Made by a program: the position numbers and the translations under genes
In this document: positions 1 through 64,000 of the stretch, piece by piece
Position numbering within the stretch: position 1 is the stretch's first letter
How the letters are laid out: each line of letters begins with the position of its first letter
The notes under the pieces: generated by a model
What the model saw: the letters and a program-made list of their open reading frames with translations, nothing else
Database searches by the model: none
Told to the model about the DNA's origin: nothing
Assembly: GCF_022760995.1 (NCBI RefSeq)
Contig: NZ_JAKWJO010000002.1
Location: forward strand, 186,001 to 250,000
Length of the DNA stretch: 64,000 nt
From: Dyella sedimenti
GTDB lineage: Bacteria > Pseudomonadota > Gammaproteobacteria > Xanthomonadales > Rhodanobacteraceae
Direction of reading: 5' to 3'

Positions 1-151
1 GGGTGCCGTGCGGGTACGACACGCGGGCACCCTTCGGCGTCACCGTCAGGCGCAGCCGGCGCGCACGCGGATGCGCGGCCTTGAGCACGCGGATCGTGCT
101 GCCGCTGGTGGTGGCCAGTTCCAGCCAGTCGCCTTCGAGATGCTGCGTCAT
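1..151 (-). CDS. YgjP-like (DUF45) metallopeptidase, N-terminal fragment
   Basis: A reading frame opens with ATG at 151 on the minus strand and runs off the left edge; about 50 codons are visible. The translation contains HPRARRLRLTVTPKGARVSYP, which matches the start of YgjP/DUF45 (M48-like, SprT-related) metallopeptidases: an R-x-x-R-R-L-x-L-x-V-x-x-x-G motif preceding the zinc-binding HxxxH helix. The catalytic part lies outside the window, so the assignment rests on this N-terminal signature only. Its substrate is unknown even in studied relatives. Confidence 0.55.
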   Translation of the reverse strand, partial: MTQHLEGDWLELATTSGSTIRVLKAAHPRARRLRLTVTPKGARVSYPHGT

Positions 152-261
152 GTCCCCGCCTTGATACTGCCCGGCGTCCAGGCCCGCTAGTGTCCCTCGG
201 ACAATGTGGGGGGAGCATGCAGTCTTCGCAAGACGAGCCTGTGACTAACTTCCCGCGCCCT

Positions 262-277
262 CCCCTGCCTGCAGGGG
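262..277 (-). terminator. possible hairpin terminator after rdgC
   Basis: CCCCTGC and GCAGGGG form a 7-bp stem with a 2-nt loop a few bases past the rdgC stop. There is no T-run on the minus strand, so it may act only as a 3'-end stabiliser or be incidental. Confidence 0.25.
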
Positions 278-292
278 GGGCGCAGCCAAGCT

Positions 293-1210
293 TCAGCCCT
301 CGGCTGGCCGGGGCAGGCCGAACCATTCCTCCAGCTTGCCCAGCAGCCGCTCCAGCTCCAGGGTAAGCAGGGCGAAGGTGGCGTCGGCCTCGGCGGCGGC
401 ATCCGGGTGGCTATCGCCCAATTCGTCGGTGACCACGTCCAGGAACTTCAGCTTGCGCACGATCAGGTCCTCGCCCAGTACGAAGCTCATCCTCTCATCG
501 AAAATGAGACCGAGTTGGAACACCTGCTTGCCATTGCGCAGGTGCTCCTTGATCTCCTCGCTGTCCAGGTCCTGGCGGCGGCACTTGGCGATGGCCCCGG
601 TGGCGCTGGCCGGGTCGCGCAGCTCCACCTCGTCGCCCAGGGCCAGGCCGGCCGGCAGGTTGCCGTTGGCCAGCCAGTCGGTCATCAGCACGCGCGGACC
701 TTCCTCGGGCGCCAGCGGCACGGCCGGGAAACTGCCCAGGGCCTCGCGCATCTGGGTCAGCGCGTTCTCGGCGGACTTGCGGCTGGAGGTATCCAGCACC
801 AGCCAGCCGTGCTTCTTGTCCACGTAGGCACGCAGACGCGAGCTGCGGATGAAGGCGCGTGGCACCAGTTCGTTGAGCACGTCCTCCTTCAGGCGCTTGC
901 GCTCGCGGCCGCCGACCTTGCGGCCTTCTTCTTCGGCGATCTTCTGCACGCGGCGGGCAAGTTCGTCGTTCACCACGGAACCGGGCAGCAGCTTGTCCTC
1001 ACTGCCCACGGTGACCAGGGTGCAGGCATGGACGGCATGGGTGAGCGGCGCCTCCTCGCCCCGGCCCACCGGCGGCACGAAGCCCTTGGTACCCATCTCC
1101 ATCGGCCCGCAGGGGCGCAGGCGATGTTCGCCCAGGGCCTCGTCCAGGCGGTCGAGGTCGGTGGCGACGGCGGGGGAAAAGCGGAACAGCGTGAGATTGC
1201 GAAAGAACAT
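293..1210 (-). CDS. rdgC: recombination-associated protein RdgC
   Basis: The 305-aa product begins MFFRNLTLFRF, the hallmark N-terminus of RdgC, and has the usual length of about 300 aa. RdgC forms a ring-shaped dimer that binds double-stranded DNA and limits RecA access during recombination. The basic central stretch (GGRERKRLKEDVLNELVPRAF) and the acidic C-terminal region fit the family. The open frame extends upstream to 1615, but that extension has no RdgC similarity and is Arg/Ala-rich, so the ATG at 1210 is chosen. The gene is divergent from the following TonB receptor. Confidence 0.93.
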   Translation of the reverse strand: MFFRNLTLFRFSPAVATDLDRLDEALGEHRLRPCGPMEMGTKGFVPPVGRGEEAPLTHAVHACTLVTVGSEDKLLPGSVVNDELARRVQKIAEEEGRKVGGRERKRLKEDVLNELVPRAFIRSSRLRAYVDKKHGWLVLDTSSRKSAENALTQMREALGSFPAVPLAPEEGPRVLMTDWLANGNLPAGLALGDEVELRDPASATGAIAKCRRQDLDSEEIKEHLRNGKQVFQLGLIFDERMSFVLGEDLIVRKLKFLDVVTDELGDSHPDAAAEADATFALLTLELERLLGKLEEWFGLPRPAEG

Positions 1211-1628
1211 AAGTGGGTCGTATCCGGCCTGCATGGTCCACGCCCGCAGTAACGGACGAAGCGAAACCACCATCATACCGGATGCATCCGCTCGCCCCTG
1301 CCGGCGGCGCCCTGTTCCAGCTCCGGCTGCCGTTGCACCTACAGCCGCCATCGCCATGCGCTTTCGCCAGCGAGCGCCTTTCACGGCTACGCGCCCCAAA
1401 ACCCGCCTCCTATAACTGAAATCAGGCGCTGCGACGCAGCGCCCGAGGGGAAATCGGTAGCGGTACTTACCTTGCGGCCGGCGGGTTCTACACCGGCGCC
1501 GGCAAGGCTTCGCGGCCACCCGTGGCGTCCAACGACCTTCGAAGCATGCGCGGACTGAAAGGTTTGCCGCGCAACGGGATTCGCTGTCGCCACGGCCCGG
1601 CCTGGACATGTCCATGGGAGGAACGCGC
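1211..1628. other. 418-bp divergent intergenic region with structured leader
   Basis: I find no convincing gene between rdgC and the TonB receptor. A TATAAC box lies at 1411-1416 on the plus strand. Just after it is a 9-bp inverted repeat (GGCGCTGCG/CGCAGCGCC, 1425-1443), and further on are two complementary GC-rich blocks (about 1470-1483 and 1490-1505). If the TATAAC box is a -10, the receptor mRNA has a leader of roughly 200 nt with stable structure. I looked for B12-box and other metabolite-riboswitch signatures and did not see them. Confidence 0.35.
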
Positions 1629-4600
1629 GTGACGAAAAACCTGACAAGGCAAAGCCATATTCACCACAAACCAGCGCGGCGTACGCCGCTGGCGCTGGCG
1701 CTGGCAATAACGCGCGGGGGGGGGGTACCACTAGGATTGGCGTTGGCGCTGGCCAGTACGGCGGGCATGGCGCAGTCCAATATCACCGGTAGCATTTTCG
1801 GCCAGGTGGCCGGCCATGCCGACGACGCCAGCGTGGTCATCCAGAACACGGACACCGGCCTGACCCGCACCACTGCGGTCGACAAATCGGGCCGCTACCG
1901 GTTCTCCTCGCTGCCGGTCGGCCGCTACAAGGTCACCTTGCAAGGCGCCGACGGCGCGCCGATCGGCACGCGCGACAACGTTGAATTGAACATCGCCGGC
2001 GGCACCGAGGTGTCGTTCGACGCCAGCGCCGCGGCCCAGGCGCAGAACCTGGGTACCGTCATCGTCACCGCCAATGCGTTGCCGGCCATCGACGTTTCCA
2101 CCATCGACACGCGAACGGCGCTGACCTCGGAGCAACTCGCCAAGTTGCCCATGGGGGAGCGCGGCGTGGCCGCGGCGGCCATGCTGGCACCCGGCGTGGT
2201 GGCCAATGCCAGCTACGGCGTGCCTAGTTTCGGCGGCGCGGCCTCCTCGGAGAATGCGTATTTCATCAATGGCTACGCGGTAACCAATCCACTCACGGCC
2301 ATCGGCTTTTCCACGCTGCCGTTCGATGCGATCGACCAGGAACAGGTGCTGACGGGTGGCTATGGGGCGGAGTTCGGCCGCTCCACCGGCGGCGTGATCA
2401 ACCTCATCACCAAGCGCGGCGGCAACCAGTGGAAGGGCGGCGTCTACACCATATGGGAACCGCAGGCGCTGCGTGCCAACCCGCGCAACAACTATTACCC
2501 CAACACCGGGGCCTATCCCGCCAACGACCCGGACCCGAGCCACCGCACCGACAGCACCCTGTACCAGTACCGCGACAAGAACCAGTACTGGAAATCCACC
2601 TATGGCGCCTACGCCAGCGGCCCGCTGATCAAGGACCGCCTGTTCTTCTATCTCGACGCGGAAATGAACCGGCGCGAGGGCACCAGTGTGGCGTCCTATG
2701 CCAACTCCTCGGCGGCAACCGCGCGCTTCGGCTGGAACGACTACAGCTACGAGATGCCGCGCTGGACTGGCAAGCTCGACTGGAACATCACCGACAACCA
2801 CCTGCTGGAACTGACCGGCGTTTCCGACAAGACCCAGTACTGGTCGGATCGCTCCACCTTCGACTACGGCAGCCTGAGCCACGGCGACAGCCAGACCGGC
2901 GGTGTCTATACCAAGAACGGCGGCGAGCTGTACGTCGGCAAGTACACCGGCTACCTGACCGACAATCTGACGGTGTCGGCGCTGTACGGCACGCAGAAGA
3001 TCAAGCATGTGGAAACGCCCGACGGCTACGATCCGAACTGCCCGTACATTTCCGCCTCGACCCAGTCGCAGGTGCCGGGGCTGGTCTACAACAGCTGCCA
3101 GACCGCGATCAGCTCCACCACCCTGATACCTGGCGCCAACGACTCCACCCATGGCTGGCGGCTGGACATCGAGTACCAGCTCGGTGACCACGACCTGCGG
3201 GTGGGCTACGACGCGCAGACCGCCAAGTCGTTCACCGGCTCCAGCTACGTCGGCGATTACGCCTGGGCCTACGGCCGCCAGACCAATCCGAACACACCGA
3301 TCAACAGCGGCCTGGGCGTGATCGGCTCGCCCGCATCGGCCGGTGGCTACGGTACCCAGGGCTATTACGTCTACAAGGCCTACAGCACGCGCAGCGCGGC
3401 GGTGAAAACCGAACAGGAGGCGCAGTACATCGAGGATCGCTGGCAGATCAACGAGCGCTGGCTCCTTTCGGTGGGCCTGCGCAACGAGCAGTTCAGCAAC
3501 TTCAACAAGAACGGCGAGGCCTATATCCGCCAGCGCCACCAGTTGGCGCCGCGCATCGGCGCCGCCTGGGACGTGTACGGCGACGCCAGCCTCAAGCTGT
3601 TCGCCAATGCCGGCCGCTACCATCTGGCCATTCCCAACAACGCGGCCACGCGCAGCATTTCCGGCTCGCTGATCACCAGCCAGTACTTCACCTATACCGG
3701 CGTGGACCCGGTGACCGGCGTACCTACCGGCCTGAACCCGATCGCGGTCAACCCGAACAGCCCGTACCTGTGCCCCAACGGCGGCGTGTCCTCCAACCTC
3801 GAATGCGGCCAGGCACCGGACCCTCGCACCGTGGCGGCCAAGAACATCCGTTCGCACTACCAGGACGAATACATCCTGGGCATGCAGCAGCGGCTCGGCG
3901 ACCGCTACAACTGGGGCGCCAAGCTGACTTATCGCAAGCTGCAAAGCGCCATCGACGACACCTGCGCCCAGGTGCTCGGTGGAAGCTGCATCGCCTTCAA
4001 CCCCGGCCAGGGCAATACCTTCGTGTTCCTCGAACCGGACGGCAGCTATCGCACCGAGTATTTCAGCAAGGAGCAGCTCGGCATGCCCGATCTCAAGCGC
4101 AAGTACTACGCGCTCGATCTCTACCTGGAGCGTCCGTTCGCCGACAAGTGGTACGGCAAGGTGGAATACACTTTATCGCGCAACTACGGCAACACCGAAG
4201 GCCAGCTCGCCTCCGACCTGGATACCGGCTCAGGCGGACAGGAAGACGTCGGTCGCACCCAGGACTGGGACCTGCCCCAGCTGATGGTCGGCGCCAACGG
4301 GCCGCTACCGAATCATCGCGCCCACCAGATCAAGGCGTTCGGCTACTACCAGCTGACCCCGGAATGGCGCTTCGGCACCACCTTGATCGCCGCCTCGGGC
4401 CGCCCGAAGAACTGCACCAGCTACTACCCCACCGCTGATGCCGGCCTATACAACGGCTCCTACTATTACTTCTGCGGACTAGCCGGATCGGGTACGGCCG
4501 TAGGTTCGTCGAACTACGTCGCGCCCTCGGCGGACTATCGCTTTTCACCACGCGGCTCGCAGGGCACCACGCCATGGACCTACCAGCTCAACCTCAATGT

Positions 4601-4802
4601 GGCCTACACGCCAGACTGGGCCGGGCTGAACCACAAGCTGACCCTTCAGGTCGACGCGATCAATGTGCTCAATCGCCAGACGCCGACGATGTACAACTGG
4701 CGTTATGCATCGAACCGCACCACGGTAAACCCGCTATACGGCCGCGAGCTGAACTACACCGACCCACGCTATTTCCGGCTTACCGCACGCTACGACTTCT
4801 GA
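1629..4802 (+). CDS. Oar-like TonB-dependent receptor
   Basis: This is an outer-membrane receptor of about 1057 aa. After an N-terminal export signal comes a carboxypeptidase-regulatory-like beta-sandwich (SNITGSIFGQVAG... with TGLTRTT), then the TonB-dependent plug (TVIVTANALPAIDVSTIDTRTALTSEQ region, GGYGAEFGRSTGGVINLITKRGG) and a long beta-barrel ending in ...RLTARYDF, with the terminal Phe used by the Bam machinery. The domain order fits the Oar-like receptors abundant in Xanthomonadales; the ligand is unknown. I choose GTG at 1629 because GGGAGGAA (1616-1623) sits directly upstream. In-frame ATGs at 1608 and 1614 lie before or within that ribosome site. A G10 tract (1716-1725) falls in the signal-peptide region, between two hydrophobic segments, and is discussed separately. 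No partner genes adjoin it. Confidence 0.88.
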   Translation: MTKNLTRQSHIHHKPARRTPLALALAITRGGGVPLGLALALASTAGMAQSNITGSIFGQVAGHADDASVVIQNTDTGLTRTTAVDKSGRYRFSSLPVGRYKVTLQGADGAPIGTRDNVELNIAGGTEVSFDASAAAQAQNLGTVIVTANALPAIDVSTIDTRTALTSEQLAKLPMGERGVAAAAMLAPGVVANASYGVPSFGGAASSENAYFINGYAVTNPLTAIGFSTLPFDAIDQEQVLTGGYGAEFGRSTGGVINLITKRGGNQWKGGVYTIWEPQALRANPRNNYYPNTGAYPANDPDPSHRTDSTLYQYRDKNQYWKSTYGAYASGPLIKDRLFFYLDAEMNRREGTSVASYANSSAATARFGWNDYSYEMPRWTGKLDWNITDNHLLELTGVSDKTQYWSDRSTFDYGSLSHGDSQTGGVYTKNGGELYVGKYTGYLTDNLTVSALYGTQKIKHVETPDGYDPNCPYISASTQSQVPGLVYNSCQTAISSTTLIPGANDSTHGWRLDIEYQLGDHDLRVGYDAQTAKSFTGSSYVGDYAWAYGRQTNPNTPINSGLGVIGSPASAGGYGTQGYYVYKAYSTRSAAVKTEQEAQYIEDRWQINERWLLSVGLRNEQFSNFNKNGEAYIRQRHQLAPRIGAAWDVYGDASLKLFANAGRYHLAIPNNAATRSISGSLITSQYFTYTGVDPVTGVPTGLNPIAVNPNSPYLCPNGGVSSNLECGQAPDPRTVAAKNIRSHYQDEYILGMQQRLGDRYNWGAKLTYRKLQSAIDDTCAQVLGGSCIAFNPGQGNTFVFLEPDGSYRTEYFSKEQLGMPDLKRKYYALDLYLERPFADKWYGKVEYTLSRNYGNTEGQLASDLDTGSGGQEDVGRTQDWDLPQLMVGANGPLPNHRAHQIKAFGYYQLTPEWRFGTTLIAASGRPKNCTSYYPTADAGLYNGSYYYFCGLAGSGTAVGSSNYVAPSADYRFSPRGSQGTTPWTYQLNLNVAYTPDWAGLNHKLTLQVDAINVLNRQTPTMYNWRYASNRTTVNPLYGRELNYTDPRYFRLTARYDF
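1716..1725 (+). repeat. poly-G (G10) tract inside receptor signal sequence
   Basis: Ten consecutive Gs occur in frame as GGG GGG GGG G(TA). Losing one G gives TAC CAC TAG, with a stop at 1732-1734. Gaining one gives a stop at 1790-1792. The tract therefore lies where slipped-strand mispairing would switch the receptor off. Confidence 0.85.
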
Positions 4803-4826
4803 ACTTCACCAGCGGCTTCGGAGAGA

Positions 4827-4850
4827 GGGGGCGGCCATTGGCCGTCCCCC
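4827..4850 (+). terminator. hairpin after TonB receptor
   Basis: GGGGG-CGGCC, loop ATT, GGCCG-T-CCCCC: a 10-bp GC stem with one bulged T, 25 nt past the receptor stop. Only TT follows, so it is a weak intrinsic terminator. Confidence 0.5.
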
Positions 4851-4922
4851 TTGCCGATGGCGTTGACCATGTCGCGCTTCTGCTCGCGAGATAAATCGCC
4901 CGGATCTCGTTTGTGTTGTTCG

Positions 4923-4993
4923 TTGTAGGAGCGCACCTAGTGCGCGATCCATCCTGCCGCAATGTGGGTCGCGCACCAGGTGCGCTCCTACAA
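4923..4993. repeat. REP-like inverted repeat, copy 1
   Basis: Perfect 15-bp arms (TTGTAGGAGCGCACC at 4923-4937 and its complement at 4979-4993) enclose a further imperfect pairing of GTGCGCGA/TCGCGCAC. The element belongs to a family found at six places in the first 27.5 kb of the window, always between genes. Confidence 0.8.
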
Positions 4994-5021
4994 AAGCTCG
5001 CCACAAACGTCCTGGCGTGAC

Positions 5022-6326
5022 TCAAAGACCCATCGGGGTGCCGTCGACATAGCCCTCGAAGATATAGTCGTTGAGAAACTGGCGCCGCCAGAGCAATGCC
5101 CGATCCACCTTGCTCAATTCGGCCTCATCGCAGACGAGGTTCCATTGGTGACGAATGCCGGAAATCTGCGCCGCGATAAGTTCGCGAGCCTCTTGATCGG
5201 TGAGCAAGAAGTGACGTGCTGAGAGCCGGCAGATCTCTAATTGGCTGCGTTTATCATCACCGCTAATAAACATAGCCTGGTTGGCTTCACGCCCCATGCG
5301 AGACTGAGGGCAGATGTCGTACGCCGGTGTTAGCGTCAGATAGGCCCCATCCCAGAACGCGGCATGGTTCCGGGCATGATCATCGGTGTTTCCCGTCAGT
5401 ATGTTGAACACCATGCGACCGAACAGTTCGCGAAGCGTGGTCTGGGGGTCTGTAAACCGTGCCCGAATGATGTCGGCAAGTTCGCTGTAACTGGCATAGC
5501 GTGCCTCCATCTCGCTAAGACCAAGGATGGTGAGTGCCGATACCATGGAGCGACGCGTCCATCCCTTGTCCGTATGTTCGCGATCGAATCGGCGCACGAG
5601 CAGAACATCCTTGCCGCTCGCCTTTTTCAGATGTACCGGAGCCACATCCAGATTGGCGGCTTCTTTGGCGAGCCGCATAGCGATGAATTCGGCTTTCACG
5701 ACCGCGTAGGTATCGTTCGACGCGGAAAACTTGGCAATGTACTTGTCGCTTCCCTGCTGGATCAGCGCTTTTGGACGTGCCCCGCCAATGGAACTGCCAT
5801 GGTAGAGGGCTTTCTCGAGCGCCGGGGGAATGGGCTCCCCCCTGTCAACGCGCTCGGCGGCTTCCAACAGGTCTTCCAACGTCGCATTTTCCAGCTCACG
5901 AGGCTCGTACCGTTCCGGGGACTGCTGAAAATCCAGTGCGCCGATTCGGTCAGAGCCGGAGTAGAGCATGAAGGTCAGTTCGTCGAACTCGACATCGCGG
6001 GCCGCGTCGCCTCCGAGGCCGGTAAGTCGATTGATGATGACTCTGCGTCCCCAGGCGTCGGGTGAACCATCACGCAGACAGCTCGCCATATCGAGCGGAG
6101 CTTTGGGCGTGAACGCGCCACGTTGCAAAGGCAATTCCGGGGAGTAAATGGGGATAGCGGCGTCGCGCTCGAGGTAAGAGCGGCCGTAGTTGAAGACATA
6201 AATCCGGCCTTGACTCGCGATTCGGCCAGCCACCACCGGCTCCAGCGCACCGGGGAGCCATATCCAGACAAACGCTTCGGTAGCGGCGGCCGGTTGGCCG
6301 AAGATCGCCTTTTGATCAGAAGTCAT
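5022..6326 (-). CDS. hipA: HipA-type serine/threonine kinase toxin
   Basis: The 434-aa protein has the HipA_N domain (about residues 15-130) and the HipA kinase fold. Visible signatures are SSIGGARPKA (178-187), the Gly-rich/phosphorylation loop; NTDDHARNHA (313-322), the catalytic loop with Asp and Asn; and AYDICP (335-340), the metal-binding DFG-like motif. HipA kinases phosphorylate translation factors (glutamyl-tRNA synthetase in E. coli), which halts growth. The start overlaps the 3' end of the hipB-like antitoxin by 11 bp, so the two are co-transcribed. The pair is visibly less GC-rich than its neighbours, consistent with horizontal acquisition. All key residues are present, so the toxin looks functional. 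Confidence 0.9.
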   Translation of the reverse strand: MTSDQKAIFGQPAAATEAFVWIWLPGALEPVVAGRIASQGRIYVFNYGRSYLERDAAIPIYSPELPLQRGAFTPKAPLDMASCLRDGSPDAWGRRVIINRLTGLGGDAARDVEFDELTFMLYSGSDRIGALDFQQSPERYEPRELENATLEDLLEAAERVDRGEPIPPALEKALYHGSSIGGARPKALIQQGSDKYIAKFSASNDTYAVVKAEFIAMRLAKEAANLDVAPVHLKKASGKDVLLVRRFDREHTDKGWTRRSMVSALTILGLSEMEARYASYSELADIIRARFTDPQTTLRELFGRMVFNILTGNTDDHARNHAAFWDGAYLTLTPAYDICPQSRMGREANQAMFISGDDKRSQLEICRLSARHFLLTDQEARELIAAQISGIRHQWNLVCDEAELSKVDRALLWRRQFLNDYIFEGYVDGTPMGL

Positions 6327-6651
6327 CCTTTACCCCTGAGAGTGGGCGCCGAACTGATTGAGGCAGCAGCGCCAACTTGTCTTCCACCCTCTCGATTGCC
6401 GCAGTGACGCCAGCCGAATCCTGTAGGAACAGCGGAACGCCCACCAGAACGGCAGCCTCGAATGCCAGGCCGATCTCGACTTTCGCGCTCCCCTTTTCAA
6501 TGGATTGCATCGTGCCCCGGGAAATGCCAATCCTGGCCGCCAGATCGGCCTCCGACATCAGCCGCTGTTTGCGGGCCAAGCGAATCTGCGCCCCCAGCAG
6601 CTTGAGGGCGTCCATGGTGGCGCGGGAATAAGTACGTGGAATGGCAGGCAT
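6316..6651 (-). CDS. hipB: HipB-like XRE-family antitoxin/repressor
   Basis: The 111-aa protein has a helix-turn-helix (about residues 22-60; SEADLAARIGISRGTMQSIEKG) of the XRE/Cro type. It precedes hipA and overlaps it, the standard order antitoxin-toxin. I choose ATG at 6651 (MPAIPRTYS...) because the longer frame from 6681 would run through the palindromic operator. HipB proteins neutralise HipA by binding it and repress their own promoter through palindromes. The C-terminal 50 residues are typical of the longer HipB-like relatives rather than E. coli HipB. Confidence 0.85.
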   Translation of the reverse strand: MPAIPRTYSRATMDALKLLGAQIRLARKQRLMSEADLAARIGISRGTMQSIEKGSAKVEIGLAFEAAVLVGVPLFLQDSAGVTAAIERVEDKLALLPQSVRRPLSGVKDDF

Positions 6652-6660
6652 GACCGTCTC

Positions 6661-6713
6661 AATGGCTAATATAGCGACCATAAATGGCCTTTATGCCCGT
6701 TATATTAGCCATT
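6661..6713 (-). promoter_or_regulatory. nested palindromic operators of hipBA
   Basis: An outer perfect 13-bp inverted repeat (AATGGCTAATATA at 6661-6673 and its complement at 6701-6713) encloses an inner one (CATAAA/TTTATG, 6679-6695). On the minus strand the upstream arm contains TAATATAAC, which fits a -10 box. Binding of the HipB-like protein would therefore cover the promoter, the usual autoregulation of such modules. Confidence 0.7.
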
Positions 6714-6880
6714 TCATCCAGGCACGCAACCACAAGAATGACTGCCCTGGCGATCTTGGGAACCATAACTGGCCCAGTATCCGCGCCCCTTCGGGTGGAG
6801 TCCCGCTACTCCCGGCCTGCTTTAGGTATCCGTTTACCGCGCGACATGACTTCTAAGCCTGTAGAGAGGGACGGTACGAT

Positions 6881-6912
6881 AAAAAGAGGCGGCCAGTTGG
6901 CCGCCTTTTTTT
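6881..6912 (-). terminator. bidirectional intrinsic terminator
   Basis: A 9-bp stem AGGCGGCCA/TGGCCGCCT (6887-6906) with a GT loop is flanked by AAAAAG on the left and a T7 run on the right. Either strand thus gets a U-tract after the hairpin. It closes the aminotransferase transcript and insulates the hipBA promoter region. Confidence 0.8.
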
Positions 6913-6935
6913 GCCGCCGCGCATCCTCGCGCAAG

Positions 6936-8138
6936 TCAGTGCTTGCTGACCGCCGCGACCGCGTTCACCACGGTATCGAGATTGGCGCGGTTCAGCGCCG
7001 CCACGCAGATGCGGCCGGTGCCGATCGCATAGATGGCGTACTCCTCGCGCAGGCGGTCGACCTGGGCCTTGCTCAGGCCCGAGTAGGAGAACATACCGGC
7101 CTGCTGCTGGATGAAGGCGTACTGCGGCGCACCCGCCGCGGCCAGCTTCTCCACCATGCCGGCGCGCATGGCGTGGATGCGCTCGCGCATCTCGGCCAGT
7201 TCCTGCTCCCACATCGCCTTCAGCTCGACGCTGTTGAGCACGCCCGACACCAGCGCGCCGCCATGGGTGGCGGGGCTGGAGTAGTTGGAACGGATGGTGC
7301 GCTTGACCAGCGACTGCACGCGCAGCGCCTCGTCACGATCCTTGCCCACGATGGACAACGCGCCCACGCGCTCGCCATACAGCGAGAACGACTTGGAGTA
7401 CGAGTTGGCCACCACGAACGATTCGAGGCCAGAGGCGGCGAACAGGCGCACGGCGGTGGCATCGGCGTCGATGCCTTCATCGAAGCCCTGGTAGGCCATG
7501 TCGATGAAGGGCATCAGCTTGCGCTCCTTCACCAGGTCCACCACCTGCTGCCACTGGCCAGCGTCAAGGTCCACGCCGGTGGGGTTGTGGCAGCACGCGT
7601 GCAGCAGCACCACGGTGCCCGGTTCCAGCTTGCCCAGGTCCGCCAGCATGCCGGCGAAGTCCAGCCCGTGGGTGGCGGCGTCGTAGTAGGCGTAGTCCAC
7701 CACCTCGAAGCCGGCGGCGGTAAACACCACGCGATGGTTTTCCCAGCTCGGGTTGCTGATGGCGACCTTGGCGTTGGGCAGCACCTTCTTCAGCAGGTCC
7801 GCGCCGATGCGCAGCGCGCCGCTGCCGCCGATGGTCTGCGAGGTGGCCACGCGGCCGGCGGCCAGCAGCGGCGAATCCTCGCCGAACACCAGCTTCTGGG
7901 TGGCGACGTTGTAGGTCGGCAGGCCATCGATCGGCAGGTAGCCACGCGGCTTGGCCTCGGCGGCCAGGGCCTGCTCCACCTCGCGCACCGCGCGCAGCAG
8001 CGGGATGCGGCCCTGCTCATCGTAGTAGATGCCCACGCCCAGGTTGACCTTGCCCGGGCGGGCATCGGCCAGGTAGGCCTCGGTAAGTCCAAGGATCGGA
8101 TCGCCCGGGGTCATTTCAACGGATGCAAAGTGCGACAC
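6936..8138 (-). CDS. aromatic amino acid/aspartate aminotransferase, class I
   Basis: The 400-aa PLP enzyme of fold type I has SYSKSFSLYGERVG (Lys249 forms the Schiff base) and CCHNPTGVD, the Asn-Pro-x-Gly substrate/cofactor loop. The N-terminal FASVEMTPGDPILGLTEAY matches the TyrB/AspC subgroup, which transaminates Tyr, Phe and Asp with 2-oxoglutarate. I choose GTG at 8138 because it gives the full conserved N-terminus; ATG at 8114 would cut the first eight residues. The frame stays open upstream through ttcA, but that part is out-of-frame shadow. TyrB versus AspC specificity cannot be decided here. Confidence 0.85.
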   Translation of the reverse strand: MSHFASVEMTPGDPILGLTEAYLADARPGKVNLGVGIYYDEQGRIPLLRAVREVEQALAAEAKPRGYLPIDGLPTYNVATQKLVFGEDSPLLAAGRVATSQTIGGSGALRIGADLLKKVLPNAKVAISNPSWENHRVVFTAAGFEVVDYAYYDAATHGLDFAGMLADLGKLEPGTVVLLHACCHNPTGVDLDAGQWQQVVDLVKERKLMPFIDMAYQGFDEGIDADATAVRLFAASGLESFVVANSYSKSFSLYGERVGALSIVGKDRDEALRVQSLVKRTIRSNYSSPATHGGALVSGVLNSVELKAMWEQELAEMRERIHAMRAGMVEKLAAAGAPQYAFIQQQAGMFSYSGLSKAQVDRLREEYAIYAIGTGRICVAALNRANLDTVVNAVAAVSKH

Positions 8139-8167
8139 GGCGTTACTCGACTGGTAGATGGTTGGAA

Positions 8168-9031
8168 TCACGGCGCATCCGGCGAACCGGCGAGCCACTG
8201 GTGCGCGTCGGCGCGTGGAGCATCCTCGCGCGCGCCCAGCGCGGCGAAGTCGAACAGGTTGCGGTCCGCGAGTTGGGACGGCGATACGCTGCCCAGCGCG
8301 CGGAAGATGTTCTCGGCACGGCCGGGCTGGGTCTTCTCCCAGTCCTCCAGCATGCGCTTGACCGCCTGGCGCTGCAGGTTTTCCTGCGAGCCGCACAGGT
8401 TGCACGGGATGATCGGGAACCGGCGCGCCTCGGCGTACTCGGCGATGTCGCTTTCCCTGCAGTAGGCCAGCGGGCGGATCACCACGTGGCGACCGTCGTC
8501 CGAACGCAGCTTGGGCGGCATCGCCTTCAGCTGCGCCTGGTAGAACAGGTTGAGGAAGAAGGTGCCCAGGATATCGTCGCGATGGTGCCCAAGCGCGATC
8601 TTGCTGACGCCATTGGCCGCCGCCCACTGGTACAGCGCGCCGCGCCGCAGGCGCGAGCACAGGCTGCACATGGTCTTGCCCTGGGGGATCACCCGCGTCA
8701 CCGTGCTGTAGGTGTCCTGCTCGATGATGTGGAAGGGCACGCCGCGCGCAGCGAGGTACTCCGGCAGCACGTGCGCGGGGAAACCCGGCTGCTTCTGGTC
8801 CAGGTTCACCGCGACCAGCTCGAAGCGCACCGGCGCCTTGGCCTGGAGCGAGAGCAGCACGTCCAGCAGGGTGTACGAGTCCTTGCCGCCCGACAGGCAC
8901 ACCATCACGGTGTCGCCATCCTCGATCATGTTGAAGTCGGCGATGGCCTGGCCCACCTGGTGACGCAGGCGCTTGGCCAGCTTGGCGGCCTCGTACTGGT
9001 GCTTGCGGGTGGTCTCGGGCTGGGCGGACAT
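8168..9031 (-). CDS. ttcA: tRNA-cytidine(32) 2-sulfurtransferase TtcA
   Basis: The 287-aa protein has the PP-loop SGGKDS (47-52) that adenylates the target base, plus two CxxC pairs (CSLC at 122-125, CNLC at 210-213) that hold the 4Fe-4S cluster used by TtcA for 2-thiolation of C32 in tRNA. Length and motif spacing match the family. The ATG at 9031 gives the standard start; the longer frame would run over an intergenic stretch. It lies 29 bp upstream of the aminotransferase on the same strand and may be co-transcribed with it. Confidence 0.92.
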
Positions 9032-9141
9032 GACGGGGATCGGGCGGGACGGCCCCCCATTGTAGCGATCTGGCCGCCAGGGGTACGCCCCATGGCCGTC
9101 GGCGTTACACTTGCAGGCCTGTTTCCCCACCGCACGCCGCC

Positions 9142-9348
9142 ATGCAGGTCCAGGACCAAGCCGCGATCGCCCATATGCTGGCCGAACTGCGCGTCGAGCA
9201 CCGCGACCTCGACGTGGCCATCGAGCACCTGGCCTCCTCGTTCAGCCGCGACGAGCTGCAGCTCACCCGGCTGAAGAAGCGCAAGCTGCAGCTGAAGGAC
9301 CATATCGCGCGGCTGGAAAGCAAGCTGATTCCCGATCTGGATGCCTGA
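9142..9348 (+). CDS. YdcH-like small coiled-coil protein (DUF465)
   Basis: The 68-aa protein has the pattern LxxEHRxLDxxIxxL...L..LKKRKLxLKDxIxRL, characteristic of the YdcH/DUF465 family: two amphipathic helices forming an antiparallel hairpin. Its molecular role is not known. It is divergent from ttcA and followed by a GNAT gene. Confidence 0.8.
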
Positions 9349-9473
9349 ACGTCCAAGTGTGCGCGACATCGCCCCGCGCCGGGAGACCACGATGCCGCCT
9401 CGCCGTTGGCATGACGAGTCCCGTCGTTTGTCGCCCCTCCCACGCCATGCCAACGATCACCACCGGAGTCGCC

Positions 9474-10070
9474 ATGCCCTCGCTTTCCCCGATCCGCCTG
9501 GAAGACGGCCACGTCGCCCTGGAACCCCTGGCCCCGGACCACGCGCCGGCACTGGAAGCGGCCGCGGCCGACGGCGAACTGTGGAAGCTGTGGTTCACCA
9601 GCGCCCCGGCGCCCGGCGAGGCGGCGGACTATGTCGCCAAGGCGCTGGCCGGCCAGGCGGCCGGCACCATGCTGCCGTTCGCGGTGCGGGAGAAGGGCAG
9701 CGGCGACATCGTCGGCACCACCCGCTTCTATGACTTCGTACCAGAGCTGCCGCGCATCGCGATCGGCTACACCTGGTATGCCAGGCGCTGGCAGAAGAGT
9801 CATCTCAACACCGCCTGCAAGCGCCTGCTGTTCCGGCACGCGTTCGAGGCGCTGGGCTGCGTGGCGGTGGAGTTCCATACCGATCGCCGCAACCTCGATT
9901 CGCAGCGCGCGATCGAACGCCTGGGCGCGCACCGCGACGGCGTGCTGCGCGCCCACAAGCGCCGCCCTGACGGCACGCTGCGCGATACGGTGTGCTACAG
10001 CGTGATCGCCAGCGAATGGCCGGACGTGTCGCGCTGGCTGGCGATGCGACTGGATCGGCTGGCGGGTTAA
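9474..10070 (+). CDS. GNAT-family N-acetyltransferase (RimJ/RimL-like)
   Basis: The 198-aa protein starts with IRLEDGHVALEPLAPDHAPALEAAA, the first strand and helix of RimJ/RimL-type GNAT enzymes. It continues with IVGTTRFYDF and IAIGYTWYARRWQKSHLNTACKRLLFRHAFE (acetyl-CoA-binding motif A region). The late DRRNLDSQRAIERLGAHRDGVLRAH is the typical RimL C-terminus. ATG at 9474 is preferred because GGAG lies 6 nt upstream; an ATG at 9447 is a weaker alternative. The substrate (protein N-terminus or small molecule) is unknown. Confidence 0.82.
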   Translation: MPSLSPIRLEDGHVALEPLAPDHAPALEAAAADGELWKLWFTSAPAPGEAADYVAKALAGQAAGTMLPFAVREKGSGDIVGTTRFYDFVPELPRIAIGYTWYARRWQKSHLNTACKRLLFRHAFEALGCVAVEFHTDRRNLDSQRAIERLGAHRDGVLRAHKRRPDGTLRDTVCYSVIASEWPDVSRWLAMRLDRLAG

Positions 10071-10082
10071 CCGTATCCCTCT

Positions 10083-10165
10083 CTGTAGGAGCGCACCCAG
10101 TGCGCGATCATGTGCTTCGGACTCACCTCATCGCCGAAAATCGCGCACTGGGTGCGCTCCTACAG
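10083..10165. repeat. REP-like inverted repeat, copy 2 (perfect 25-bp arms)
   Basis: The left arm at 10083-10107 starts CTGTAGGAGCGCACCCAG. The right arm at 10141-10165 is its exact complement. A 33-nt loop separates them. This is the best-preserved copy of the family and lies between convergent genes, where it could also end transcripts from both sides. Confidence 0.9.
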
Positions 10166-10181
10166 GGAGGACGGCCCGTGC

Positions 10182-11576
10182 TCAGAGCAATCGCCCGATC
10201 AGGCGGTCGAGCCGCACGCGGCGCAGGCGATGCAATAGTCGGCGCACTTCGGGCGGATAGCTGCGCGTGCCGGGCAGCTGCCGATAGTGGTCCAGCCGTG
10301 TGGCGTGGCGGCGCAGCGATTGCCACTCCGCCTCATGCTGCGCGGCGAGCCGGCGCGAAGGGCCGCGCAATAGCAACCCGTTCTCCAGGTCCAGCGCCCA
10401 GGCACGCGGATTGAGGTTGTTGCCGGTGAGCACGGCGATGTCCTCATCCACGAACAATCCCTTGAGGTGATAGCTGTTGTCGCCGTCGCGCCACAGCCAC
10501 AGGTTCAGCTGTCCGCGGTCGATGGCGCCCTGGTGCAGGCGCGCGAAGCGGCGCAGGTTGGCCTCGTACAGGTAGGGCAGCAGGCCGATGCGGTTGAACG
10601 GCTGGTCCGGCGGAATATAGAAGTCGTTGGCCACCTTGTCGCCGACCATGATCTCCAGCTGGCAGCCACGTCGCAGCAACTGGCCGATGACGCCACGCAC
10701 CGGCCGGGGCAGGTTGAAGTACGGCGTCAGCAGGACCACCCGCCGCCGCGCGCCGCGCAGCAGGGCCAGCAAGGCATCGTTGAGCGCGTTGTCGCCGCGG
10801 CCGAAGCCCAGCAGCGGGATCACCGCCACCTCGCCCTCGCCGGGCGTTTCGCTGGCGCCCCCGTAGCGGGCCTGCTGCAACGACTGGCGCAACCGGCGGA
10901 TCGGTTCCTGCAGTTCGCGCGGCCGGGGCAGCGGCCAGCGGTCGAAGCGCGGCACCGCGTCGCTGTCGCGAAAATACCGTTCCACGAAACCGGCCATGCT
11001 GTCGGCCAGGGCGGCATGCCGGACCAGATGATAGCGGTCCAGGCGATAGCGGCCATGCCTGGCAAGGTAGACGTCGTTGAGGCTGGCGCCGCTGTACAGC
11101 ACGGCATCGTCGATGACGAAGCCCTTCACATGCAGCACGCCGAACAGCTCGCGCGTCTGCACCGGCACGCCGCGCACCACCACGCCCTCGCCCATGCGTC
11201 GGGCATAGTCGCGGTACATCGCCGCATTGCCTTCGCTGGCGCCCTTGCCGATCAGGCCGCGCCGCGCGCGGTGCCAGTCCACGTAGACCTCCACGCGCAA
11301 CCCGGGATGCGCGGCATGGGCCGCATACAGCGCATCCATCACCTCGCGGCCGGCATCGTCGTCCTGCAGGTACAGCGCCACCAGCACGATGCGACGGCGC
11401 GCGCCCGCAATCAGCGAGAACAGCGTTTCACGGAAAGCCTGCGGACCGTCGAGCGTGGCGATGGCCGCGGCGGGCACGGCGAAACCTGGATGGCCGGTCA
11501 GGTCCGGTTCCCGGCGGCGGCGCAACGGCAGCCATCGGCTGGCCAGGGCGCGCGGCGAGGGCAAGGGTCGATTCAT
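10182..11576 (-). CDS. pssA: CDP-diacylglycerol-serine O-phosphatidyltransferase, PLD type
   Basis: The 464-aa protein has two phospholipase-D-type half sites, HVKGFVIDD (His149, Lys151) and HLKGLFVDED (His370, Lys372). This fits the gammaproteobacterial PssA, which makes phosphatidylserine, the precursor of phosphatidylethanolamine, at the inner membrane face. Length is close to E. coli PssA (451 aa). The N-terminus is basic (SRWLPLRRRREPD) and could aid peripheral membrane binding. It is flanked on both sides by REP-like repeats. Confidence 0.88.
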   Translation of the reverse strand: MNRPLPSPRALASRWLPLRRRREPDLTGHPGFAVPAAAIATLDGPQAFRETLFSLIAGARRRIVLVALYLQDDDAGREVMDALYAAHAAHPGLRVEVYVDWHRARRGLIGKGASEGNAAMYRDYARRMGEGVVVRGVPVQTRELFGVLHVKGFVIDDAVLYSGASLNDVYLARHGRYRLDRYHLVRHAALADSMAGFVERYFRDSDAVPRFDRWPLPRPRELQEPIRRLRQSLQQARYGGASETPGEGEVAVIPLLGFGRGDNALNDALLALLRGARRRVVLLTPYFNLPRPVRGVIGQLLRRGCQLEIMVGDKVANDFYIPPDQPFNRIGLLPYLYEANLRRFARLHQGAIDRGQLNLWLWRDGDNSYHLKGLFVDEDIAVLTGNNLNPRAWALDLENGLLLRGPSRRLAAQHEAEWQSLRRHATRLDHYRQLPGTRSYPPEVRRLLHRLRRVRLDRLIGRLL

Positions 11577-11610
11577 GGGCGTCCATGGTAATCAAGCGCG
11601 CCGCGCTTTG

Positions 11611-11680
11611 TTGCACGAGCGCGCCCGGTGCGCGACCGATGGCATCGGGTGCCGGTCGCGCACTGGGTGCGCTCCTACAC
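11611..11680. repeat. REP-like inverted repeat, copy 3 (left arm degenerate)
   Basis: The right arm reads GGTCGCGCACTGGGTGCGCT followed by CCTACA. The left arm (GAGCGCGCCCGGTGCGCGACC in part) has several changes. It sits between the HlyD gene's 3' end and pssA. Confidence 0.75.
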
Positions 11681-11683
11681 AGG

Positions 11684-12709
11684 TCACCTGGGCGGGGCGC
11701 TGTCGAGCACGCGGCGCGGCTGCACGTCGATGCTCGCGGTCATGCCCGCGGCCAGCACCACGTCCTTGGGCACGCTGGCCTCGTCGATGGCGATGCGCAC
11801 CGGCACACGCTGGGCCAGGCGCACCCAGTTGAAGGTGGGATTGACGTCGGCCAACAGGTCGCGCCCGGTAGGGTTGTCGCGATCGGTGATGCCGCGCGCC
11901 AAGCCGATGATGCGTCCCTTGAGGTGCACGCCGCCGCTCATCAGGCGGATGTCCACCGGATCGCCCACGCGCACGTGCGGCAGCTTGGTTTCCTCGAAGT
12001 AGCCGTAGATGTAGTAGCTGTGGCGGTCGATCAGGGCCAGCCGCGGGCTGCCGGTGGCGGCGTAGTCGCCCACGCGCACGTCGAGGTTGGTCACATAGCC
12101 ATCCACCGGCGCGCGCACTTCGGTGCGCTGCAGGTCGAGCCTGGCGCGATCGACCGCCACCTGCGCCTGCACCACCGCGGCCTCGGCCTGCTCGCGCGCG
12201 GCGTTGGCCTGGTGGCCGCTGGCCTGGGCCTGCTCCCAGATTGCCCGCGCGGTCTCGGCGGCGGACCTGGCGTCGGTGCGCTCCTCCTTCGGCACCACGT
12301 CGGCCAGCGCCTGGCGGCGCTTGGCCTGCTCCTGGCGCATGTCGTACTCGGCCTTGCGCGCGGCGGCGCTGGCCAGCACGGCGTCGATGTTGGCGCCGGC
12401 GGCCCTGGCGCTGGCCTTGGCGGCATTGAGGTTGGCCTCGGCCTGCGCCAGGGCGATGCGGTAGCGCTCCGGGTCGATCTCGAACAGCACGTCGCCCTTC
12501 TTCACTTCCTGGTTGTCCAGCACTGCCACGCGCGTCACCAGGCCCGACACGTCGGGCGCGATGCGCACCACCTCGGCGCGCACGCGGCCGTCGCGGGTCC
12601 ATGGCGAGTACATGTAGTGGTCCCACAGCGCCCGGCACAGCAGGAGCGCCACGATGACGACGACGGCGGTGATGCCGAAACGGAGCAGGGCTTGGGGTTG
12701 GATCTTCAT
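11684..12709 (-). CDS. HlyD-family periplasmic adaptor of an efflux pump (AaeA/EmrA-like)
   Basis: The 341-aa membrane-fusion protein has one N-terminal membrane helix (about residues 10-26, FGITAVVVIVALLLCRALW). A lipoyl half-motif follows (RIAPDVSGLVTRVAVLDNQEVKKGDVLFEID), then a long Ala/Glu/Gln-rich coiled-coil hairpin (about 80-200), the second lipoyl half (VRAPVDGYVTNLDVRVGDYAATG) and the beta-barrel. It would link the inner-membrane FUSC transporter encoded upstream to an outer-membrane channel; no such channel gene is present here. ATG at 12709 is chosen over a TTG two codons earlier. It is the last gene of the marR operon. Confidence 0.88.
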   Translation of the reverse strand: MKIQPQALLRFGITAVVVIVALLLCRALWDHYMYSPWTRDGRVRAEVVRIAPDVSGLVTRVAVLDNQEVKKGDVLFEIDPERYRIALAQAEANLNAAKASARAAGANIDAVLASAAARKAEYDMRQEQAKRRQALADVVPKEERTDARSAAETARAIWEQAQASGHQANAAREQAEAAVVQAQVAVDRARLDLQRTEVRAPVDGYVTNLDVRVGDYAATGSPRLALIDRHSYYIYGYFEETKLPHVRVGDPVDIRLMSGGVHLKGRIIGLARGITDRDNPTGRDLLADVNPTFNWVRLAQRVPVRIAIDEASVPKDVVLAAGMTASIDVQPRRVLDSAPPR

Positions 12710-12719
12710 GGGCAAGGGC

Positions 12720-12920
12720 TCACGGGTACAGCAGGAGGCCGGCCGCGCCGAACAGCACGAAGAACACGGCGACGCGGAACAGGGACGGATGCCAGACGTA
12801 GCGGTACAGCCCGTAGCGGCCGACGATGGTGTCGATCAGCAGCAGCACCACCAGGCAGCCGAGGTAGACCAGCAGGATGCCGGGCACCAGCGCGTCGGCA
12901 AGGGCAATTTCACGGGGCAT
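12720..12920 (-). CDS. DUF1656 small inner-membrane protein
   Basis: The 66-aa protein has two hydrophobic helices (about 12-32 and 48-64) around the basic segment GRYGLYRYVWHPSLFR, the DUF1656 (AaeX-like) pattern. It consistently sits between FUSC and HlyD genes in aromatic-acid efflux operons. Its start overlaps the FUSC 3' end by 11 bp, and its stop is 10 bp before the HlyD start, so translation is coupled. Its precise function is undescribed. Confidence 0.85.
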   Translation of the reverse strand: MPREIALADALVPGILLVYLGCLVVLLLIDTIVGRYGLYRYVWHPSLFRVAVFFVLFGAAGLLLYP

Positions 12921-15048
12921 GGGCGGACTCCGGGACCTTGGCGATATAGGGAGCGAGCGCGGACTCGTCGTCGCGCAGCGCGGTACGCAGCTGCAACAAG
13001 TGGGCCAGCGCCGGCCGGCAGCTGGCGCGGGCCTGGGGCATGGTCTGGGTGGTGAGCGTGATGGCCTGGTCGACCGCATGGTCGGCCACCTGCCAGCGGT
13101 CCCGGTCCGGCGAATCGTACAGGTACCCCAGCGTTTCCACCGCCAGTTGCATGGCCTCGCGCACCGGCGGCGGCAGCTCGGCATGCTGCATGTCGTGGCG
13201 CAGCTCGATCACCGCGCGACCGCTGTCGTGCACGGCCAGCGCCCAGGCCAGCAGGCTGCGCTGTTCCTGGCTGTCGGGCGGGGTGAACTGCACGATCTGG
13301 TGGAACAGATCGCGGTTGACGCTCTCGAAGCTGTACACCAGCCCCTGCAGCGGCGCGGTGGCCGCCATCGTCACCTGGCGGCGCAGCTGCACCAGCTGGC
13401 GCCGGCGCAGCCAGGCGGTGCCGATCACGGTGGGAATGACCATGAAGGCCGCCCCGCTCATCATCAAGCCGAACAGCGAGGCGATCGCGTCGTTGAAGAA
13501 GTGCTCGGGGCTGTACACCATCGGGTTCTTCAGTGCCAGGATGTACACGAAGCCCAGCGTGTAGCCCGCGCCGATGCCCGGCAGGGTGGCGTTGCGGGTG
13601 GTCAGGTACGGCCCGAGCGCCAGCAGCGGCGCGGTGACCAGGATCAGCATCAGGAAACCGTCGCTGCCCGGCATCAGCCAGAACACCACGGCATAGCAGG
13701 CGAGCATGCCCACCGCATAGCCGATCCAGGTGTTGGCGGTCGCCGCCAGCGGCGAGGGCGAGGTGGCCAGCAGGCCGCTGAAGATGGTGGCCAGCAGCAT
13801 CGCGTTGGGGCCGAACGGCCAGCCCGTCTTGATCCAGAACACGCTCAACGTGACCATGGTCAGGAAGGTGCGCAGCACCGACACCAGCGGCGCGGCATAG
13901 TCGTTGGCGCGCTTGAAGCTCACCCGCTCGACGCTGCCGGCGAAGCCGCCCTGCGTCTCGCGCAGCGTCGCCTCCAGCGCGGTGAAGTCGCGCAGCTCGC
14001 TCACGAAGCGGTACAGCAGCGCGGCACCACTGTCGAATTCCAGCAGCAGCTCCGGGTCCTGCCGCAGTTCCTCGCGCAGCTCGGCCGCCAGCGACGGTAG
14101 CGTGGGCTCGCACGCCGCCAGCCGCTCGGCCAGCAGGCGCGGCTTGGACTGGTCCGCGGGCGAAGGCGCCAGCGCGCGGCCGACCGGCGCGTACAGCTTG
14201 ATCAGCGCGCCCGCCGTGCGCGGATGGTTGCCGCGCTGCAGCCGGTTTATCAGGTGGTGCAGCGACTGGAAGCTGGTGGCCGCGGCCATGTAGCGCACGT
14301 TGAGCAGCTGCATGCGGCTGCTGCGCGCGCGCGCCTCCGGATCCTCGAAGATCACCGAGGAACGCAGGTCCTCGATCTGCACCGCCGCGCGCACGAAATG
14401 CAGGTGCGCCTGCTCCATCTGCGCGCGCGGGATCACGCCGCCCAGGCTGCTGCGCGCGAAGTCGATGAAATGCGCATAGTGCTCGCGCGCGCTGCGGCGC
14501 AGGACCTGGCGCAGGCGCTCGGGCAGCACCACGTCGCTGACCAGGCCGGCCACCACGATGCCCAGCAGCACCTCGCTCACGCGCATCATGGCCGAATCGA
14601 ACACGGTATAGGGATCGTTGATGGCCGGCAGCGCCACGATCGCCGCGGTGTAGCCGGCCAGCACGAAGCCGTAGGACATGAAGTTGCGGTACAGCACGGC
14701 GCCGCCCGCGCACAGGCCCACCCACAGCGACAGGCTGAGCAGGAACAGCTCGCGCTGCTGCGGGAAGGCGGCCATCAGCAGCACGCCGCACAGGCTGCCC
14801 GCACAGGTGCCGATGGCGCGATAGAAGCTCTTGGCCAGCACCATGCCGCTGTGCGGATGCATCACGATGGAAACCGTAATCATGGTGGTGGAGGGCTGTT
14901 CGAGCTGGAACAGCATCGACAGCCACGCGGCGATGTAGAACGCCAGCATGCACTTGAGCACGAAGATCCACGCCTGGCGCTCCGTGACCAGGAACTCGCC
15001 CAGCCAGGACGGGCGGCGGGCGAACAGGCGGGAGGGCACGGCGGACAT
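12910..15048 (-). CDS. FUSC-family (AaeB-like) inner-membrane efflux transporter
   Basis: The 712-aa protein has two blocks of hydrophobic helices (about residues 25-190 and 370-520) separated and followed by soluble helical regions. This is the duplicated FUSC/AaeB architecture. Related pumps expel aromatic carboxylic acids such as p-hydroxybenzoate. That would be interesting beside a hydroxybenzoate-producing pigment pathway elsewhere in this window, but the link is inference. It is the second gene of the operon, 3 bp after the MarR stop. Confidence 0.87.
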   Translation of the reverse strand: MSAVPSRLFARRPSWLGEFLVTERQAWIFVLKCMLAFYIAAWLSMLFQLEQPSTTMITVSIVMHPHSGMVLAKSFYRAIGTCAGSLCGVLLMAAFPQQRELFLLSLSLWVGLCAGGAVLYRNFMSYGFVLAGYTAAIVALPAINDPYTVFDSAMMRVSEVLLGIVVAGLVSDVVLPERLRQVLRRSAREHYAHFIDFARSSLGGVIPRAQMEQAHLHFVRAAVQIEDLRSSVIFEDPEARARSSRMQLLNVRYMAAATSFQSLHHLINRLQRGNHPRTAGALIKLYAPVGRALAPSPADQSKPRLLAERLAACEPTLPSLAAELREELRQDPELLLEFDSGAALLYRFVSELRDFTALEATLRETQGGFAGSVERVSFKRANDYAAPLVSVLRTFLTMVTLSVFWIKTGWPFGPNAMLLATIFSGLLATSPSPLAATANTWIGYAVGMLACYAVVFWLMPGSDGFLMLILVTAPLLALGPYLTTRNATLPGIGAGYTLGFVYILALKNPMVYSPEHFFNDAIASLFGLMMSGAAFMVIPTVIGTAWLRRRQLVQLRRQVTMAATAPLQGLVYSFESVNRDLFHQIVQFTPPDSQEQRSLLAWALAVHDSGRAVIELRHDMQHAELPPPVREAMQLAVETLGYLYDSPDRDRWQVADHAVDQAITLTTQTMPQARASCRPALAHLLQLRTALRDDESALAPYIAKVPESAHAP

Positions 15049-15051
15049 GGC

Positions 15052-15546
15052 CTAGGCCTGCTCCAGCTGGACCAGGAATTTTTTCAGCAGCCGCTCCAGC
15101 TGCGCCATCTCGCGCGGCGACAGGCCGTTCGCCTGCCGCTCCAGCAGGCCGCAGATGTCCGGCAGGAAGCTCTCGACCGTGGCGATGCCCTGCGGGGTCA
15201 GCGTGAGCGTCACCTTGCGGCGGTCCTCGTCGCTGGCGTTGCGTGCGATCAGGCCCTTCTCGCACAGCTCGTTGGTGAGCCGGGTGATGTTGGCCGACTT
15301 CTCCCCGGCGGCGTCGGCCAGCTCGGTCGGATGCAGCGCCTGGCCCTCGGTGCCGTACAGCATCATCAGCAGGTTGTATTCGGGATGATTGATGCCGTAG
15401 GGCCGCAGCACGGCGTTGGCATCGTCATGCACGCGCTTGTAGATGTGCTTGATCAGCCGCACCAGCACGGCCGGCTCCCGCGGAAACGCGGGATGCCGCT
15501 GGCAGGTGATCGCCAGCCGCTGTTCGGTGGGTAGGAAGCTGCTCAC
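15052..15546 (-). CDS. MarR-family transcriptional regulator
   Basis: The 164-aa winged-helix regulator has LHPTELADAAGEKSANITRLTNELCEKGLIAR (recognition helix) and DEDRRKVTLTLTPQG (wing), both diagnostic of MarR. It starts with GTG at 15546. It leads the operon MarR-FUSC-DUF1656-HlyD, the arrangement of EmrR-type self-regulated efflux systems. The AT-rich palindromes just upstream are the likely operator. Its inducer is probably a phenolic compound, inferred from the transporter family. Confidence 0.9.
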   Translation of the reverse strand: MSSFLPTEQRLAITCQRHPAFPREPAVLVRLIKHIYKRVHDDANAVLRPYGINHPEYNLLMMLYGTEGQALHPTELADAAGEKSANITRLTNELCEKGLIARNASDEDRRKVTLTLTPQGIATVESFLPDICGLLERQANGLSPREMAQLERLLKKFLVQLEQA

Positions 15547-15557
15547 GGCGCGCGATC

Positions 15558-15592
15558 CATATAGTACATATATGTAATATATACATCTGAAT
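15558..15592 (-). promoter_or_regulatory. MarR operator/promoter palindromes
   Basis: TACATATATGTA (15565-15576) is a perfect 12-bp palindrome. It overlaps a second dyad, ATGTA-N5-TACAT (15572-15586). The AT-rich block stands out sharply from its GC-rich surroundings, about 20 bp before the GTG start, where a MarR dimer pair would block RNA polymerase. Confidence 0.65.
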
Positions 15593-15640
15593 TTTAGACC
15601 GGCCCGGCGAGACCCGCAAGAGCGTCGACCCGCGGACGTG

Positions 15641-15662
15641 AAAAAGGCGCCACGAGGCGCCT
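15641..15662 (-). terminator. intrinsic terminator, minus strand
   Basis: AGGCGCC (15645-15651), loop ACGA, GGCGCCT (15656-15662). On the minus strand the hairpin is followed by TTTTT (15641-15645). It would stop leftward transcripts from the lipoprotein gene before the MarR promoter. Confidence 0.65.
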
Positions 15663-15669
15663 GCCGATC

Positions 15670-15892
15670 CGCTGCGGGAGCGCCCCCTGTGCGCCGACAT
15701 GGCGTGGGAATGGAGGATGGGTAGCGGGGGCGCCAAGTCCACCGGGGCCAGCTTGCATGTCACGACAAAGATGCGGGCTTGCTCCCCCACGATCCGCCCC
15801 CGCTTCTTGGAGCCTGTTCACGATCTCCCCGTAGCCCGCGGGGAGATCGTGAACAGGCTCTCACCCATCGCGCACAGGGTGCGCTCCCACAG
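15670..15892. repeat. split REP-like repeat (copy 4) with a long insert
   Basis: A degenerate left arm (about 15670-15696, CTGCGGGAGCGCCCCCTGTG...) and a good right arm (15868-15892, TCGCGCACAGGGTGCGCTCC...) lie about 170 bp apart, instead of the 30-45 bp seen in other copies. The material between includes a separate 21-bp palindrome. Apart from these elements, the 15547-15914 gap holds no gene that I can support. Confidence 0.6.
15810..15860. repeat. perfect 21-bp inverted repeat, MITE-like hairpin
   Basis: GAGCCTGTTCACGATCTCCC plus C (15810-15830) pairs perfectly with 15840-15860 around the 9-nt loop GTAGCCCGC. The outer word AGAGCCTGTTCA also occurs right after the xanB2-like stop (47631-47642), and a shorter form (AGAGCCTGTCA) follows the glycosyltransferase stop (40174-40184). 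It may therefore be a dispersed element end. Confidence 0.8.
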
Positions 15893-15914
15893 GGTGGTAG
15901 TGGGGACAACGCCG

Positions 15915-16343
15915 TCAGTGATCCTTGACCGGATAGGTCTCGAACGCGCCCGGGGTGGTCTGCGGGTTGGGCGCGATGGACGGGCTGGCGGGGTTGCCCG
16001 GGCGGTTGGCCGGCGCCAGCGGGGCGTCGCCGCACTGGTAGGCGCCCCAGGGCTGCGAGCCGTCGGTGGGATCGGCCAGCGGCTTGATGGTGTCGGCGTG
16101 CATCTTGGCGGCCTCGTTGCGCGCCATCACTTCCAGCTCGTCGCGCACCTTGATGTCGTTGCGGTTGACCGGGCCGACGTGGTCCATCACCGAGACGGTG
16201 ACTTTGCCCAGGTCGCGGCAGGTCGCGGCCAGGTCCCCGCCCCAGGCCGTGCGGACGTGCTTGCCACCCTCGTCCAGCGTGATGCCGTAGGTACAGGCGC
16301 CGAGCAGCGCCAGGGGAACGAGCAACAGCAGGGTCTTGCGCAT
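15915..16343 (-). CDS. DUF4156-like lipoprotein
   Basis: The 142-aa protein has a type-II signal peptide, MRKTLLLLVPLALLGAC, whose lipobox LLGAC puts the lipidated Cys at residue 17. The mature part contains CRDLGKVTVSV...NDIKVRDELEVMARNEAAKMHADTI, which resembles the DUF4156 pattern of small envelope lipoproteins (conserved Cys, then an alternating helix). The C-terminal 45 residues are Pro/Asn-rich and probably disordered. Function is unknown. It stands alone between the M16 protease and an intrinsic terminator. Confidence 0.72.
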   Translation of the reverse strand: MRKTLLLLVPLALLGACTYGITLDEGGKHVRTAWGGDLAATCRDLGKVTVSVMDHVGPVNRNDIKVRDELEVMARNEAAKMHADTIKPLADPTDGSQPWGAYQCGDAPLAPANRPGNPASPSIAPNPQTTPGAFETYPVKDH

Positions 16344-16436
16344 GACGGAACTCCGCGACGTGGACATGAAGAGGCCGGGCGGTCGCCCGCCCGGCCTCCA
16401 TCCTAACCCGGGGACGTGAACGGTCCCCACAGAAAC

Positions 16437-19304
16437 TTACTTCACCGGCTTGCCGTCGCCATCGATCACCTGGACCTCGCCCAGCTTGAGCGCGCGCACC
16501 GGCTGCTCGATCTTCTTCAGGTCGCCCACGATGACCCAGGTCAGCGCGCCGGGCTGGACGATCTCCTTGATCGCCGCCTGCGCATCCGGCTGGGTGACCG
16601 CCTCGGTGCGGGCCTTGAGGGTCTGCACGTAGTCGTCGGGGCGGGCGTACTGCACGATCTCGTCCATCGCGCCCAGCACCTGCGAGGTGGTCTCGAAGCT
16701 GCCCGGCAGGCCGCGCACGTTGGAGTCCTTGATCTTGTTCACTTCCTGCTCGGTGAGCGGGCGGGCCCCCACCACCTCGGTGGCCTCCTTGAACACCTCG
16801 TGCGCGGACTCGGCGGTCTTGTCGGTCTGCACTGGCGCATACATCAGGAACGGGCGCTGGCCGACCGCATCGCGCATGAAGCTGAAGGCGCCATAGGCCC
16901 AGCGCTTGTCCTCGCGCAGGTTCATGTTCAGGCGCGAGGTGAAGCTGCCGCCGAAGGCACCGTTGGCCACGTCGATGGCCAGTTCGTTGGGCGCCTTGCT
17001 CGACGGGGCCAGCAGGCCGGCGAGGATCAGCGACTGCGGCGCATCGGGCTTGTCGATCAGGAACACGCGGGGCTTGGACTGCGCGGCCACGGTGGCGATG
17101 TTCTTCTTCGGCAGCGCGCTGGAAGGCGCCGTCCAGTCGCCGAAGGCGGCATCGAGCTGCGGGATGATCTGCTGCAGCGTGGTGTCGCCGGCCACCAGGA
17201 TCCTCACGTTGTCCGGCCGCAGCCAGTCGCGCTGGAAGGCGCTAAGGTCCGTCGCCTGCATGGACTTGACCGCCTCTTCCGTGCCCGAGCCGGTGAATGG
17301 GATGCCGTAGGCGTGGTTCGCGCCGTACAGCAGCGGCGGCAGCGTGCGCAGGGCCAGCGCGGTGGGCTGGGTCTTTTCCTGGGCGATGCCGGCCAGCCAC
17401 TGGCCGCGGATGCGCTCGATGTCGTCCGGCTTGAAGGCCGGATTGCGCACGATGTCGGCGAACAGGGCCAGCGACGGCTGCAGCTGGTCGTTGAGCGCGT
17501 TGAGCGAGGCCGAGCACGAGTCCAGCCCGCAACCGACGCGGGTGATCGCGCCCAGGCGCTGCTTGCGCTTGGCCACTTCCACCGAATCGAGCGCCTTGGT
17601 GCTCTCGTTCATCAGCGTGGTGGTGAAGCTGGCGGTGCCGAGCTTGCGGCCCTGGTCGGCGGCATAGCCGGCGTCGAACATCAGCTGCACCTGGGTCACC
17701 GGGATGGTGTGGCGCTGGGCCAGGACCACCTCGATGCCGTTCTTGAGCTTGCCGCGTTCGAGCGCGGGGAAGCTCAGGTCCGGGAACGCCTCGACCTTGG
17801 GCACGCCCTGGGCGCGGTCCACCTGGCTCTTGGCCACCGCGTAGTCGTGCCTGGGTGGCAGTTTCGGCGCCGGCCGGCCCTCGGCGGGGCCGAGCGCCGC
17901 CACCTTGGCGTCCTCCGCGTCCGGATTGAAGTCGTTGCCGGCGGGCAGCACGGTCAGAAGGTAGTCGCCCTTGCTGAGCCACTTGCCGGCGGCGGCCTTG
18001 ACGCTGGCCTGGGTGGCGGCGTCGGCACGCTGCAGGTCCTTCTTGTAGGCGCCCGGATCGCCGCGATAGACCTGTCCCTCGGCCAGGATCACCGCCTTGC
18101 CGCCAAAGCCGCCCACCTTCTCCAGGCCGCGCACGAAGCTGGCGCGGTTGCCGATCTTGGCGCGGTCGAGTTCGTCGGCGGTGGGACCCTCGGCGAGGAA
18201 TTTCTTCAGCTCCTCCTGGATCACCGCCTCGACCTTGGCCGGGTCCACGCCCGCCTTCACGTCGGCCTGGACCTGGAACTGGCTGGCCAGCGCGAACGGC
18301 GCGATGCTGGCCGAGACGTCGTCCACCAGCTTGTCCTGGTAGACCAGGCGCTGGTACAGGCGCGAGGTCTTGCCGCCGCCGAGCACGGTGGAGGCGAGGT
18401 CGAGCTGGATCGCGTCGTCCGTGCCCAGCTGCGGCACCACCCAGGTGCGGTAGATGCGCGGCTGCGCCACGTGGTCGTGCTGCACGCCGCGGGTGGACTG
18501 GGCCAGCGGCGTGATCCACGGCTGCTGGCGCGGCACCGGCGGGCCGGCCGGGATGTCGCCGAAGTATTTCTCCGCCTTGGCCCTGGCCTCGGCGACGGTG
18601 ATGTCGCCGGCCAGCACCAGGGTGGTGTTGGCGGCGCCGTAGTAGTCGTGGAACCACTGCTTCACGTCGGCCAGCGAGGCCGCGTTGAGGTCGGCCATCG
18701 AGCCGATGGTGTCGTGCTGGTACGGATGGTTGCCCGGGTAGGTGTTGGACAGGATGTTCTGGTCCACGCGGCCGTACGGGCGGTTCTCGCCCTGGCGCTT
18801 CTCGTTCTGAACCACGCCGCGCTGGGTATCGAGTTCCTTCTGGCCGATGGCGCCCAGCAGGTGGCCCATGCGATCGGACTCCATCCACAGCGCCATGTCC
18901 AGCGCGGTGGTGGGCACCGTCTCGAAGTAGTTGGTGCGGTCGAACCAGGTGGTGCCGTTCATGTCGGTGGCGCCCGCCAGCTCGAACGGCTGGAAGTAGG
19001 TGCCCTTGTGGTTTTCCGAGCCGGAGAACATCAGGTGCTCGAACAGGTGCGCGAAGCCGGTCTTGCCCTTGGGTTCGTCGGCCGAGCCCACGTGGTACCA
19101 GATGCTCACCGCCACCACCGGCGCCTTGTGGTCCTCATGCACCACCACGGTCAGGCCGTTGGGCAGGGTGAAGCGCGTATAGGCGATGTCCGGCACGGCC
19201 GCGGCGGCCACTTCGACGGCGGCGCCGGGAGCTGCTACGGCGGGCAGGCCCGCCGACATGCTGAGCAGGCCTGCCACGAGCAGGGCGAGGGGCTTTCTTG
19301 CCAT
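16437..19304 (-). CDS. M16-family zinc metallopeptidase (two-domain, exported)
   Basis: The 955-aa protein has a Sec signal peptide (MARKPLALLVAGLLSMSAGLPAVAA) and the inverted zinc motif HLFEH (residues 86-90) of M16 peptidases. A second, inactive M16 half follows (about 520-940; FPALERGKLKNGIEVVLAQRHTIPVTQVQLMFDAGYAADQ...). Paired halves in one chain form the clamshell that degrades short peptides in the periplasm. GGAG lies 9 nt before ATG 19304. The frame continues upstream without signal-peptide sense, so the longer start is rejected. It is divergent from the sigma-54 unit at 19515. Confidence 0.9.
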   Translation of the reverse strand: MARKPLALLVAGLLSMSAGLPAVAAPGAAVEVAAAAVPDIAYTRFTLPNGLTVVVHEDHKAPVVAVSIWYHVGSADEPKGKTGFAHLFEHLMFSGSENHKGTYFQPFELAGATDMNGTTWFDRTNYFETVPTTALDMALWMESDRMGHLLGAIGQKELDTQRGVVQNEKRQGENRPYGRVDQNILSNTYPGNHPYQHDTIGSMADLNAASLADVKQWFHDYYGAANTTLVLAGDITVAEARAKAEKYFGDIPAGPPVPRQQPWITPLAQSTRGVQHDHVAQPRIYRTWVVPQLGTDDAIQLDLASTVLGGGKTSRLYQRLVYQDKLVDDVSASIAPFALASQFQVQADVKAGVDPAKVEAVIQEELKKFLAEGPTADELDRAKIGNRASFVRGLEKVGGFGGKAVILAEGQVYRGDPGAYKKDLQRADAATQASVKAAAGKWLSKGDYLLTVLPAGNDFNPDAEDAKVAALGPAEGRPAPKLPPRHDYAVAKSQVDRAQGVPKVEAFPDLSFPALERGKLKNGIEVVLAQRHTIPVTQVQLMFDAGYAADQGRKLGTASFTTTLMNESTKALDSVEVAKRKQRLGAITRVGCGLDSCSASLNALNDQLQPSLALFADIVRNPAFKPDDIERIRGQWLAGIAQEKTQPTALALRTLPPLLYGANHAYGIPFTGSGTEEAVKSMQATDLSAFQRDWLRPDNVRILVAGDTTLQQIIPQLDAAFGDWTAPSSALPKKNIATVAAQSKPRVFLIDKPDAPQSLILAGLLAPSSKAPNELAIDVANGAFGGSFTSRLNMNLREDKRWAYGAFSFMRDAVGQRPFLMYAPVQTDKTAESAHEVFKEATEVVGARPLTEQEVNKIKDSNVRGLPGSFETTSQVLGAMDEIVQYARPDDYVQTLKARTEAVTQPDAQAAIKEIVQPGALTWVIVGDLKKIEQPVRALKLGEVQVIDGDGKPVK

Positions 19305-19402
19305 CACGACACTCCTGTTGTTTGCGGATCGATCACCGGAGGCTAGCCACGCCCCCGAACCTTGGCAAATGACCAATGGCACAGCGTCCGGTACCCGGCG
19401 GA

Positions 19403-19449
19403 CTGTCCGGATCGCTGTCCGTCCGCGGCCGGGCGTTGTCCGCGGACAA
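19403..19449 (+). promoter_or_regulatory. TGTCCG repeats, candidate activator sites
   Basis: CTGTCCG occurs at 19403-19409 and 19415-19421. A third copy forms part of the perfect 14-bp palindrome TTGTCCGCGGACAA (19436-19449). They lie 66-112 bp upstream of the sigma-54 -24 element, the distance range at which enhancer-binding proteins dock. Confidence 0.5.
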
Positions 19450-19514
19450 TCACCCCAGCACCGGGATTCCAACAAATATCAAACAAAAACAATCAATTGG
19501 ATATGAATACGGGC

Positions 19515-19532
19515 TTGGCACGAGGCTTGCCA
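19515..19532 (+). promoter_or_regulatory. sigma-54 (RpoN) promoter
   Basis: TTGGCACGAGGCTTGCCA matches the -24/-12 consensus YTGGCACGRNNNTTGCW at every defined position except the last. GG at 19517-19518 and GC at 19529-19530 are correctly spaced by 10 nt. The expected start site, near 19542, lies about 37 nt before the small ORF. Confidence 0.75.
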
Positions 19533-19578
19533 TATCTACATCGCAGGACCCTCACCCACTTTCATCGGAGACATGATC

Positions 19579-19779
19579 ATGAAATTCGAAGCCTTGATGC
19601 TGCGCAGCCTGTTCGTCGCCTGTCTGCTGGTCTGTGGATTGGTGCTGGGCGCCATGGTGAATGCCTCGCCGGAAGCCGTGCGCCTTGCCGCCGCGGGCAG
19701 CGCCGGCCAGCTGATAGCCACTCCGGTCGCCTGCGCGCTGCCGCCCGACGGCGTGGTGTGCCCGCGCACCAACGGTTGA
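19579..19779 (+). CDS. small exported Cys-containing peptide, sigma-54 driven
   Basis: The 66-aa product has a hydrophobic core (LRSLFVACLLVCGLVLGAM, about residues 8-26) with a plausible signal-peptidase site near VNA-SPEA. That leaves a mature peptide of about 37 aa with two Cys (VACALPPDGVVCPRTNG) that could pair. GGAG at 19567-19570 is 8 nt from ATG 19579, better spaced than the ATG at 19573. The gene follows an excellent sigma-54 promoter. I do not recognise the family. It could be a secreted micropeptide, a membrane-anchored small protein or a pheromone-like product. trmL follows 51 bp downstream and may be read through. Confidence 0.6.
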   Translation: MKFEALMLRSLFVACLLVCGLVLGAMVNASPEAVRLAAAGSAGQLIATPVACALPPDGVVCPRTNG

Positions 19780-19830
19780 GCAAGGACGCTCGCCGTTTCG
19801 CGGGCCACAGAGAAACCCGATAATGGCTGG

Positions 19831-20295
19831 ATGCTGCATGTCATCCTTTACCGACCGGAAATACCGCCCAACACCGGCAACGTAATCAGGCTGTGCGCCA
19901 ACACCGGCGCCACCTTGCACCTGGTTCGTCCCCTGGGATTCGCGCTGGACGATGCCCGCCTGCGCCGCGCGGGCCTGGACTATCACGAATACGCGCAGCT
20001 GGCGGTGCACGACGATTTCGCCAGCTGCCTGGAAGCCATCGGCCACCCGCGCGTGTTCGCGTTCTCCACCCGAGGGCGCGTGGCCCACGTCGATGCGCGC
20101 TTTGGCGAAGGCGACGCCCTGCTGTTCGGCTGCGAGACCGCCGGCCTGCCCGGCGAGGTGCTCGACACGATTCCCGAGGCGCAACGCCTGCGCCTGCCGA
20201 TGCGGCCGCATAGCCGCAGCCTCAACCTGTCCAACACCGTGGCCGTGGCGGTGTACGAGGCCTGGCGGCAGCTGGGCTTCACCGGCGCGGCGTAG
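19831..20295 (+). CDS. trmL: tRNA (cytidine/uridine(34)-2'-O)-methyltransferase TrmL
   Basis: The 154-aa SPOUT methyltransferase starts [37 protein letters not shown], a TrmL signature. The C-terminal knot [31 protein letters not shown] binds S-adenosylmethionine. TrmL methylates the wobble base of tRNA-Leu isoacceptors. Length matches E. coli TrmL (157 aa). Confidence 0.93.
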
Positions 20296-20314
20296 CCCTC
20301 GTACGCCGTAATCG

Positions 20315-20396
20315 CTGTGGGAGCGCACCCTGTGCGCGACTGCCGAAAGGTATGGTCGCGGGAATCTTGAGTCACGCACAGGGTGCGCTCTCACAG
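20315..20396. repeat. REP-like inverted repeat, copy 5
   Basis: Arms 20315-20339 (CTGTGGGAGCGCACCCTGTG...) and 20372-20396 pair with two mismatches around a 32-nt loop. It lies between trmL and ubiJ. Confidence 0.85.
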
Positions 20397-20448
20397 AGGG
20401 CAGGCGCATGCTGCGAGGTAACCGGCCCTCACCCGCTACAATCGCCGC

Positions 20449-21099
20449 ATGACCGCCTCTCCCCGCTCCCTGCTGCCCCGCCCGCTGCGCACCCTCGCTG
20501 GCCGCGCGCTGGAAACCGCGCTCAACCATGCGCTGTCGCTGGATCATGACACCGTCGAGCGCCTCGCCGCGCTCGATGGCCGCAGCGTGCAGTTGCATCT
20601 GCGTGGTCCCGAGCTGGCCCTGGCGGTGACGGTGGAGGGCGGACGCCTGAAGGTCGGCCCGGCGCAGGCGGACGATCACCTGCGCGTGGCCGCCACGCCC
20701 GGCAGCCTGCTGGCCATGCTGGCCCGGCGCGACGACGAGGGCGTGGCGCCCGGCAAGGTGGAGATCGCCGGCGACGCCGACCTGGCGCGACGCCTGGAAA
20801 AACTCGCCGGCAAGTTCGCGCCCGATGTCGAGGAAGCCTTCGCGCGCACCTTCGGCGACGTGCTCGGGGTGCCGCTGGCCAGGGCGGTGCTCAAGGGGCT
20901 CGCCCATGCGAAGGAAACCGCCGGCCATCTCGCCACCGACACCGCCGACTGGCTGCGCGACGAAGCGCGCGTGGCCGCGGCGCCGGGTGAAGTGGAAGGA
21001 TTTCTTGACGGCGTCGATGTCCTGCGCGAGCGCGCAGAGCGCCTGGAGGCACGCGTGGCCCGCCTGGAAGCACGCCTGAAGAAGGGCTCCGCCGCGTGA
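20449..21099 (+). CDS. ubiJ: ubiquinone biosynthesis accessory factor UbiJ (SCP2 domain)
   Basis: The 216-aa protein has an N-terminal SCP2-like lipid-binding fold (about 15-120; [30 protein letters not shown]...) and a C-terminal coiled coil (about 175-212, [20 protein letters not shown]). UbiJ scaffolds the soluble Ubi complex and holds hydrophobic ubiquinone intermediates. The stop overlaps the UbiB start (GTGA), so the two are translationally coupled, as in other proteobacteria. Confidence 0.88.
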
Positions 21100-22745
21100 C
21101 GACGCCCTTGAAGGTCGTGCCTCGCGTGATGCGCGTCGCCGCCGTGCTGCTGGCCTACCGGCTCGATGAGCTGGTCGATGCCGCCCACCTGTTCCGCCCG
21201 CTCAAGCTGGTGCGTCCGTTCGTGGCCAAGCCGCGCGTGGATGTCGGGCAGCTGTCGCGCGGCGCGCGCCTGCGCCTGGCACTGACCGAACTGGGTCCGA
21301 TCTTCGTCAAGGCCGGCCAGGTGCTTTCCACCCGCCGCGACCTCGTGCCGGCCGACATCGCCGACGAACTGGCCCAGTTGCAGGATCAGGTGCCGCCGTT
21401 CCCCGGCGCCGAGGCGCGCGCCATCGTGGAGCAGCAACTGAAGGCGCCAATCGGCACGCTCTACGCCAGCTTCGACGAGACGCCGCTGGCTTCCGCCTCG
21501 ATCGCCCAGGTGCATGCCGCCACCCTGTACGACGGCAGCGCGGTGGTGGTGAAGGTGCTGCGGCCCGGCATCGAACGGCGCATCCAGCAGGACGTCGGCC
21601 TGCTGCGCTCGCTGGGCGAACTGGCCCAGCGCTGGCATCCCAACGCCGACAAGATCCGCCCGCTCGACGTGGTGGCCGAAGTCGAGAAGATGCTGGAGAA
21701 CGAACTGGACCTGCAGCGCGAGGGCGCCAGCGCCAGCCTGCTGCGCCGCAATTTCGAGAGCGGCGTGGATATGTACGTGCCGGCGGTGTTCTGGGACCAC
21801 ACCGCCGAACGCGTGCTCACGCTGGAGCGCGTGCACGGCGTGAGCTGCGACGACATCGCCGCGCTCGACGCCGCCGGCATCGACCGCAAGGCGCTCGCCG
21901 TGAAGGGCGTGCGGCTGTTCTACGAGCAGGTGTTCCGCGACAACTTCTTCCACGCCGACGCCCACCCCGGCAATATCTGGGTGGATACCGCGCGCCCGGG
22001 CGAATCGCGCTTCATCGCGCTGGACTTCGGCATCATGGGTTCGCTGCCGGAGCAGGACCAGTACTGGCTGGCGCAGAACTTCATCGCGCTGTTCGAGCGC
22101 GACTATGCGCGCATCGCGCAGCTGCACGTGGACGCGGGCTGGATGCCCGCCACCGTGCGCCTGGACGAACTCACCGCCGCCGTGCGCACGGTGTGCGAAC
22201 CCTACTTCACCCGCCCGCTGTCGCAGATCTCGCTGGCCGAGCTGGTGGTGAAGCTGTTCCAGACCGCGCGTCGCTACGAACTGACCCTGCAGCCGCAGCT
22301 GATCCTGCTGCAGAAGACCCTGCTCAACATCGAGGGCGTGGGCCGCATGCTCGATCCGGAGATCGACATCTGGGCGGTGGCGCACCCGGTGCTCAAGCGC
22401 ATCCTGCGCGAGCGCTACAGCCCCCGCCGGACCCTGCGCGAAGTGCGCAGGCGGCTGCCGGAGTGGTTCCACGCGGCGCCGCAGTTTCCCGAACTGGTGC
22501 GCGACGCGCTGCGCCAGGCCGCCAAGGGCGAACGCCTCGCCGTGGCCGATCCGCGCGAACTCGCGCAGCGCCGCGAGGAGGCGTATCGCTCCCGCCGCTC
22601 GCTCGCCTTCGGACTGCTGGGTGGCAGCTTGCTGGTCGGCAGCGCGGTGTTGTGGACGCAGGGCATGCTGGGGACGTGGCCGCCGACGGTCACCGCTGCA
22701 GCGGGCCTGTTGGCCTTCGCGGCCGGCTGGCCCCGCCGCGCCTGA
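21096..22745 (+). CDS. ubiB: UbiB-family atypical kinase/ATPase for ubiquinone synthesis
   Basis: The 549-aa protein has the ABC1/UbiB signatures: [11 protein letters not shown] (KxGQ motif), [11 protein letters not shown] (Ala-rich nucleotide loop), the [11 protein letters not shown] catalytic segment and ALDFGIMG (metal-binding DFG). The C-terminal hydrophobic stretches (about 505-545) anchor it to the membrane. UbiB is required for the hydroxylation steps of ubiquinone synthesis. It starts with GTG inside the ubiJ stop. Another accessory factor gene, ubiK, lies 10 kb away in this window. Confidence 0.92.
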
Positions 22746-22800
22746 CGACCCGGCGCCGATACCACCGCACGCCGGCCAGGACGGCGACGAAAGGCTCTCC

Positions 22801-23502
22801 ATGCTCGACATCCTCTACCAGGACGACGCCCTCATCGCGGTCAACAAGCCCGCAGGCCTTGCCGTGCATCGTTCGAAGATGGTGGGCAACACCGAGGATT
22901 TCCTGGTCGATGCGCTACGCGAGCAGGTCGGCGGCACCACCTGCCTGGCGCACCGGCTCGACCGCGCAACCAGTGGCGTGCTGCTGGTCGCGCGCTCCAC
23001 GGAGATCGCCGCCGCCCTGGGCGAGCAGTTCATGGGACGTGGCGTGCGCAAGCACTACCTGGCCGTGGTGCGCGGCTGGCCGGAACCCGCGGAGGCCCTG
23101 GTCGACTATCCCCTGCCCGGCTCGCGCGAGACCGGCCCGCGCCGCGAGGCCAGCACCAGCTATCGGCGGCTGGCCACGGTGGAGGTGTCCATCGCGCTGG
23201 GCCGCTATCCGCGGCAGCGCTATGCGCTGGTGCTGGCCGAACCGCACACCGGCCGCTTCCGCCAGATCCGCAAGCACATGGCGCACATCCACCACCCGAT
23301 CATCGGCGACAGCCAGCATGGACGCGGCGACCACAACCGCCTCTACAAGCAGTATTTCTCCTGCCACCGCATGCTGCTGCATGCCTGGCGGCTCGGCTTC
23401 GCCCATCCGGTCACCGGCCAGGCCATGCGCATCGAAGCGCCGCTGGACGAGGCCTATCGCATGCTGCTCACACGCTTCGGCTGGTCGCTGCCGGAAGACT
23501 GA
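22801..23502 (+). CDS. truC: tRNA pseudouridine(65) synthase TruC-like
   Basis: The 233-aa RluA/RluD-superfamily enzyme has the catalytic motif HRLDRATSGVLL with the active Asp. FRQIRKHMAHIHHPIIGDSQHGRGDHNR is the TruC version of the family's C-terminal motif. TruC modifies U65 in tRNA-Ile and tRNA-Asp. The compact size without an S4 domain supports TruC over RluC/RluD. ATG 22801 follows an AAAGG stretch. Confidence 0.85.
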   Translation: MLDILYQDDALIAVNKPAGLAVHRSKMVGNTEDFLVDALREQVGGTTCLAHRLDRATSGVLLVARSTEIAAALGEQFMGRGVRKHYLAVVRGWPEPAEALVDYPLPGSRETGPRREASTSYRRLATVEVSIALGRYPRQRYALVLAEPHTGRFRQIRKHMAHIHHPIIGDSQHGRGDHNRLYKQYFSCHRMLLHAWRLGFAHPVTGQAMRIEAPLDEAYRMLLTRFGWSLPED

Positions 23503-23551
23503 TGCACCGCCGCATGGCGGCGTGTCATGCGGCCCCGCTAAACTTTGCCGC

Positions 23552-23974
23552 ATGCTCACTGTCAGCCGATCCATCGTCCTGCCCGAGACCGAGCTGACCG
23601 AGCGTTTCCTGCGCGCGGACGGTCCCGGCGGCCAACACGTCAACCGCACGGAAAGCGCCGTCGAGCTGCGCTTCGACGTGGCGCACTCGCCTTCGCTGCC
23701 CGAGCCGCTGCGTGCGCGATTGCTGGCGCGGCGCGACCGCCGGCTCACCGACGAGGGCGTGCTGGTGATCCAGGCGCGCCGCTTCCGCGACCAGGCGCGC
23801 AACCGCGAGGATGCACGGGAACGCCTGGTCGAGATCATCCGCGGCGCCCTGGTCGTACCCAAGGCGCGCATCGCCACCAAGCCCACCCGCGGCTCGCAGG
23901 AACGCCGCCTCACCGGCAAGCAGCAGCGGGGCAAGCTCAAGCAGACGCGTTCGCGCGACTGGAGTCGTGAATGA
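23552..23974 (+). CDS. arfB: alternative ribosome-rescue factor / peptidyl-tRNA hydrolase ArfB
   Basis: The 140-aa protein has the release-factor GGQ motif in GPGGQHVNRTES (about residues 24-35) and a long basic C-terminal tail (ATKPTRGSQERRLTGKQQRGKLKQTRSRDW), the hallmark of ArfB/YaeJ. The tail enters the empty mRNA channel of stalled ribosomes, and the GGQ motif then hydrolyses peptidyl-tRNA. The stop overlaps the following acyltransferase start (ATGA). Confidence 0.9.
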   Translation: MLTVSRSIVLPETELTERFLRADGPGGQHVNRTESAVELRFDVAHSPSLPEPLRARLLARRDRRLTDEGVLVIQARRFRDQARNREDARERLVEIIRGALVVPKARIATKPTRGSQERRLTGKQQRGKLKQTRSRDWSRE

Positions 23975-24567
23975 GCACGCCGATGCTTCCCCCCGCCCCG
24001 CCCGAGGCGCCCAGGCTCAACAGCCGCTTCTGGCCCTGGCTCGCGCGCAGTGTGCTGCGGCTGTCCGGCTGGAAGCTGCTCGGCCAGCTGCCCGACGTGC
24101 CCCGGCTGATCATCATCGGCGCGCCGCATTCCTCCTATTGGGATGGCGTGTGGGGCCTGCTGATGAAGATCGGCCTGGGCATCGACGTCAACATCATGAT
24201 CAAGCGCGAGGTGCTCGATGGTCCGCTGGGCATCATCCTGCGCCCGATCGGCATGATCCCGATCAACCGCAGCGCGGCACTCAACGTGGTCGGCCAGATG
24301 GTGCAGCGCTTCGGCGAACGCGAGCGCATGTGGCTGGGCATCACGCCCGAGGGCACGCGCAAGAAGGTCACCCACTGGAAGTCCGGTTTCCTGCGCATCG
24401 CGCACGACGCCGGCGTGCCGATCCAGACCGTGTTCATCGACTACCCCAGCAAGACCTTCACGCTGGGCCCGCTGGTGCAGGCCAGCGGCGACCACGACGC
24501 CGACATGGCGAAGATCCGCGCCCTGTTCACGCCCTACCGCGGCAAGCACCGCAACGCCAACGACTGA
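23971..24567 (+). CDS. PlsC-like lysophospholipid acyltransferase
   Basis: The 198-aa protein has the acyltransferase motifs HSSYWD (HX4D catalytic site), PINRS (block II-like) and TPEGTR (block III). It lacks long membrane helices apart from the hydrophobic region around WGLLMKIGLGI. Such short members transfer acyl chains to lysophospholipids or related acceptors; the acceptor is not evident. It is translationally coupled to arfB. Confidence 0.8.
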   Translation: MSTPMLPPAPPEAPRLNSRFWPWLARSVLRLSGWKLLGQLPDVPRLIIIGAPHSSYWDGVWGLLMKIGLGIDVNIMIKREVLDGPLGIILRPIGMIPINRSAALNVVGQMVQRFGERERMWLGITPEGTRKKVTHWKSGFLRIAHDAGVPIQTVFIDYPSKTFTLGPLVQASGDHDADMAKIRALFTPYRGKHRNAND

Positions 24568-24605
24568 CGGCCGCTCCCACATACATCCAAGCCAGGTACC
24601 GACCA

Positions 24606-25646
24606 TCAACGCTCCGAGTGCCCCGATTCATCGTAGTCGCGATGGGTCAGCAGGCCCGGCCGCACCAGGTCCACGAAGGCGCGCGCCTCGGCGCTGAGGA
24701 ACTTGCCCTTGCGCATCACCACGCCGTAGCTGCGCTGCGGGAAATACTGCTTCATGTTCCGGACGGCCAAACGCGAGCGGTCCGCCTCGGTGGTGCAGAT
24801 GCCGGTGACGATGGAGATGCCCAGGCCCATCGCCACGTATTCCTTGATGACTTCCCAGCCGCCCACCTCGATGGCCACGCGGTAGGGCACCTGCCGCTGC
24901 TGGAACACCAGGTCCACCAGGCGATAGGTCGACAGCCGCTGCGGCGGCAGGATCAGGCCGTAGGGCGAGAGATCCTGCAGGGTCACCGAGGGCTGGGAAG
25001 CGAGTGGATGATCCCGCGGCGTGATCAGCATCGGGTCGTAGTGGTAGACCGGCGCCCAGGCGATGTCGTTGGGCACGTCCAGCATCGAGCCCACCGCGAA
25101 GTCCGCCTCGTCGGCGCGCAGCAGGGCCAGGCCGTCCTTGCCGGTGACGTTGGCCAGTTGCAGCTGCACCTCGGGAAAGCGCTCGCGGTAGCGGCGCACC
25201 AGTTCCGGCAGCAGGTATTGGATGGTGGAGCTGCCCGCCGCGATGGTCAGGCGGCCGCCCTGCAGGCCCTTCACCTTGGCCTGGAAATCGCGGTCGAGGT
25301 TCTCCCAGCCCTCCACCAGCGGACGAGCCAGCTCGTACAGCGCCTCGCCCGCGTCGGTGAGGTTGATGCGGCGGCGCCGACGCTCCAGCAGGCTCGTCCC
25401 CAGCTCCCGTTCCAGCGCCTGCAGCTGCAGGCTCACGGTGGGCTGGGACAGGAACAGCGCCTCGGCGGCGCGGGTCAGGGTGCCCAGCTTCACCGTATAG
25501 ACGAAGGCCCGCATCTGCTTCTGCCGGTTGCCCTTGTAGTAGAAGCGGCCGGCATCGCCCGCCTCGGCCTCGCCGCCTTTTCGGCGCTTCGAGGCGATGA
25601 CGCGCGTTTTTTTCGGCTTGTTCAGCCGCTTGCCGATGGTTTTCAT
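24606..25646 (-). CDS. LysR-family regulator next to the glyoxylate genes (CysB-like)
   Basis: The 346-aa protein has a LysR helix-turn-helix at about 45-104 (AFVYTVKLGTLTRAAEALFLSQPTVSLQLQALERELGTSLLERRRRR). An extended Lys/Arg-rich N-terminus of about 44 residues precedes it. The effector-binding domain follows (about 130-335). FYYKGNRQKQMRAF before the HTH is a CysB-like feature. It is divergent from aceB, suggesting that it controls the glyoxylate shunt. Its ligand is unknown. Start ATG 25646 follows ACGAG. Confidence 0.85.
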   Translation of the reverse strand: MKTIGKRLNKPKKTRVIASKRRKGGEAEAGDAGRFYYKGNRQKQMRAFVYTVKLGTLTRAAEALFLSQPTVSLQLQALERELGTSLLERRRRRINLTDAGEALYELARPLVEGWENLDRDFQAKVKGLQGGRLTIAAGSSTIQYLLPELVRRYRERFPEVQLQLANVTGKDGLALLRADEADFAVGSMLDVPNDIAWAPVYHYDPMLITPRDHPLASQPSVTLQDLSPYGLILPPQRLSTYRLVDLVFQQRQVPYRVAIEVGGWEVIKEYVAMGLGISIVTGICTTEADRSRLAVRNMKQYFPQRSYGVVMRKGKFLSAEARAFVDLVRPGLLTHRDYDESGHSER

Positions 25647-25688
25647 CTCGTTGATTCAGTGATTTACAAAAATCATTAAGAAATACAA

Positions 25689-25718
25689 TATCAAAAATTG
25701 AAACATTTGCTTTGTCAA
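25689..25718 (-). promoter_or_regulatory. lysR promoter with overlapping dyad
   Basis: On the minus strand a perfect -35 TTGACA (25718-25713) and TTGATA (25694-25689) are 18 nt apart. CTTTGTCAAAG (25710-25720), an 11-bp palindrome, covers the -35 box and could be an autoregulatory LysR half-site. The whole 25647-25740 gap is AT-rich. Confidence 0.5.
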
Positions 25719-25770
25719 AGCGATTTGCCGTGACCTAGTGTCATCCCATCGTCATCACGGAGATTCGCCA

Positions 25771-27369
25771 ATGGCCGTCCCCAGGGAACGCATCGCCCCG
25801 CTCCAGGCCCAGGTGTCCGGCGCCATCCGCCCGGAGCACCACGCCATCCTCACGCCGGAGGCGCTGGCCTTCCTGGCCGAGCTGCACCAGCGCTTCGAGG
25901 CGCGCCGCCTTGCCCTGCTGGCCGAGCGCGAGGCCCGCCAGGCCGGCTACGACGCCGGCCAGCTGCCCGACTTCCGCGCCGATACCGCCGCCATCCGCGA
26001 GGGCCGCTGGACCGTCGCCCCGATCCCGGCCGCGCTGCGCGACCGGCGCGTGGAGATCACCGGACCGGTCGAGCGCAAGATGATCATCAACGCGCTCAAT
26101 TCCGGCGCGAAGGTGTTCATGGCCGACTTCGAGGATTCCTCCGCGCCCACCTTCGCCAACCAGCTCGATGGCCAGGTCAACTTGCGCGACGCGGTGAACG
26201 GCTCGATCGCATACACCTCGCCCGAAGGCAGGCACTACCGCGTCAACGACAACCCAGCCGTGCTGGTCGTGCGTCCGCGCGGCTGGCACCTGCCGGAGCG
26301 CCACATCACGGTGGATGGCGCGCCCATGTCCGGCGCGCTGGTGGACTTCGGCCTGTTCGCCTTCCACAACGCCCGCAAGCTGCAGGCGCGCGACCGCGGT
26401 CCGTACTTCTACCTGCCCAAGCTGCAGGCGATGGAAGAGGCCGCGCTGTGGAACGAGGTGATGGCTGCCGCCGAGGAAACACTGGACTTGCCACCCGACT
26501 GCATGAAGGCCACCGTGCTGATCGAGACGCTGCCCGCGGTGTTCCAGATGCACGAGATCCTGCACGCGCTGCGCGGCCGCGCGGTCGGCCTCAACTGCGG
26601 CCGCTGGGACTACATCTTTTCCTACCTGAAAACCTTCCGTGCGCACCGCGACCGCCTGCTGCCCGACCGCAGTCAGGTGCAGATGACGGTGCCGTTCCTG
26701 AAGACGTATTCGGAGCTGCTGATCCAGACCTGCCATCGCCGTGGCGCCTTCGCCATGGGCGGCATGGCCGCGCAGATCCCGATCAAGGGCGACGAGGCCG
26801 CCAACGAGGCCGCGCTGGCCAAGGTACGCGCCGACAAGCTGCGCGAGGTGCAGGCCGGCCACGACGGCACCTGGGTGGCGCATCCGGCGCTGGTGCCGGT
26901 GGCGCAGGCGGTGTTCGACCAATACATGCCTTCGCCCAACCAGCTCGGCGTGCTGCGCGAGGACGTCCACGCCACCCGCGACCAGCTGATCGCGCCCTGC
27001 AGCGGCACCATCACCCGCGCCGGCTTCGACAACAACGTGGAGGTGGCGCTGCGCTACACCGCCTCGTGGCTGGACGGCCAGGGCTGCGTGCCCATCCATC
27101 ACCTGATGGAGGACGCCGCCACCGCCGAGATCGCCCGCGCCCAGCTATGGCAATGGCTGCACCTGGGGCCGCTGGAATTCACCGACCACGCACCGATCGA
27201 CCTTGCCCTGTTCGACCACGCGCTGGCCAAGTACACGCATCGCCTGATCGAAAGCGGCAGCTCCATCGCGCACCGCGCCGAGCAGGCCGCCGCGCTGCTG
27301 AAGCAACTGACGCACGCCGACGAACTCGGCGACTTCCTCACCCTGGCCGCCTACGGGCAGATCGACTAA
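25771..27369 (+). CDS. aceB: malate synthase A
   Basis: The 532-aa enzyme condenses glyoxylate with acetyl-CoA to malate. Visible signatures are MADFEDSSAPTF, VRPRGWHLPERHI, GLNCGRWDYIFSYLKT and HRRGAFAMGGMAAQIPI, all typical of isoform A, and length agrees (E. coli 533 aa). GGAG lies 8 nt before ATG 25771. Isocitrate lyase follows after a REP-like repeat on the same strand, completing the glyoxylate shunt for growth on acetate or fatty acids. Confidence 0.95.
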   Translation: MAVPRERIAPLQAQVSGAIRPEHHAILTPEALAFLAELHQRFEARRLALLAEREARQAGYDAGQLPDFRADTAAIREGRWTVAPIPAALRDRRVEITGPVERKMIINALNSGAKVFMADFEDSSAPTFANQLDGQVNLRDAVNGSIAYTSPEGRHYRVNDNPAVLVVRPRGWHLPERHITVDGAPMSGALVDFGLFAFHNARKLQARDRGPYFYLPKLQAMEEAALWNEVMAAAEETLDLPPDCMKATVLIETLPAVFQMHEILHALRGRAVGLNCGRWDYIFSYLKTFRAHRDRLLPDRSQVQMTVPFLKTYSELLIQTCHRRGAFAMGGMAAQIPIKGDEAANEAALAKVRADKLREVQAGHDGTWVAHPALVPVAQAVFDQYMPSPNQLGVLREDVHATRDQLIAPCSGTITRAGFDNNVEVALRYTASWLDGQGCVPIHHLMEDAATAEIARAQLWQWLHLGPLEFTDHAPIDLALFDHALAKYTHRLIESGSSIAHRAEQAAALLKQLTHADELGDFLTLAAYGQID

Positions 27370-27383
27370 CGCACCGCCTTTCG

Positions 27384-27466
27384 CTGTAGGAACGCACCCT
27401 GTGCGCGACAGCCGACCGCACGGTGAACATCAACGCTACGGTCGCGCACAAGGTGCGCTCCTACAG
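27384..27466. repeat. REP-like inverted repeat, copy 6
   Basis: Arms 27384-27409 (CTGTAGGAACGCACCCTGTG...) and 27441-27466 pair with two mismatches. It sits between aceB and aceA and could attenuate or stabilise the bicistronic message. Confidence 0.85.
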
Positions 27467-27495
27467 AAAACATGAATCCCACGGAGTCATCCATC

Positions 27496-28800
<1,305 letters not shown>

Positions 28801-28814
28801 TGCGATAGACCGTT

Positions 28815-28846
28815 CGCGCATGCCGGCAGGGAAGCCGGCATGCGCG
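28815..28846. terminator. perfect 13-bp hairpin between convergent genes
   Basis: CGCGCATGCCGGC, loop AGGGAA, GCCGGCATGCGCG. It lies 14 bp after aceA and 11 bp after the antiporter's stop on the other strand. No U-tract follows, but stem strength and position suggest a shared transcript end. Confidence 0.55.
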
Positions 28847-28857
28847 GGGCACGTGCC

Positions 28858-30657
28858 TCACACGGCTGGCCGCAGGTGCTCCGGTGGCACCAGCGCCATC
28901 ACCAGCCAGCCCGGGCGCGGCTCCAGTTCCCGCTTGACCGACGCCACGCGCAGCGCCCCCTTCTCCTCCACGCCGAACAGCAGCACCGTATCGGAGCCGT
29001 ACTGCTCGATGAAGTGCGGCCAGTCGAAGGTGGCGGTGAGCCGGGTCGTCTTGATGCTCCAGCCCGCGGCCAGGCATTCAGCGAAGCGCTCGTGCGTCAT
29101 CCGCGCATCGAACAGCGGTGGCGCCTGCAGATAGCCGCCCCATTGCACGCGGTCGTGGGTTTCCTGCGGCGGCTCGCCCTGCAGGCGATAGATCCGCCCG
29201 CGCCCGAATTCCTGCCGGTAATACACGCAGGCCAGCGCGTTGCGTTCGCGATGGACGGACATCGCCAGCAGCCGGCCAATGCCGGTCAGGTCGAGGTGGC
29301 GCTCGGCATAGGCCGTGGCGGGATGGCCGTAGAACGTGGCGAGTCCCTCCATGCGCGCGTCGCGGATATCCGCCCATTGCTCGTCCGCCACGATCACCCG
29401 GAACCCCGCATCGGCCAATGCGTGCGCCACCGCGCGCGCCACCTGGTCCGCGCCGTAGACCAGCACGCCAGTCGGATCGGGCTCGGCCACCTTCAGCCAG
29501 CGCGCCAGCGGACGCGCCGTCGCGCTCTGCAGCACCACCGTGCCAATGATCAGGATGAACACCAGCGGCACCAGCTCCCGGGCGCCCGGCATGCCCAGCG
29601 CATCCAGCTTCAAGGCGAACAGCGCGGAAACCGCCGCGGCGACGATGCCGCGCGGCGCGATCCAGGCGATCAGCGCGCGCTCGCGCCAGCCCAGCGCGCT
29701 GCCCATCGTGGCCACCGTCGCCGTCAACGGCCGCACCACCAGCTGCGCGACGAGAAAGATGGCCAGGCCCGACCACAGCACCCCATCCGGCGGCGGCCAC
29801 GACAGCCGCGCCGCCAGCAGAATGAACAGGCCCGAGACCAGCAGGGTGGTGAGGTTCTCCTTGAAATCCAGGATGTCGTCGATGTGCACGCCGCGCATGT
29901 TGCCCAGCGCGATGCCCATCACCGTCACCGCCAGCAGACCCGATTCCGAACTCAGCGCATTGGACAGCGAGAACGCCAGCAGCACCGTCACCAGCGTGCC
30001 GTAGTTGTGCAGGTATTCGGGAATCATCTGCCGGCGCAGCAGGAAGGCCAGCAGCCAGGCCAGGCACAGGCCGGTCAGCATGCCGCAGGCGATCACCGCC
30101 AGGAATACGCCGATGGTGTGGCCTTCCCGATGAGAGACGATGGCCTCGAACACCAGCACGGCGAACAGGGCGCCGAGCGGGTCGATCACGATGCCTTCCC
30201 AGCGCAGCGTGTTGGCGATGCGCGCGTTCGGACGCACTGTGCGCAGCATCGGCGCGATCACGGTCGGCCCAGTCACGCAGGTCAGCGCGCCGAACAGCAG
30301 GGCGACCTCCCAGCTCAGTCCCGCCAGGTAGTGCGCCGCCGCGCCCAGCAGGAACACCGCCATCACCGCGCCATAGCTCACCAGCCCGCGCACGGCGCGA
30401 CCGATGCCCGGCAACTCGCCGAAGCGCAGGGTCAGGCTGCCCTCGAACAGGATCAGCGCCACCGCCAGCGACACCACCGGAAACAGCAGCGGCCCCAGCA
30501 GCCTGTCCGGATGCAGCACGCCCGCCACCGGCCCCAGCAACAGGCCAGCCAGCAACAGGAACAGGATGGCCGGCAACCGCACCCGCCAGGCCAGCCACTG
30601 GGCCAAGAAGCCGGTGCCCAGCATGCAGACCAGCAGCAATCCGATATCCGCCGACAT
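28858..30657 (-). CDS. CPA1-type cation:proton antiporter with C-terminal TrkA-N-like domain
   Basis: The 599-aa protein has about 12 hydrophobic helices (residues 5-385) of the Na+/H+ exchanger fold. TCVTGPTVIAP and EGIVIDPLGALFAVL carry the ion-site Asp. A Rossmann-like segment follows (about 395-520; TGVLVYGADQVARAVAHALADAGFRVIVAD). Such proteins exchange Na+ or K+ for H+ under nucleotide control. The exact ion cannot be read from sequence. It stands alone. Confidence 0.85.
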   Translation of the reverse strand: MSADIGLLLVCMLGTGFLAQWLAWRVRLPAILFLLLAGLLLGPVAGVLHPDRLLGPLLFPVVSLAVALILFEGSLTLRFGELPGIGRAVRGLVSYGAVMAVFLLGAAAHYLAGLSWEVALLFGALTCVTGPTVIAPMLRTVRPNARIANTLRWEGIVIDPLGALFAVLVFEAIVSHREGHTIGVFLAVIACGMLTGLCLAWLLAFLLRRQMIPEYLHNYGTLVTVLLAFSLSNALSSESGLLAVTVMGIALGNMRGVHIDDILDFKENLTTLLVSGLFILLAARLSWPPPDGVLWSGLAIFLVAQLVVRPLTATVATMGSALGWRERALIAWIAPRGIVAAAVSALFALKLDALGMPGARELVPLVFILIIGTVVLQSATARPLARWLKVAEPDPTGVLVYGADQVARAVAHALADAGFRVIVADEQWADIRDARMEGLATFYGHPATAYAERHLDLTGIGRLLAMSVHRERNALACVYYRQEFGRGRIYRLQGEPPQETHDRVQWGGYLQAPPLFDARMTHERFAECLAAGWSIKTTRLTATFDWPHFIEQYGSDTVLLFGVEEKGALRVASVKRELEPRPGWLVMALVPPEHLRPAV

Positions 30658-30750
30658 GCACGATCCCTCGAGCGCCCACGACAGCCCTATCGGACCATGC
30701 GCCCGCGATGCCGTCCAGTTTCAAGGGAGGTACAAAAGGGGAGAGGCCAG

Positions 30751-30798
30751 ACCCCGGTATCGGACGGGGGGAGGGGGAGGGAGTACCGATACCGGGGT
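30751..30798. repeat. 13-bp inverted repeat with polypurine G-rich loop
   Basis: ACCCCGGTATCGG (30751-30763) pairs perfectly with 30786-30798 around a 22-nt loop of ACGGGGGGAGGGGGAGGG type. The sequence lies in the gap between the antiporter and comM, where no gene is visible. Its G-runs could form a quadruplex on the plus strand. Confidence 0.75.
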
Positions 30799-30918
30799 GG
30801 CGGGCTGAGTTCAATAAAGAACTAGCGGGTACAGATAATACGCCGGCACCAAATCAAGTCAATACCCATCAGTTCAAAAATTATGGGCCAGCCGTACCAG
30901 GCGCCTTCCCGGTACGCA

Positions 30919-32418
30919 TCAGAACCGGCGATACATCAGCGCTTCGGCCAGGTGGGAGCGGTCCAGCAAGGCCGCGCCGCCGTCGAGGTCGGCGATGGTG
31001 CGCGCCACCCGCAGGGTGCGGTGGTAGGCACGGGCGGAAAGGCCCAGCCGTTCCAGGGCGCCGTCGAACCAGCGCCGTTCGGCCGGTCCCAGGGCGCAGT
31101 CGCGCTCCAGCTCACGCGTGCTGATTTCCGCATTGGAACGGCCGGCGCGCATCAGCGCATGGGTCCGCGCCTTGACCACGCGCGCTCGCACCATGGCCGA
31201 ATCCTCGTCCTGGCCGGTGCGTGGCGCACCCAGCTCGCCCACCGGCAACTGCGGCACTTCCACTGCGAGGTCGATGCGATCCAGCAACGGCCCGGATATG
31301 CGTCCCCGGTAGCGCTGCACCTGGTCGGGCGTGCACTGGCAGCGCTGGCGGGGATCGCCGGCATAGCCGCACGGACAGGGGTTCATCGCGGCCACCAGTT
31401 GGAACTGGGCGGGAAAGGTCGATTGCCGCGCGGCCCGCGAGACGACGATATGGCCGGATTCCATCGGCTCGCGCAGCACGTCCAGCACATGCCGGCCAAA
31501 CTCCGGCAACTCGTCCAGGAACAGCACCCCGTTGTGGGCCAGGGAAATCTCTCCCGGCCGCGGTATCCCACCGCCACCCACCAGGGCCACTGCCGAGCTG
31601 GTGTGATGCGGGGCCCGGAAAGGCCGCCGGCGCCATTGCGCGGGATCGACCGAATGCCCTGCCACCGACAGCACGGCGCAGGTCTCCAGCGCCTCCAGCT
31701 CGGACAGCGGCGGCAGGATGCCGGGCAGGCGCTCGGCCAGCATGCTCTTGCCGGTCCCCGGCGGCCCGTACAGCAGCAGGTGGTGTCCACCCGTGGCGGC
31801 GATTTCCAGCGCACGCCGCGCCTGCAGCTGGCCGCGCACATCGATCAGGTCCGGCCCGGGGCCCTCCGCGGCCATGTCGGGCGCCCCGCCCGGCTGTCCC
31901 AGCTCTTGCGCCCCACGCAGCCAGCCGCATACCTCGGCCAGCGTATCGGCCAGCAGCACGTCGGCATCGGCGACCAGGGCGGCTTCGGCGGCATTGGCCC
32001 GGGGCACCACCACCCGGCGTCCGCGTGCCCGCGCCCGCAGCAGCGCCGGCAGCACGCCCGACACGCCACGCAGGGCGCCGGACAGCGCCAGCTCGCCGAG
32101 GAATTCGCAGTCGTCCAGCTTTTCCCGGGGCACCTGGCCCCCGGCGGCGAGGATGCCCAGCGCGATGGCCAGGTCGAAGCGTCCGCCGTCCTTGGGCAGC
32201 TCGGCCGGCGCCAGGTTCACGGTGACCTTGCGGTTGGGGTATTCGAAGGCGGTGTTCTGGATCGCCACGCGCACGCGGTCGCGTGCTTCGCGCACGGCCG
32301 CTTCGGGCAGGCCGACGATATTCGTGCCCGGCAGGCCGCCGGAGAGGTGAACCTCCACCATGACCTGCGGCGCCGCCACGCCTTCCTGGGCACGGCTGAG
32401 CGTGACGGCAAGGCTCAT
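30919..32418 (-). CDS. comM: ComM/YifB-family Mg-chelatase-like AAA+ ATPase
   Basis: The 499-aa protein has an N-terminal ChlI/Lon-like domain (1-165; GLPGTNIVGLPEAAVREARDRVR, NLAPAELPKDGGRFDLAIA). A Mg-chelatase AAA core follows (about 195-400; Walker A GPPGTGKS at 218-225, Walker B VLFLDELPEF), then the C-terminal lid with CxC-type Cys (CPCGYAGDPRQRCQC). ComM is the hexameric helicase that drives branch migration during integration of transforming DNA, so the strain may be competent. ATG 32418 gives the conserved start MSLAVTLSRA. Confidence 0.93.
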   Translation of the reverse strand: MSLAVTLSRAQEGVAAPQVMVEVHLSGGLPGTNIVGLPEAAVREARDRVRVAIQNTAFEYPNRKVTVNLAPAELPKDGGRFDLAIALGILAAGGQVPREKLDDCEFLGELALSGALRGVSGVLPALLRARARGRRVVVPRANAAEAALVADADVLLADTLAEVCGWLRGAQELGQPGGAPDMAAEGPGPDLIDVRGQLQARRALEIAATGGHHLLLYGPPGTGKSMLAERLPGILPPLSELEALETCAVLSVAGHSVDPAQWRRRPFRAPHHTSSAVALVGGGGIPRPGEISLAHNGVLFLDELPEFGRHVLDVLREPMESGHIVVSRAARQSTFPAQFQLVAAMNPCPCGYAGDPRQRCQCTPDQVQRYRGRISGPLLDRIDLAVEVPQLPVGELGAPRTGQDEDSAMVRARVVKARTHALMRAGRSNAEISTRELERDCALGPAERRWFDGALERLGLSARAYHRTLRVARTIADLDGGAALLDRSHLAEALMYRRF

Positions 32419-32492
32419 GGAGCGGCGGCTGAGGAACCAGCGTGAGGGCGGCTGCCAGGTTCGAACATGGAGCAACGCCCTCCAGCGGCCTA

Positions 32493-32551
32493 CGATAAAA
32501 ACAGCCGCCCCCGATCGTTCTCGGGGTGAGGGTGACGGATCGGGGGCGGCT
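32493..32551 (-). terminator. intrinsic terminator after ubiK
   Basis: AGCCGCCCCCGATC (32503-32516) and GATCGGGGGCGGCT (32538-32551) form a perfect 14-bp stem with a 21-nt loop. On the minus strand TGTTTTTATCG follows, giving the U-tract. It separates ubiK from comM. Confidence 0.85.
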
Positions 32552-32580
32552 CCCGGGACGTGGGCCCGCGCCCCCGCTAT

Positions 32581-32829
32581 TCAGCCGTGGACGCCAGCCT
32601 CGAGTTCTGCGATTCGCTTTTCCAGGACCTCGACCTTGGCGCGGGTGCGCGCCAACAGCTGGCTTTGGACCTCAAACTCCTCGCGGGTGACCAGATCAAG
32701 GCGGCGCAATCCCTGCGCCAGGACATCGCCAAAGTTGGTGCGCAGATCCTGGTGCGCCTGAGCCAGTCCAGTTGGAACCAACGAAACGAGACGCTGGGCA
32801 AGTTGATCGATATCCTGCCTATCCATCAT
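32581..32829 (-). CDS. ubiK: ubiquinone biosynthesis accessory factor UbiK (YqiC-like)
   Basis: The 82-aa coiled-coil protein (DIDQLAQRLVSLVP..., ending REEFEVQSQLLARTRAKVEVLEKRIAELEAG) fits UbiK/BMFP family proteins, which form trimers and partner UbiJ in the Ubi complex. ATG 32829 is preferred because GAGGTG lies 7 nt upstream; a GTG three codons earlier would overlap it. A strong terminator follows. Confidence 0.85.
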   Translation of the reverse strand: MMDRQDIDQLAQRLVSLVPTGLAQAHQDLRTNFGDVLAQGLRRLDLVTREEFEVQSQLLARTRAKVEVLEKRIAELEAGVHG

Positions 32830-32913
32830 GGATAGCACCTCGAACTCGTCGGGGATGAGTGTAGATTCATGTCTTTAAATGCCACCATCAGCATGCTCCG
32901 CTTTTTCTTGTAG

Positions 32914-33360
<447 letters not shown>

Positions 33361-33365
33361 TCGCG

Positions 33366-33896
33366 CTAGCCTGCCGGCGAGGCCGCCTGCGCCCGCTCGA
33401 AGCGGCGGTGGTGCACCAGCAGGCCGCTGAAATAGCAGACGTAGTAGCCGATCATCAGCCCGAAGATGGCCAGGGTCAGCGGACTGTTGCCCAGCGCGGG
33501 CGCGGAGTGGGTCATGGCCGGATCCTGCAGCTGGGGCATCGCCACCAGGAGGCGCCAGGCCAGCCGCGCGACCAGCAGCACGGTCAGCAGGCTGCCGATC
33601 CAGGCATTGGGGATATAGAGATCGGCGCCGCTGGCGTCGCGTTCGAAGCGGGTCAGGCGCAGGCCCACGATCCCCAGCACGGCACCGGCCAGGACGCCGC
33701 CGAGCAACCCCTCGAGCAGCCGCAGGTTGTGCAGTCCGCCGAGCGCCAGCAGCAGGCCGATCACGGCGAAGACGGCGATGCGGCCGGTCATCCGGTGACG
33801 GCGGATCGGCTGGCGACCGAAGCTGCCGCGCACGCGGCGCCACACGGCGAAGGCCATCAGCGGGATCAGGATCGCGTAGATCATCGGGGGAGTCAT
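33366..33896 (-). CDS. DUF1453-like integral membrane protein
   Basis: The 176-aa protein has about five hydrophobic helices (approximately residues 3-18, 40-58, 64-80, 98-115, 137-160) with basic loops (WRRVRGSFGRQPIRRHR). The layout recalls DUF1453/CcdC-like proteins, but I am not certain. It converges on the P-II gene with only 5 bp between the stops. No catalytic motif is visible. Confidence 0.6.
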   Translation of the reverse strand: MTPPMIYAILIPLMAFAVWRRVRGSFGRQPIRRHRMTGRIAVFAVIGLLLALGGLHNLRLLEGLLGGVLAGAVLGIVGLRLTRFERDASGADLYIPNAWIGSLLTVLLVARLAWRLLVAMPQLQDPAMTHSAPALGNSPLTLAIFGLMIGYYVCYFSGLLVHHRRFERAQAASPAG

Positions 33897-33968
33897 CGCC
33901 GTCGCCTCCTGGAAAGGAATGAGCCTAGCCTACCGGCCCGGCCGCCGCCCCACGACTGATGGCATGCA

Positions 33969-34002
33969 GCCATCGCGCATGACGCCTGTCATCCGCGATG
34001 GC
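33969..34002 (-). terminator. hairpin after gpmA
   Basis: GCCATCGCG-c-ATGAC, loop GCCT, GTCAT-c-CGCGATGGC: a 14-bp stem with one symmetric internal mismatch, 10 bp past the gpmA stop. It lacks a U-tract. Confidence 0.5.
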
Positions 34003-34012
34003 TCGGGGCGAC

Positions 34013-34756
34013 CTACCTGGCCTTGCCCTGGTTGGCCACGGCGGCCATCTTGGCGGCGATGGCGTCGGCATCGCCCAGGTAGTAGTGGCGGATCGGCTTG
34101 AGCTCGTCGTCGAACTCGTACACCAGCGGCACGCCATTGGGGATGTTCAGTTCGACGATGGCCTCGTCGGAGATGCCGTCCAGGTACTTCACCAGCGCGC
34201 GCAGCGAGTTGCCGTGGGCGGCCACCACCACGCGCTGGCCCGAGGCCACCGCCGGCGCCAGCACGTCGTGCCAGTACGGCAGCACGCGGGCCACGGTGTC
34301 CTTCAGGCACTCGGTGTCGGGAATCATCGAGGGGTCGAGCGAGGCGTAGCGCGGATCGTGCACGGACTCGTTGCTGGCGCGGTCCAGCGGTGGCGGCGGG
34401 ATGTCGTAGCTGCGACGCCAGATCTTCACCTGGTCCTCGCCGTACTTGGCCGCCGTCTCGGCCTTGTTGAGGCCGGTGAGGCCGCCGTAGTGGCGTTCGT
34501 TGAGGCGCCAGTCGGTCACCACCGGCAGCCACATCTGGTCCATCGCGTCGAGCACGCCCCACAGGGTGCGCACGGCGCGCTTGAGCACCGAGGTATGGGC
34601 GATGTCGAAGGCATAGCCTTCGGCCTTGAGCAGGCGGCCCGCCTCGGCGGCCTCGGCCTGGCCCTGCTCGGTGAGGTCCACGTCGGCCCAGCCGCTGAAG
34701 CGGTTGTCGAGGTTCCACTGGGACTGGCCGTGACGGATGAGGACGAGTTTGTGCAT
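34013..34756 (-). CDS. gpmA: 2,3-bisphosphoglycerate-dependent phosphoglycerate mutase
   Basis: The 247-aa histidine-phosphatase enzyme has [12 protein letters not shown] (phospho-acceptor His9), [17 protein letters not shown] and [17 protein letters not shown] (second catalytic His). It interconverts 3- and 2-phosphoglycerate in glycolysis. Length and motifs match E. coli GpmA (250 aa). ATG 34756 is the family start; the longer frame adds unrelated residues. Confidence 0.95.
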
Positions 34757-34903
34757 GGCGGGGATTCGTGGCGGAAACCCGGAAATGGTGAGGCCCCGCC
34801 CCGGCCCCGTCAATTCGGCCGCCCCTGCCGAAGGTCACGCTAAACCCCCGGGGCGGCGGGTGCATCCTAGGGAGGCATCCATCCAACTGACCGGAGTCCC
34901 GTC

Positions 34904-35563
34904 ATGCGCCTGCACCGTCTCGCTCTCGCCCTCGCCCTGATCGCGCCACTGGCCGCCCACGCCGACGACGACATCAGCAAGGTCAATGGCACCGTGCACC
35001 TAGACGCCGGCCAACATGCCGGCAAGGTCAGCACGGTCAACGGCGCCGTCCGCATCGGCGACAACGCGGTAGCGGAGAAGGCCAGCACGGTGAACGGCTC
35101 GGTCGAGCTGGGCGAGCATGCCCAGGTCGGCGACGTCGACACCACCAACGGCTCGGTCACGCTCGGCCCGAACGGTCGCGTCAGCGGCGACGTGGATACC
35201 ACCAACGGCGGCATCCGCCTGGGCAAGGGCGCTGACGTGCGTGGCAGGGTCGGCAACGTCAACGGCAGCATCAGCCTCGACGCCGCCCACGTGGGCGGCG
35301 GCCTGCGCACCACCAATGGCGACGTCACCGTGGGCGCCAACTCGCGCGTGGAAGGCGGCATCCTGGTCGACAAGCCCGGCGGCTGGTTCAGCTGGAACAG
35401 CAACCACCGCCCGCCGCACGTGGTGATCGGCCCGCACGCGGTGGTGCAGGGCACGCTGGAGTTCCGCCGCGAAGTGGTGCTGGAAGTGAGCGATACCGCG
35501 CAGATCGGCCCGGTGAAGGGCGCCACGCCAGTGAAGTTCAGCGGGGACGCGCCGGCGGAGTGA
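34904..35563 (+). CDS. exported beta-solenoid-like repeat protein
   Basis: The 219-aa protein has a Sec signal peptide (MRLHRLALALALIAPLAAHA). About seven repeats of roughly 18 residues follow, of the form T-x-NG-(S/A/D)-V-x-L-G-x-x-A-x-V-x-G (for example STVNGSVELGEHAQVGD, DTTNGSVTLGPNGRVSG). Regular NG turns and alternating hydrophobics suggest a parallel beta-helix, as in bactofilin- or DUF4097-like proteins. A Trp/His/Pro-rich break (GGWFSWNSNHRPPH) precedes the last turns. I do not recognise a specific function; a periplasmic or surface structural role is likely. Its stop abuts the hemF stop. Confidence 0.75.
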   Translation: MRLHRLALALALIAPLAAHADDDISKVNGTVHLDAGQHAGKVSTVNGAVRIGDNAVAEKASTVNGSVELGEHAQVGDVDTTNGSVTLGPNGRVSGDVDTTNGGIRLGKGADVRGRVGNVNGSISLDAAHVGGGLRTTNGDVTVGANSRVEGGILVDKPGGWFSWNSNHRPPHVVIGPHAVVQGTLEFRREVVLEVSDTAQIGPVKGATPVKFSGDAPAE

Positions 35564-36556
<993 letters not shown>

Positions 36557-37267
36557 TCAGCTGACCCGCGCACGCATGCGCCGGTGGCCGATCAGCGATG
36601 CCCAGCGCAGGCCGACATCGATCCACATCAGGTAGCCCGATTCGGCCAGCAGGCGCACCAGGTAGCGGCGATCGAGCACCAGCTCGGGCTCGGCCGCCAC
36701 CGGCACGCAATCGAAACCCAGCCGGCGCGCGAGCAACTGGCAGCGCGCCAGGTGATAGCGGCTGGAGACCAGCGCCACCGGCGGCAGCACGCAGGTGATG
36801 GGACCGTCCTCCTGCAGCAGGCTGCGCGCATGGCGCAGGTTCTCCAGCGAATCGACCGAAGCCTGCTCCAGCTGCAGCACCACGCCGGGCGGCAGCCCCT
36901 GGCCGGCCAGCCAGGCCTGCCCGGCCGCGGCCTCGCTGAGGCTGCCGCCGCCACGTCCTCCCAGCAGCAGCACGCGCTCGGTCTGGTGGGCGCGCATCAG
37001 CGCCAGGGCGCGGCGCAGGCGTTGCTGGTAATCCGCCTCGGGCCGGTCGCGCACCAGGCGGCGGCCGAACACCAGCACGGTCATCGGCCGCGCCGGCGCC
37101 AGCGGGCTGCGTGCCGCCACCCGCCAGACATGGACCAGGTAGCCCACCCACAGCAGGCCCAGGCTCAACGCCAGTGCGACCAGGGTGACCAGCGCCGCAT
37201 GCCATACGTCGCGGTCGCTCAGGTAGCGCCAGGGACCACGTTTGAACGGAGCGGTAATAGGCAGCAC
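36557..37267 (-). CDS. YdcF/ElyC-like membrane-anchored DUF218 protein
   Basis: The protein of about 236 aa has one N-terminal membrane helix (WHAALVTLVALALSLGLLWVGYLV) and the DUF218 core. That core contains VLVFGRRLVRDRPEADYQQRLRRALAL, RVLLLGGRGGGSLSEAAAG, SVDSLENLRHARSLL and LVSSRYHLARCQLLARRLG. Relatives affect envelope carbohydrate metabolism; the biochemical activity is unclear. The start is uncertain: GTG 37267 is given, and TTG 37330 would add 21 Arg/Pro-rich residues. It is divergent from the pigment ketosynthase. Confidence 0.75.
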   Translation of the reverse strand: MLPITAPFKRGPWRYLSDRDVWHAALVTLVALALSLGLLWVGYLVHVWRVAARSPLAPARPMTVLVFGRRLVRDRPEADYQQRLRRALALMRAHQTERVLLLGGRGGGSLSEAAAGQAWLAGQGLPPGVVLQLEQASVDSLENLRHARSLLQEDGPITCVLPPVALVSSRYHLARCQLLARRLGFDCVPVAAEPELVLDRRYLVRLLAESGYLMWIDVGLRWASLIGHRRMRARVS

Positions 37268-37425
37268 GAGAGGGCGGGGCGACCGGGGGGGCCGAGGGCG
37301 CAGTGTGCGCAGCCGCGCACCGTCGCGCAATCCACGCCGGTACCCGCCACGGCAAAGATGAACGCCACCTTCGCCGTAAATTTTCCAGACTAGGCAATGG
37401 CACAGGTGCTGGTTAGGCTCGTTGG

Positions 37426-38625
37426 ATGCCTGTACCGATCCAACCCCTTGCTGTCAGTGCCAGCACGGCCACTTCCGCGCTGGGCCAAGGGCTCGAAAGC
37501 CATCTCGACGCCCTGTCCGGCGGCCGCGGCGGCCTCCGCGAAAACGATTTCAGCAGCGCCCCGCTGGCCTGCTGGATCGGCCGCGTGGCAGGCGTGGAGG
37601 ACGCCCCGCTGCCGGCGGCCCACGCCATGTGGGAATGCCGCAACAACCGCCTGGCCTGGCTGGGACTGCATCAGGACCGCTTCATCGAGCATGCGCTGGA
37701 CGCGCGCCAGCGCTACGGCGCCGCGCGCGTCGCGCTGGTGCTGGGCACTTCCACCGCCAGCATCGGCGCCACCGAGGAAGCCTACCGCCGGCTCGATGCC
37801 AACGGCCGCATGCCGCCGGAGCTGCGCCGCCCGCCGATCCACGCGCCCCATTCGCTGGCCGGCTTCGTGGCGGAGGCGCTGGGGCTGGAAGGCCCCTGCC
37901 TCACCATCTCGACCGCCTGCTCGTCCAGTGCCAAGGTGTTCGCCAGCGCCGAGCGGCTGATCCGGTTGGGTCTGGCCGACGCGGCCGTGGTCGGCGGCGT
38001 GGATACGCTGTGCGACAGCGTGCTGTTCGGCTTCAACGCCCTGGAACTGGTGTCGCCGGAGCCGTGTCGTCCCTTCGACCAGGCACGCCGGGGCATCTCC
38101 ATCGGCGAGGCGGCGGGTTTCGCGCTGCTGGAACGCGTGGAAGCCGCTCCCGCGGCGCCGCGATTGCTCGGCTATGGCGAATCGAGCGATGCGCACCACA
38201 TGTCCACCCCGCACCCGGAGGGACTGGGGGCGGAGCTGGCCCTGCGCGATGCCCTGGCGCGGGCGGGGCTGGAACCCGGGCAGGTCGGCTACGTCAACCT
38301 GCACGGCACCGCCAGCCTGAAGAACGACGAGGTGGAGGCGGCGCTGATCGATCGTCTTTTCCCCGCCACCACGCGCGCCAGTTCCACCAAAGGCTTCACC
38401 GGCCACACGCTGGGCGCGGCCGGCATCTTGGAAGCGGTGTTCGCACTGCTGGCCATCGGCCACGACCTGGTGCCCGGCAACCTCGGCTGCCTCGCGCCCG
38501 ATGCCGCCTGCGGCCCGCAGCTGGCGCTGCGCGGCGAACGGCGGCGCGTCGGCGTGGCGCTGAGCAATTCCTTCGGCTTCGGCGGCAACAACGCCTGCCT
38601 CGCCTTCGGGAGCGCGCCGGCATGA
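37426..38625 (+). CDS. beta-ketoacyl-ACP synthase of the polyene pigment cluster
   Basis: The 399-aa FabF-like ketosynthase has the full Cys-His-His triad: TACSSS (Cys165), NLHGTAS (His293) and GFTGHTLGA (His327). It should elongate an aryl-primed polyene chain on the cluster's ACP. It is followed, with ATGA overlap, by a chain-length factor, the pairing of type II aryl-polyene and xanthomonadin synthases. It leads the forward operon of the cluster. Confidence 0.9.
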   Translation: MPVPIQPLAVSASTATSALGQGLESHLDALSGGRGGLRENDFSSAPLACWIGRVAGVEDAPLPAAHAMWECRNNRLAWLGLHQDRFIEHALDARQRYGAARVALVLGTSTASIGATEEAYRRLDANGRMPPELRRPPIHAPHSLAGFVAEALGLEGPCLTISTACSSSAKVFASAERLIRLGLADAAVVGGVDTLCDSVLFGFNALELVSPEPCRPFDQARRGISIGEAAGFALLERVEAAPAAPRLLGYGESSDAHHMSTPHPEGLGAELALRDALARAGLEPGQVGYVNLHGTASLKNDEVEAALIDRLFPATTRASSTKGFTGHTLGAAGILEAVFALLAIGHDLVPGNLGCLAPDAACGPQLALRGERRRVGVALSNSFGFGGNNACLAFGSAPA

Positions 38626-39419
38626 GCGCTCTGCACGTCCATGTCGACGGCATTGGCCTGTGGTCGCCCACGCTGGGCGATTTCGCGGCGCTGCGCGCCC
38701 AATGGCAAGGCGCTGACGTCAGCGTGCCTCCCTCGCGTCCGCGCGCCGCGGCGCTGCCCGTCAACGAACGCCGCCGCGCGCCGGAAAGCGTGCTGCTGGC
38801 GGTCGAGGTGGCCGGCCAGGCGGTGGCGATGAGCGGCTGCGCCGCCAGCGAACTGCCGTGCGTGTTCAGTTCCATGTATGGCGACCAGCTGATCTCCGAC
38901 TACATGTGCACGACGCTGGCGCAGGCGCCGCACGAGCTGTCGCCCACGCGCTTCCACAACTCGGTGCACAACGCGCCGGCCGGCTACTGGACCATCGCCT
39001 CCGGCTGCCGCGCGGCCTCCCATGCCATCAGCGCCGGGGACGCCAGCTTCGGCGCCGGCCTGCTGGAAGCGGCCACGCTGTGCCTGGCCGAACAGCGGCC
39101 GGTACTGCTGGTGTGCAGCGACATCGCCGGCAACGGCCCGCTGGGCGAGATGAGCGGCATCCGCGCCGCGTTCGGCTGCGCCCTGGTGCTGTCGCCGCGC
39201 GCCGGCCCGCGGTCGCTCGCCCATCTCGCGCTTACCTTGACGCCGCATGCCGGGGACGCCCTGCGCCCCGCGCCGCCCACCGGGGCCTGGCACGAGGCCA
39301 ACCCGATCGCCACGGCCGCTTGGCCGCTGCTGCAGAATCTCATCGATGGCGGCGGCCAGTGCACCCTGGCCGCCGCCGAAACCCTGGCCATGCGCGTTGT
39401 ACTGGAGACGCTCGCTTGA
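38622..39419 (+). CDS. beta-ketoacyl synthase chain-length factor
   Basis: The 265-aa protein resembles the N-terminal ketosynthase half (SSMYGDQLISDY, HNAPAGYWTIASGCRAASHAISAGDASFGAGLLEA) but lacks the C-terminal His motifs, as in chain-length factors (ketoacyl-synt_2). It would pair with the ketosynthase just upstream and set polyene length. Start and stop both overlap neighbours by 4 bp, so KS-CLF-GT2 are translated as a unit. Confidence 0.87.
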   Translation: MSALHVHVDGIGLWSPTLGDFAALRAQWQGADVSVPPSRPRAAALPVNERRRAPESVLLAVEVAGQAVAMSGCAASELPCVFSSMYGDQLISDYMCTTLAQAPHELSPTRFHNSVHNAPAGYWTIASGCRAASHAISAGDASFGAGLLEAATLCLAEQRPVLLVCSDIAGNGPLGEMSGIRAAFGCALVLSPRAGPRSLAHLALTLTPHAGDALRPAPPTGAWHEANPIATAAWPLLQNLIDGGGQCTLAAAETLAMRVVLETLA

Positions 39420-40174
39420 ATACGCCCGATGTCCGCTGGTGCGTGCTGATTCCCTGCCTCAACGAGGAGGCGGCGATCGGCGACGTGGTGCGTTCGGTGC
39501 TGGCCCTGGAAGTGCCGGTGATCGTGGTGGACGACGGCTCGGACGACCGCACGCCCGAGATCGTCGGCGCGCTGCCGGTCACCCTGCTGCGCCATCCGCA
39601 GCGCAGCGGCAAGGGCGAGGCCCTGCGCACGGGTTTTCGCGAAGCGCTGCGGCAAGGCTTCGACGCCGTGCTGACCATGGATGGCGACGGCCAGCACCTG
39701 GCCAGCGACATTCCGCGCATCCTCGCCGCCGCCAGGCGCTATCCCGGCCACATCGTGATCGGCGCGCGCCTGCTGGAACGCGAGCAGCAGCCCAAGGGCC
39801 GCCGCCGCGCCAACGCGGTGGCCGACTGGGGCATCTCCTGGGCCTGCGCCCAGCCGGTGGCCGACACGCAGAGCGGGCAGCGCTGGTATCCGCGCGCGGC
39901 ACTCGACCTGGTGGACCTGCCGGCGGAGAACTTCGTGTTCGAGGCGGCCATCCTGATCGCCGCCTCACGCGAGAAGGGGCTGGGCGTGGTGTCGGTGCCG
40001 ATCGCCTCGCGCTACCAGGGCGAGTTCCGCCTCAGCCATTTCAGCCCGGTGCGCGACGTGGCGCGCATCACCCTCTACACCATCGGCCAGGTGATACGGC
40101 ACGGCGACGTGGTGGCCAGCTACCGCCGCTCGCGGGCCTCGCGGCCAGTGGTGTTCGACACGGCCACGACCTAA
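39416..40174 (+). CDS. family 2 glycosyltransferase of the pigment cluster
   Basis: The 252-aa protein has the GT2 nucleotide-sugar fold: VLIPCLNEEAAIGDVVRSVL, VIVVDDGSDDRT and TMDGDGQH, which includes the DxD-type metal site. There are no long membrane helices, so it resembles polyprenol-phosphate mannosyl/glucosyl transferases. The start is TTG, overlapping the previous stop, with GGAGA 9 nt upstream. It probably decorates the polyene lipid; the sugar donor is unknown. Confidence 0.85.
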   Translation: MNTPDVRWCVLIPCLNEEAAIGDVVRSVLALEVPVIVVDDGSDDRTPEIVGALPVTLLRHPQRSGKGEALRTGFREALRQGFDAVLTMDGDGQHLASDIPRILAAARRYPGHIVIGARLLEREQQPKGRRRANAVADWGISWACAQPVADTQSGQRWYPRAALDLVDLPAENFVFEAAILIAASREKGLGVVSVPIASRYQGEFRLSHFSPVRDVARITLYTIGQVIRHGDVVASYRRSRASRPVVFDTATT

Positions 40175-40181
40175 GAGCCTG

Positions 40182-40919
40182 TCAGGCCATGCCGCCATTC
40201 ACGCCGATCACCTGGCCGTTGATGTAGCCGGCCGCCTCCGAGCAGAGGAACGCCACCAGCGCGGCGACTTCCTCCGGCTTGCCGGCACGCTGCGCGGGCA
40301 CCAGCTCGCGGATGCGCTCGGGCGGGAAGTCCTCTCCGATCATGCGCCCCTCGATCACGCCGGGCGCGACCACGTTGGCGGTGATGCCGCGCGAGGCCAT
40401 CTCGCGCGCCAGCGAGCGCGTCGCGCCATGCAGCGCGGCCTTGGCGGCGGCGTAGTTGGCCTGGCCGCGGTTGCCCAGCTGCGCCGCCACCGAGCTTACC
40501 GACACGATGCGGCCGAAGCGCGCGCGCGCCATCGGCAGCAGCAGTGGCTGGGTGACGTGGAAGAAGCCGTGCAGCGACACGTCGATCACATGCCGCCACG
40601 CTTCCTCGGACAGGCCCGCCAACGGACCGTCCCGGTGCACGCCAGCATTGTTGACCACGGCATGGACCGGCCCATCGGCAAGCAGGCCCTCCAGCGCATG
40701 GCGGGTGGCCGCGCCATCGGTCACGTCGAACGCCACCGACTGCGCGCTGCCGCCCAGCTCACGGATGGCGGCGGCCACGTCGTCCGCGCGCCCCAGTGCG
40801 CTGTTGGCATGCACGATCACGTGGTAGCCGCCGACGGCCAGAGCCTGGCAGATGGCCCCGCCGAGGTCGCCGCTGCCGCCGGTCACCAGGGCACGCCGGG
40901 AAGAAGAGGTCTGCGACAT
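40182..40919 (-). CDS. 3-ketoacyl-ACP reductase (FabG-like, pigment cluster)
   Basis: The 245-aa short-chain dehydrogenase has VTGGSGDLGGAICQAL (NADPH-binding TGxxxGxG variant), NNAGV, catalytic Ser (VSVSSVAAQLGNRGQ) and YAAAK (Tyr-x-x-x-Lys). The C-terminus GYINGQVIGVNGGM is FabG-like. It reduces the beta-keto group each elongation cycle. GAGGGA precedes ATG 40919. It is the last gene of the reverse pigment operon and converges on the glycosyltransferase. Confidence 0.88.
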   Translation of the reverse strand: MSQTSSSRRALVTGGSGDLGGAICQALAVGGYHVIVHANSALGRADDVAAAIRELGGSAQSVAFDVTDGAATRHALEGLLADGPVHAVVNNAGVHRDGPLAGLSEEAWRHVIDVSLHGFFHVTQPLLLPMARARFGRIVSVSSVAAQLGNRGQANYAAAKAALHGATRSLAREMASRGITANVVAPGVIEGRMIGEDFPPERIRELVPAQRAGKPEEVAALVAFLCSEAAGYINGQVIGVNGGMA

Positions 40920-40933
40920 GGAATCCCTCGCGT

Positions 40934-41362
40934 TCAAGTGGCGACGTAGAGCACGGCGGCGCGCCCGCTGGCCAGCCGCCGGCCGGCCTGCTCGACGCGG
41001 AATGCGTATTGCGCCCCGCCGCTATCCGCGTAGAGCCGTTCGGCATGGACGTCCAGACGTCCATGCCCGGCGTCCACGTACTCGATCCACAGCTCGACAT
41101 CGCGCAGGCCGACCAGCCGGCCTGGACGCGCCGCCTCCACACCCCGCCCGCGTACCAGCAAGGCGCCGTGCAGCGCCATGGCCTGCGCGCCGTACTCGGC
41201 CAGGTGCACGGCATGCAGGCCCAGCGCGCCCCGTAGGGGATGCCCGTCGGCGACGCTGGCCACGGCATGGAGGCCGGCATCATCCCACGACAGCACGGCA
41301 TCCAGCAGGCACATCGCGCCCCGGTGCGGGATCAGGTGGGCCCAGTCAGCCTTGGCGAGCAT
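40934..41362 (-). CDS. hotdog-fold 3-hydroxyacyl-ACP dehydratase (ApeP-like)
   Basis: The 142-aa hotdog protein has IPHRGAMCLLDAVLSWDDAGLHAVA (catalytic-His strand) and LGLHAVHLAEYGAQAMALHGALL (central helix with Glu), as in the ApeP dehydratases of aryl-polyene clusters. It would remove water to make each conjugated double bond. Its start overlaps the exporter 3' end by 17 bp. A second hotdog dehydratase is encoded upstream. Confidence 0.82.
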   Translation of the reverse strand: MLAKADWAHLIPHRGAMCLLDAVLSWDDAGLHAVASVADGHPLRGALGLHAVHLAEYGAQAMALHGALLVRGRGVEAARPGRLVGLRDVELWIEYVDAGHGRLDVHAERLYADSGGAQYAFRVEQAGRRLASGRAAVLYVAT

Positions 41363-43664
41363 GGGGAGCCATCAATATCGAAAGGCAGAAATGGAAGGCG
41401 ACGCCCAGGCTGACGGTCAGCCCGATCGCGCGCAGCACGGGGATCGGGCTCCACGCCAGCATGCCGAACACCAGCAATGCCGAGGCCACGCACACCAGCG
41501 TCGCATGCAACGTGCGCCGCTGCTCGGCGGCATCGCCGGTGTCGCGCTCGAAGAACAGCGCGTAGTGCAGCCCCAGCCCCGCGGCGAGGATCAGCGCCAC
41601 CAGGTGGAACAGCGATATCTCCACGCCCGCCGCGCGCTCCACCGCCAGCACCAGAAAGGTGGCCAGGGTCATCGGCGCCAGCACATGCCAGGCGCGCCGC
41701 AGGCTGCGCAGGGCCAGCGCGATGGCCAGCACCAGCAGCGCCGTCGCCACCAGCAGGGCATGCAGGATGCGCGTGCGGTAGTCCACCACCAGCGACTCGG
41801 CGGTCGCCTTCAGATCGAGCAGGCGCACCATGCCGTCGCTTTGCGACGCCAGCGCCCGCAGGGCCGCCACGTCATGCACGCCGCTCAGCGTGCCCAGGCC
41901 CAGCCAGTGGCCGTCGCGCGACACCAGCATGGTGGACAGTCGCTGGCCCAGCGGGCTGGCGGCAAAACGTGCCGGGGTCAGGGCCGGCAACTGCCGCGCC
42001 TGCTCCACGTCGTCGGCGAACGGCGCGAACAGTCCGGGCTGGAATGGCAGGCCCTGTTGCGCTTCGCGCAAGGCCTGCCCCAGCGTGGCGCGGTCCGGCA
42101 GGCGCCGCTGGCGCGCCTGCTGCACCGCCACGCTGGGCAGGTAGCGCGACGGCAGTTCCACGGCATCCACCGCGTGGCGCGCCACCAGGGCTTCCAGCGA
42201 CGGCTCCAGCCGCTCGGAAAGCGCCAGCACGCCCTGCTCGTCCACGGCCTGCAACACCAGCAGGTAACGCACGTCGGGCGCCCCCAGGTCGGCGCGCAGG
42301 CGCGCATCGCGCAGCAGCAGGTCCTTGGGCAACGGGGTGAGCGCCGACAAGTCGTTCTGCCAGAACGGTCCTGGCGCCACGGCAAGCATGATGGCGGCGG
42401 CCAGCGCCACCAGCGGCGGTAGCCAGCGCGGACGCGGCAAGGCCTCCGCCAGCCGCCGTGCGCGAAGCAACCATGGCATCGCCGCCACGTCGTGTACGCG
42501 CGCCGGCAGCAGGCGCGGCAACAGGTAGCGCGTGCTGAAGCCAGCCACCAGCAGTCCGGTCACCGTAAAGACGGCCAGTTGCTCCAGGCCGCCCACGCCG
42601 GACGCATAGAAGGCCAGATAGGCGATGCATGCGGAGGCGATGGCCGTCAGCAACAGCGGCCAGAGGTCGCGCACGCTTTGCACCGCGTCCTCGCCGGCGC
42701 GGCGATGGCTGAGCACGCGGATCGGGTATTCCTGCGCCACGCCGAGCAAAGTGAAACCGAAGGCCAGCGTGATGCCATGCACCTGCGGAAACGACACGAT
42801 CAGCGCCACGATGCCCGCCAGCGCCGCGCTGGCGATAGGCAGCGCCGACAGCAGCAGCGAGCCGATGCTGCGGTAGGCCAGCAGCAGCAGCAGCACGAAG
42901 CCCACGGTGGAAACCCGGCCGATCCACTCGGCCTGCCCGCGCGTCTGCGCGTTGGCCACCACGCTGAAATAGCCGGGACCGCTGAAGGTCAGGGTAGCGC
43001 CGCCGTGGTCGGGCAGGCGATCGAAGGCCTGGCGAATGCCGTCGATGGCTTGCACCTGCGCCTCGGGATCGAAGCCGGGCGCGCGCGTCTGCACCAGCAG
43101 CAGCGCCTCATCCTGGGCGGAGAACCACACGCCGTCGCGCGTTTCCGGCGATTTTGGCGGCGACCAGCGCTCAGCGAGCTTGAGCACCTCCAGCGTGGGA
43201 TCGCGCGGCAGCAGTCCCTTCAGCAAGGTGGCCGCCGGCGAGGACAGGTCGTCCAGCCGCTGTTCGAGTTCATCGCGCAGGAAGGCCGCATCCATCCGCT
43301 GGTGGTCCAGCGTGGGCGAGAGCAGGTAGCGGTAGGGCAGCAGGCGCTCGTCCAGCGCGCCGATGTCGAAGCTGCCGTTGAGCACCTGGGTATAGCGCGG
43401 GTCCTGGCGCAGCGCGGCGGCAAGCTGCCGGCTGAGTGTCGCCAGCCGCTCGCCGGGCTGGCCGGCGATGGCCAGCAGCAGCAGGCGCGAACCTGGACCC
43501 TCGCCCAATTGCTCCATCAGCAGGCGCTGGTCGGGCGTGGCCGGCGCGGGCATGAAGCTGCGCAGGTCGGTGCTGACGCGCAGGCGCTGCCATGCCACCG
43601 CGCCAAGCAGGGCCAGTGCGGCCAGCCATGCCACCAACAGGAGCCACCGGCCGCCGTGCCGCAC
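41346..43664 (-). CDS. MMPL/RND-type exporter of the pigment cluster
   Basis: The protein of about 772 aa has a first membrane helix at the N-terminus, a large periplasmic domain, and two five-helix blocks (about 245-380 and 620-760) in the MMPL architecture. VTLAFGFTLLGVAQEYPIRVLSHRRAGE-type segments between helices 4 and 5 are family features. It should move the polyene lipid across the inner membrane. GTG 43664, just after the LolA-like stop and 9 nt from AGGA, is preferred over TTG 43682. Confidence 0.88.
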   Translation of the reverse strand: MRHGGRWLLLVAWLAALALLGAVAWQRLRVSTDLRSFMPAPATPDQRLLMEQLGEGPGSRLLLLAIAGQPGERLATLSRQLAAALRQDPRYTQVLNGSFDIGALDERLLPYRYLLSPTLDHQRMDAAFLRDELEQRLDDLSSPAATLLKGLLPRDPTLEVLKLAERWSPPKSPETRDGVWFSAQDEALLLVQTRAPGFDPEAQVQAIDGIRQAFDRLPDHGGATLTFSGPGYFSVVANAQTRGQAEWIGRVSTVGFVLLLLLAYRSIGSLLLSALPIASAALAGIVALIVSFPQVHGITLAFGFTLLGVAQEYPIRVLSHRRAGEDAVQSVRDLWPLLLTAIASACIAYLAFYASGVGGLEQLAVFTVTGLLVAGFSTRYLLPRLLPARVHDVAAMPWLLRARRLAEALPRPRWLPPLVALAAAIMLAVAPGPFWQNDLSALTPLPKDLLLRDARLRADLGAPDVRYLLVLQAVDEQGVLALSERLEPSLEALVARHAVDAVELPSRYLPSVAVQQARQRRLPDRATLGQALREAQQGLPFQPGLFAPFADDVEQARQLPALTPARFAASPLGQRLSTMLVSRDGHWLGLGTLSGVHDVAALRALASQSDGMVRLLDLKATAESLVVDYRTRILHALLVATALLVLAIALALRSLRRAWHVLAPMTLATFLVLAVERAAGVEISLFHLVALILAAGLGLHYALFFERDTGDAAEQRRTLHATLVCVASALLVFGMLAWSPIPVLRAIGLTVSLGVAFHFCLSILMAPHARQG

Positions 43665-43666
43665 GT

Positions 43667-44311
43667 TCAGCTGTCCTGGCAAAGCGCAGCCAGCGCCTCG
43701 CGCGTGGGCGCCACGGGCATCTTCGCGGCAAGCGTGCCGAGCAGGTCGACCGAGAGATCGCCATCGGCCTCCTGCATGCGCAGGCAGCGCGGCTCGCGGC
43801 CGTGACCATCGATGTCGATATGGCCGATCGTGCGCGCGAGCGCCGCATCGCGCGGCGTGAGCGAAAGCGTCCAGTCCTCGCCGCGAGCGTCGTGCCGGAT
43901 CAGGAAGGACTGTTCCAGGCGCGCGGCGTCGCCGCCCAGCAAGGCCACGAAGCTGTCGAGCAGCAGTTGCAGCTGGGGGGCGCGCCTGAGCGAGAAATGG
44001 CGCGCTTCGCGGCCCTCCCGCTGCTGCGTCACCTCGCCATCGGCGATGGTCGAGATCTCGCGGCTGGGATGGTCGACGCGGCGCTCCAGGCGGTCGCCGC
44101 CCAGCCAGGCCAGCTCGCCGGACACCACCAGCGGCTGGGCCAGCATCTTCATGAAGCGGGCTTCGGTGAACGCCGTGCGCGCGGGCGCGGGCCGGCCGAG
44201 CGAGGCGACCAGTTCGCGCGCGGCGGCGGTGTCCTCAGGCGCCGACGCGTTCGCGCACAGCGACAACATCAGGCCGCTCAGGAGCGCGCACGTCTTGCTG
44301 CCAGAAGTCAT
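43667..44311 (-). CDS. LolA-like outer-membrane lipid/lipoprotein carrier
   Basis: The 214-aa exported protein has a signal peptide (MTSGSKTCALLSGLMLSLCANASA) and a LolA-type half-barrel core (ARTAFTEARFMKMLAQPLVVSGELAWLGGDRLERRV, GQQREGREARHFSLRRAPQL-like segments). In aryl-polyene clusters LolA homologues are thought to carry the lipid from the MMPL exporter to the outer membrane. Its 5' end overlaps the acyltransferase gene by 77 bp, unusually long. A later in-frame ATG (44269) would lose most of the signal peptide. Confidence 0.8.
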   Translation of the reverse strand: MTSGSKTCALLSGLMLSLCANASAPEDTAAARELVASLGRPAPARTAFTEARFMKMLAQPLVVSGELAWLGGDRLERRVDHPSREISTIADGEVTQQREGREARHFSLRRAPQLQLLLDSFVALLGGDAARLEQSFLIRHDARGEDWTLSLTPRDAALARTIGHIDIDGHGREPRCLRMQEADGDLSVDLLGTLAAKMPVAPTREALAALCQDS

Positions 44312-45188
44312 AGAAGTTGAACCAATTGTAGGGAGCGGCGTGCACGTAGTGTTCCACGCGGCGGGCGTAGCGGGCGAGCAGCTCATCCAGCATGTCCGCG
44401 CGCTCCTGGCGCGGGATCCGGACCTGGTCGGCGAACGGCTCGAACACCAGCCGGTAGCGGTTGCCGCCTTCGTACAGGCCGAAGCACAGCATCACCGGCA
44501 CGCGCAGCGTATGCGCCAGCAGCCACGGGCCCACCGGGAACGGCGCCGGCTCGCCGAGGAACGGCGCGCGGCGCAGCACCTCGTGCTCGCGGCCGCGATC
44601 AGCAAGCAGGGCCACCATCGCGCCCTGCGCACAGGCTTCGGCGGCGGCCAGCGTGATGGAGGCGCCGCCGCGCGAGGCATCGATCACGTTGGCGCCGACT
44701 TCGGGCGCCAGCGCTTCCAGCAGCTCGGTCATGGCCGGCGTCTTCTGCTTGTCCAGCACCACCCGCAGCGGGATGTCGGGCCGGCGCGAGCTGATCGCGC
44801 GCAGGGCCTCGAAGCTGCCCTGGTGCGTGCCCAGCAACAGCAGGCCGCGCCCCTGGGCGAGGCAAGCCTCGAGTGCGTCGAGGCCCTCCACGCGGATGTC
44901 GAAGCCCCGCTCGCCATGCGCGAGCAGGAAGATGCGGTCGAGGAGGGTGGCAGCGAAGCAGTGGATATGCTTCATCACCTGCCACGGCGTGGCCGGCCGG
45001 CCCAACACGCGCTCCAGGAAGCGGCGCGAGGCCTCTCGCTCGGGCCCGCGCCGCCAGTAGAAGTACAGCGTGATCGGATACAGGAACAGCCGCCCCAGTG
45101 GCCGGCCACCGTGCAGGGCGATGCTGCGGATCAGCCATATCGCGAAGCGGCCGCCGCCTTCGGGCCGGCTTTGCCAGTGCTCGCTCAT
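44235..45188 (-). CDS. LpxL/HtrB-like lipid acyltransferase of the pigment cluster
   Basis: The 317-aa protein belongs to the lauroyl/myristoyl acyltransferase family: LLLLGTHQGSFEALRAI gives the catalytic H-x4-E-type motif, and LLADRGREHEVLRRAPFLGEPAPFPVGPWLLAH is a typical core. No long hydrophobic N-terminus is obvious beyond IWLIRSIALHGGRPLGRLFLYPITLYFYW. It should attach the aryl-polyene acyl group to a glycerolipid or sugar. ATG 45188 overlaps the upstream dehydratase stop. Confidence 0.85.
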   Translation of the reverse strand: MSEHWQSRPEGGGRFAIWLIRSIALHGGRPLGRLFLYPITLYFYWRRGPEREASRRFLERVLGRPATPWQVMKHIHCFAATLLDRIFLLAHGERGFDIRVEGLDALEACLAQGRGLLLLGTHQGSFEALRAISSRRPDIPLRVVLDKQKTPAMTELLEALAPEVGANVIDASRGGASITLAAAEACAQGAMVALLADRGREHEVLRRAPFLGEPAPFPVGPWLLAHTLRVPVMLCFGLYEGGNRYRLVFEPFADQVRIPRQERADMLDELLARYARRVEHYVHAAPYNWFNFYDFWQQDVRAPERPDVVAVRERVGA

Positions 45189-45484
45189 GCCGCGCCCTCG
45201 ATGATGCCGCGCGCGAGCAGTTCGCCGCCGCGATGAATGGTGAAGCGCACGCGCCCGGATGCCTCGGCCAGGGCCACCTGCGCCTCCTGTTCCGGATGCA
45301 GCGGCGCCACGAACTTCGCCTCGGCCACGCGGGCCAGGCGCTCGCCGCGCCAGGCGCGGAGCGCCTGCGCCACCGCTTCCAGCAGCAGCACGCCAGGCAC
45401 CAGCGGCTCGCCCGGGAAATGCCCGGGCAGGCAGGGATGGTCGGCGGCGACCCGGAAAGTCCGCTGGAAGCCGGCGTGGCTCAT
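45185..45484 (-). CDS. small hotdog dehydratase (FabZ/ApeI-like)
   Basis: The 99-aa hotdog protein has DHPCLPGHFPGEPLVPGVLLLEAVAQAL, a FabZ-type active-site strand and helix (His, then Glu). It is shorter than FabZ (about 150 aa) and fits the ApeI dehydratases of aryl-polyene clusters. It overlaps its neighbours on both sides by 4 bp. With the ApeP-like protein it supplies two dehydratases, as is usual for these pathways. Confidence 0.82.
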   Translation of the reverse strand: MSHAGFQRTFRVAADHPCLPGHFPGEPLVPGVLLLEAVAQALRAWRGERLARVAEAKFVAPLHPEQEAQVALAEASGRVRFTIHRGGELLARGIIEGAA

Positions 45485-46203
45485 GGCGCGGCAGGATCCT
45501 CGCCGCGCACCAGCTGCGGCCAGCGCGAGGCGATGCCCAGCGCCAGCTCGTGCAGGCGCGGATGGCGGATATGCCGTAGGCGCCAGCGACGAAAGGCATG
45601 TTCCAGCAGGAACGCCAGGGCGATCAGCACATAGCCGCCCACATGGGCGTACGACTGCGCCGGCCCCGCCGGCACCGGCCAGGGCAAGGCCAGGCCCAGC
45701 GAGGCCAGCAGGCCGCCCGGCTCGGCGCACAGCAGCAGCACCGACAGCACCAGCGCCTGGGTGGCGGTTAGCACGGTCCAGAACCAGGTGAGCCCCCGCG
45801 CGTAGGCCGCCAGGCCGGGCGTCCGCAGCCGTTCGGGACCTTCCACCGCCGCGATGAAGCGTGCGATCAGCGGCGTCGCCCCGGCGCGCAGGCTGCGGCC
45901 GAACAGCGAGGCAAGCAACAGGTTGATCGCGATGGGCACGCATGCCAACAGCACCCCCACCAGGCCATGCCACCACAGCCAGCCCATGGCCAACAGGGCC
46001 AGCAGCCAGGCCACCCATGGCGCCGGGCGGCGCGACGCCAGCCCGGGCGCCATCAGCAAGGTCAGCAGCAAGGCGCACGCCGCCAGCGAGAACGCCTGGC
46101 GGTGGGTGAGCACGCCGGCCATCGCCAGTACCGGATAGCCGAACATCAACGGCAGCCAGCGCCGGGGCGCGGATGACGACGGTGAGGCGGGTAGGGACGA
46201 CAT
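45481..46203 (-). CDS. COG4648-like integral membrane protein
   Basis: The 240-aa protein has about six to seven hydrophobic helices and short basic loops. It matches in size and context the uncharacterised COG4648 membrane proteins that occur in aryl-polyene/xanthomonadin clusters. No catalytic motif is evident. The start is uncertain between ATG 46203 (given) and 46230. Its stop overlaps the following dehydratase start. Confidence 0.7.
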   Translation of the reverse strand: MSSLPASPSSSAPRRWLPLMFGYPVLAMAGVLTHRQAFSLAACALLLTLLMAPGLASRRPAPWVAWLLALLAMGWLWWHGLVGVLLACVPIAINLLLASLFGRSLRAGATPLIARFIAAVEGPERLRTPGLAAYARGLTWFWTVLTATQALVLSVLLLCAEPGGLLASLGLALPWPVPAGPAQSYAHVGGYVLIALAFLLEHAFRRWRLRHIRHPRLHELALGIASRWPQLVRGEDPAAP

Positions 46204-46284
46204 GGACGGATCAGCCTGCTCGCTCGGCATGGGACGACTGCGGCAGGACCTGCCGCGCACGTCGACCATCATGCCCGATGTTCG

Positions 46285-46554
46285 TTAAACGGCGCGGTGC
46301 CGTTCGATATGCTCGGAAAGCGTGCGCAGGCTGGTGAAGATCTGGCGGTTGTCCGGGTTGTCCGAGCGCAGCTGGAACCCGTAGCGCTTGGACACGGCCA
46401 GCGCGATCTCCAACGCATCGATGGAGTCCAAGCCCAGATCTCCGCCGAAAAGCGGGGCATCGGGGTCGATCTGATCGGCTGTGACGGTTTCCAGATTGAG
46501 GCTTTCCACGATCAACGTGGCCAGTTCGTGTTGTGCGGTGCTCTGCTCAGCCAT
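46285..46554 (-). CDS. acyl carrier protein of the pigment cluster
   Basis: The 89-aa ACP has FGGDLGLDSIDALEIALAVSKRYG; Ser44 of the DSI motif would take the phosphopantetheine arm. It is the first gene of the reverse operon and is divergent from the xanB2-like gene across a 90-bp gap that must hold both promoters. It would carry the hydroxybenzoyl starter and growing polyene. No second ACP is visible in the window, although many aryl-polyene clusters encode two. Confidence 0.9.
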   Translation of the reverse strand: MAEQSTAQHELATLIVESLNLETVTADQIDPDAPLFGGDLGLDSIDALEIALAVSKRYGFQLRSDNPDNRQIFTSLRTLSEHIERHRAV

Positions 46555-46644
46555 GCTTCAATCCGTACGGTGCGAACGCCTCTCCCCCAGAGGCGACGGT
46601 CATCAAGTGTAACATGGCGCCCCCTTCTTCCCCGGCTTTCGCCC

Positions 46645-47631
46645 ATGGTTCAGGGTTGTGAAATCGCCAATCCCGTCGCACGTCGGGCACCGCGAGTGTC
46701 CTACCGCCAGGCCGAAGCGGAGGCCGTGCTTGGCGAGCCCGGCACGCTCGCCGTGCTCGGCTTCGGCCGCGGCGCCGCCGGCAGCGAGGATCCCCGCTGG
46801 CTGGGCGTAGGCCTAGAGGGTTTCGACGCCCCGGCGCCGCTGGAGATCTGGCAGGTGGACGGCACGGTCGTCCATGGCCGCGTCGGCGCCCTGCGCTGGG
46901 CCGCTGGCGCGGGCTGGCTCTACGCGGCCATCGAGATGGACGAGCGCGAGCATGGCGGACCACTCGGCGCAGCCACGGCCGCCTACCGGCAACTGGGCGA
47001 CTTCCTCGCCGTCCGCCGCGAACGGCATGTGCAGCGCCTCTGGAACTACCTCGCCGACATCAATCGGGGCGACGGCGACGACGAGCGCTACAAGCTGTTC
47101 TGCGAGGGGCGCGCGGCCGGCATGGGCGACCGCTTCGGCGAGGGTTTTCCCGCCGCCACGGCCATCGGCCACCACCTCGGCGAGCCTCGCCTGCAGGTCT
47201 ACCTGCTGGCCTGCGACGAGCCCGGCCGGCGCGTGGAAAATCCCCGCCAGGTCAGCGCCTGGCGCTATCCGCGCCAATACGGCCGCATCTCGCCCAGCTT
47301 TGCCCGGGCCATGGCCCTGCCCGCCCAGGACGCGCTGGCGATTTCCGGCACTGCGGCGGTGGTCGGCCACGCCTCGGCGCATCAGGACGACCTGCTCGCC
47401 CAGTTGGACGAGACCCTGGCCAACCTGGAAGCGCTGCTGGCCAGCGCGGGCATGGCGACGGGCTTCGACACCCAGTCGCCGCTCAAGGCCTATGTGCGCC
47501 ACGCCACGGACGCCCCGCAGGTACGCGACTTCATGCGGCGGCGCCTGCCCGGCGTGCCGGTGCTGCTGCTGCACGGCGACATCTGCCGCCGGGAGTTGCT
47601 GGTGGAGATCGACGGCTGGCGCTACGTCTGA
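46645..47631 (+). CDS. xanB2: chorismatase / hydroxybenzoate synthase (XanB2-like)
   Basis: The 328-aa protein resembles the FkbO/Hyg5/XanB2 chorismatases. It has a YjgF-like trimer fold with VQRLWNYLADINRGDGDDERYKLFCEGRAAGM, SAWRYPRQYGRISPSFARAM and AISGTAAVVGHASAHQDDLLAQLDETLANLEALL, all strongly conserved in that family. Xanthomonas XanB2 turns chorismate into 3- and 4-hydroxybenzoate, feeding both xanthomonadin and ubiquinone. Its position beside the ACP and polyene genes supports that role. A start codon upstream of 46645 cannot be excluded. Confidence 0.88.
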   Translation: MVQGCEIANPVARRAPRVSYRQAEAEAVLGEPGTLAVLGFGRGAAGSEDPRWLGVGLEGFDAPAPLEIWQVDGTVVHGRVGALRWAAGAGWLYAAIEMDEREHGGPLGAATAAYRQLGDFLAVRRERHVQRLWNYLADINRGDGDDERYKLFCEGRAAGMGDRFGEGFPAATAIGHHLGEPRLQVYLLACDEPGRRVENPRQVSAWRYPRQYGRISPSFARAMALPAQDALAISGTAAVVGHASAHQDDLLAQLDETLANLEALLASAGMATGFDTQSPLKAYVRHATDAPQVRDFMRRRLPGVPVLLLHGDICRRELLVEIDGWRYV

Positions 47632-47639
47632 GAGCCTGT

Positions 47640-48416
47640 TCAGCCCGACCAGCCGTTGGGTGCGCGGCAGGCGGGAAAGGCCTGCTGGAAATGCCCGACG
47701 AGGAAATCGGCCAGGCCGGTCTCGCGCTCGGGCAGCGCGGCATAGACGTCGGCCAGCGAAAGATCGCCCTTGCCGTCCGCGATCGGCACGCTGCTCAACA
47801 CCGCCGCGCGTACCGTCAACCCGCCCATGCGGTAGCGGAACAGCGCCGTGCATTCGTCCGGGCGCGATTGCCAGCTCATCACCGGATTGGTCTGGCCGAG
47901 GTTGATCACGGGCTGGTCGTTCAGGGCGGCAAGGCGTTCGCCAGCCCCCGGCAGCAGGCCGGCGGCCTCGTCCAGCATGCATCCCACGCAAGCGGGTATC
48001 ACCGTATACGTGACCCAGCCGGCCGACGCGCCCTCGGGCGCCGTGAAGGTGTAGATGGCATTGCCGTCGGCGCCGATGACGGCGCGCTGCACGCGCCATC
48101 CCGCGGGCACCGGCATCCAGCCCGCCGTGTCGGCGTAGAACCAGTGCGGCGGCTCCTTCGCCGCCGACCAGCCCGCCGGCAGGGGCGGCAGGCGGGCGGC
48201 ATCGACGCGTACCCAGTCGCCGGAGCCGGCACGGACGTCGATCAGGGTCACCGCGACGCTGCCCACGGCGCTCTCGCGCAGCGCGTAGTCCGTGCCGGCG
48301 GCGGAGCGCAGGTCCGGCGTGGATCGCAGCTCGCGCACGCCAACGGCGGCCTGCGCCGTCGATAGATACAGCCAGCAGAGCATGGCGGCGGCAGCCGCCC
48401 GGAACATGCGACGCAT
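47640..48416 (-). CDS. exported protein, DUF4850-like
   Basis: The 258-aa protein has a signal peptide (MRRMFRAAAAAMLCWLYLSTAQA). A mature domain follows with GWVTYTVIPACVGCMLDEAAGLLP (a CxxC), and a C-terminal region with DECTALFRYRMGGLTVRAAVL. These fit DUF4850-type proteins by memory only. The CxxC could be a disulfide. It converges on the xanB2-like gene with 8 bp between stops. Function is unknown. Confidence 0.65.
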   Translation of the reverse strand: MRRMFRAAAAAMLCWLYLSTAQAAVGVRELRSTPDLRSAAGTDYALRESAVGSVAVTLIDVRAGSGDWVRVDAARLPPLPAGWSAAKEPPHWFYADTAGWMPVPAGWRVQRAVIGADGNAIYTFTAPEGASAGWVTYTVIPACVGCMLDEAAGLLPGAGERLAALNDQPVINLGQTNPVMSWQSRPDECTALFRYRMGGLTVRAAVLSSVPIADGKGDLSLADVYAALPERETGLADFLVGHFQQAFPACRAPNGWSG

Positions 48417-48497
48417 GCGCTTTCCCCTGTCGCCAACGCGGCGGCCAGTTATACGCCGCCACCGCCGGCGCCGCGCCCCGCCGTTGGAGATAGGCCG

Positions 48498-49871
48498 TCA
48501 GTCCGCCTTGGTGGGGCGTCGCCAGCCATGCACGGTCGCCTGCCGGGCGCGGGCCACGGTCAGTTCGCCGGCGGGCGCATCCTTGCCGATCACCGAGCCG
48601 GCGCCGATGGTAGCCTGCGCGCCGATCGTCACCGGCGCCACCAGCGCGCTGTTGGAGCCGATGAAGGCGCCGTTGCCGATGGTGGTGAGGTGCTTGTTCG
48701 CGCCGTCGTAGTTGCAGGTGATGGTGCCGGCGCCGATGTTGACGCCGCTGCCGATCACGGCATCACCCAGGTAACTGAGGTGGTTGGCCTTGCTGCCCTC
48801 GCCGAGCGTGGCCTTCTTGGTCTCGACGAAGTTGCCGATATGCACGCCAGCCGCCAACGCCGTGCCCGGACGCAGGCGCGCGAAGGGACCGATGACGCAG
48901 GGGCCATGGGTCACCACGCCCTCGATGTCGCAATGCGCCAGCACCACGGTGCCGGCGGCGAGGCTGGCGTCCTTCAGGCGCGTGAAAGGACCGATGCGCA
49001 CGTCGTCGCCCAGCGCTACCTCGCCTTCCAGGATCACGTCGACGTCGATTTCCACATCCATGCCCGCCGATACCTTGCCGCGCACGTCGATGCGCGACGG
49101 ATCAGCCAGGCGCACGCCATCGGTCATCAAGGCCCTGGCCACGCGCGAACGGTGCTGCGCTTCGAGCTCGGCCAGTTGCAGCGGATTGTTGGCGCCGGCC
49201 GCCTCGACCTCGTCCTCGCATTCCACGCAGGTCGCCGCGCGGTTTTCGCCCGCGGCCATGGCGAAGATATCGGTGAGGTAATACTCGCCCTGCGCATTGT
49301 TGCGGCCGAGCCTGGACGTCCAGCGCTTCAAGGCCTCCGCCTCGGCGGCGACGATGCCGGTGTTGATCAGGTTGATCGCGCGCTGCGCGTCGTCGGCGTC
49401 CTTCTCCTCCACCACCGCGCGCACCAGGCCGTTGCCGTCGCGCAGCACGCGGCCGTAGCCGAATGGATCGGCCACGCGCGTGGCCAGCAGCGCCACGGTG
49501 CCCTCGGCGGCCACCAGCCGCTGCAGGGTCTGCACGCGGGTCAGCGGCACGTCGCCATACAGCACCAGCACGACGGCGGCGTCCGGCACGTCCAGCAATG
49601 CCTCGCGCACCGCATGCCCGGTGCCGAGCCGCTGCGACTGCAGCACCCAGCACAGGTCCGCCTGGCCTTCGAACGCGGCGCGCACCTGATCGCCGCCATG
49701 GCCATAGACCACGTGGATCGCCTGCGGCTGCAAGGCGCGCGCGGCATCCAGCACATGGGCCAGCAACGGCCGGCCAGCCAGCGGCATCAGCACCTTGGCC
49801 TTCTTCGATTTCATGCGCTTGCCTTCGCCGGCGGCAAGGATGATGACGTGCAGGGGAGCGTTCTTGTGCAT
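48498..49871 (-). CDS. glmU: bifunctional GlmU (UDP-GlcNAc pyrophosphorylase / GlcN-1-P acetyltransferase)
   Basis: The 457-aa enzyme has the N-terminal uridylyltransferase signature [24 protein letters not shown] and a C-terminal left-handed beta-helix of hexapeptide repeats (about 250-440; [23 protein letters not shown]). It makes UDP-N-acetylglucosamine for peptidoglycan and lipopolysaccharide. Length matches the family (456 aa). ATG 49871 is the conserved start. It often sits next to the atp operon in gammaproteobacteria, as here. Confidence 0.96.
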
Positions 49872-50057
49872 ACGCGGAAAACCATCTTGACTGGCCCGGG
49901 AGGATAGCAGCCGACATGCGGCGCTCCCCGGGCCCGATGATGTAGATCGTATAGCCAAGCCCTTCCCCAACCTCCCGCGACCATAGGGAGTCCCTCTTCT
50001 GGGCAAGCAGGGAGAGGCCGAATGGGGATGCCTGTGATTAAGGGCTTTGTTTGAACG

Positions 50058-50621
50058 CTAAGGCGTGGCGCGTCCGGATGCGCTCGCGTCGGCGACGGGC
50101 CGGCCGTCCCGCCAGGCAAAGCGGAATACATAGTCCAGGCTGAAGGGCCGCGTCTGGCTGCCTACTTCATGCGTGTTGCCGTCGGCATCCGCGGCCCATT
50201 GGCTGATGCGCAGGGGTTCGAACGTCCATTGCATGGCCGTGGCGCGCACCGCCTCGTCGAATAGGCGGGTGCGCGCGTCCGCCTGGGCCTCGTCCTCGAT
50301 GCGGACCTCGCTGACCCTGCCTTGCTCGTCCACCACCAGGCGGGCCTCCACTTCTTGCGGCGGCAGTCGCTGGCCGAGCAGCGACGGCGGATAGGCGGGC
50401 GCGGGATGCTCGGCGGGCACGGCGCCGGTCGAGACCTCGCCCAGGGCCAGCTCGTAGTGCTTGAGGTCGCCCTTCGCGACGGCGCGATAGGAGGTGTCGC
50501 TCTCGGTCGTCGCATGCGGGCCGGCGGCCGGCACGCACGCGCACGCCGCCAGCATGGCCGCCGCCAGTCCCATCGGCCAGCCGCGGCAAAGCACCCGGAA
50601 ATCCGCATGTGCCGTGCGCAT
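50058..50621 (-). CDS. lipoprotein with TonB C-terminal domain
   Basis: The 187-aa protein has a type-II signal peptide ending MLAAC (lipidated Cys near residue 27) and a TonB-type C-terminal module. The module reads PAYPPSLLGQRLPPQEVEARLVVDEQGRVSEVRIEDEAQADARTRLFDEAVRATAMQWTFEP, the YPxxL...V..L.VD..G.V..V pattern. It has no Pro-rich periplasmic spanner or inner-membrane helix, so it is not a classical energy-transducing TonB. AGGAGG precedes ATG 50621. Role unknown. Confidence 0.78.
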   Translation of the reverse strand: MRTAHADFRVLCRGWPMGLAAAMLAACACVPAAGPHATTESDTSYRAVAKGDLKHYELALGEVSTGAVPAEHPAPAYPPSLLGQRLPPQEVEARLVVDEQGRVSEVRIEDEAQADARTRLFDEAVRATAMQWTFEPLRISQWAADADGNTHEVGSQTRPFSLDYVFRFAWRDGRPVADASASGRATP

Positions 50622-50654
50622 GTCGTCGCCTCCTTGCCGAATCGCGGGGAGCAT

Positions 50655-50685
50655 AAACAAAAACGCCGGCCCAAGGGCCGGCGTT
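50655..50685 (-). terminator. intrinsic terminator of the atp operon
   Basis: AACGCCGGCCC (50662-50672), loop AA, GGGCCGGCGTT (50675-50685). On the minus strand GTTTTTGTTTA follows, so it ends the atpC transcript. Confidence 0.88.
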
Positions 50686-50712
50686 CCGCTGGACGGTGGC
50701 TGGCCGCCCGCT

Positions 50713-51138
50713 TCAGTGCTTGAGCGTCTTGCGCAGGCGCTCCAGCGCCTGCAGCTGGGTGACGGCCTCGGCCAGCTTGGCCTGCGCCTCGGCGATCTCC
50801 ACCGCATCGGTGCGGTTGGCCAGGGCGTCCTCGGCCTCCTGCTTGGCGTGCTGCGCGGCGGCTTCGTCCAGGTCGGCGGCGCGCGCGGCGGTGTCGGCCA
50901 GCACAGTGACCACTTGCGGCTGCACTTCCAGGATGCCGCCGGACACCCAGAACTGCTGGCGCTCGCCACTGCCCAGCACCACATCGACGTGGCCCGGCTT
51001 GAGGCGGGTGATCAGCGGCGCGTGGCGGGGCGCGATGCCCAGCTCGCCCATCTCGCCGGTGGCGACCACCAACTGCGCCTCGCCTGAGAAGATCTCGGCT
51101 TCGGCGCTGACGATGTCGACACGGAGGGTATGACTCAT
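50713..51138 (-). CDS. atpC: ATP synthase epsilon subunit
   Basis: The 141-aa F1 central-stalk subunit has an N-terminal beta-sandwich ([43 protein letters not shown]) and a C-terminal helical pair ([19 protein letters not shown]...) that can inhibit hydrolysis. It is the last gene of the operon, followed by a strong terminator. Length matches E. coli AtpC (139 aa). Confidence 0.95.
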
Positions 51139-51232
51139 GACGGTATTCCGGTGCGTTCGGTGAAAAGCAGACGATGCTGTGTGATGCCGGTGAAGCACGA
51201 CGGTCGCGCTTCACCATCATGCGTCACACCGA

Positions 51233-52825
<1,593 letters not shown>

Positions 52826-52827
52826 AC

Positions 52828-53754
52828 TCATACAGCCGCCGCGCCGCCCACGATTTCCGAAATTTCCTGGGTGATCGCCGCCTGGCGCGCCTTGTTGTAG
52901 ATCAGCGTCAGTTCGCCGATCACCTTGCTGGCGTTGTCCGACGCGCTCTTCATCGCCACCATGCGCGCCGCGTGCTCGCTGGCGAGGTTCTCCAGCACGC
53001 CCTGGTACACCACCGACTCGATGTAGCGGCTCAGCACGTGCTCGAGCACGGTGGCCGGATCGGGTTCGTAGATGTAGTCCCAGTCGTGCCTCTGCTCGAG
53101 CTTGAGGCCAGCGACCGGATAGTCCGGCAAGGTGGATGCGCTTTGCGCCTCGGCCATTTCCTCGGCCACCACCGGCAGCGGCAGCAGCGCATGCACCGCC
53201 GGCTTCTGCGTCATGGTGTTGACGAAGTCGTTATGGGCCAGGAACACGCGGTCGAGCTTGCCGTCGGTATAGGCGTCCAGCGCCACCTTGATCACGCCGA
53301 CCAGGCTTTCCAGCTTGGGCTTCTCGCCCAGATGGCTGGCGCTGCCGATCAGGTTCACGCCCTTGAGGCGGCGGAAGAACTGGATCGCCTTCTGGCCGAT
53401 GGCGATGACATCCACTTCCACGCCCTTGCCCTGCCATTCGCGGATGGCCGGCAGCAGGCGGCGGAACAGGTTGGAGTTGAGGCCACCGCACAGGCCGCGA
53501 TCGGTGGTGATGACCAGGTAGCCCACGCGCTTGACCGTCTCGCGCTCGGCCAGGAACGGATGGCTGAAGTCGGTGCTGGCCTGGGCCACGTGCGCGATCA
53601 CCTTGCGCATCGAGCGTGCATAGGGACGCGAGGCTTTCATCATGTCCTGCGCCTTGCGGATCTTCGAGGCCGAGACCATCTCGAGCGCACGCGTCACCTT
53701 GCGCATGTTCTGCGTGCTCTTGATCTTGGTTTTGATTTCGCGTCCGCTTGCCAT
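52828..53754 (-). CDS. atpG: ATP synthase gamma subunit
   Basis: The 308-aa rotor shaft has the conserved ends [32 protein letters not shown] and [38 protein letters not shown], with [15 protein letters not shown] between. It is about 20 residues longer than E. coli AtpG because of a central insert (about [18 protein letters not shown]), which I associate with Xanthomonadales homologues. It sits between atpA and atpD, each separated by a repeat-bearing gap. Confidence 0.96.
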
Positions 53755-53780
53755 TGTTCTCGCTCGCCTTGCTCGCTCGG

Positions 53781-53872
53781 GGGAATCGTGAATAGAGAGT
53801 AGGGAATAGTGAGAGCGTGGAACGAACCGGCTCTTGGCTATTCCCGATTCTCTATTCCCTATTCCCTGCTCT
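53781..53872. repeat. GGGAATAG-type repeats as an inverted pair
   Basis: The left half (53781-53816) carries GGGAATCGTGAATAGAGAGT and AGGGAATAGTGAGAGC. The right half (53829-53872) is a degenerate complement with CTATTCCC, GATTCTCTATTCCC and TATTCCC units. The short GGGAAT(A/C)G-like words recur head to tail and then in reverse, filling the atpA-atpG gap. Confidence 0.7.
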
Positions 53873-53875
53873 TAC

Positions 53876-55426
<1,551 letters not shown>

Positions 55427-55448
55427 GGTCGGTATCCTGAAAATTTAG

Positions 55449-55515
55449 AAACGAGTTAAGAGGAGGGAGCAGTGAGTGGGAGCGGCGGCATCGCGGTTGC
55501 GTGTCCTCTCGTTTC
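55449..55515. repeat. loose inverted repeat in the atpH-atpA gap
   Basis: GAAACGAG (55449-55456) pairs with CTCGTTTC (55508-55515); between them are partly complementary purine-rich and pyrimidine-rich stretches. It looks like a decayed relative of the repeat in the atpA-atpG gap. Confidence 0.4.
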
Positions 55516-55542
55516 CCACTTCTCCCCCGCTCTTGTCCGCGC

Positions 55543-56076
55543 TCAGTGCGTCAGCGCGCGGGTCATGCGCGCCAGACGCCCACGGGCGGAGCCATCGATC
55601 ACTTCGCTGCCGGTATCGATCACCACGCCGCCGAGTAGCGATGCATCGACGCTGGTTTCCAGCTCGATCTCGCGCTTGAAGCGGCGCTTGAGCGACATCT
55701 TGAGCTGCTCGGCCTGCGCGGCGTCCAGCGCGAATGCGCTGGTCACCTTGACCAGCAGCTGCGACTCGGACTCGCGCTTGTACGCTTCGTACAGCGCCGC
55801 GATCTCCGGCAGCAGGGCCAGGCGGCGACGCTCGGCCAGCTCGCCCAGGAAGCGAGCGAACGGCGCATCGGCGGCCACGTCCTGCGGCAGGTGCAGCGCC
55901 ACCAGCTGCGCCGGCTGCACGCGCGGGTCGCCGGCGAGGCTGGACACGCGCGGGTCCTTCGCCACCGCGGCGGCGAACGCCAGCGCCTGCGACCATGCGC
56001 CCAGCGAGCCGGCCTCGTGGGCCAGCTCGAAGGCGGCGCGCGCATAAGGGCGGGCGAGGGTGATTGCCTGGGCCAT
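55543..56076 (-). CDS. atpH: ATP synthase delta subunit
   Basis: The 177-aa peripheral-stalk subunit has TLARPYARAAFELAHEAGSLGAWSQALAFAAAVAKDP at the N-terminus and the C-terminal LLGGVVIDTGSEVIDGSARGRLARMTRAL motif typical of OSCP/delta. It links F1 to the b subunits. It follows atpF by 3 bp. Confidence 0.95.
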   Translation of the reverse strand: MAQAITLARPYARAAFELAHEAGSLGAWSQALAFAAAVAKDPRVSSLAGDPRVQPAQLVALHLPQDVAADAPFARFLGELAERRRLALLPEIAALYEAYKRESESQLLVKVTSAFALDAAQAEQLKMSLKRRFKREIELETSVDASLLGGVVIDTGSEVIDGSARGRLARMTRALTH

Positions 56077-56079
56077 GGC

Positions 56080-56550
56080 TCAGATCTCGGCGACGAGCTG
56101 GTCGAGCATCGCCTTGTGGGCGGAAGCGTCGATCTCGCGCTGCACGATCTTCTCGGCGCCCTGGACGGCCAGCCGGCCCACCCAGCCACGCAACTCCTCG
56201 CGGGCGCGCTGCTGCATGCTGGCGATCTCCTCGGCGGCGGCGGCCTTCAGGCGATTGGCCTCGTCGATGGCCTCGGCACGGGCCTTGTCCACGATCTGGT
56301 TGGCCTGGCCCTGGGCGCGCTCGATGATCTCGTTGGCCTGCTGGCGGGCCTGCTTGATTTCGGTGGCGACCTTGGCGTCGGCATCCTTCAATTCGGCGCG
56401 CGCCTTCTCGGCGGCGGCCAGGCCGTCGGCGACCTTCTTCTGGCGCTCCTCGATCGCATGATTGAGCTGCGGCCAGATGAACTTGGTGGTGAACCAGACC
56501 AGGATGGCGAAAGAAACCATCTGGCCCAGGAAAGTCAGATTGATATCCAT
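56080..56550 (-). CDS. atpF: ATP synthase b subunit
   Basis: The 156-aa protein has one N-terminal membrane helix ([25 protein letters not shown]) and a long charged helix ([45 protein letters not shown]) that dimerises as the peripheral stalk. Length equals E. coli AtpF. Confidence 0.96.
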
Positions 56551-56633
56551 GAGCTTTCCGATTGACTCCGGTAACGCGTTAAACCGCCGATCGCCGCAGC
56601 GCTATCACGCTGCGGCGACTCTTGTCGCGCCGA

Positions 56634-56942
<309 letters not shown>

Positions 56943-56997
56943 CTAAAGAGTGATAAAGGCAAAGCGGTTTAAAGCGGAACCGGATGGAACAAAGACC

Positions 56998-57834
<837 letters not shown>

Positions 57835-58200
57835 TTAGCCCTTGAATCTGAACGCCAGCAGATTTATCGCGTAAGCAGCCACCAGCCCCGTGATGGCAGC
57901 TAGTGGCGGTAGTTTCCATTGACCCAGGATCGCGATCAGCCCTCCGAAGATCACGATCCATTTCAGGACCATGCCTGACACCACGCGCCACAGCGTCATG
58001 CCGCCACCACCCAGTCCCGCGAAGGTGCGCCACGCCAGCAGCGCGGAACCCAGCGCCACCAGGGTGGCACCCGCAGCGGCCGCCCATGCCTCGCGGCGCC
58101 CCTGCGTCAGGAAGGTGAGACCTACGGCCGCCGCCACGGCAAGTTGCAGCAAGATCATGCGCAATGCCAGACGACGGCCGGAAGCAAGACTGTTGAGCAC
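57835..58200 (-). CDS. atpI: ATP synthase AtpI
   Basis: The 121-aa protein has four hydrophobic helices (LRMILLQLAVAAAVGLTF, AAAGATLVALGSALLAWRTF, VSGMVLKWIVIFGGLIAIL, LAAITGLVAAYAINLLAF). It is first in the atp operon, as in E. coli. AtpI assists c-ring assembly or Mg2+ handling and is dispensable. It starts about 63 nt from the predicted transcription start. Confidence 0.88.
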   Translation of the reverse strand: MLNSLASGRRLALRMILLQLAVAAAVGLTFLTQGRREAWAAAAGATLVALGSALLAWRTFAGLGGGGMTLWRVVSGMVLKWIVIFGGLIAILGQWKLPPLAAITGLVAAYAINLLAFRFKG

Positions 58201-58269
58201 GTGACGTTCCCGCGCGGCTTCGCTCTAGGCGGCACCGAACCAGCTACGGGCCACGGTCCAATCCTAAAA

Positions 58270-58299
58270 AGTATATCAGTGGGTTATTTACAGCGACAA
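58270..58299 (-). promoter_or_regulatory. sigma-70 promoter of the atp operon
   Basis: On the minus strand TTGTCG (58299-58294) and TATACT (58275-58270) are 18 nt apart, followed by TTTTTAGG. It sits 70 bp upstream of atpI in the only AT-rich stretch of that gap, downstream of the phasin terminator. Confidence 0.7.
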
Positions 58300-58370
58300 G
58301 CCGCCGCTGCCGCGGCATCTTGTCAGGCAAATGCGCCGTTCACGTCGCCTTCGCGAAATCTCACGCATAG

Positions 58371-58400
58371 AAAAAGGGCCGGACACGGGGTCCGGCCCTT
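58371..58400 (-). terminator. intrinsic terminator of the phasin gene
   Basis: AAGGGCCGGAC (58374-58384), loop of 5 nt, GTCCGGCCCTT (58390-58400). On the minus strand TTTTT follows. It lies 45 bp past the phasin stop and just before the atp promoter. Confidence 0.88.
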
Positions 58401-58445
58401 GACGCAACTGGGGGGAAGAGGCGCTGCGTCGATAAAACCTTGGGC

Positions 58446-58838
58446 TTACTTGGCCGCGGCGGCCTTCTTGACGGCGGCCACCGGGGCGGTCACGGCGTCA
58501 TTGGCGGCCTGCTGCTGTTCCTGCACCAGCGAGCCCAGCGACTCGGCGGTCTTCTGGGTCACGGCGATGATTTCCTGGGTCACCGCAACGGCACGCTCGG
58601 CGTTCTCGCGGCTGGCGGTGGCGGCCTTTTCCCACAGGACGCGCAGGCCGTCGATGTCACGGGTATCCAGGGCCTCGCTGATGAACTCGGCAGCGGCCTC
58701 GGACTGCTTCTCCAGCGCCTTGATCTGCAGCTCGGCGATCTTTTCCAGACCCTTGAGGGCCACCGACTGCGCCTTGAAGGCACTGTCGGCCAGCTGCTTG
58801 GCATAGGCAAAAACCTGGGTGTTCAGTTGCTGCGTCAT
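58446..58838 (-). CDS. phasin-family protein
   Basis: The 130-aa protein is almost entirely helical and rich in Ala, Gln and Glu (QVFAYAKQLADSAFKAQSVALKGLEKIAELQIKALEKQSEAAAEFISEAL...), fitting the phasin_2 pattern. It ends in a Lys/Ala tail (AAVKKAAAAK) like those of granule-binding phasins. Phasins coat polyhydroxyalkanoate granules, but members also occur in strains without granules, and no pha genes lie in this window. AGGGAG precedes ATG 58838. A strong terminator follows. Confidence 0.82.
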   Translation of the reverse strand: MTQQLNTQVFAYAKQLADSAFKAQSVALKGLEKIAELQIKALEKQSEAAAEFISEALDTRDIDGLRVLWEKAATASRENAERAVAVTQEIIAVTQKTAESLGSLVQEQQQAANDAVTAPVAAVKKAAAAK

Positions 58839-58870
58839 GACTTGCTCCCTCGGCAGGGAATGGGGGGTAG

Positions 58871-58992
58871 TGCCATGCACTCTACCAAGCATTTTTGTGC
58901 AGTGCAATATATTTTTATCCCGCCATCTTTTCTGTCATGAATTGTTCAACAAATACATTGCCTTGTTTCATTGCCGCGAAATTTTGCACTGC
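58871..58992 (-). promoter_or_regulatory. AT-rich phasin promoter region with TGCA-type dyads
   Basis: GCAGTGCAA (58899-58907) and its complement TTGCACTGC (58984-58992) are 76 bp apart and flank an AT-rich stretch upstream of the phasin gene; TGCCATGCA lies at 58871-58879. TGC/GCA-type dyads are what PhaR-family repressors of phasin genes recognise in other bacteria. Confidence 0.35.
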
Positions 58993-58993
58993 G

Positions 58994-59356
58994 TCAAAAA
59001 CTGTCGCGGCTGCAGCTGGCCCCCGAGGTGCAGGTCTCATGGACCACCACCTTGCCCAGGCCCGGCAGGGCCGGTTGCAGGCGCTGGAAGATCCAGCGCG
59101 CCAGCATCTCGCTGGTGGGGTTCTCCAGTCCCTCGATATCGTTGAGGTAGCGATGGTCGAGCTGGTCGAACAGCGGCGCGAAGGCCGCCTTCACGTCGGC
59201 GAAGTCCATCACCCAGCCCAACCGGGGATCCGGCTCGCCGCTTACGTGGATCTCGATGCGGAAGGAATGCCCGTGCAGGCGGGCGCACTTGTGCCCCGGC
59301 GGCACGTTGGGCAGCCGGTGAGCGGCCTCGATCTGAAAGACTTTGAAGATATGCAT
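58994..59356 (-). CDS. queD: 6-carboxytetrahydropterin synthase QueD
   Basis: The 120-aa T-fold enzyme has [30 protein letters not shown], giving the zinc-binding His residues and the catalytic Cys. [26 protein letters not shown] and [12 protein letters not shown] follow. It makes 6-carboxy-tetrahydropterin from dihydroneopterin triphosphate for queuosine. The extra Cys/Ser-rich C-terminal tail is slightly unusual. No other queuosine genes adjoin it. Confidence 0.93.
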
Positions 59357-59408
59357 GCGTCTATTCTAGCGCCGCCGCCCATGCCCACCCGGCGACCGGC
59401 GACCCGCC

Positions 59409-60278
59409 TCAACGCCGGTCGCCTGGAACATCCGGCTCCAGCCACTCCAGCAGGAACCACGCGGACAGCGAGGCGCCCGGCGCGAGGCAGCGCTCCGGAT
59501 CGAGGTTGAAGGCGTCGGGCGGGCCGCTCTGCGGCTCGACGCAGGTGGCGTGCGCGGTCTCGTCGTAGACCACCCAATGGTCGCAATCGGAGGTCAGCCG
59601 CAGCGATTGGCCGCCCCGTTCGAGCAGCACCGGCTGGCCATTGATGAAGCAGTCGTCCCACGGACCCGGCGGGGGCGCCGCCAGCGGGAGCGTGGGCAGG
59701 CCCTCCGGGTCGCGCGGGTAGTAGCGGCTGGGCCGGAAGTCGAGCCGGTCCGGCTTGCGGAACCAGGGATGCCAGCCGATCGTCGCCGGCATCGGCAGGT
59801 CGCCGGCGGTCACCGCCAGGCTCAGGCGCAGTTGGCGCGCGCCCACCTCGATGCGCTGGCGGGCCATGCCGCCGAACGGCCAGCGCTCATCCTGCGGCAG
59901 CCGCAGCGACAGCTCCGCGCGTGCCGCCGACAGCTGGCCCACATGCCATGGCAGGCCGAACGCCACGCCATGGATCGCATGCCCGCCGAGGTTGGCCGGC
60001 AACTGGTGGCGACGGCCACCGAAAGCGAAGCGGCCGTGGCGGATCCGCCCTGCCCAAGGCAGCATCGGGTAGCTGCCCCAGGCGATCATCGCCTGGTGAC
60101 GGCTGTCGTAACCGACCAGCCAATCTTCGCCATGGAAGGTGATCTGGGCGATCCGGCCGCCCGCCATGGGCGCGAGGTCGACGGCCAGCGCGCCCTGCGC
60201 CAGGCGCACCAGCGGCCCGGGAGCCAGCGGGCTCGCGGCGTCGCGCATGGCCGCCGCCGACGGGGCATCATTCGCCAT
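59409..60278 (-). CDS. aldose 1-epimerase (galactose mutarotase-like)
   Basis: The 289-aa protein has PMAGGRIAQITFHGEDWLV, SYPMLPWAGRIRHGRF, GGHAIHGVAFGLPW (catalytic His region) and ATIGWHPWFR, all typical of the mutarotase beta-sandwich. ATCVEPQSGPPDAFNL carries the catalytic Glu. It equilibrates sugar anomers after glycosidic cleavage. Its start overlaps the GH43 stop by 11 bp, so it is the last gene of the sugar operon. Confidence 0.88.
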   Translation of the reverse strand: MANDAPSAAAMRDAASPLAPGPLVRLAQGALAVDLAPMAGGRIAQITFHGEDWLVGYDSRHQAMIAWGSYPMLPWAGRIRHGRFAFGGRRHQLPANLGGHAIHGVAFGLPWHVGQLSAARAELSLRLPQDERWPFGGMARQRIEVGARQLRLSLAVTAGDLPMPATIGWHPWFRKPDRLDFRPSRYYPRDPEGLPTLPLAAPPPGPWDDCFINGQPVLLERGGQSLRLTSDCDHWVVYDETAHATCVEPQSGPPDAFNLDPERCLAPGASLSAWFLLEWLEPDVPGDRR

Positions 60279-61281
60279 AGGGATGCAGGCAGCGGATCGC
60301 GCCGTCTTCGTCGTAGCGCAGCTCGGCCATCTTGATCGAGCGCAGATGCGTCACGCCACCCGACAGCAGGGAGTCGTGATAGAACAGATACCAGCGCCCC
60401 TCGAACTCGCAGATGGAGTGGTGGGTGGTCCAGCCGACCACCTCGGTGAGGATGGGCCCTTGGTAGGTGTACGGGCCATAGGGGTTGTCGCTGGTCGCGT
60501 AGCACAGCAGGTGCGTATCGCCGGTGGAATAGGACAGGTAGTAGCGGCCCTGGTAGGCATGCATCCACGGCCCCTCGAAATAGCGGCGCGCGTGGTCGCC
60601 GGCGAGCAGTGGCTGGCCGTGCTCGTCCAGGATCACGATCTCGCGCGACGGCTCGGCGAACTGCGTCATGCCGTCGGCCAGGCGGGCGATGCGCGGTCCC
60701 AGCGCGGGCTGGTGCGGCAGCGGTTCGCGATGGCTGGCGGCATAGGCGTTGTCGCGATACTTCTGCAGCTGTCCGCCCCAGATGCCGCCGAACACCATGT
60801 AGAACGCACCGTCGTCGTCGCCGAACACGGCCGGGTCGATCGAGTAGCTGCCCTCGATGGCCTCCGGCTCGGGCGTGAACGGGCCTTCGGGCCGGTCGGA
60901 CACCGCCACGCCGATCTGGAACAGCCCATTGCTGCGCTTGGCCGGGAAGTACAGGTAATAGCGGCCGTCCTTGCAGGCCGCGTCGGGGGCCCACATCTGG
61001 CGCTCGGCCCAGGGTACGTCCTTCACGTGCAGGGCGACGCCGCAGTCGACGGCTTCGGACGTGGGCGAATCCATGCGGAAGACGTGGTAGTCCTCCATGC
61101 AGAAATGGTCGCCGTTGTCGTTGAAGGGCACGCCGCCGTCGATGTCGTGCGAAGGGTAGATGTAGATCTTCCCTTCGAATACGTGCGCGGAAGGATCGGC
61201 GGTATAGATATGCGTCACCAGCGGCCGGGAAAGGGCCCTGGCGGCAAGCGAGGCGAGGTCGAGGTTCGTTTCGTCCGACAT
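60268..61281 (-). CDS. glycoside hydrolase family 43 (beta-xylosidase/arabinofuranosidase type)
   Basis: The 337-aa five-bladed propeller enzyme has the three GH43 acids: Asp29 (TADPSAHVFEGKIYIY, general base), Asp149 (SYSIDPAVFGDDDG, pKa modulator) and Glu236 (RRYFEGPWMHAYQGRYYL, general acid). There is no signal peptide, so it would act in the cytoplasm on imported oligosaccharides such as xylo- or arabino-oligosaccharides. It lies between the symporter and the epimerase. Linkage specificity cannot be read. Confidence 0.9.
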   Translation of the reverse strand: MSDETNLDLASLAARALSRPLVTHIYTADPSAHVFEGKIYIYPSHDIDGGVPFNDNGDHFCMEDYHVFRMDSPTSEAVDCGVALHVKDVPWAERQMWAPDAACKDGRYYLYFPAKRSNGLFQIGVAVSDRPEGPFTPEPEAIEGSYSIDPAVFGDDDGAFYMVFGGIWGGQLQKYRDNAYAASHREPLPHQPALGPRIARLADGMTQFAEPSREIVILDEHGQPLLAGDHARRYFEGPWMHAYQGRYYLSYSTGDTHLLCYATSDNPYGPYTYQGPILTEVVGWTTHHSICEFEGRWYLFYHDSLLSGGVTHLRSIKMAELRYDEDGAIRCLHPYGE

Positions 61282-61306
61282 GGAAGTACCTGCTGGATCC
61301 CGCCGC

Positions 61307-62791
61307 TCAGGAAGCGGCGCCGGCCAGCGACCGGCGCTCGCCGAGCTCCCGCTCGATGCGGAGTTCCATGGATTTGTTGATCTTGTAGAAGAACAGCAGC
61401 GCGACCGCCGCCAGGAAAGGCACGGAGCAGAACACGCTGACGGTGAGCCGGATGCCGTTGACCACGCCCGACGCCTGCGCCGCCGCATCGGCCACGTAGC
61501 CGTAGTGGGCCAGGATGCCGGCCACCATGGCGCCGCCGATGCTCAGGCCCATCTTCAAGCCGCACAGCATGGCTGAGAAGATGATGGCGGTCGCGCGGCG
61601 GCGGTTGCGCCATTCCGAATAGTCCGCCACGTCGGCGATCATCGCCCATAGCAGCGGGATGGTGATGCCGTAGAAGAAGCCATGCAGGATGTACGAGCCT
61701 ACCACCAGGGCGACCGCATCCGGCGAGTACGCATAGAAGGCCAGCAGGAACAGGGTGGAGGCCAGCAAGGCGCCGCCGAACACGTCGCGCTTGCCGTAGC
61801 GGTCGGCCAGCCGCTTGGAGAAGCCGATGCCCACGATCATGAAGATGATGCCCAGCCCGTTGAACAGGCTGAAGGCGGAAGTCGGTGCATCCTTGGGCCA
61901 GCGGAACTCGGTCAGCCCCACGCCGGCCAGCAGCCGGTTCAGTCCCGCGATGAAGGCGTTGAAGCCCACGCGGTCGAGGAAGCCCGCCAGCTCGGCCTCG
62001 CTGAGGTAGTACTTGAAGTAATAGACGTACATGCCGCCCTTCAACGCCAGGTTGATGAACAGCAGCACGGTCACCGCCAGCATGATCTGCCAGGGGCGGT
62101 TGCGCAGCAGGTCCGCCAGGTCCTCGCGCACGGAGGAGTGCTGTTCCGGCGCGGGAACGATGCGCTCGCGGGTGGTGAAGAAAGTGGCCAGGAAGAACAC
62201 CGTGCCGACCACGGCGAACAGCGTCATGGTGTTGTGGAAGCCACGCGCCTTGTCGCCGTCGCCCAGGATCAGCACCAGCGGCAACAGCAGCACCTGGATG
62301 ATGAACTGCGCCACCATCACCGCCACGAAGCGATACGACGAAAGGCTGTTGCGCTGCGCCATGCTGCCGGTCAGCACGCCGCTCAGCGCGGAGTACGGCA
62401 GGTTGTTGGCCACGTACACCAGCACCAGCAGCGTATAGGTAGCCACCGCGTAGGTCACCTTGCCATGCTCGCCCAGCGCGGGCGTGCTGAAGGCCAGCAG
62501 CGACAGCGCGCCGAACGGCACCGCGGTCCACAGCACCCAGGGACGGAACTTGCCCCAGCGCGTACGGGTGCGGTCGGCGACCAGGCCCATGATCGGGGTG
62601 AACACGAAGGCCCCGAGCATGCCTACCGAGAATATCAGCGTCGCCGCGGTGGCCGCGGGAATGCGGAACACGTCGGTGTAGAAGAACGCCAGGAAGGTCA
62701 CCAGCGTCTGGAAGATCAGGTTGGCAGCCAGGTCGCCGAGGGCGTAACCGACTTTCTCGGTGACCGAGAGTGCTTGGGCGTTGCTTGTCAT
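61307..62791 (-). CDS. GPH-family sugar:cation symporter (MFS)
   Basis: The 494-aa protein has 12 predicted helices and the family's N-terminal KVGYALGDLAANLIFQTLVTFLAFFYTDVF. GLVADRTRTRWGKFRPWVLWTAVPFG (loop 2-3) and WAMIADVADYSEWRNRRRATAIIFSAMLCGLKMG are also diagnostic of glycoside-pentoside-hexuronide symporters (MelB/XynP group). It would bring glycosides released into the periplasm across the inner membrane to the GH43 enzyme. Confidence 0.92.
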   Translation of the reverse strand: MTSNAQALSVTEKVGYALGDLAANLIFQTLVTFLAFFYTDVFRIPAATAATLIFSVGMLGAFVFTPIMGLVADRTRTRWGKFRPWVLWTAVPFGALSLLAFSTPALGEHGKVTYAVATYTLLVLVYVANNLPYSALSGVLTGSMAQRNSLSSYRFVAVMVAQFIIQVLLLPLVLILGDGDKARGFHNTMTLFAVVGTVFFLATFFTTRERIVPAPEQHSSVREDLADLLRNRPWQIMLAVTVLLFINLALKGGMYVYYFKYYLSEAELAGFLDRVGFNAFIAGLNRLLAGVGLTEFRWPKDAPTSAFSLFNGLGIIFMIVGIGFSKRLADRYGKRDVFGGALLASTLFLLAFYAYSPDAVALVVGSYILHGFFYGITIPLLWAMIADVADYSEWRNRRRATAIIFSAMLCGLKMGLSIGGAMVAGILAHYGYVADAAAQASGVVNGIRLTVSVFCSVPFLAAVALLFFYKINKSMELRIERELGERRSLAGAAS

Positions 62792-62863
62792 GCGCGAGTC
62801 GGGACCACTGGAAACTTCGGGAAGCCCGCCGGCGCCGGCCGGCGAGCGCGGCGCGACGCGCAA

Positions 62864-62896
62864 CGGCCCGCCCGGCATCGATGCCGGGACGGGCCG
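62864..62896. terminator. hairpin between TonB receptor and symporter
   Basis: An inner 18-nt palindrome (CCCGGCATCGATGCCGGG, 62871-62888) is flanked by CGGCCCG/CGGGCCG. The hairpin lacks a U-tract and probably reduces rather than stops transcription from the receptor into the transporter genes. Confidence 0.5.
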
Positions 62897-62922
62897 CGAT
62901 ACATCACGAGCGGACGTCACTC

Positions 62923-64000
62923 TCAGAAGCTGCCGCGCACGCCCAGCATGATCGTATAGCCTGGGGTGTAGTAGGTGTATGCGGCATTGTTGTAGGTGAA
63001 GGTGGTGCGCAGCGGCGCCTTCGTCATGTTGATGAAGTTGAAGGTAATCATCGGCTTGGACGGGAGCGACGCGAACTGGTAGCTGGCCGACAGGTCGAGC
63101 TGGCCGCGCGCATCGGTCTTGATCTGGCCGAACGACAGGCCGTTCTGGTTGGCGGTGGAGCTGATCTGCGCCGCGTTCCACACGTACGACAGGCGGACCA
63201 TGGCGCCGTAGCCTTCCCAGTAGCCGGTGACGTTGTAGGTATGCGGCGAGATGCCGATGGCCTGCGCGGGCACGCCGCTGCCGATGCTCTTCTGCGAGAC
63301 GACGGTGTAGTTCGCCTGGAAGCCCAGTCCCTTGACGAGGAAGTCCAGTGGCTGCACCCAGTTCGCCTCGGCGCCCTTGATGAAGAGCGTGCCGTCGGCG
63401 TTCACCTGCTGCTGTACCTGCACCTCGGCGGAACCCGGGCCACCGCGAAGATTGATCGCCTGCTGCTGCGTGTCGGTGAGGCTGGAGAACGGAATGCCCA
63501 GTTGGTTGAAGGGCACCAGGTTGACGCCGTTGACGGTGAAGCCGGTGATGCGCTTGCCGAATAGGTCCAGCGCCACGTAGCCCTCGTTGCCGGTGTACCA
63601 CTCGCCGCCGAAGTCGAGGTTGGTGGCCAGGTACGGCGCCAGCTTCGGATTGCCCTGGGTGGCGACTTCCGCCGCCGGGTCGCTGAAGTTGGTGTTGGGC
63701 ACCATCGCGCTCGGGTCGGGCCGGGTCAGCGAGCGCGACGCGGCCAGGCGCAGGACGATGTCGTCGGATGCGCTGTAGGCCAGGTTGAACGAGGGCAGGT
63801 AGTAGCCATAGCTGTTCTTGAGCGTCACGTACTGCAGCTGCGTGCCGATCGTCGACGGACCAGAGATGGTCTGGTCGGTGGAAGCGTGGCGCACGCCGCC
63901 GTTGACGCGCAGTTCGTGGCCCCACAGGTCGAACTTGCCGTTGCCTTCCAGGTACCAGGCCCAGGTCTTCTCTTCCATGTCGGCACTGTTGGCGCCGGTG
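62923..64000 (-). CDS. TonB-dependent receptor, C-terminal part
   Basis: The frame enters from the right edge; about 359 residues are visible. It shows barrel strands (NGGVRHASTDQT, LRLAASRSLTRPDPSAMVPN, NPKLAPYLATNLDFGGEWYTGNEGYVALDLFGKRITGF) and ends TPGYTIMLGVRGSF with the terminal Phe. SRSLTRPD and NPxLxP are typical of the TonB-receptor class linked to oligosaccharide uptake in Xanthomonadales and Caulobacter. As the first gene before symporter, GH43 and epimerase, it is the likely outer-membrane importer. The plug and TonB box lie outside the window. Confidence 0.88.
   Translation of the reverse strand, partial: TGANSADMEEKTWAWYLEGNGKFDLWGHELRVNGGVRHASTDQTISGPSTIGTQLQYVTLKNSYGYYLPSFNLAYSASDDIVLRLAASRSLTRPDPSAMVPNTNFSDPAAEVATQGNPKLAPYLATNLDFGGEWYTGNEGYVALDLFGKRITGFTVNGVNLVPFNQLGIPFSSLTDTQQQAINLRGGPGSAEVQVQQQVNADGTLFIKGAEANWVQPLDFLVKGLGFQANYTVVSQKSIGSGVPAQAIGISPHTYNVTGYWEGYGAMVRLSYVWNAAQISSTANQNGLSFGQIKTDARGQLDLSASYQFASLPSKPMITFNFINMTKAPLRTTFTYNNAAYTYYTPGYTIMLGVRGSF

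Follow-up and report, generated by a model that had tools for sequence, protein, structure and literature searches.

The receptor gene and its G10 tract

The window, that is, the whole stretch of DNA analysed here (64 kb, bases 186001-250000 of contig 12), belongs to a genome of 4.31 Mb assembled in 22 contigs. When named genomes were scanned with proteins, the closest were Dyella sp. C9, Frateuria sp. Soil773 and other members of Dyella and Rhodanobacter. A TonB-dependent receptor gene lies on its forward strand (Table 1). In a profile search the encoded protein scored above the cut-offs for PF25183, PF13620 and PF07715, giving the plug (PF07715) and barrel (PF25183) of such receptors with a CarboxypepD_reg domain (PF13620) in front; no PDB chain matched its sequence at E 0.001. 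The likely start codon is the GTG, on the basis of the upstream GGAGGA and of the alignment with Met1 of the nearest database protein, P0001. The signal peptide is probably cleaved after the Ala-Gln of its conserved closing motif. A promoter scan of the sequence found none.

Table 1. Features of the receptor locus, in window positions
Feature	Position	Strand	Details
Likely ribosome-binding site, GGAGGA	1617..1622	+	6-base spacer to GTG 1629; read from sequence
TonB-dependent receptor gene	1629..4802	+	1057 aa from GTG 1629; 1064 aa from ATG 1608
42-base block without counterpart in P0001, residues ITRGGGVPLGLALA	1707..1748	+	14-residue gap in BLASTP
G10 tract	1716..1725	+	in frame; where the basic part of the signal peptide meets the hydrophobic part
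Hydrophobic core VPLGLALALA and conserved STAGMAQ closing the signal peptide	1725..1772	+	P0001 alignment, homologue N-termini, hydropathy
TAG, in frame after one G is lost	1732..1734	+	frame script
TAG, in frame after one G is gained	1790..1792	+	frame script

Upstream of the receptor gene and divergent from it lies rdgC (PF04381; 293-1210, minus strand), a neighbour that is probably not conserved, since tblastn found no rdgC homologue in the receptor loci of 14 relatives. Past the receptor gene, an inverted repeat, TTGTAGGAGCGCACC...GGTGCGCTCCTACAA, occupies positions 4923-4994 and is REP-like by eye. It is followed on the minus strand (5022-6681) by a HipA-like gene (PF07804, PF13657) and, overlapping it, a small helix-turn-helix gene (PF01381), a pair which looks like a HipAB toxin-antitoxin system.

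The tract is preceded by CGCGC and followed by TACC, and it is translated as three glycines, its last base opening a Val codon. A reading made earlier from the sequence only had described ten in-frame Gs in the signal-peptide region of a receptor of about 1057 aa, with a TAG brought into frame by the loss or the gain of a single G; the tract was confirmed from the sequence, and a frame script returned both stops at the same places. When tract lengths from 7 to 13 were run through the script, the full receptor frame was obtained with 7, 10 and 13 Gs, whereas lengths 9 and 12 stopped at the first TAG and lengths 8 and 11 at the second, leaving products of 41-61 residues counted from ATG 1608. 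This is the frame arithmetic of a translational phase-variable gene. Poly-G genes of this kind are recognised by at least nine Gs in the frame or promoter and by early closure of the frame when one unit is gained or lost; the tract has ten, and closure follows at both G9 and G11. Nine is also the poly-G cut-off of PhasomeIt (PMC5953494).

The 42-base block and the homologous loci

Among the best 120 of 2394 protein matches, the nearest was the metagenomic protein P0001 (1043 aa, 96% identity; one sequence from a cluster of 4), and the second best was only 77% identical. In BLASTP, P0001 shared the N-terminal part of the receptor minus 14 residues, which BLAST placed at the block that holds the tract; the ends of the block are uncertain by a few codons, given the flanking Leu-Ala repeats. 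The receptor thus exists in a form that has no tract. With the first 60 residues as query, P0001 was the sole match, and the piece 1608-1736, which stands for the truncated products, had no match, both in a protein database clustered at 90%, where close length variants could be hidden. Neither a second tract length nor a second isolate with the tract appeared in the database searches.

A homologous receptor N-terminus was found in 124 loci among the matches listed. One of them (L003) was set aside for having too little upstream DNA and identical ones were collapsed, resulting in 107 distinct loci, which were scanned over a span reaching about 300 bases upstream and 120 bases downstream of the point where the hydrophobic core begins. 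A G or C run of at least 8 was present in the signal peptide of none of these 107 loci, among the matches listed; two carried a run in the DNA ahead of the start codon (L049 at -170 and L054 at -145). The tract is therefore not kept among these relatives, and since neither these loci nor P0001 have it, a conserved phase-variable (contingency) locus was rejected. The sequence-only reading had itself proposed that switching would be refuted if all reads and all relatives had the same length or a non-G sequence here, and P0001 and the 107 distinct loci among the matches listed, none with the run, count in part against it.

Because the homologues and P0001 are devoid of the block, it would most simply be an insertion specific to this lineage and not a segment lost elsewhere. 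Its 14 codons (tested as 1704-1745) were rarer, judged by the usage of the receptor gene itself, than the codons in all 998 further 14-codon windows taken from that gene. A repeated element was not supported as its source: near-copies of the block were searched in this genome with two pieces, allowing up to 2 and 3 mismatches, and the other matches numbered 4 and 1, versus 8 and 6 for backward-pattern controls. A match of 19 out of 24 bases between stretches 48 bases apart (1689 and 1737), which was reached by 3 of 200 codon shuffles, only weakly suggests a tandem duplication of the hydrophobic core.

Export of the in-frame form was assessed from the spacing and hydropathy of the signal peptide. 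The Arg of the block stands 18 residues before the conserved Ala-Gln, and in 120 parsed loci among the matches listed (duplicates included, parsed with a rough pattern) this distance was 15-25 residues in 114, 14 in one and less than 10 in five, with a mode of 17. Mean hydropathy is 2.28 for the core VPLGLALALA, compared with 2.14 in P0001, 2.48 in L069 and 2.65 in L068. Given this ordinary spacing and core hydropathy, the in-frame form is predicted to be still exported, and tracts of 7, 10 or 13 Gs would alter only the number of glycines, at a place that is probably tolerant.

Length changes would be harmless if the out-of-frame forms restarted at TTG 1737 or TTG 1743 and some receptor were made whatever the length. 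The stop of the G9 form adjoins the first of these codons, and an AGGA (1733-1736) lies 6 bases before the second. However, the product from 1743 would start with MALALASTAGMAQ, which has no basic residue, and its best 10-residue mean hydropathy is 1.48 (versus 2.28), a weak core; export of this product is unlikely on both counts, and we regard harmless variation as highly improbable.

G runs in the genome and in the genus

The tract is the sole G or C run of at least 8 in the 64 kb of the window on both strands. In 68 of 100 dinucleotide shuffles of the window, the count of overlapping G8 words equalled or exceeded the three observed, so the run is unremarkable under this null. In the whole genome, 33 overlapping G8 words belong to 22 runs, of which 13 are 8 long, seven are 9 and two are 10, the maximum, and by arithmetic these 33 words are about one ninth of what is extrapolated from the window shuffles. 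The second 10-mer of the genome is intergenic, its closest predicted genes being 77 and 270 bases away, and TAGGAGCGCACC directly adjoins it (L014, 1501-1510). An intragenic G10 is uncommon in this genome, is not beyond chance by the simple null, and is not part of a long tail of tracts.

Nor did a family of poly-G receptor genes emerge in this genome, the paralogues examined (L002-L006, a set in which L003 is cut short of its 5' end) having no G or C run of at least 8. Most of the 22 long runs fell outside any convincing gene by codon-usage gene calling, and several 8- or 9-base runs may fall inside genes or at their starts (L009, L018, L022, L028, L034, L038 and L232). One 9-base run (L228, 2001-2009) stands 2 bases ahead of a LysR-like regulator gene, and a MarR-like gene has another (L028, 1501-1509) in its opening codons, family names that may apply on a reading of the peptides by eye. 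Gene calling of this kind is coarse: for five of the 28 runs sampled in relatives it placed no gene within 800 bases, and the receptor itself received a poor score immediately 5' of the tract.

A run of at least 10 was present in 17 of 20 genomes of the genus. Only one of 28 such runs, drawn from eight same-genus genomes (a partial sample that leaves out G001, G004, G005, G007, G011, G013, G017 and G018), lay in a called gene frame by the rough codon-usage script. Two single-contig genomes hold long runs, mostly intergenic: G019, with G/C runs of up to 19 (L201, G019:C1:3742465-3742483), and G002, with nine runs of 10 to 13 (L204-L212), indicating that the genus can retain long runs of G. Overlapping G10 words numbered 2899 in G005 and 1815 in G018, both highly fragmented assemblies, and these look like poly-G sequencing artefacts.

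Such artefact-like words, their cause being a presumption, give some weight to an assembly or sequencing error at our locus, in which the real tract would have another length, or the block itself would be an artefact and the gene would resemble P0001, which does not have it. Nevertheless, this assembly contains only two G10 words in 4.31 Mb, the sequence flanking the tract is unique on either side, and the given length keeps the 1057-aa frame open; an error seems improbable to us.

A passive accident is a more serious alternative, which we hold to be possible but rather doubtful. The block would simply happen to hold a G run that, in a repair-proficient genome, mutates too rarely to matter; out-of-frame forms would be merely defective, the tract would decay and there would be no functional switch. 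Both mutS and mutL are present above the cut-offs, the tract is unique to this genome among the homologues in the matches listed, the genome has no long tail of tracts and the shuffles make the run unsurprising, all of which agree with an accident. Against it, the intergenic runs of 10 to 19 in complete same-genus genomes point to G runs that can persist and grow, and the gene is in frame at G10 although both neighbouring lengths close it.

Possible switching and comparison with known systems

The explanation that we tentatively favour, while rating it somewhat short of probable, is that a lineage-specific insertion created a slippery G10 whose occasional gain or loss of a G would switch the receptor off, and whose reversal would switch it on. 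An insertion in this lineage would have brought the 42-base block with its tract into the signal peptide; the tract would at times gain or lose a G, by slippage at what we suppose to be a useful rate; a one-G change would close the frame and is predicted to turn the receptor off; and the reverse change would restore it. A change by three Gs would alter the glycine count only. Phase variation under selection is a possible outcome. The switching rate may be low, since MutS and MutL should lower slippage. In its favour are the frame arithmetic, the 14-residue gap in P0001, the lack of a run in the signal peptides of the 107 loci among the matches listed, the rare codons of the block, the Arg to Ala-Gln spacing, the core hydropathy, and a length that passes the PhasomeIt cut-off and belongs to the hpuA ON class. 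Against it, a single tract length is known, mutS and mutL are present, the shuffles make the run unsurprising, the genome has no set of poly-G genes (its runs end at 10, and the second 10-mer is intergenic) and P0001 is tract-less.

The slipped-strand switching proposed in the sequence-only reading is partly supported. Its geometry holds, the frame being open at 7, 10 and 13 Gs and closed at the lengths between, with a tract of ten that passes the cut-off of nine; it has been weakened by the homologues, none of the 107 loci among the matches listed carrying a run in the signal peptide and a 96%-identical protein having no block. No result spoke for or against the evasion of phage or antibodies which that reading had suggested. 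A bolder form of the favoured explanation, which we think unlikely, would see here a contingency locus caught at birth. The insertion would have split the hydrophobic core, setting a G10 exactly where the basic part gives way to the hydrophobic one and a varying number of glycines is tolerated, and a fixed receptor gene would have become an ON/OFF switch in a repair-proficient Dyella relative.

If the tract varies, the Dyella group would have in this gene a candidate for a phase-variable TonB receptor, outside the host-adapted pathogens where such receptors are best known, and P0001 would represent the tract-less state, making the origin of a phase-variable gene directly studiable. If it is invariant, the locus would be a caution that an in-frame poly-G alone is not evidence of phase variation. 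No phase-variable TonB receptor of Dyella or Xanthomonas was named in the open-access titles and abstract openings searched, and for Dyella together with phase variation the open-access literature searched yielded one paper, which was unrelated.

The receptor has the same domain order (CarboxypepD_reg, plug and barrel) as Oar-like TonB-dependent receptors, and we presume a likeness to Myxococcus Oar (PMC6434023).

The haemoglobin receptor genes hgpA, hgpB and hgpC of Haemophilus influenzae are described as carrying CCAA repeats in frame that produce ON-OFF switching (PMC11475388). The Dyella gene resembles them in having a repeat within the reading frame. In the hgp genes the repeat is a tetranucleotide and switching was demonstrated, whereas the Dyella repeat is of G and its switching is a prediction; moreover, several hgp paralogues have the repeat, in contrast to the Dyella paralogues (L002-L006, with L003 devoid of its 5' end), none of which has a G or C run of at least 8.

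The phase-variable haemoglobin-receptor genes hpuA and hmbR of Neisseria meningitidis share with the Dyella gene a poly-G inside the frame of a TonB-dependent uptake gene. For hpuA and hmbR, tract lengths vary among isolates and expression was checked, whereas the Dyella receptor is known with a single tract length, from a single genome, and P0001 is tract-less. As described, hpuA encodes the lipoprotein partner of HpuB and not a receptor barrel as in Dyella, and it is ON at tract lengths of 4, 7, 10 and so on (PMC3786947). On that description, the G10 of the Dyella receptor, for which the frame predicts ON at 7, 10 and 13, falls in the hpuA ON class.
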